IMG/VR virus record: IMGVR_UViG_3300032088_001521
Location: 1-21,401 of that record
Reading direction: 5' to 3' (one strand)
Source: a virus
DNA length: 21,401 nt
Position 1 is the stretch's first letter; every line of letters begins with the position of its first letter. This document shows, piece after piece, positions 1 to 21,401 of the stretch. Under the pieces are notes generated by a model, which ran no database searches, was not told the origin of the DNA, and saw only the letters and a list, made by a program, of their open reading frames with translations. Both the position numbers and the translations under genes were made by a program.

Positions 1-14
1 AACTAGGACACAAA

Positions 15-401
15 ATGCGACAGATAAACTTTGGGATGATCTCGAGTCTATTACTAGCGACACTCCTACTGAGTAGTTGTAGTACTTTTCAAGAGCCACA
101 AATTAAAGTAGTAACACAGATTGAAAAAACTGTAGTTCCTACTGTTCCAATGCCTAAGCCTGTGCAAATGAACGACATAAAAATTTATGTTGTAGCACCA
201 GATGAAAACTTTGAAGAATTCAAAAAAGAATTTGAAGCAAAGAACGGTGGCGATGCATACATTGCTATTAGCATCAAAGACTACGAAAACCTATCAAAAA
301 ACTTTGCCGAACTAAGACGATATATAGAACAGCAAAAAGCAATTATAGTATATTATGAAAACGCTGTTCAGCCTATTGATACTGATACTACTGACCAGTA
401 G
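15..401 (+). CDS. Lipoprotein, possible spanin component
   Basis: A 128-aa protein with an N-terminal signal peptide (residues 1-21) and a clear lipobox, L-S-S-C, with Cys22 as the predicted lipidation site. The mature part has a Pro/Val-rich stretch (about 34-52) and then an acidic-to-basic, probably helical or coiled-coil segment (about 60-118) ending near a Y-Y-E-N motif. It should be anchored to a membrane and face the periplasm. A second, smaller lipoprotein gene starts inside its 3' end in another frame, which resembles Rz/Rz1 spanin gene pairs used for outer-membrane disruption at lysis. However, classical Rz has a plain membrane anchor rather than a lipobox, so the role is inferred from arrangement and not from a recognised family. 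The first ATG, after a weak AGGAC site, was taken as start. Confidence 0.6.
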   Translation: MRQINFGMISSLLLATLLLSSCSTFQEPQIKVVTQIEKTVVPTVPMPKPVQMNDIKIYVVAPDENFEEFKKEFEAKNGGDAYIAISIKDYENLSKNFAELRRYIEQQKAIIVYYENAVQPIDTDTTDQ

Positions 402-510
402 TTGTGCTGACAAGATCAAGTGCAAAGCCAAACCCGATCCAAAAGTAACTATAGACGGTGAACGTAACATCGAAGTGACTCCTGGTGCAACTCTAGCCTG
501 TGATTTTTGA
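355..510 (+). CDS. Small lipoprotein nested in preceding gene (Rz1-like)
   Basis: A 51-aa open frame starting at ATG 355 and ending with TGA at 508-510. Its first 47 bases overlap the end of the 128-aa lipoprotein gene in a different frame. The translation starts M-K-T-L-F-S, has a hydrophobic Leu/Ile-rich core (residues 4-13) and a lipobox L-T-S-S-C with Cys17 as lipid site. The short mature part is basic and has Pro and two further Cys (23 and 49). Size, lipobox and out-of-frame overlap fit an outer-membrane Rz1-type o-spanin, which would pair with an inner-membrane partner at lysis. Against this, it is less Pro-rich than typical Rz1, and its partner is also a lipoprotein. A function as a surface or exclusion lipoprotein is possible. 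Confidence 0.6.
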   Translation: MKTLFSLLILILLTSSCADKIKCKAKPDPKVTIDGERNIEVTPGATLACDF

Positions 511-518
511 TATAAATA
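511..518 (+). promoter_or_regulatory. T4-type late promoter (TATAAATA)
   Basis: An exact match to the T4 late promoter -10 element TATAAATA, placed directly after the stop codon of the nested lipoprotein gene and 25 bases before the ATG at 544. A GAGGG ribosome site (533-537) lies between them. In T4 this element is read by the gp55 sigma factor together with the sliding clamp. Its position in a true intergenic gap supports it. Confidence 0.6.
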
Positions 519-543
519 CATACATAATAATTGAGGGATTACT

Positions 544-825
544 ATGTGGGAAATGATTGAAAGAATGGCAAATGATCGTCTGTGGATTTACACAGCAATA
601 GCAGGATCAATTGCTGGTACTATTTTTATAACATACATGAGTACAACACGAGCAGGACTTTGGTTCTATGCTAAAGTTGATCATGCAATTGATTTCCTTG
701 TAGAGCGTTATGGCTGGACTTGGTTACAACAACCAGAAGATGCCTGGCGTAAAAAATACCCCAAAATAACAAAGAAAATTGACGACTTAGAAAAGCGTTT
801 AAAACATCTTGAGGGGAAAAGATAA
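544..825 (+). CDS. Small membrane protein with C-terminal coiled coil
   Basis: A 93-aa protein that I do not recognise by family. Residues about 13-33 form one hydrophobic membrane segment with small-residue packing (A-G-S-I-A-G-T). It is followed by an aromatic-rich amphipathic stretch (about 40-65, several Trp/Tyr) and a Lys/Glu/Leu heptad-like tail (72-93) that is probably a short coiled coil. A good GAGGG ribosome site sits 6 bases upstream of the ATG and a late promoter lies before that. Its stop codon shares one base with the start of the next gene (TAATG), so the two are probably co-translated. A role in late lysis or envelope remodelling is inferred only from neighbours. Confidence 0.6.
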   Translation: MWEMIERMANDRLWIYTAIAGSIAGTIFITYMSTTRAGLWFYAKVDHAIDFLVERYGWTWLQQPEDAWRKKYPKITKKIDDLEKRLKHLEGKR

Positions 826-1205
826 TGCCAAGAAAAAAATTAGAAGAATTAGATGCAACCCCGGCACCGGCGCCAGTTGCAGAAACTAAACCAGATGCAG
901 TTGTAGTTGCTACACAAGATAGCACTACACGCAAAGTTAAACTAGACTTAGAAGTAGATACAAGTGTAAAAGACATGGGTCCAAACCCATACCAACGTGT
1001 AATACATTTAGCAAGAGCAATAGATGCTTGGAGAATTTTTCCAAGGTTGTTTTTAACTGTGTATATTGTACTATTATATAAGTGTGTTATTTGGTATATG
1101 AATTTACCAAATCCTACATTAGAACAATCAGGTTTGATTAGTATTGTTGTAGGTGCTGGTGCGGCATGGTTTGGTCTTTACACCGGAACTGACAAATCTA
1201 AGTAA
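825..1205 (+). CDS. Two-helix membrane protein, holin-like
   Basis: A 126-aa protein. Residues 1-60 are polar, with a Pro/Ala-rich linker at about 11-24. They are followed by two hydrophobic segments, about 72-92 and 102-119, separated by a short Pro/Asn loop (N-L-P-N-P-T), and a short Lys-containing tail. The second helix carries a Gly/Ala-rich face (V-V-G-A-G-A-A-W-F-G). This hairpin topology fits small phage holins or holin-like accessory proteins. The gene overlaps the previous one by one base and lies beside the lipoprotein pair, which supports a lysis group. No family-specific motif proves holin activity, and no endolysin is visible in the window. Confidence 0.5.
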   Translation: MPRKKLEELDATPAPAPVAETKPDAVVVATQDSTTRKVKLDLEVDTSVKDMGPNPYQRVIHLARAIDAWRIFPRLFLTVYIVLLYKCVIWYMNLPNPTLEQSGLISIVVGAGAAWFGLYTGTDKSK

Positions 1206-1225
1206 CCTATACAATAAGTAATAGT

Positions 1226-2065
1226 ATGGACTACTATTCTACTTTAGGTGTTTCAAAAAATGCTTCTGACAAAGAACTTAAACAAGCATACAAAAAATTA
1301 AGTATGCAACACCATCCTGACCGAACAGGCGGTGATGACTCTAAGTTTAAAGAAATTAACGAAGCGTATAGCACACTTAAAGATCCACAAAAAAGAGCAG
1401 AATACGATAACCCACAACCGCAGTATTCGCAAGGCTTTGGACCTAATGGGTTTGGTAATCCTGGTGCCTTCCAAGATATATTTTCTCAGTTTGGTGTTAA
1501 TTTTGGTAACATGGGAGGTAGACAAGTACGCAATAAAGATGTTAAAATAACATATACAATTGAGTTTGAAGAATTGTTTACTGGTAAGGCTGTAAATATA
1601 CAATATAATTTACCTAGTGGTAGAAAAGGTAATTTAGATGCTGCAATACCACCCGGAGTTAAAGGCGGAGATGTAGTAAAGTTTGCAGGTTACGGCGACG
1701 ATAGTGCAGCTCATTTACAAAGAGGAGATCTTTTAGTTCATATTAGAGTTAAAGGACATAAACATTGGACAAGAGAAGGCGATAATATTGTAGCTGTTAA
1801 GAATGTAAGTATATTTGATCTTATGATAGGAACTAGCGTAGAAATTAAAACACCTTTAGGTAATGGATATCACTTAAGAATACCTAGAGGAACTAAACCA
1901 GGTACAGTTTTTAGTATAGCAGGACAAGGCATACCTAATTCACAAACAAAACGCCCAGGAAATGTACATGTAAAAATAGGAGCAGTTGTTCCTGAAATAA
2001 ACGATGAAAAGATTTTAAATCAACTAAAGGATATAAAAGATGCAATTGATACAATCACCAAATAG
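1226..2065 (+). CDS. DnaJ/CbpA-type J-domain co-chaperone
   Basis: A 279-aa class B (type II) J-domain protein. Residues 3-61 form a J domain with the HPD tripeptide (H30-P31-D32) that stimulates the ATPase of DnaK/Hsp70. A Gly/Phe-rich linker follows (about 68-98, with repeated Phe-Gly and Asn-Gly). Residues about 103-265 look like the paired beta-sandwich substrate-binding domains, including the G-D-L-L-V-H-I-R-V motif typical of DnaJ/CbpA C-terminal domains. The Cys4 zinc fingers of class A DnaJ are absent, which makes it CbpA-like. No DnaK is seen, so it probably redirects the host Hsp70. It overlaps the deformylase gene by 26 bases, and deformylase and ClpA genes follow, suggesting a joint role in handling phage or host proteins. 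Confidence 0.9.
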   Translation: MDYYSTLGVSKNASDKELKQAYKKLSMQHHPDRTGGDDSKFKEINEAYSTLKDPQKRAEYDNPQPQYSQGFGPNGFGNPGAFQDIFSQFGVNFGNMGGRQVRNKDVKITYTIEFEELFTGKAVNIQYNLPSGRKGNLDAAIPPGVKGGDVVKFAGYGDDSAAHLQRGDLLVHIRVKGHKHWTREGDNIVAVKNVSIFDLMIGTSVEIKTPLGNGYHLRIPRGTKPGTVFSIAGQGIPNSQTKRPGNVHVKIGAVVPEINDEKILNQLKDIKDAIDTITK

Positions 2066-2549
2066 TTTTTTAACACGTAAAGTTAAACCGTTTGATTTTA
2101 ACGAACTTGATGCTAAACAAGTTTCAGGAGAAATGTGTCAAATTATGATGGCTAAAAATGGTTTAGGCCTAGCGGCAAACCAAGTTGAGCTTGATGCACA
2201 AATATTTGTTATGAGACCTGTTGAAAACGAAGCAGTTACTAAGCCGTTTGCTGTTATTAATCCAGTAATTATGAAAGTTGATAGTGATACTGTATTAGGG
2301 AAAGAAGGGTGTTTAAGTCATCTTGGATTATTATTAAATATAAGACGTCCCAAGACTTTGGTAGCAAAGTTTCTTGACATTGACGCAAAAGAGTGTATAC
2401 TAGAGTTTAGTGGAATAGATGCTAGATGCTTTTTACACGAGTATGATCATCTACAAGGAATAGAGTTTACAGATAGAGTAAGTAAGTTAAAGTTAGATAT
2501 GGCAAAGAAAAAGCAAAAAAAATTAATTAAGGAACACGTCAATGGTTGA
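2040..2549 (+). CDS. def: Peptide deformylase
   Basis: A 169-aa peptide deformylase, which removes the formyl group from the initiator methionine of nascent proteins at the ribosome exit. All three family motifs are intact: G-L-G-L-A-A-N-Q (41-48), E-G-C-L-S (89-93, Cys91 as metal ligand) and H-E-Y-D-H (133-137, two His ligands and the catalytic Glu). The length is close to that of bacterial Def, and the basic C-terminal tail (about 148-169, Lys-rich) is short. Phage deformylases are known in marine T4-like viruses, where they are thought to support rapid production of phage or photosystem proteins. The start codon lies inside the J-protein gene, and the end overlaps clpA by 8 bases, so translation is probably coupled through all three genes. 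Confidence 0.95.
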   Translation: MQLIQSPNSFLTRKVKPFDFNELDAKQVSGEMCQIMMAKNGLGLAANQVELDAQIFVMRPVENEAVTKPFAVINPVIMKVDSDTVLGKEGCLSHLGLLLNIRRPKTLVAKFLDIDAKECILEFSGIDARCFLHEYDHLQGIEFTDRVSKLKLDMAKKKQKKLIKEHVNG

Positions 2550-4785
2550 GCCAAGTAAAGAGTTACAAGCAGTATTTGAAAAAGCAATTAAAGATGCAAA
2601 AAGACTAAAGCATGAATATGTTACATTAGAACACTTGCTTTTTGCAATGATGTGTAGTGAAAACTTCTACGGCATCATTAAAGGATACAGTGCAGATGTA
2701 GAGTATTTGAAGTCAAATTTAGAACACTATTTGAAAAATAGTTGTGACGAAATTACAATCGACACTAACAAACACAAGCCTAAAAAAACACAAACTGTAG
2801 AACGTGTACTTAATCGTGCGTTTACACAAACACTATTTGCAGGTAGACAAAATATTGAACTTACTGATGTAATGTTGAGTATTCTTAGTGAAAAGAAATC
2901 ACATAGTGCATACTACTGTGAGCAAGCTGGTATTGTTAAGGAAGACTTTGCGGCATATATTAGCAGTGAAATTGAAACAGAACTTGAAGATGAAGAAATG
3001 TCAGGTGCGGCACAAAAGGCACTGAGAGCATTTACTACTAATCTTAATGACGAAGTTAAAAAAGAGAAAATTGATCCTGTTATTGGTCGTGCAGAAGAAC
3101 TAGACAACATTGCATTAGCAATTGGTAGACGTTCTAAGAACAATGTGTTGCTTGTAGGTGATCCCGGTGTTGGTAAAACTGCTATTGCCGAAGGTATGGC
3201 ATTCAATATTGTACAAGGTAATGTACCAGAGTTTCTAAAAGAATATGCAGTATATAATTTAGACATTGGTAGTATGCTTGCCGGTTCAAAATACCGAGGA
3301 GACTTTGAAGAACGCTTTAAACTTGTACTAGCAGGCCTTAAGAAAAAAGGTAAGACTATTATGTTCATTGACGAAGCTCACATGATTAGTGGTGCTGGCG
3401 CATCTGGATCAGGTAGTTCAAATGATCTAGCAAATATGTTAAAGCCTGCATTAGGCAAAGGCAACTTAAAAGTAGTTGCGTCAACTACTTGGGACGAGTA
3501 TCGCAAATACTTTGAAAAAGATCGTGCGTTGATGCGTCGATTCCAACGTGTAACAGTTGACGAGCCTAGCAACGAAGTTACAAGAGATATTTTACGTGGT
3601 ATTAAAAAGTACTACGAAGACTATCACGGTACTGAAATTACTGAAGGTGCTATTAACGAAGCAATTAAATTGAGTGTAAAGTATCAAGCAGACAAAAAGT
3701 TACCTGATAAAGCAATTGACTTAATTGATCAAGCATGTTCAAGATTTAATTTGAAAGAAACAATAGATAAAAAGATTGTTACAGCAGATGAAATACAATT
3801 TGAACTTGCTAAAGCAGTTAACTTGCCTGCAGAGCAAGTAAGTGAAACTGAAACAGAAAATCTTGTACATCTTGAGAAGAATATTAAAGGACAAGTGTAC
3901 GGACAAGACAAAGCCGTTGAAGGAATTGTAGATAAAATACTTGTAAGTCAAGCAGGTCTTAAGCCTGAAGACAAACCTATTGGATCGTTTGTGTTTATGG
4001 GACCAACAGGAACAGGTAAAACAGAAACAGCGAAAGCACTTGCTACAAACTTAGGTGTAAAACTAGTACGTTTTGATATGAGTGAGTATCAAGAGCGTCA
4101 TAGTGTTGCTAAACTATTAGGTTCACCTCCTGGATATGTAGGACATGATGAAAAAGGCGGATTGCTTATTGAAAAATTACAAGAATCACCTAACTGTGTA
4201 TTACTACTAGATGAGATTGAAAAAGCACACCCTGATGTATCACAGTTACTATTACAAGTTATGGACAATGGTAAAATTACAGGTGCAAATGGTAAAGAAG
4301 CAGATGCACGTAATTGTATCTTAATTCTTACAACTAACTTAGGTGCAGCAGATTCAGAGAAAAATACAATCGGCTTTGGTGGTGAACTTGAAGATAACTC
4401 ATATGAAGACAAAGCTCTTAAAAAGTTCTTTGCTCCAGAATTTAGAAATAGACTAGATGGTGTAATTACGTTTAACAAATTAGGCAAAGAAATTATGCTT
4501 AAAATTGTTGGTAAATTCCTTGTTGAACTTAAAGATCAAGTTAAAGGTAAAAATGTAAAAATTGAAATTACAGATGAAACTTTAGATTACTTAGTAGACA
4601 AAGGATTTGATCCTAAGATGGGTGCAAGACCTTTACAGCGTGTAATTGATCAAGAAATTAAACGTAGTCTTGCTAGAGAATTATTATTTGGTGATCTAAA
4701 GAATGGCGGTACTTTGATTATTGATACAGTTGATAATAAAATAGTTCTAAATACTAAAGGACATACACAAGTTGAAAAAGTTTGA
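2542..4785 (+). CDS. clpA: ClpA-type AAA+ unfoldase
   Basis: A 747-aa two-ring Hsp100 ATPase of near full ClpA length. Domains in order are an N-terminal Clp repeat domain (about 1-145), D1 with Walker A G-D-P-G-V-G-K-T (206-213) and Walker B I-M-F-I-D-E-A-H, and D2 with Walker A G-P-T-G-T-G-K-T (487-494) and Walker B L-L-L-D-E-I-E-K. D2 ends in the usual G-A-R-P-L-Q-R sensor 2 region. There is no long ClpB/ClpC middle coiled coil. An I-G-F tripeptide (610-612) sits where ClpA/ClpX carry the loop that docks on ClpP, so the protein could feed substrates to host ClpP. No ClpP is present here. An AAGGA ribosome site precedes the ATG, which lies inside the deformylase gene. Confidence 0.93.
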   Translation: MVEPSKELQAVFEKAIKDAKRLKHEYVTLEHLLFAMMCSENFYGIIKGYSADVEYLKSNLEHYLKNSCDEITIDTNKHKPKKTQTVERVLNRAFTQTLFAGRQNIELTDVMLSILSEKKSHSAYYCEQAGIVKEDFAAYISSEIETELEDEEMSGAAQKALRAFTTNLNDEVKKEKIDPVIGRAEELDNIALAIGRRSKNNVLLVGDPGVGKTAIAEGMAFNIVQGNVPEFLKEYAVYNLDIGSMLAGSKYRGDFEERFKLVLAGLKKKGKTIMFIDEAHMISGAGASGSGSSNDLANMLKPALGKGNLKVVASTTWDEYRKYFEKDRALMRRFQRVTVDEPSNEVTRDILRGIKKYYEDYHGTEITEGAINEAIKLSVKYQADKKLPDKAIDLIDQACSRFNLKETIDKKIVTADEIQFELAKAVNLPAEQVSETETENLVHLEKNIKGQVYGQDKAVEGIVDKILVSQAGLKPEDKPIGSFVFMGPTGTGKTETAKALATNLGVKLVRFDMSEYQERHSVAKLLGSPPGYVGHDEKGGLLIEKLQESPNCVLLLDEIEKAHPDVSQLLLQVMDNGKITGANGKEADARNCILILTTNLGAADSEKNTIGFGGELEDNSYEDKALKKFFAPEFRNRLDGVITFNKLGKEIMLKIVGKFLVELKDQVKGKNVKIEITDETLDYLVDKGFDPKMGARPLQRVIDQEIKRSLARELLFGDLKNGGTLIIDTVDNKIVLNTKGHTQVEKV

Positions 4786-5425
4786 TACTGTTAAATTATT
4801 CTATGACGAGTATCCGTATAAACTAGTAGTACGTAATAGTTTATCACACATTTTTCGTGATAAAAATTTGCCTAATGCTAAAAAAGAAATTGATAAATTA
4901 CAAGATTTATTAGTAAAAGGTCAACCATTAACTAGAACTGCATTTCTACGGTCCGAATCCGTTGAATTGCAGACCTTTCTTGAAGCACAAAAATTATACA
5001 TAGAATTTAATCAGTTTACAGATTATAAATTACGCATTGAAAATCCACTCATGCAAATTTATTCACATAGTTACGATTGGTTAATAAACATCACACGTAA
5101 AATAAAAAACTGTGTGGAATTATGGGAGCCAAATTCCAAAGTTGAATTAGCACCTAATGTAATTTTAATAGATAAACCTAACGATTTTGAATACAAAGTA
5201 ACACTAGGACTTGAAGTAGACCCAGGACTAGCAACTTGGATAGCAGCAAATCCAGATAAAGCAAAGGCAGGAGCAACTTGCTTAAAAGAAATAGCAAATA
5301 AAGGATATACTAGAGACTTTTATATATACATAAGAGATGAAAAAATATTACAATTATTAAGTCTTTTTGTAACTAATATACCAAGAGTAGACAAATTAGT
5401 ATACATTGCAAAAACTGATAAATAA
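4772..5425 (+). CDS. Unknown phage protein coupled to clpA
   Basis: A 217-aa protein that I cannot assign. It starts with TTG at 4772. The next in-frame ATG is about 90 codons inside, so the TTG is the only reasonable start, and AAAGG lies about 11 bases upstream. The gene overlaps the end of clpA by 14 bases. The N-terminal part (1-60) is basic and Tyr/Phe-rich, and the rest is a mixed alpha/beta sequence with Trp at 103, 117 and 156. There is no signal peptide, membrane segment or recognisable catalytic motif. The overlap suggests it is made together with ClpA and could be an adaptor or a separate phage-specific factor. It does not resemble ClpS. Confidence 0.65.
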   Translation: MKKFDTVKLFYDEYPYKLVVRNSLSHIFRDKNLPNAKKEIDKLQDLLVKGQPLTRTAFLRSESVELQTFLEAQKLYIEFNQFTDYKLRIENPLMQIYSHSYDWLINITRKIKNCVELWEPNSKVELAPNVILIDKPNDFEYKVTLGLEVDPGLATWIAANPDKAKAGATCLKEIANKGYTRDFYIYIRDEKILQLLSLFVTNIPRVDKLVYIAKTDK

Positions 5426-5429
5426 GTGT

Positions 5430-5795
5430 ATGCCAAGTAATAGTGAAACAATTTTAACAAACCAAGCACATGTAGGAGATAGTAGTCTACAGTCCCATAC
5501 AGGTGCAAAATATAAAGGTGACGGTTACTACGGACGTAGTGACGGTTTCCACAGTGTACAATACACAGTAACAGGATTTCAAGGTAAATTAGATATGCAA
5601 GCAACACTTGCTATTAACCCTGTAGAAGCTGACTGGTTTACTATTACTGGAACTAATTTAACAAGTGTTGACCCGAGCGGTCAGTATAACACTGGAACAC
5701 ACATATACAATTTTACAGGAAATTATGTATGGGTTAGAGCTCATATCAGTAACTGGACCGTCGGTACTGTAAGCAGTGTATTACTTAATCATTAA
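5430..5795 (+). CDS. Small beta-rich protein, possible virion component
   Basis: A 121-aa protein of unknown family. The ATG at 5430 follows the previous stop closely, and an in-frame extension upstream to 5406 would run into the preceding gene without support. The sequence is rich in Gly, Ser, Thr and Asn with alternating hydrophobics, and the second half has regular beta-strand-like repeats (W-F-T-I-T-G-T, Y-V-W-V-R-A-H-I). Lys and Cys are few. This composition resembles small head-decoration, fibre or carbohydrate-binding domains in phage virions. That role is inferred from composition only. It has no signal peptide or transmembrane segment. The ribosome site is weak. Confidence 0.55.
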   Translation: MPSNSETILTNQAHVGDSSLQSHTGAKYKGDGYYGRSDGFHSVQYTVTGFQGKLDMQATLAINPVEADWFTITGTNLTSVDPSGQYNTGTHIYNFTGNYVWVRAHISNWTVGTVSSVLLNH

Positions 5796-5804
5796 GGAAC
5801 GACA

Positions 5805-6389
5805 ATGGAACATTATGTAACAGTAGTAATGGAAAAACAAGAAACTACAGCACTGGATGAAAGTGCATTTCCCGTTTACGAAACATTTGACAGCGAACAA
5901 GATACAACAGTTATGCAAATACCTTTGCCTAGAACACTTGACGAACAAGAATCAAATGAATATGCAAACAAATTAGCAAACTATTTGTTTTCAGAAGGTT
6001 ATGAAGACTTTGATATTTTTGTAAATGCACACGAAGCAGAAGATATACACGAAGTTACATTTGATGATGACGATGACTTCTTTGCAGAGTATGGTGTTAT
6101 GTGGTATAACGATGATGATGTTATTGACGAAGCAGAATATCAAGGCCGTAAAGTTAAACTTGGTAAGCCTATGCAAGGTGACGTTAAGAAGTTTAAAGTA
6201 TATGTTAAGAATCCAAAGGGTAATGTAGTTAAAGTTAACTTTGGACATGGCGGAAGTAGCGTCAAAGGCAAAGCAATGAAAATTAGAAAGAATAATGCAG
6301 CAGCAAGACGTTCTTTCAGAGCAAGACACAACTGTGATAATCCTGGTCCACGTCATAAGGCACGTTACTGGTCATGTAGAAAGTGGTAA
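5805..6389 (+). CDS. Acidic protein with basic Cys/His C-terminal module
   Basis: A 194-aa protein with three visible parts. Residues 1-80 are mixed and acidic. Residues 83-110 are extremely acidic (two Asp runs: F-D-D-D-D-D-F-F and N-D-D-D). Residues 112-194 form a strongly basic module starting E-Y-Q-G-R-K-V-K-L-G, with G-H-G-G-S and ending in a compact Cys/His/Arg tail (Cys177, Cys191, His175, His184). I recall similar C-terminal modules as free-standing or fused small proteins in T4-like marine phages, without a proven function. A nucleic-acid-binding or head-internal role is plausible from charge. An AAGGA site 6 bases upstream supports the ATG. The gene sits directly before the cargo-like block. 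Confidence 0.6.
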   Translation: MEHYVTVVMEKQETTALDESAFPVYETFDSEQDTTVMQIPLPRTLDEQESNEYANKLANYLFSEGYEDFDIFVNAHEAEDIHEVTFDDDDDFFAEYGVMWYNDDDVIDEAEYQGRKVKLGKPMQGDVKKFKVYVKNPKGNVVKVNFGHGGSSVKGKAMKIRKNNAAARRSFRARHNCDNPGPRHKARYWSCRKW

Positions 6390-6392
6390 GTT

Positions 6393-6713
6393 ATGAAAAT
6401 ATTCGAAGTAGTAGAACCAAATTTTGATATAGTTGACGATACTAGCGTTTATATGCGTAATGACCCTGAGTTTTATCGTAAGGAATATTTTCCTGCGATG
6501 GCTAGTATGGCGGACATGCACAGTAGAGGTAAACCAGTAGATTCACATAAATCATTATCTGGATTAGTCGACAAAGGCTGTACTAGTTACTGTAAAAAAT
6601 ACAATTTAGCAAGACACCCTGACGAAGTATACACCCAAGAACACAGAGATGCTTTAATTGATAAATTATTTTCAGAAGAAATGGAACTAATTAAGCAAGG
6701 TGAATACAAATGA
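6393..6713 (+). CDS. Small phage protein with capsid-targeting-like N-terminus
   Basis: A 106-aa protein of no known function. The N-terminus M-K-I-F-E-V-V-E resembles the short targeting peptides of T4 internal head proteins, which begin M-K-T-Y-Q-E-F and are cut after a Glu by the prohead protease. Here the Glu8 is followed by Pro, so cleavage is less certain. The body is helical and polar with a D-P-E-F-Y-R-K-E-Y-F-P-A-M motif (25-37) and two Cys (63 and 67, in G-C-T-S-Y-C). I recall this body as a recurring module in marine T4-like phages. The gene starts 3 bases after the preceding stop and overlaps the next gene as ATGA. Confidence 0.6.
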   Translation: MKIFEVVEPNFDIVDDTSVYMRNDPEFYRKEYFPAMASMADMHSRGKPVDSHKSLSGLVDKGCTSYCKKYNLARHPDEVYTQEHRDALIDKLFSEEMELIKQGEYK

Positions 6714-8191
6714 GGCTAAGAGAATTATTCGAAGCACCAGCAACAGCAGTAATGGCATTTGGAAGAATGAATCCACCTACTATTGGACATGCTAAACTAG
6801 TTGCCGCAATTAAAAGTCAACCAGGTGATCCTTTTATATTCTTAAGTCAAAGTCAAAAACCTAAAACAGATCCGCTATCCTTTAATGACAAATTGCGTTA
6901 TGCTAAGTTTTTCTTTCCAGAAGTTACTATCGGTAATCCAGAAGTAAAAACAATTATACAAGCACTACAAAAAATAGAATCACTAGGCTATCAACAATTA
7001 ATTTATGTTGCAGGCAGTGATCGTATTTCGTCATTTGAAGAACTAATTAACAAATATAATGGTAAAGATTACAACTTCAAATCAATTAAAGTTGTAAGTG
7101 CAGGCCAACGTGACGCAGATGCTGAGGGTGCAGAAGGCATGAGTGCAAGTAAACTAAAGAAACTTGCAGCTGAAGGAAAACTTGAAGACTGGACAGACGA
7201 AACAGGTAAAAAACAACCAGGCTTTAGGAGTGGTGTTCCAGAACCTAAACTAGCAGACGAAATGTTTGCAGCTGTAAGACAAGGTATGGGTGTTAGAGAT
7301 CAAGTACCTGCTGAAAGTATAGAAGAAAATATAACAAGTGCAGATATACCTGTTGTAACATACGATAGAAATTACGGTGGTGATGTTAACAAAGTACTTG
7401 CAGTAAAACGTAATGCAAAGGCTGATGCAGAAGCATTGTATAAAAAATTAGGTGGCGTAAGTGATGCAAATTATGAAATTATTTCTAAAGCTGCAGAACA
7501 AAAGAAACAAGAGTTACGTCAAGTATATAGAGATGCACTAGCAAAACAAGGCATCAAAGGTGCAGCAGCACTTAAATCTCCAGAATACTTATTGTTTAGA
7601 AAACAAAATGCTGACTTATCAATTATGTTAGGAACAGCAATGAATATGGTAGGAAACGGATCTGGTAAATTAATTAAACCAAATGGTAAAATAATTAAAC
7701 CAAGTGAAGGTATAGAAGAAGCAGAACTTACACCAGGACAAGGATTGCCTAAACAAATTAAAGTAATCAAAATGCCTACACCTCCACAAGCACCTACTGG
7801 TCCAGATGGAACAGGTGAAGATGGAACACGTATTGGTACTACACCAAAAGGTAATAGAAGTGTTTCAAGTGGTGCAGGAACATATATTTTTGCGCCAACA
7901 GGTGATTTAATGTTGTATATGACTCCGAAGATAGGTGGACTACAGCAAACACATAACATTCCAAAACAACGTATTACAGTAAACTATGGTACTACTATTG
8001 ACGGGGCAGGTATAGATCAAAAAGCAACTTATGATATGAGCGGTAAACTTATAAGTGGCGATAATACATCAATTAGTAGCGGTGATATTGGTGTAAGTGT
8101 TGACAAAGATAAAGGATCAACAGTAAATTATAAAGTAGACGCTAATACAAAAGTTTCAGCAAACAGTAAAACTGGTATAAAGGTTAATTAA
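6710..8191 (+). CDS. NMNAT/cytidylyltransferase-like enzyme with C-terminal extension
   Basis: A 493-aa protein whose first about 160 residues are a nucleotidyltransferase domain. It has G-R-M-N-P-P-T-I-G-H (18-27), the HxGH-class nucleotide-binding motif with Thr in place of the first His, and an S-A-S-K-L-K segment (145-150) matching the second motif. This fold transfers AMP or CMP, as in NadM-type NMN adenylyltransferases, and related phage enzymes are called cytidylyltransferases. The N-terminus M-R-L-R-E-L-F-E-A fits a capsid-targeting peptide with cleavage after L-F-E. The middle (about 165-330) is helical and polar. The last about 160 residues are Gly/Ser/Thr/Asn-rich, beta-like and of unknown role. 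Overlaps by ATGA and TAATG join it to both neighbours. Confidence 0.8.
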   Translation: MRLRELFEAPATAVMAFGRMNPPTIGHAKLVAAIKSQPGDPFIFLSQSQKPKTDPLSFNDKLRYAKFFFPEVTIGNPEVKTIIQALQKIESLGYQQLIYVAGSDRISSFEELINKYNGKDYNFKSIKVVSAGQRDADAEGAEGMSASKLKKLAAEGKLEDWTDETGKKQPGFRSGVPEPKLADEMFAAVRQGMGVRDQVPAESIEENITSADIPVVTYDRNYGGDVNKVLAVKRNAKADAEALYKKLGGVSDANYEIISKAAEQKKQELRQVYRDALAKQGIKGAAALKSPEYLLFRKQNADLSIMLGTAMNMVGNGSGKLIKPNGKIIKPSEGIEEAELTPGQGLPKQIKVIKMPTPPQAPTGPDGTGEDGTRIGTTPKGNRSVSSGAGTYIFAPTGDLMLYMTPKIGGLQQTHNIPKQRITVNYGTTIDGAGIDQKATYDMSGKLISGDNTSISSGDIGVSVDKDKGSTVNYKVDANTKVSANSKTGIKVN

Positions 8192-8403
8192 TGTATACTA
8201 GTATTGATGAACTTAAGAAACTTGCTGGTGTAAACGAATTCAAAGGTTACACAGAGTACACTCTTGAGAATATCAGTGATGCAGCAGCTTCTAATCGCAA
8301 GAAAGAAAAAGCACAAAATATAAAACCAGGTGACAAAGAATGGTTTAAACTTTGGTTCAGTCTTCCACATATGACTGGTGCAACATTTAGAGGACGTAAG
8401 TAA
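8191..8403 (+). CDS. Small conserved phage protein with LAG motif
   Basis: A 70-aa protein. Residues 5-16 contain I-D-E-L-K-K-L-A-G-V-N-E, an amphipathic segment of the (L)-A-G-V-x-E kind, which recurs in the larger gene at 10932 as A-L-A-G-V-S-L-T-E. Both end in a hydrophobic-x-Glu site like the T4 prohead-protease consensus. The C-terminal part holds a G-D-K-E-W-F-K-L-W-F-S-L-P motif (48-60), which I recall as a recurrent short module in marine T4-like phages. No enzyme motif is seen. Stop/start overlaps (TAATG) connect it to genes on both sides. Function unknown; a packaged head protein is inferred. Confidence 0.55.
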   Translation: MYTSIDELKKLAGVNEFKGYTEYTLENISDAAASNRKKEKAQNIKPGDKEWFKLWFSLPHMTGATFRGRK

Positions 8404-8837
8404 TGAAAATATTTGAAATTACAAGTGAAAAATATACTGGGCCTTTAAGTGACAAGCAAAAAGAATTACTTAAAAAAGGTTATAAATTAGATAAAGATGG
8501 GGTACCTTATTGGCAGCCGGACGGGGATAAAGTAAGTCCTTTTTATCAAGACGAATTAGGACCAGGATGGGATAAAGATTCTTTAGATAAAGATGCTGAT
8601 GAGATTATTCCTGGTACTAGTGCTGCTTTAGATAAGGCTAGAACAAATCCTAACAGCAAATACCATGCAAATACAACAACAGATTTTTCAGGTGGTGGAT
8701 ACACAACTACTAGAAGAACCGATAAAGGTACAAAGGTAGATAAATTTCCAAGTATAAATGCAAAAGTAAGCACAACAACACAGAAGAAAAAGGGTGGTAA
8801 ACTCAAAACAGATGTGAAATTTAAAGGCAATCTATAA
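8403..8837 (+). CDS. Basic phage protein with capsid-targeting-like N-terminus
   Basis: A 144-aa unrecognised protein. The first nine residues, M-K-I-F-E-I-T-S-E, closely match those of the gene at 6393 (M-K-I-F-E-V-V-E) and at 9802 (M-K-I-Y-E-I-L-G-E), although the bodies are unrelated. This pattern suggests a shared address signal. The remainder is hydrophilic and Lys/Asp/Gly/Thr-rich, with a Lys-rich basic tail (about 126-144) and no strong hydrophobic core, so much of it may be disordered. Linked to neighbours by TAATG overlaps on both sides. Confidence 0.55.
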   Translation: MKIFEITSEKYTGPLSDKQKELLKKGYKLDKDGVPYWQPDGDKVSPFYQDELGPGWDKDSLDKDADEIIPGTSAALDKARTNPNSKYHANTTTDFSGGGYTTTRRTDKGTKVDKFPSINAKVSTTTQKKKGGKLKTDVKFKGNL

Positions 8838-9802
8838 TGAGATACAACGATATCAAAGAAGGTGTTGGCCGCATTACAAAGCAAAATCAAACTGTTGATG
8901 TAGGACCTAGTGAAATTAAAACCCAAGCTGCAAAGTTTGGAAATAAAGTAGATAAAGATGGTCGTCCACCTACACTATCAAAAAAAGTAAAAGGTTCTAA
9001 AACAAATGTATTGTTTAACTTAGGTATGTCTGAATCTATTTCGGTTGACAACCTATATGAAAACGTGCTATACTTCAGACAAATGAAAGAAAATTTAGGC
9101 GAAATAGCACAGGCAACAGAAATATATGTAGACATGGACGGCGTACTTGCTGACTTCTTTGGCGAGTGGGCTAAACTAATGAAAGTTGATCATTATTCAA
9201 AAATCGACGATATTGATATTAATGTAGCACTACAAAAGATTCGAGACACAGACGAGTTTTGGTTAAATCTTCCATTACTTCCACAAGCAAAACAACTTCT
9301 TTCAGTTATAAAACAAATCAAAGGTGAATACAACATATGTAGTACGCCGTTGGCAGACGATCCTAATTCAGAGCCACACAAGCGTGAATGGATTAAAAGA
9401 AATTTAGCATTTTTTCCACCTAAGAATGTTTATATAACAAACAACAAACCACAATATGCAACCAAAGAAGATGGTACACCTAACATACTAATTGACGATT
9501 TTGGTAAAAATGTTGATGCATGGGAAGCTGCAGGTGGTACAGGATTCAAATACAAAGATCATAAATTTGAACGCACAGCAAAAGATCTGCAACAGCATTT
9601 AAATGCAAAAGTTCATGATAATATGGCAGAGAACTTTGCTGATGGTAAGAAAAAAGGCAAAAGCAGACCAGGGCGTGTAAAACGTTCAGGTGCTAGTTGT
9701 AACGGTAGCGTAACAGAATTAAGAGCTAAAGCTAAAAAGGCAAGCGGTGAACGTGCTAAAATGTATCACTGGTGTGCTAATATGAAAAGTGGGAGATCAT
9801 AA
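8837..9802 (+). CDS. HAD 5'-nucleotidase-like protein with extra N- and C-terminal modules
   Basis: A 321-aa three-part protein. Residues 1-90 hold M-R-Y-N-D-I-K-E-G (a possible targeting peptide cut after I-K-E) and a polar module ending near G-M-S-E. Residues 95-255 are a HAD-superfamily phosphatase with D99-M-D101-G-V-L-A-D, a Ser/Thr motif (S169-T170), Lys182, and the acidic I-L-I-D-D motif (217-221). This is the layout of the 5'(3')-deoxyribonucleotidase family, which strips phosphate from dNMPs. Residues 265-321 are a very basic tail with Cys288, His311 and Cys313, ending in an M-Y-H-W-C-A-N-M-K motif. A packaged nucleotidase is an inference. The HAD assignment itself is firm. Confidence 0.8.
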   Translation: MRYNDIKEGVGRITKQNQTVDVGPSEIKTQAAKFGNKVDKDGRPPTLSKKVKGSKTNVLFNLGMSESISVDNLYENVLYFRQMKENLGEIAQATEIYVDMDGVLADFFGEWAKLMKVDHYSKIDDIDINVALQKIRDTDEFWLNLPLLPQAKQLLSVIKQIKGEYNICSTPLADDPNSEPHKREWIKRNLAFFPPKNVYITNNKPQYATKEDGTPNILIDDFGKNVDAWEAAGGTGFKYKDHKFERTAKDLQQHLNAKVHDNMAENFADGKKKGKSRPGRVKRSGASCNGSVTELRAKAKKASGERAKMYHWCANMKSGRS

Positions 9803-9987
9803 TGAAGATATATGAAATATTAGGTGAAACTACTACTGCATCAGGTAGTATTTCTGTAGCAGTAAAGCCTGTAGGTAAGATGCAAAGCAGAACTATGTAT
9901 AACGCAGACGGTACAATGAAAAATGCGTTAGATGGCGATAAATTAATGGCTGGTAAAAAGAAGCCGAAGAAGAACAAACAAGCATAA
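9802..9987 (+). CDS. Very small basic protein with capsid-targeting-like N-terminus
   Basis: A 61-aa protein starting M-K-I-Y-E-I-L-G-E-T, the clearest match in the window to a T4-like capsid-targeting peptide (cleavage expected after L-G-E). The remainder has M-Y-N-A-D-G-T-M-K-N-A-L-D and a Lys-rich tail (52-59). If cut after Glu9, the product would be a 52-residue basic peptide, which would suit a DNA-associated internal head protein. No known domain. Shares TAATG with the nucleotidase-like gene upstream. A possible late promoter lies at its end. Confidence 0.6.
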   Translation: MKIYEILGETTTASGSISVAVKPVGKMQSRTMYNADGTMKNALDGDKLMAGKKKPKKNKQA

Positions 9988-9990
9988 ATA
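9983..9990 (+). promoter_or_regulatory. Possible T4-type late promoter (CATAAATA)
   Basis: CATAAATA differs from the late consensus TATAAATA only in the first base. It lies at the end of the 61-aa gene, in one of the few small gaps of the block, 27 bases before the ATG at 10018. A CGGAG ribosome site at 10007-10011 follows. The placement matches that of the exact copy at 511-518. Confidence 0.4.
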
Positions 9991-10017
9991 CTACTATTAA
10001 AGTATTCGGAGATAATT

Positions 10018-10545
10018 ATGACTAAAAAACTTAAAGAAGGCGGCTTAGGCGATCTAGCACATGCAGCTGAACGTGACCACGAAGTACAAATGGCACGAGC
10101 AGATCTGTATAAGATTGCAAAATATGCTATCAAACTACACGATATGCTTAAAACAGTAAGTGAAGCTGAAGGCATTGAAGGTTGGCAACAATCAAAAATT
10201 ACAAAAGCAGCAGATTACATTGGATCAGTATACCATGCTATGGATTACGATATGAAATTTGCAGAATCTAAAAGCACAAAAAATGTTATGAATCGTTCTA
10301 AGACAATGACTGAAGAATCATACTTAGAAGCAATGCAATCAAAAGTAGCAAGCAAACTTGCTGAATCTGAAGCATTATGTTCTGAGTGTGGCAATCCAAG
10401 TTACACAACATTAGGCTTATCAGAAGCAGAGCTAGATGAAGTAGCTGGTCCTGAAAAGTGTTGGAAAGGCTACAAGAGAGCTGGAACACAAGCTGGTACT
10501 GGTAAGAACGCAGGCAAACGTGTCAATAAGTGTGTGAAAGCATAA
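10018..10545 (+). CDS. Helical phage protein with Cys-rich C-terminal tail
   Basis: A 175-aa protein of unknown function. The first eight residues, M-T-K-K-L-K-E-G, offer an L-K-E cleavage site near the N-terminus. Residues about 12-80 are strongly helical (A-R-A-D-L-Y-K-I-A-K-Y-A-I-K-L) and I recall this block in other marine T4-like phages. The C-terminal third has a C-S-E-C pair (121-124) and two later Cys (148 and 172) in a Lys/Gly-rich tail (G-T-G-K-N-A-G-K-R-V-N-K-C). Four Cys with this spacing could bind zinc, which is untested. GGAG lies 6 bases before the ATG. Confidence 0.6.
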   Translation: MTKKLKEGGLGDLAHAAERDHEVQMARADLYKIAKYAIKLHDMLKTVSEAEGIEGWQQSKITKAADYIGSVYHAMDYDMKFAESKSTKNVMNRSKTMTEESYLEAMQSKVASKLAESEALCSECGNPSYTTLGLSEAELDEVAGPEKCWKGYKRAGTQAGTGKNAGKRVNKCVKA

Positions 10546-10551
10546 GTTACT

Positions 10552-10935
10552 ATGCGTGTATCAGAAGGCATATTTGATTGGTTCAAAAAGAAAGAAAAAA
10601 CAATCGGCGATAGTCCCGAATACAAAGGCTGGTTGAACATTTATCTTAAGAATCCTGATGTTGCTGCAATGCACAAGCGTCATAAAGAATTTTTACAATA
10701 CTATCAACAATCACAAAAGAATGAAGAACTTGACTTTGGTAAAATGTGGAATACTTTGATGCATGGCCCTAACGATGATTTTCCAAAATATTTAGAGTTT
10801 GCTCAAAGTAAAATGAATTACTTACCTGATGACAGAATACGCAAACGTTTAAAGATGAAGTTTCCAAAAATTATGCCTGTAGACATTGAACGTGTAATTA
10901 AAAAGATACAAGCACTAAGAGCAAACAGATCATGA
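10552..10935 (+). CDS. Unknown basic helical phage protein
   Basis: A 127-aa protein that I do not recognise. It begins M-R-V-S-E-G-I-F-D-W-F-K-K-K, a short amphipathic start with a Glu5-Gly6 junction that could be a minimal targeting peptide. The body is helical, rich in Lys, Phe, Tyr and Trp (Trp10, 27 and 66) and lacks Cys. The C-terminus (about 100-127) is basic with K-M-K-F-P-K-I-M-P. It starts 6 bases after the preceding stop and overlaps the next start as ATGA. Confidence 0.55.
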   Translation: MRVSEGIFDWFKKKEKTIGDSPEYKGWLNIYLKNPDVAAMHKRHKEFLQYYQQSQKNEELDFGKMWNTLMHGPNDDFPKYLEFAQSKMNYLPDDRIRKRLKMKFPKIMPVDIERVIKKIQALRANRS

Positions 10936-11537
10936 GTGATAACTTTTACGAAATGAGTGCAAAGATGAAGGAACTATTTCCTTCAAATCCCGAAGCAGAC
11001 AAAAAAGCTCTACTTGCAATGGCTGGTAATACAACACCAGTTGAAACTCCAACAGTGGTACAAGAGAGTGTAGAAGTAGCACAAGGTTCACTACAAATGG
11101 ACAAAGACTATAGTATTTCAGACTTTGCGGCATTAGCCGGAGTTAGTCTTACAGAAGGCAAACAAAAAACAGGCAGTGCAGGACAACTAAAAGGCAAAGA
11201 TGCAATTACTAAAAGTGCTACTCCAGGTGGCAACGAATCACCACATCCTGCTAGAAACAAATTAGTAGGAGAAGCTGAAGAAGATCGTATTACAGCATTA
11301 GAGCGCAGAATAGAAGCACTTGAATCAATGCTTAGTGAGCGTGAACTTAGCAAAGGCGAAGAAAAAGAAAAAGAACGTCTTGTTAAAGGTATGAAGAAAA
11401 ACAAAAGTGATTTCAAAGATCGCTATGGCAAGGATGCAGAAGCAGTTATGTATGCAACAGCAACCAAAAACGCCAAAAAGAACGAATCTATTAAAGATCA
11501 GCTTCTTAAAATGCTTGACGAAAAAAAGCAAAAATAA
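10932..11537 (+). CDS. Coiled-coil phage protein with internal LAG/E site
   Basis: A 201-aa hydrophilic protein. Residues 1-33 are helical. Residues 58-76 contain Y-S-I-S-D-F-A-A-L-A-G-V-S-L-T-E-G, with a predicted L-T-E/G protease site at 75. Residues 116-152 form a strongly charged coiled coil (E-R-R-I-E-A-L-E-S-M-L). The segment 164-182, R-Y-G-K-D-A-E-A-V-M-Y-A-T-A-T-K-N-A-K, is a module that I recall in several unrelated phage proteins. If the internal site is used, a large N-terminal piece (about 75 aa) would be removed. A scaffold-like or packaged role is possible. No enzyme motif is seen. It is the last gene before a strong promoter. Confidence 0.55.
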   Translation: MSDNFYEMSAKMKELFPSNPEADKKALLAMAGNTTPVETPTVVQESVEVAQGSLQMDKDYSISDFAALAGVSLTEGKQKTGSAGQLKGKDAITKSATPGGNESPHPARNKLVGEAEEDRITALERRIEALESMLSERELSKGEEKEKERLVKGMKKNKSDFKDRYGKDAEAVMYATATKNAKKNESIKDQLLKMLDEKKQK

Positions 11538-11540
11538 TAC

Positions 11541-11569
11541 TTGACAACTACTAAAAAATAACGTATAAT
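11541..11569 (+). promoter_or_regulatory. Consensus sigma70 promoter
   Basis: TTGACA at 11541-11546 and TATAAT at 11564-11569 with a 17-base spacer: both hexamers are perfect and the spacing is optimal. Transcription would start near 11576, just before the AAGGAG ribosome site. The host housekeeping polymerase should use it directly, so the downstream genes, through the polymerase and sugar cassette, may be transcribed early. It is the strongest promoter I see in the window. Confidence 0.85.
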
Positions 11570-11582
11570 ATACTTAAACTAC

Positions 11583-11588
11583 AAGGAG
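11583..11588 (+). promoter_or_regulatory. Strong ribosome binding site of the DsbA-like gene
   Basis: AAGGAG ends 6 bases before the ATG at 11595, an almost ideal Shine-Dalgarno site. Together with the perfect promoter this predicts high expression of the small protein that follows. Confidence 0.8.
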
Positions 11589-11594
11589 TAAATT

Positions 11595-11858
11595 ATGAGT
11601 GAACGTACCTATGGTGCAGAAGAAAAAGCAAAACTTGAACGTCTTGTTAACGAAGGTGTTACAGTATTGCAAGAGATTGAAGACCTAAATGCAGGGTTAA
11701 AAGATACCGTGAAAGCAGTAGCAGAAGAATTAGATGTAAAACCAAGTTTAATTAACAAAGCAATTAAAATTGCACAAAAAGGCGAATGGTTAAAAGTTGC
11801 AGATGAGTTTGATGACTTAGAAACACTAGTAGCTACAGTAGGAAGAGATAAAATCTAG
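11595..11858 (+). CDS. dsbA: DsbA-like double-stranded DNA-binding protein
   Basis: An 87-aa helical, acidic/basic mixed protein close in size to T4 DsbA (89 aa), a dsDNA-binding protein that assists late transcription. Residues 12-47 are helical, and 49-77 contain the family-like segment L-D-V-K-P-S-L-I-N-K-A-I-K-I-A, with Lys-rich faces suited to DNA contact, followed by an E-W-L-K-V-A-D-E-F stretch. The match is by overall pattern and not by a catalytic motif, so another small DNA-binding protein is possible. It has its own promoter and ribosome site. Its stop codon shares a base with the GTG start of the next gene. Confidence 0.65.
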   Translation: MSERTYGAEEKAKLERLVNEGVTVLQEIEDLNAGLKDTVKAVAEELDVKPSLINKAIKIAQKGEWLKVADEFDDLETLVATVGRDKI

Positions 11859-12139
11859 TGCAAAAAATAAAAGACTTTTGGATCAACAGTTATAAAAGTG
11901 ACAAAATTGCATTTGCATTTGAACTTGTTAGTTTTATCTTTACAGTAGCCGCTAGTTTAACATTAGCGTTTAATGCTAGAGATCCTAATATGTTAATTAT
12001 CTATCCGTTCTTTTTTGTAGGATCGATTACACAGTGTTATGCCGCAGTTAGAAGAGGTGCGGCATGGGTTATGTTACTAACAGGATACTTTGCTGTTATT
12101 AACGTGTTTGGATACGGAGTGGCTGCTGGATGGTGGTAA
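11858..12139 (+). CDS. Small three-helix membrane protein
   Basis: A 93-aa protein starting with GTG at 11858, which overlaps the previous TAG by one base. Hydrophobic segments at about 18-38, 44-63 and 69-89 suggest three membrane passes with a short basic N-terminus (K-I-K-D-F) and a basic loop R-R-G (65-67). The C-terminus is aromatic (G-W-W). Family unknown; it may pair with the following membrane protein as a small transporter or membrane-modifying unit. There is no sign of a signal peptide. Confidence 0.6.
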   Translation: MQKIKDFWINSYKSDKIAFAFELVSFIFTVAASLTLAFNARDPNMLIIYPFFFVGSITQCYAAVRRGAAWVMLLTGYFAVINVFGYGVAAGWW

Positions 12140-12348
12140 AACCGTATCAATGGCTAGCGTGGGTGGCTACAATATGTTTATTGACAGCCGCTACCTTAGC
12201 CGCATTTAATGTTTACCCTTTGTACATTTGGGCATTCATTATTAGCAACAGTCTATGGATACTTGTTGGTGTCCTATGGAAAGAAAAAAGTTTAATTGTT
12301 ATGAACGCAGGACTAACCGTAATTTATGTTGCGGGCTTGTTGTTTTAA
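12130..12348 (+). CDS. Small three-helix membrane protein (PnuC/SemiSWEET-like size)
   Basis: A 72-aa, almost wholly hydrophobic protein with segments at about 8-26, 30-49 and 53-71. The middle contains an N-S-L-W-I-L-V-G motif and a short W-K-E-K loop. Three helices in about 70-90 residues is the topology of SemiSWEET-type half transporters, and PnuC has related repeats, but I see no diagnostic motif, so transport is only a guess. Its ATG lies inside the end of the preceding membrane-protein gene (10-base overlap), which suggests that the two proteins work together. Confidence 0.55.
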   Translation: MVVKPYQWLAWVATICLLTAATLAAFNVYPLYIWAFIISNSLWILVGVLWKEKSLIVMNAGLTVIYVAGLLF

Positions 12349-12424
12349 TAAGTATTAATAACGCCAATAGCAGTAGCTAGGCATGTATGAAGGTTAAGTT
12401 GGCCATAAGCAACGAAGGAGACAT
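12349..12424 (+). promoter_or_regulatory. Leader of DNA polymerase gene with ribosome site
   Basis: This is the longest clean gap in this part of the window (76 bases). It ends with AAGGAG (12415-12420) four bases before the polymerase ATG. T4-family phages control gene 43 by polymerase binding to an RNA hairpin at this site. I see only weak pairing here, so a translational operator is possible but not shown. No sigma70 or late promoter is evident. Confidence 0.4.
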
Positions 12425-15097
12425 ATGAGTTACGTAGACGCACTATTTGATCGCGACTCTGACATAATCAGAGTAGTTGAACGCAAAGACGGAAAAAGAC
12501 ATTATCACGAGTATAATGCAAAATACACATTTTATTATAAAGACGAAAGAGGCAAGTACAAGAGTGTATTTGGTGATCCTCTAACACGTATTGTATGTAA
12601 GAACACAAAAGACTTTCGCAAAGAAGTTGCTATCAACAGAGATAAAAAACTATTCGAAAGCGACATCAATCCTATTTTTCAATGTTTAAGTGAAAACTAT
12701 CTTAATCAAGATGCTCCTAAACTAAACATTGCTTTCTTTGATATTGAGACAGACTTTGATCCAGAGCGTGGCTTTGCTGATCCTGCTGATCCATTCATGC
12801 CTATTACAAGTATTAGTGTATACTTACAGTGGATGGAGACAATGGTGTGCTTGGCTGTTCCGCCTAAAACACTTACAATGGAGCAAGCTAAAAAAGAACT
12901 AGAAGGCATTGAAAATGTAATGCTGTTTGAAAAAGAAGGTGAAATGATTGATACCTTCTTAACGCTAATTGAAGATGCTGATATTTTGTCAGGTTGGAAC
13001 AGTGAAGGTTATGATATTCCGTATACTGTAAACAGAACAAGTCGTGTACTAAGCAAAGATGACACACGTAGATTCTGCTTGTGGGGGCAATTGCCCAAGA
13101 AACGTGAATATGAAAAGTATGGTAAATCAGCTGTTACCTTTGACCTAATAGGTAGAGTGCATTTAGATAGTTTGGAATTATATCGTAAATACACATATGA
13201 AGAACGACACACTTACAGGCTTGATGCTATTGGCGAAATCGAAGTTGGTGAAAACAAAGTCCCTTATGAAGGCACTTTGGATCAGTTGTACAACAATGAC
13301 TTTAGAAAGTTCATCGAATACAACATACAAGATACCGCACTACTGGACAAGCTGGACAAAAAACTAAGATTTATTGATCTTTCAAATACTGTTGCACACG
13401 AGAATACAGTCTTGTTACAGACCACTATGGGTGCTGTTGCTGTTACAGAGCAAGGTATTATTAACGAAGCACACAATAGAGGCTTACAAGTTCCTAACAG
13501 ACCTAAACGTGACGACACAGAGAACACACAAGCCGCTGGTGCTTATGTTGCTTTTCCAAAGAAAGGTTTGCACAAATGGATTGGTTCAATGGATTTGAAC
13601 AGTCTGTATCCTAGTGTTATTAGAGCCCTTAATATGGCGCCTGAAACTATCATAGGGCAAATACGTCCAGACATAAGCGAAGCCCGTGTACACGAAGATA
13701 TGACGCTTAAAAAGAAGTCATTTGCAGGGTCTTGGGAAGGACGTTTTAGTGTAGAAGAATACGAAGCAGTCATGGAACAAAAGCGTGATATTGCACTAAC
13801 TATTGACTGGGAGTCTGGTGGTAGTGATGTACTAAGTGGTGCTGAAATATACAAAGCAGTATTTGATAGTCAGCAACCTTGGATGCTTAGTTCAAACGGC
13901 ACAATTTTTACAACACAGTTTGAAGGTGTTATTCCGGGTATTTTAAAGCGTTGGTATGCTGAACGTAAAGACATGCAGAAGATGTTAAAGAAAGCAAAGG
14001 ACGCAGGCAATGCTGCAGAGATTGAGTACTGGGACAAACGACAGTTGGTTAAGAAGATTAACTTGAACAGTTTGTATGGTGCTATTCTTAATCCTGGTTG
14101 TAGATTCTTTGATAAACGCATCGGACAGAGTACAACACTTACAGGACGTACTATTGTTAAACACATGTCAGCAGAAGTAAACAAGGTTATTACAGGTACA
14201 TATGATCACGTTGGTGAAGCAATGATATATGGTGATACTGACTCTTGTTACTTTAGTGGATATCCTACACTTAAAAGTGAAATTGATGCAGGTAACATTC
14301 CATGGGACAAAGACAATGTAATTACATTGTACGACCAAGTATGTGAAGCAGCAAATACTACGTTTCCAAAGTTTATGTTAGAAGCATTTCATTGTCCTAA
14401 GAGTAGATCAGATGTTATTGCGGCGGCTAGAGAGATTGTTGCACAAAGCGGATTGTTTATTACTAAGAAGCGTTATGCGGCACTAGTATATGACATTGAA
14501 GGTTTTAGAAGCGACACAGATGACAAACCAGGTAAAGTAAAAGCAATGGGTTTAGACTTGCGTAGATCAGATACTCCTGTGTTTATGCAACAATTCCTAA
14601 GTGAACTACTACTAATGGTACTTACAGATATCCCACAAAAACAAATACTAGATCGTATTACAGAATTCCGTAAGGAGTTTAGTGAACGTCCAGGATGGGA
14701 GAAAGGTGCTCCGAAACGTGCAAACAAAGTTGGACACTACAGGCGCTTAGAAGAAAAACAAGGTAAAGCAAACATGCCCGGACACGTTCGAGCAAGTATC
14801 AACTGGAACACACTCAAGCGTATGAACGGAGACAAGTACTCGCAAGAGATTGTAGATGGTATGAAAGTTATTGTTTGTAAACTAAAACCAAACCCACTAG
14901 GGTATACTAGTGTTGCGTATCCTACAGATGAATTACGTATTCCGGATTGGTTCAAAGAACTTCCGTTTGATGATGCAGCAATGGCAGAAACAATTATTGA
15001 TAATAAACTAGATAACTTAATTGGTGTGCTTAACTATCCGTTGCAGGATACAAAACAAGACACAACATTTGGTAGTTTGTTTGAATTTGGAGAGTAA
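12425..15097 (+). CDS. 43: T4-type family B DNA polymerase (gp43)
   Basis: An 890-aa replicative polymerase, close to the 898 aa of T4 gp43. The proofreading exonuclease is intact: Exo I F-D-I-E-T-D (Asp106, Glu108), Exo II around N-S-E-G-Y-D-I-P, and Exo III Y-N-I-Q-D-T. Polymerase motif A is M-D-L-N-S-L-Y-P (Asp390), motif B K-I-N-L-N-S-L-Y-G (544-552), and motif C Y-G-D-T-D-S (602-607, Asp604 and Asp606). The C-terminus ends T-T-F-G-S-L-F-E-F-G-E, matching the clamp-binding tail of T4 gp43 (S-L-F-D-M-F). It acts at the fork with the gp45-like clamp encoded about 3 kb downstream. It is a single uninterrupted frame, without the split or intron seen in some relatives. Confidence 0.97.
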   Translation: MSYVDALFDRDSDIIRVVERKDGKRHYHEYNAKYTFYYKDERGKYKSVFGDPLTRIVCKNTKDFRKEVAINRDKKLFESDINPIFQCLSENYLNQDAPKLNIAFFDIETDFDPERGFADPADPFMPITSISVYLQWMETMVCLAVPPKTLTMEQAKKELEGIENVMLFEKEGEMIDTFLTLIEDADILSGWNSEGYDIPYTVNRTSRVLSKDDTRRFCLWGQLPKKREYEKYGKSAVTFDLIGRVHLDSLELYRKYTYEERHTYRLDAIGEIEVGENKVPYEGTLDQLYNNDFRKFIEYNIQDTALLDKLDKKLRFIDLSNTVAHENTVLLQTTMGAVAVTEQGIINEAHNRGLQVPNRPKRDDTENTQAAGAYVAFPKKGLHKWIGSMDLNSLYPSVIRALNMAPETIIGQIRPDISEARVHEDMTLKKKSFAGSWEGRFSVEEYEAVMEQKRDIALTIDWESGGSDVLSGAEIYKAVFDSQQPWMLSSNGTIFTTQFEGVIPGILKRWYAERKDMQKMLKKAKDAGNAAEIEYWDKRQLVKKINLNSLYGAILNPGCRFFDKRIGQSTTLTGRTIVKHMSAEVNKVITGTYDHVGEAMIYGDTDSCYFSGYPTLKSEIDAGNIPWDKDNVITLYDQVCEAANTTFPKFMLEAFHCPKSRSDVIAAAREIVAQSGLFITKKRYAALVYDIEGFRSDTDDKPGKVKAMGLDLRRSDTPVFMQQFLSELLLMVLTDIPQKQILDRITEFRKEFSERPGWEKGAPKRANKVGHYRRLEEKQGKANMPGHVRASINWNTLKRMNGDKYSQEIVDGMKVIVCKLKPNPLGYTSVAYPTDELRIPDWFKELPFDDAAMAETIIDNKLDNLIGVLNYPLQDTKQDTTFGSLFEFGE

Positions 15098-15098
15098 T

Positions 15099-15434
15099 AT
15101 GAAAGTTAGTATAAATGATATAGGCGGTGAAGTTGTTAAACAAGATGAACGATATATTGTTAAGGATAACACAGTTCTAAATAATCTTATTGTAAGTAGT
15201 ACACGCTTACAGCCACGTAAATCAACAAGTGGACATTCACATGCTGGACAAGAAGAAGTATATTATTTTATTGAAGGCACAGGTAAAATGGAACTTGGTG
15301 AAGAAATGATTAAAGTCGAACCAGGAGATGTAATACTAATTAAAGACGGTGTATATCATCGTGTACACGCAGGCATGTATGAAGAACTATATTTTGTATG
15401 TGTATTTGACGGGAGTAGACATGTTGAAAAATAG
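15099..15434 (+). CDS. Single-domain cupin
   Basis: A 111-aa cupin. The start was set at ATG 15099, just after the polymerase stop at 15097; a longer frame from 15021 would overlap the polymerase and adds no domain. Motif 1 is S-G-H-S-H-A-G-Q-E-E (44-53, His46, His48 and Glu52/53 as metal ligands). Motif 2 has P-G-D-V (75-78) and His87. These residues give a metal-binding beta barrel as in sugar isomerases, epimerases and dioxygenases. With a cytidylyltransferase, a phosphomannomutase and an epimerase downstream, a role in sugar-phosphate isomerisation is attractive, but the substrate is unknown. An in-frame GGGAG starts the next gene within its 3' end. Confidence 0.85.
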   Translation: MKVSINDIGGEVVKQDERYIVKDNTVLNNLIVSSTRLQPRKSTSGHSHAGQEEVYYFIEGTGKMELGEEMIKVEPGDVILIKDGVYHRVHAGMYEELYFVCVFDGSRHVEK

Positions 15435-15699
15435 TCCTATAAATCATTTACAACAGTTAATGTGTATCACAATGGAAGAGTGCGGAGAACTTACACAACG
15501 TTGTTCAAAAATGATGCGAAAATACAAAACACTTGATCAAGCAGATGACGAACAGATTAAAAAACTTACTGAAGAAGTAGGAGATGTATTATGTATGATA
15601 GGCCTGATGGTTGATAATGATGTAGTTAAATGGGAAGACCTACAAGAAAGAGTTGAGTATAAGAAAGAAAAACTTAAAAAGTGGAGTACACTTGTATGA
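15421..15699 (+). CDS. MazG-like nucleotide pyrophosphohydrolase
   Basis: A 92-aa protein with the MazG/all-alpha NTP-pyrophosphatase signature: E-E-C-G-E (19-23) and E-E-V-G-D (51-55), the EExxE and ExxD magnesium sites. Such enzymes cut NTPs or dNTPs to monophosphate and pyrophosphate. In phages they are linked to dNTP pool cleaning or to lowering (p)ppGpp. The ATG at 15421 was chosen over the upstream frame because GGGAG (15411-15415) lies 5 bases before it. It overlaps the cupin gene by 14 bases, and its stop overlaps the methyltransferase start as ATGA. Confidence 0.85.
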   Translation: MLKNSPINHLQQLMCITMEECGELTQRCSKMMRKYKTLDQADDEQIKKLTEEVGDVLCMIGLMVDNDVVKWEDLQERVEYKKEKLKKWSTLV

Positions 15700-16229
15700 A
15701 TACAGACTACGAAACTCAAGTAACTAATGCATATAAAGACTTTAAGTCTAACAAAGACATTAGTGGGTTTCAAAGTATTATTGACTTTATTAATAGCGAA
15801 AATCCAGCACTAGTTATAGATGCTGGGTGTGGAGATAATATATTTAAATATTATATTCAAAACTTACAAGGCTTTGATGTAAGAGATATTAAAGAAGCTG
15901 ATTATAAAGGCACATATCAAGATATGGATAAAGTGTTTAAACCTAACAGCGCAGATGCAATAATTTGTTTTGGAAGTTTAGGGTTTGGAAATAAACAAAT
16001 AATACAAAGTAATTTAGAACTTATGTATAAATGGTTAACTAAAACTGGTTATCTGTTTATGATCGAAATTTCAGATCATGATGTTACTGAAAAGGATGTA
16101 AAAGATTATCCACAAAAATATTTTTGGAACAAACAGAAAATAGAATACTTTCAAAATAAATTTAATTTTAAAGTATCAGGTAGTCCAGTATTACATTTAG
16201 GAAAGTTAAATTGGGTATGGCAAAAATGA
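15696..16229 (+). CDS. SAM-dependent methyltransferase
   Basis: A 177-aa class I methyltransferase-like protein. Motif I, V-I-D-A-G-C-G-D (40-47), binds S-adenosylmethionine, and the middle has the hydrophobic strand A-I-I-C-F-G-S-L-G-F followed by a long helix. There is no N-P-P-Y or P-C catalytic motif of DNA methyltransferases, so a small molecule, sugar or protein is the more likely substrate. The ATG at 15696 overlaps the MazG-like stop (ATGA) and the end overlaps the next start likewise. In the cassette it might methylate an activated sugar. Confidence 0.78.
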   Translation: MNTDYETQVTNAYKDFKSNKDISGFQSIIDFINSENPALVIDAGCGDNIFKYYIQNLQGFDVRDIKEADYKGTYQDMDKVFKPNSADAIICFGSLGFGNKQIIQSNLELMYKWLTKTGYLFMIEISDHDVTEKDVKDYPQKYFWNKQKIEYFQNKFNFKVSGSPVLHLGKLNWVWQK

Positions 16230-16630
16230 GAGTAGGATTTACTTGTAGTACGTTTGATTTGTTACACGCAGGACATGTAATTATGTTGCGTGAAGCAAAA
16301 GAACAATGCGATTATCTTATATGCGGATTACAGGTTGATCCTAGTATAGATAGAAAAGAAAAGAATGCACCAATACAAACTGTAGTGGAACGCTATACAC
16401 AATTAAAAGGTGTTGAGTATGTAGATGAAATTATTCCATACGGCACTGAAGCTGATTTAGAAGACATCCTTAGTATGTACCCAATAGATGTACGTATACT
16501 AGGAGAAGAATATCGCGATAAAGATTTCACAGGCAAAGATATTTGTCGAAAACGTGATATAGAATTGCATTTTAACAAAAGAGATCATCGCTTTAGTACA
16601 AGTGATTTACGGAGAAGAGTTTGTGAATAA
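16226..16630 (+). CDS. TagD-like cytidylyltransferase
   Basis: A 134-aa nucleotidyltransferase of nearly the same length as glycerol-3-phosphate cytidylyltransferase TagD (about 130 aa). It has the class motif T-F-D-L-L-H-A-G-H (9-17, with HxGH at 14-17) and a C-terminal R-F-S-T-S-D-L-R-R (122-130) matching the R-x-x-G-x-S-T-S region. It should join CTP to a phosphorylated small molecule (glycerol-3-phosphate or a sugar phosphate) to give a CDP-activated product. The ATG at 16226 overlaps the methyltransferase stop as ATGA. The gene ends in an overlap with the phosphomannomutase-like gene. Confidence 0.85.
   Translation: MRVGFTCSTFDLLHAGHVIMLREAKEQCDYLICGLQVDPSIDRKEKNAPIQTVVERYTQLKGVEYVDEIIPYGTEADLEDILSMYPIDVRILGEEYRDKDFTGKDICRKRDIELHFNKRDHRFSTSDLRRRVCE
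16611..16619 (+). promoter_or_regulatory. Ribosome site that selects a GTG start
   Basis: GGAGAAGAG lies inside the end of the cytidylyltransferase gene and 3-8 bases before GTG 16623. It favours this GTG over the earlier GTG at 16602, and the resulting N-terminus places the D-V-D-G-T motif at the position usual for the family. Confidence 0.6.
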
Positions 16631-17318
16631 ATTTATATTTGATGTAGACGGAACACTTACACCTAGTCGTGGGTTAATTAACAAAGAATTCGAACAGTTT
16701 TTTGAAAACTTTTGTTTAGCTAATGACGTGTATCTAGTTACTGGTAGCGACAAACCTAAAACTGTTGAGCAAGTAGGTGAAAAGATATACAATAGATGTA
16801 AACGGGTTTACCAGTGTTCAGGCAGTGATGTTTGGGAAGGTGACAATAGTATACTTAAAAGTATATGGACATTGCCTGATCTAGCAAGAACATTTTTAAT
16901 TAGTTGCGAGTACGAAAGTCCATTTAGTATACGCACAGGTAATCATATCGAAGAACGTAGTGGCATGGTTAACTTTAGTGTTGTAGGACGTAATGCGTCA
17001 TTGTATGAACGCAAACAATATGCAGACTTTGATGAAGAAAATAAAGAGCGTATCAAAATTGCCAAGGCGTTTAATATGATGTTTCCTGACTTACAAGCAA
17101 CCGTAGGTGGTGAAACTGGTATTGATATTGCCCCACGTGGTGCAGATAAGTCACAGATACTAAGAGACTTTAAAGAAGAAGATACTATACACTTTTTTGG
17201 TGATGCAATGTTTGAAGGTGGTAATGACTACTCTTTAAAGAAAGCACTGTGGGAACGTGGTAACAGTTCAACACACCAAGTAAGTGATTGGGAAAATACA
17301 TGGGAGTTATTAATATGA
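16623..17318 (+). CDS. Eukaryote-type phosphomannomutase (HAD family)
   Basis: A 231-aa HAD-superfamily protein that matches the PMM1/PMM2 type of phosphomannomutase and not the common bacterial alpha-D-phosphohexomutase type. Visible motifs are D-V-D-G-T-L-T-P-S-R (7-16), N-F-S-V-V-G-R-N-A-S (117-126), G-G-E-T-G-I-D-I-A-P-R-G-A-D-K (162-176) and F-F-G-D-A-M-F-E-G-G-N-D (191-202). The length is close to the usual 240-250 aa. It should interconvert mannose-6-phosphate and mannose-1-phosphate (or a similar hexose phosphate), the entry to nucleotide sugars. The GTG start is supported by a GGAGAAGAG site. It overlaps both neighbours (8 and 4 bases). Confidence 0.85.
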   Translation: MNKFIFDVDGTLTPSRGLINKEFEQFFENFCLANDVYLVTGSDKPKTVEQVGEKIYNRCKRVYQCSGSDVWEGDNSILKSIWTLPDLARTFLISCEYESPFSIRTGNHIEERSGMVNFSVVGRNASLYERKQYADFDEENKERIKIAKAFNMMFPDLQATVGGETGIDIAPRGADKSQILRDFKEEDTIHFFGDAMFEGGNDYSLKKALWERGNSSTHQVSDWENTWELLI

Positions 17319-18070
17319 AAATTCTATTAACAGGACATAAAGGGTTTATAGGAAGTCATTTATTAAACAAACTTAAAAAAGAGCATAGCGTTGTAGGAAT
17401 TGATCTACAAGACGGTAACAGTCAAGATTTACTTACATGTGAGTTTAATGAAGAGTTTGATTTGATTATACATTTAGCAGGCAAAAGCGGAGTGCGTGAA
17501 AGCATTAATGATCCTGCAGGATACTGGCGTAATAACGTAGAAGCAAGTAAACGCTTGTTTGCACGTTATCCTGATACAAAGGTGCTTTATGCAAGCTCTA
17601 GTAGCGCCTATGAGCCCGATTTAAATCCGTATGCCGCAAGTAAGTATGTTGTAGAAGAAGCTGCAGAGAGATATCATAATACACTAGGCATGCGATTCCA
17701 CACAGTGTACTCAAGTACACCTAGACAAGGAATGTTTTTGCAAAAACTAATAGATGGTGAACTAGAATATACAACAACACATTACAGAGATTTTATACAT
17801 ATTGAAGATTTATGCACAGCAATACAATTATGTATGAAAAGTAAGTATACAGGCACAATTGATATTGGATCTGGACACCCTTACAAAGTGTCAGACTTTG
17901 CTCCAGATCTTCCTGTCCGCCTAAATACACCATATGAACGCAATTGGACTTGTGCAAATATGGAAAAAATAAAGACCTTAGGCTTTAAACCTAAATACTC
18001 AGTAGAAAACTACTTGACATCTTTGCCAAAAGATAATATAATAAAACTTGAAATAGGAGAAAACATATGA
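17315..18070 (+). CDS. NAD-dependent sugar epimerase/dehydratase (extended SDR)
   Basis: A 251-aa extended short-chain dehydrogenase. It has T-G-H-K-G-F-I-G (6-13) for NAD binding, Asp30 at the end of strand 2 (NAD preference), an S-S-S-S-A-Y strand and the catalytic Y-A-A-S-K (106-110), and R-D-F-I-H-I-E-D (158-165), typical of UDP-glucose 4-epimerase and nucleotide-sugar dehydratase relatives. It is shorter than the usual 310-340 aa, with a reduced C-terminal substrate domain and a shortened loop before the Tyr. The likely substrate is a nucleotide-linked or phospho sugar made by the enzymes upstream. ATGA overlaps join it to both neighbours. Confidence 0.88.
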   Translation: MKILLTGHKGFIGSHLLNKLKKEHSVVGIDLQDGNSQDLLTCEFNEEFDLIIHLAGKSGVRESINDPAGYWRNNVEASKRLFARYPDTKVLYASSSSAYEPDLNPYAASKYVVEEAAERYHNTLGMRFHTVYSSTPRQGMFLQKLIDGELEYTTTHYRDFIHIEDLCTAIQLCMKSKYTGTIDIGSGHPYKVSDFAPDLPVRLNTPYERNWTCANMEKIKTLGFKPKYSVENYLTSLPKDNIIKLEIGENI

Positions 18071-18795
18071 AAGACATTTTACAAGACATTGTTGCACACA
18101 CACATTCGCTAGGATTTTTGTCGCTAGTTAAAGTGAGCAATGAAAATAGTACAGCAATTGATTCAATGGCTGAAGACCGCAGTGTAATTTTAAGTGCTGA
18201 AACACATACACCTGTTGCTGAATTTAAAGGCACGTTTGGTATGCCTAACTTAGATAAGTTAGCATTACACTTAAAGAATCCAGAGTATCAAAAAGATGCT
18301 AAGGTTGACGTTATTGAAGCAGAACGTAATGGAGAAACTATTCCAACACACATTCACTTTGAAAACGCAGCAGGTGACTTTGAAAATGATTATCGCTTTA
18401 TGAACAAAGCAATCATTGAGGAAAAACTAAAGACTGTTAAGTTCAAAGGTGCAAGTTGGACTGTTACATGTACACCAAGCATGGCAAGTATTGCACGTAT
18501 GAAGTTGATGAGTGCGGCACATAACGAAGAGCCTACATTCAATGTAAGAACTACTGATGGTAACTTAGTATTCAGCTTTGGCGATGCAAGTACACACGCA
18601 GGTGAGTTTGTATTCCAGCATGGTGTAGAAAATACACTAGCACATACATGGAGTTGGCCAGTAGCACAAGTACAAGCAATCTTAGGACTTGACGGCGATG
18701 CAACAATGAGCATTAGTGATCAAGGTGCTATGATGATTACAGTTGACAGTGGTATGGTCAAATACGATTATATTCTTCCAGCACAAAGCAAGTAA
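18067..18795 (+). CDS. 45: Sliding clamp (gp45-like)
   Basis: A 242-aa protein close to the 228 aa of T4 gp45, with the expected two-domain alternating beta/alpha pattern, acidic overall, and a K-Y-D-Y-I-L-P ending. As a ring trimer it would tether the gp43 polymerase to DNA and, in T4, activate late promoters with gp33/gp55. The match rests on length, pattern and position in the same transcription unit as gene 43, and not on a catalytic motif, since clamps have none. A GGAGA site precedes the ATG, which overlaps the epimerase stop. In many T4-like phages genes 45, 44 and 62 are clustered. Here no clamp loader follows. Confidence 0.8.
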   Translation: MKDILQDIVAHTHSLGFLSLVKVSNENSTAIDSMAEDRSVILSAETHTPVAEFKGTFGMPNLDKLALHLKNPEYQKDAKVDVIEAERNGETIPTHIHFENAAGDFENDYRFMNKAIIEEKLKTVKFKGASWTVTCTPSMASIARMKLMSAAHNEEPTFNVRTTDGNLVFSFGDASTHAGEFVFQHGVENTLAHTWSWPVAQVQAILGLDGDATMSISDQGAMMITVDSGMVKYDYILPAQSK

Positions 18796-18798
18796 TAT

Positions 18799-18951
18799 AT
18801 GATAACTGAAAAACAGGCTAGAAAAGACTTTAGAGAAATGCGTAAAAAAGATAAAGTGTTTTCTGAGTGTTGGCCTGATACAGATAGACAATTTTACGAA
18901 TGGTGCTCTAGTTACTTAGACTATAAGCACATTAAGGATAAAGATGAATAA
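18799..18951 (+). CDS. 50-aa conserved-looking small protein
   Basis: A 50-aa open frame between the clamp and TGT-like genes. It starts 3 bases after the clamp stop and overlaps the next ATG. The translation is charged (R-K-D-F-R-E-M-R-K-K-D-K near the N-terminus) with a Cys/Trp-rich middle (E-C-W-P-D-T, E-W-C-S-S-Y) and many aromatic residues. It fills an otherwise empty 148-base gap in the operon and its codon choice is like its neighbours. No clear ribosome site and no known family, so it is kept at moderate confidence. Confidence 0.45.
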   Translation: MITEKQARKDFREMRKKDKVFSECWPDTDRQFYEWCSSYLDYKHIKDKDE

Positions 18952-20485
18952 AGACTTAACAGCATCACAAAACGACTACGCACATTTTTTGCCAGCATTG
19001 AGCGGTTTCTATGCAACATATGTAGGCAAGCAACGCTTTCCTGATCCTGTTAAAGGTCCTTATATCGAAGATACACGTATTCCTGCTAACTGGAACAATG
19101 GTGTAGAAAGTCTTAACTATCTCAATGCAAAAGAAGGAGCGTTTACTTATAAGTGGACACTCTATTCTGCAGGACATGCTGACTTAGATACAAATAAAAT
19201 TGTACCTAAAGAAGATATGGTACGTAATAGAGATAGAGAAAACACTTGGTTACTAGGTGACTCAGGTGGTTTCCAAATTGGTAAAGGTGTTTGGGAAGGC
19301 GATTGGAAAGATCCTAATTGTCCTAAAGCACAAAAGAAAAGAGATGGTGTATTGCGTTGGATGGACGCTTACATGGACTATGGAATGATACTTGATATTC
19401 CAGCCTGGGTAGCACGTTCACCTGAAGGTGCAAAAGCAACAGGTATTAGTACATATCAAGAAGCAGTTAAGGCAACACGCATCAACAATGACTACTGGAT
19501 GAAGCATAGAACAGGTGCTTGTAAATTGTTAAATGTTTTGCAAGGTGAGAATCACACAGACGCAGATGACTGGTACGAGCAGATGAAAGACTATTGCGAT
19601 ACAACTAAGTATCCTGACACACACTTTAATGGGTGGTCAATGGGTGGACAGAACATGTGTGATGTGCATTTGGTTCTTAAACGCATAGTTACATTGCATT
19701 ATGATAACCTACTACAACAAGGTGTACACGATGTAATGCACTTCTTAGGCACATCTAAACTAGAGTGGGCTACACTATTAACTGATATACAACGTGCTAT
19801 ACGCAAGTATTACAACCCTAATATGATGCTTACATTTGATTGTGCTTCACCTTTCTTAGCAACTGCTAACGGACAAGTATACATTCAAAATGAAACTCCT
19901 GATAGAGGTAAGTGGACATATCGAATGGTTCCAAGTGTAGACGATAAGAAATACGCAACTGACACACGAACGTTTAAAGATGCTGTACTACAAGATGGTG
20001 TATTTAAAAACTTTGAAGACTCGCCGTTAACAGACGGTATGCTTGTAAGTGATGTATGCACATACAAACCCGGAGACCTAAATAAGATAGGTAAAGAAGG
20101 AAAGACATCATGGGATAGTTTTAGTTATGCTATTCAAATGGGTCATAATGTATGGAGTCATATTAATGCTGTACAAGAAGCAAACAGACAATACGATGCA
20201 GGCGTTATACCTAAGATGCTTATACAAGAGCAGTTTGATAGAATTACATTTAGAGATGTTGTAGAGGAAATATTCTCCGCAGGTTCAAAAGAAGCATCAC
20301 TAGAATTAATTGAAAAATATTCAAAGTTTTGGATGGCTATTCCAGGTACTAGAGGTGCTATTGGTAAAAAGACTGTAAATGCTAGTACACATTTTAATGC
20401 ATTATTTGATATTGAAGAAACAGTAGTCGAAGATGAAGAATTAGACGAAACTAAGTTGGAGGAACTTGAGGATGAGCAATTATGA
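18944..20485 (+). CDS. dpdA: TGT/DpdA-like transglycosylase
   Basis: A 513-aa member of the tRNA-guanine transglycosylase superfamily. Aligned landmarks are L-L-G-D-S-G-G-F-Q (103-111, base-binding/catalytic loop), N-V-L-Q-G-E (197-202), G-W-S-M-G-G-Q (230-236), H-F-L-G-T-S (266-271) and L-T-F-D-C-A-S-P-F (296-304), where Asp299 matches the nucleophilic Asp of TGT. The C-x-C-x2-C zinc site of bacterial TGT is absent, the protein is longer than TGT (about 375 aa), and the tail is acidic (about 483-513). Phage proteins with these traits (DpdA) exchange guanine in DNA for a 7-deazaguanine and so protect it from restriction enzymes. tRNA as substrate is less likely. The precursor genes are not in this window. 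Confidence 0.75.
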   Translation: MNKDLTASQNDYAHFLPALSGFYATYVGKQRFPDPVKGPYIEDTRIPANWNNGVESLNYLNAKEGAFTYKWTLYSAGHADLDTNKIVPKEDMVRNRDRENTWLLGDSGGFQIGKGVWEGDWKDPNCPKAQKKRDGVLRWMDAYMDYGMILDIPAWVARSPEGAKATGISTYQEAVKATRINNDYWMKHRTGACKLLNVLQGENHTDADDWYEQMKDYCDTTKYPDTHFNGWSMGGQNMCDVHLVLKRIVTLHYDNLLQQGVHDVMHFLGTSKLEWATLLTDIQRAIRKYYNPNMMLTFDCASPFLATANGQVYIQNETPDRGKWTYRMVPSVDDKKYATDTRTFKDAVLQDGVFKNFEDSPLTDGMLVSDVCTYKPGDLNKIGKEGKTSWDSFSYAIQMGHNVWSHINAVQEANRQYDAGVIPKMLIQEQFDRITFRDVVEEIFSAGSKEASLELIEKYSKFWMAIPGTRGAIGKKTVNASTHFNALFDIEETVVEDEELDETKLEELEDEQL

Positions 20486-20681
20486 TAACATTGAAGATAA
20501 ACTTAAAGCACACTACGATGAGCTACAACGAAAGCATAAAGAGCTTGACACAGAGTTAGAAGAACGTTATAATAATATGACAGTTACTGAAGAAGTGCGC
20601 AGAATGAAAACTATGAAACTTTATTTAAAAGATGAAATGCATCGCATTAATGCATACTTGGTACAAAAAGGTTTAGAATGA
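20472..20681 (+). CDS. Small coiled-coil protein (DUF465/YdcH-like)
   Basis: A 69-aa helical protein whose start was set at ATG 20472 because GGAGG (20458-20462) lies 9 bases upstream; a TTG at 20466 is the other option. Residues 10-33 are a Lys/Glu/Leu heptad stretch (H-K-E-L-D-T-E-L-E), and 42-59 has M-K-L-Y-L-K-D-E-M-H-R-I, which resembles the L-K-K-E-K-L-x-L-K-D-E-I signature of the DUF465/YdcH family. The role of that family is unknown. It overlaps the TGT-like gene end by 14 bases and the next gene's start by 4. Confidence 0.6.
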   Translation: MSNYDNIEDKLKAHYDELQRKHKELDTELEERYNNMTVTEEVRRMKTMKLYLKDEMHRINAYLVQKGLE

Positions 20682-21196
20682 AACGTGATTACGAAAGTGG
20701 AGTAAGTGACACTCCTGTATTTTTTACAGGTGTAGAAGTTGAAAAGACTCCTGCATATGGAATGAAAACATTATTTGTTACAGGCACACACTCATGTGAC
20801 ATAATACAAAAACATTATGAAGAAGAACAATGTGAACATATCTTCTTTGGTGCTAATCACTCATTTGAACCGCTAAACGAAGAGGAATGGACTAGTTGGG
20901 AAAGAATGATTAAGGCATTCTTAATTGCAGGTAAACTATGTAGTTTAGATATTCCAATTAATTACGCAGAAGAATTCCTCGAAAGCGGTCTTACAGAATA
21001 TGATAACTTTATTCCACAACTACGTATTCCATTGCCTTATGCTAAATTGTGGAACTATAACACAATGGTAAAAATTGATGATAAAGACTTTAAGGCAACT
21101 AACCCGGGTGTCTGGTGTCATAGCCTACACGACTTAATGGATAGAGAAAAATTCACTGATTGGACAAAATATGGCCTTGACAAAGTTATTAAATGA
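20678..21196 (+). CDS. Unknown protein of the TGT-like gene cluster
   Basis: A 172-aa protein I cannot assign. The ATG overlaps the previous stop as ATGA. It has a T-P-V-F-F-T-G-V-E-V-E strand pattern near the N-terminus (11-21), F-V-T-G-T-H-S-C (33-40), a helix with E-E-W-T-S-W-E-R-M-I-K (68-78), and an aromatic end (N-P-G-V-W-C-H-S-L-H-D-L). Cys39, 52, 92 and 147 and several His are present but without a recognised metal motif. It looks like an alpha/beta enzyme or partner protein. Because it follows the DpdA-like gene it might act in 7-deazaguanine DNA modification, which is guesswork. Confidence 0.6.
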   Translation: MKRDYESGVSDTPVFFTGVEVEKTPAYGMKTLFVTGTHSCDIIQKHYEEEQCEHIFFGANHSFEPLNEEEWTSWERMIKAFLIAGKLCSLDIPINYAEEFLESGLTEYDNFIPQLRIPLPYAKLWNYNTMVKIDDKDFKATNPGVWCHSLHDLMDREKFTDWTKYGLDKVIK

Positions 21197-21211
21197 AAGT
21201 ATACTAGTAAT

Positions 21212-21401
21212 ATGAATAAACAACATGAATCGTATCATAATTATATGGGGCGTAGAATGAGAGAGGAAGATGCAAAAATGGCAGTAGAAAATGCAATGAA
21301 TAAAGCAGAACGTAGTATTTGGGTAACCTTTAATAAAGAAGGTGTACATATGTACCCTGGCGCAGATACTGATCCTAAACTAGCAACAGGCGACTGGGAT
21401 G
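21212..21401 (+). CDS. Partial small protein running off the window
   Basis: An open frame of 63 complete codons cut by the end of the window. It begins at ATG 21212, 15 bases after the previous stop and in the same frame. It starts M-N-K-Q-H-E-S-Y-H-N-Y-M, has a basic/acidic helix (R-R-M-R-E-E-D-A-K-M-A) and a conserved-looking W-V-T-F-N-K-E-G-V-H-M-Y-P-G-A (37-51) leading into T-D-P-K-L-A-T-G-D. I recall this second motif from T4-like marine phages, but with no known function. No good ribosome site is seen, and the next ATG (21245) is an alternative start. Confidence 0.5.
   Translation, partial: MNKQHESYHNYMGRRMREEDAKMAVENAMNKAERSIWVTFNKEGVHMYPGADTDPKLATGDWD

Follow-up and report, generated by a model that had tools for sequence, protein, structure and literature searches.

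Organization of the gene block

The window analyzed here is the whole of a 21,401-base IMG/VR fragment, IMGVR_UViG_3300032088_001521, from an uncultured T4-superfamily phage of the ocean. Its family-B DNA polymerase has its nearest cultured homologs in the jumbo phages Sinorhizobium Phosso (~50% identity) and Agrobacterium Atu_ph07 (~46% identity). For comparison we used 80 relatives from viral contigs, which are closer to the window than the cultured phages; relative G001 spans 182 kb and has a DNA polymerase 89% identical to that of the window. In the block at positions 6393-11537 every gene is on the + strand, and many of the genes begin with a short peptide ending in Glu, hereafter the tag. 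The features are as follows.

5805..6389, + strand: upstream neighbour, possible member; C-terminal SFRARHNCDNP..YWSCRKW module, and L[DN]E followed by S in the N-terminal part
6393..6713, + strand: doubtful member; MKIFEVVE followed by P, orthologs without a conserved Glu or site
6710..8191, + strand: cargo candidate, nucleotidylyltransferase-superfamily enzyme; tag MRLRELFE followed by A (6710-6733)
8191..8403, + strand: block gene without a tag; starts MYTSIDELKKLAGVNE, then FKGYTEY
8403..8837, + strand: cargo candidate, function not assigned; tag MKIFEITSE followed by K (8403-8429)
8837..9802, + strand: cargo candidate, 5'(3')-deoxyribonucleotidase; tag MRYNDIKE followed by G (8837-8860)
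9802..9987, + strand: small basic cargo candidate of 61 amino acids; tag MKIYEILGE followed by T (9802-9828)
10018..10545, + strand: cargo candidate, helical protein; tag MTKKLKE followed by G (10018-10038)
10552..10935, + strand: probable cargo; tag MRVSE followed by G (10552-10566)
10932..11537, + strand: block gene without a tag; carries the FKDRYGKDAEAVMYATATK module (PHROG 12788)
11541..11569, + strand: perfect sigma-70 consensus TTGACA-17-TATAAT directly downstream of the block, probably marking off the next transcription unit

The N-termini quoted in a preliminary description of this DNA sit at these genes, each behind a plausible start codon. That description spoke of consecutive tagged genes; the tags are present, but the run is not strictly consecutive, with gene 8191 intervening and gene 10932 untagged. 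Gene 6393, which had also been listed, is a weak member because its orthologs lose the Glu and the residue after the site is Pro. A longer propeptide is conceivable for gene 8191, since [VI]NE is kept in most of its orthologs. Genes 6393, 8191 and 10932 all fit the tag model imperfectly.

The bodies behind the tags are of diverse architecture. In gene 6710, an enzyme domain (residues ~11-205) is followed by a long variable C-terminal part; the tag is found in all 10 aligned orthologs, with E8 invariant. Gene 8403 is present in only two relatives and is thus an accessory gene; its tag reads ITSE in the window and IISE in relative L004 (MKIFEIISE). Gene 8837 consists of an N-terminal GRI[TV]K module, an NT5C domain (residues ~96-240) and a C-terminal YHWCANMK module. 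The orthologs of gene 9802 start with MKIKELCE/TT, MKISDLCE/TT or MKIKDITE/A (the slash marks the putative cut). Gene 10018 has a DHEVQMARADLYK core and a C-terminal CWKGY..NCVKA module, and its structure model is helical, of low confidence (pTM 0.29). The orthologs of gene 10552 in relatives L027 and L029 have a fuller MKITDLDE, then G, in front of the same body. PHROG 12788, matched by gene 10932, also matches the SAM lyase in virions of cyanophage S-CREM2, and the FKDRYGKDAEAVMYATATK module can be found near the cytidylyltransferase in several cyanophages.

Enrichment of the tag in the block

A simple motif, M[KRN]...[ILVFM]xE, is found in 4 of the 9 block genes but in none of the 24 other genes in the window (P = 0.003). 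As this motif was defined once the sequence had been read, orthologs offer the better test. Among 24 ortholog families, the 8 block families are enriched for the tag relative to 16 families taken as controls at the same loci (Mann-Whitney, P = 1e-4), and Glu is at residue 8 in 38 of 69 distinct tag-family N-termini versus 14 of 250 control-family N-termini; the ortholog rows are phylogenetically related sequences, so these P values are optimistic. The pooled tag of the clade reads M-[RK]-x-[RK]-[ED]-[LIF]-x-E, then [GADT]. In the related contigs, all 69 tagged proteins are encoded inside the block, no more than 9 kb upstream of the DNA polymerase, whereas the motif is absent from the 647 proteins encoded elsewhere. 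The tagged proteins of the relatives are basic and comprise ~15 unrelated bodies. The N-terminal likeness noticed earlier exceeds chance, and in the relatives it is confined to the block.

A similarity of this kind could also arise from AT-rich M-K/R starts together with common descent, the enzymes then being part of ordinary early metabolism. MK and MR starts are indeed common (37% of control N-termini have K or R at residue 2), the motif is short and the rows are related. However, the control families from the same loci are almost free of the motif, as are the proteins outside the block, and the bodies are unrelated yet share the tag. The varying propeptide length with a constant Glu-body junction, and the presence of the signature on virion enzymes, both described below, also argue against this explanation, which we regard as very unlikely. 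Two further signals were sought. The possible second targeting motif LAG[VIL], present in genes 8191 and 10932 and at the scaffold C-terminus, is not clearly more frequent in the window, G001 or relative G002 than after shuffling within proteins, and the T4 late-promoter-like TATAAATA is no more frequent than expected by chance.

Tags as putative cleavable propeptides

In the 8837 family, Glu is located at the junction with the conserved body in 19 of 19 distinct propeptides, which precede the GRI[TV]K start in forms such as MRYNDIKE/GV, MRWTQFNE/GV, MRIRELFE/D, MKIYEILNE/D, MNLRQLYE/Y and MKFKELAE/D. In the 10018 family, Glu directly precedes the conserved G-L body in 28 of 31 distinct propeptides, and in the remaining 3 one further residue stands between them, with propeptide lengths ranging from 6 to 15 residues or extended by longer inserted stretches. 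The tags of 6710, 8837, 9802 and 10018 end in [LI]-x-E and that of 10552 in V-x-E, and the ends of 8403 and 6393 are weaker. Length and sequence vary while the Glu-body junction is kept, which supports the view that the N-termini of this clade act as a cleavable propeptide.

The cleavage site of the prohead protease gp21 in T4 is L/I-x-E (PMC9026906), as the preliminary description had it. That description also quoted MKTYQEFIAE for the T4 internal head proteins and Alt together; this peptide belongs to IPII/IPIII, and T4 Alt starts with MELITELFDE. No prohead protease was found in the 21-kb window, as the window is a fragment. In G001, an S77 prohead protease (E = 1e-25) is encoded between the portal, scaffold and capsid genes. 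The capsid proteins of the clade have L-x-E followed by S, T or A at residues 39-42 in 67 of 67 distinct N-termini; the L-x-E (residues 39-41) sits in the N-terminal arm and its middle residue is variable. This capsid site agrees with the T4 gp21 rule (PMC9026906).

We also considered that the tag might dock proteins to another phage structure, such as a replication site or the membrane, with the nearby [ILV]xE being incidental. The block does adjoin the DNA polymerase, but the capsid protein carries L-x-E too, where its maturation cleavage is expected, and virions contain homologous tagged enzymes; we consider this reading extremely unlikely.

In T4, the first ten residues of IPIII suffice for targeting, with residues 4 and 7 being important, and the internal proteins are described as basic (PMC9026906). 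The clade tags do not keep these two residues at matching positions. The tags in the window are 1-2 residues shorter than those of T4 and do not match a T4-type regular expression. On T4 itself, this expression matches IPII, IPIII and gp61.1 at the gene starts; in G001 its single match is a protein encoded close to the terminase (172048-172620, MKTFTQILTE), and G002 has no match, so the clade uses another form of the tag.

Enzyme domains in the block

Gene 6710 matches a PHROG cytidyltransferase profile (E = 3e-47), and its predicted fold is that of a nucleotidylyltransferase, matching PPAT, NadD and NMNAT. The best structural matches are PPAT (TM about 0.5-0.67) rather than NMNAT, Pfam CTP_transf_like falls below its cut-off, and a PDB sequence search gave no convincing match. 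T-x-G-H is invariant in the family and conforms to the [HT]xGH nucleotidylyltransferase motif. These sequence and model matches permit only a superfamily assignment: the earlier label "NMNAT-like" holds as far as the nucleotidylyltransferase superfamily, and the NMNAT level is out of reach. The label "nucleotidase-like" for gene 8837 is borne out, with PF06941 (NT5C) at 32.6 bits against a curated cut-off of 24.8 and a DxDxV motif (VDMDGVLADF). Profile searches recognised no enzymatic domain in several other block proteins, and the gene content of the block is highly variable between close relatives.

Tagged enzymes in cyanophage virions

In the published virion proteome of S-CREM2 (PMC10665884, Table 3), a SAM hydrolase appears together with a kinase, a cytidylyltransferase and several small proteins. 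Read from the genome, these virion proteins, the three enzymes included, start with MKDFDSFLEE, MKRFDAFLTE (GTG start), MKNFSSFLTE, MKDLHSFLTE and MQTFSMFFSE; the tagged ones include gp6, a PF23780 SAM lyase, gp14 and gp154. Tagged gp12 is annotated as "Cas9" in the published record; this has no Pfam support and gp12 was not counted as a nuclease. A strict T4-type expression, written with the S-CREM2 sequences in view, matches 5 of 52 virion proteins versus 0 of 167 other proteins (P = 6e-4), and a relaxed one matches 5 virion proteins versus 1 other (P = 0.003). When [ILVFM]xE close to the N-terminus is taken by itself as classifier, it is found in 15 of 52 virion proteins versus 31 of 167 others in S-CREM2 (P = 0.08), which is not significant; what carries the weight is therefore the fuller motif, together with the Glu-body junction.

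Because the expression had been written with S-CREM2 in view, we examined as a further case the kinase of S-CRM01, stated to be a virion protein (PMC10665884). A tag was expected before its sequence was read, and one was found (MISFDQFLSE). The kinase belongs to a single run in S-CRM01 with MKLFNQFFKE (the cytidylyltransferase), MKKLDQFLTE and MNFSEFLE. The cytidylyltransferases of S-SM1 (PMC3037559) and S-SCSM1 (annotated as NMNAT; PMC9602691) were identified as virion proteins by mass spectrometry, and they start with MKKFSAFLNE and MKSFLQFLKE, respectively; the S-SCSM1 gene lies within a run of virion-protein genes. The cyanophage authors have cautioned that enzymes expressed at high levels could end up as contaminants in CsCl-purified virions (PMC10665884). 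Our literature search found no paper tying capsid-targeting sequences to cyanophages or marine jumbo phages, beyond the T4 reviews and the SPN3US work.

A candidate head-cargo locus

The preliminary description proposed a dedicated set of head-packaged proteins, and the proposal gains comparative support from the Glu-ended propeptides, their confinement to the block in relatives, the S77 protease of a relative, the L-x-E site in the capsid proteins of the clade and the tagged virion enzymes of cyanophages. We consider it quite likely, from sequence and analogy, that the block is a cargo locus whose tagged proteins would be targeted to the prohead, cleaved, kept with the DNA and ejected at infection. 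The tagged proteins are probably carried in the particle of this phage, because unrelated proteins share a T4-like removable tag. Packaging and cleavage are well-supported inferences from sequence and analogy; ejection into the host and the roles of the enzymes there would be a further step, suggested by analogy. In the proposed mechanism, an N-terminal capsid-targeting propeptide of about 5-16 residues would dock the proteins onto the core of the prohead scaffold. As the head matures, the S77 (gp21-like) protease would cut after [ILV]-x-E, as in the major capsid protein, freeing mature, mostly basic proteins within the head, which would stay with the DNA and exit at infection. The nucleotidylyltransferase and deoxyribonucleotidase could then act on host nucleotide and cofactor pools before phage gene expression.

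The targeting evidence would apply equally to prohead core (scaffold-associated) parts that are cut in the head and serve assembly or DNA condensation instead of acting on the host. T4 gp22, gp67 and gp68 are core proteins cleaved by gp21 (PMC9026906), the tagged proteins are basic, and the block proteins in which no enzymatic domain was recognised would suit such a role. However, two members have recognisable nucleotide-enzyme domains, a SAM lyase and a kinase are among the tagged counterparts in cyanophages, and the content of the block varies among close relatives in a way unlike essential assembly parts. We therefore regard a role as core parts as unlikely, and favor the cargo locus.

The proposed cargo locus resembles T4 IPI/IPII/IPIII in that a short N-terminal propeptide closing with [LI]-x-E precedes bodies that are unrelated and often basic, and in its variable gene content. 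It differs in that the clade tag is ~8 residues long with an acidic residue 5 and a hydrophobic residue 6, versus MKTYQEFIAE in T4, and in that the predicted cargo includes nucleotide enzymes. The ten-residue T4 consensus (hydrophobic at 4, 7 and 8) is not matched by the window tags, whereas most cyanophage counterparts do match it. As is proposed for the block enzymes, the T4 ADP-ribosyltransferase Alt is a head-borne, injected enzyme with a very short propeptide (MELITE...), but the enzyme families are unrelated, and the window has several enzymes and small proteins at one locus. The cyanophage cytidylyltransferase T4-GC190 (in S-SM1, S-SCSM1 and S-CREM2 virions by mass spectrometry; also in S-CRM01) is homologous to 6710 and N-terminally tagged, and its gene lies in a cluster with those of other virion or tagged proteins. 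It has the 10-residue T4 tag, however, and 6710 is ~40% identical over ~190 amino acids with a different C-terminal part. In the head ejection proteins of SPN3US and phiKZ-type phages, maturation likewise relies on a protease related to T4 gp21 that cuts after Glu (PMC9026906), but the lineage and propeptides are different, this comparison being based on the published description.

The targeting principle is known from T4, and the short tag of this clade would be a new variant of it. It seems somewhat probable that marine T4-superfamily phages, from cyanophages to uncultured jumbo-phage relatives, share a head-cargo system that can be read from sequence, with two forms of tag (the 10-residue T4 form and the shorter clade form). 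We likewise lean towards the view that the cleavable tag brings enzymes encoded at a dedicated locus into the head for delivery at infection, and that this set, with nucleotidylyltransferase, deoxyribonucleotidase, SAM lyase and kinase among its members, changes quickly. If so, virion cargo would be predictable from sequence alone, including in uncultured ocean phages. Proteomic studies of cyanophages have repeatedly detected virion enzymes but could not tell packaged proteins from contaminants (PMC10665884); a cleavable tag on such enzymes would offer both a possible mechanism and a simple test. Enzymes already in place as the DNA enters could act against host defences, or could reset the pools of nucleotides and cofactors ahead of any phage gene expression, and it is an attractive possibility that the nucleotidylyltransferase and the nucleotidase, if carried in the virion, buffer NAD or nucleotide pools against host depletion defences. 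The cytidylyltransferase and NT5C genes also lie close together in Pelagibacter phage HTVC008M and Methylophilales phage Melnitz.

Small modules on changing bodies

Four small modules were found in the window at the following positions:
5805-6389, SFRARHNCDNP..YWSCRKW module
8837-9802, YHWCANMK module
10018-10545, CWKGY..NCVKA module
10932-11537, FKDRYGKDAEAVMYATATK module

Across relatives, these modules are borne by different bodies and so look like exchangeable domains. In the family of window 9802-9987, the body directly after the predicted cut reads TT..SG.[IV]..V..P.G. In the clade capsid protein (L089 2330-3502), the N-terminal arm of the mature form (TATAGATSAGNVATLNR) looks similar to this stretch, as does T4 gp24 (STTTNSNS).

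Stretches resembling capsid-targeting sequences in other phages

Such stretches were also seen away from the very N-terminus. In cyanophage S-CREM2, gp12 (L101 7704-10313) has KTFRDFLN as its C-terminal end and, at residue ~24, the stretch ..PLRFASFMAE|A; its "Cas9" annotation has no support from Pfam. The small virion protein ORF93 of cyanophage S-SCSM1 (L107 42627-42836) likewise ends in RTFKEFLEYIE. T4 gp61.1 (L191 18966-19130) begins with MKTFKEFIKE, by its sequence a good candidate capsid-targeting sequence.

Surrounding genes

Directly behind the block of candidate head-cargo genes lies a predicted regulatory feature:
11541-11569, sigma-70 promoter, perfect consensus match

Downstream of it are a small gene at 11595, matched in PHROG to a transcriptional regulator, and then the DNA polymerase. 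The cassette at 1226-4785 encodes a DnaJ-like protein, a peptide deformylase and a Clp ATPase, a gene order identical to that in jumbo phage Phosso. In a run of sugar-nucleotide-like genes at 16211-18070, one codes for a CTP_transf_like protein, another for a HAD protein of the phosphomannomutase type and a third, labeled by eye, for an epimerase-like product. The product of 18944-20485 includes LLGDSGGFQIGKG, which is reminiscent of DSGGFQ, a motif found in tRNA/DNA guanine transglycosylases. Because this DSGGFQ-like sequence occurs in a protein with no match in Pfam or PHROG searches, the gene possibly encodes a divergent DNA-base modification enzyme.
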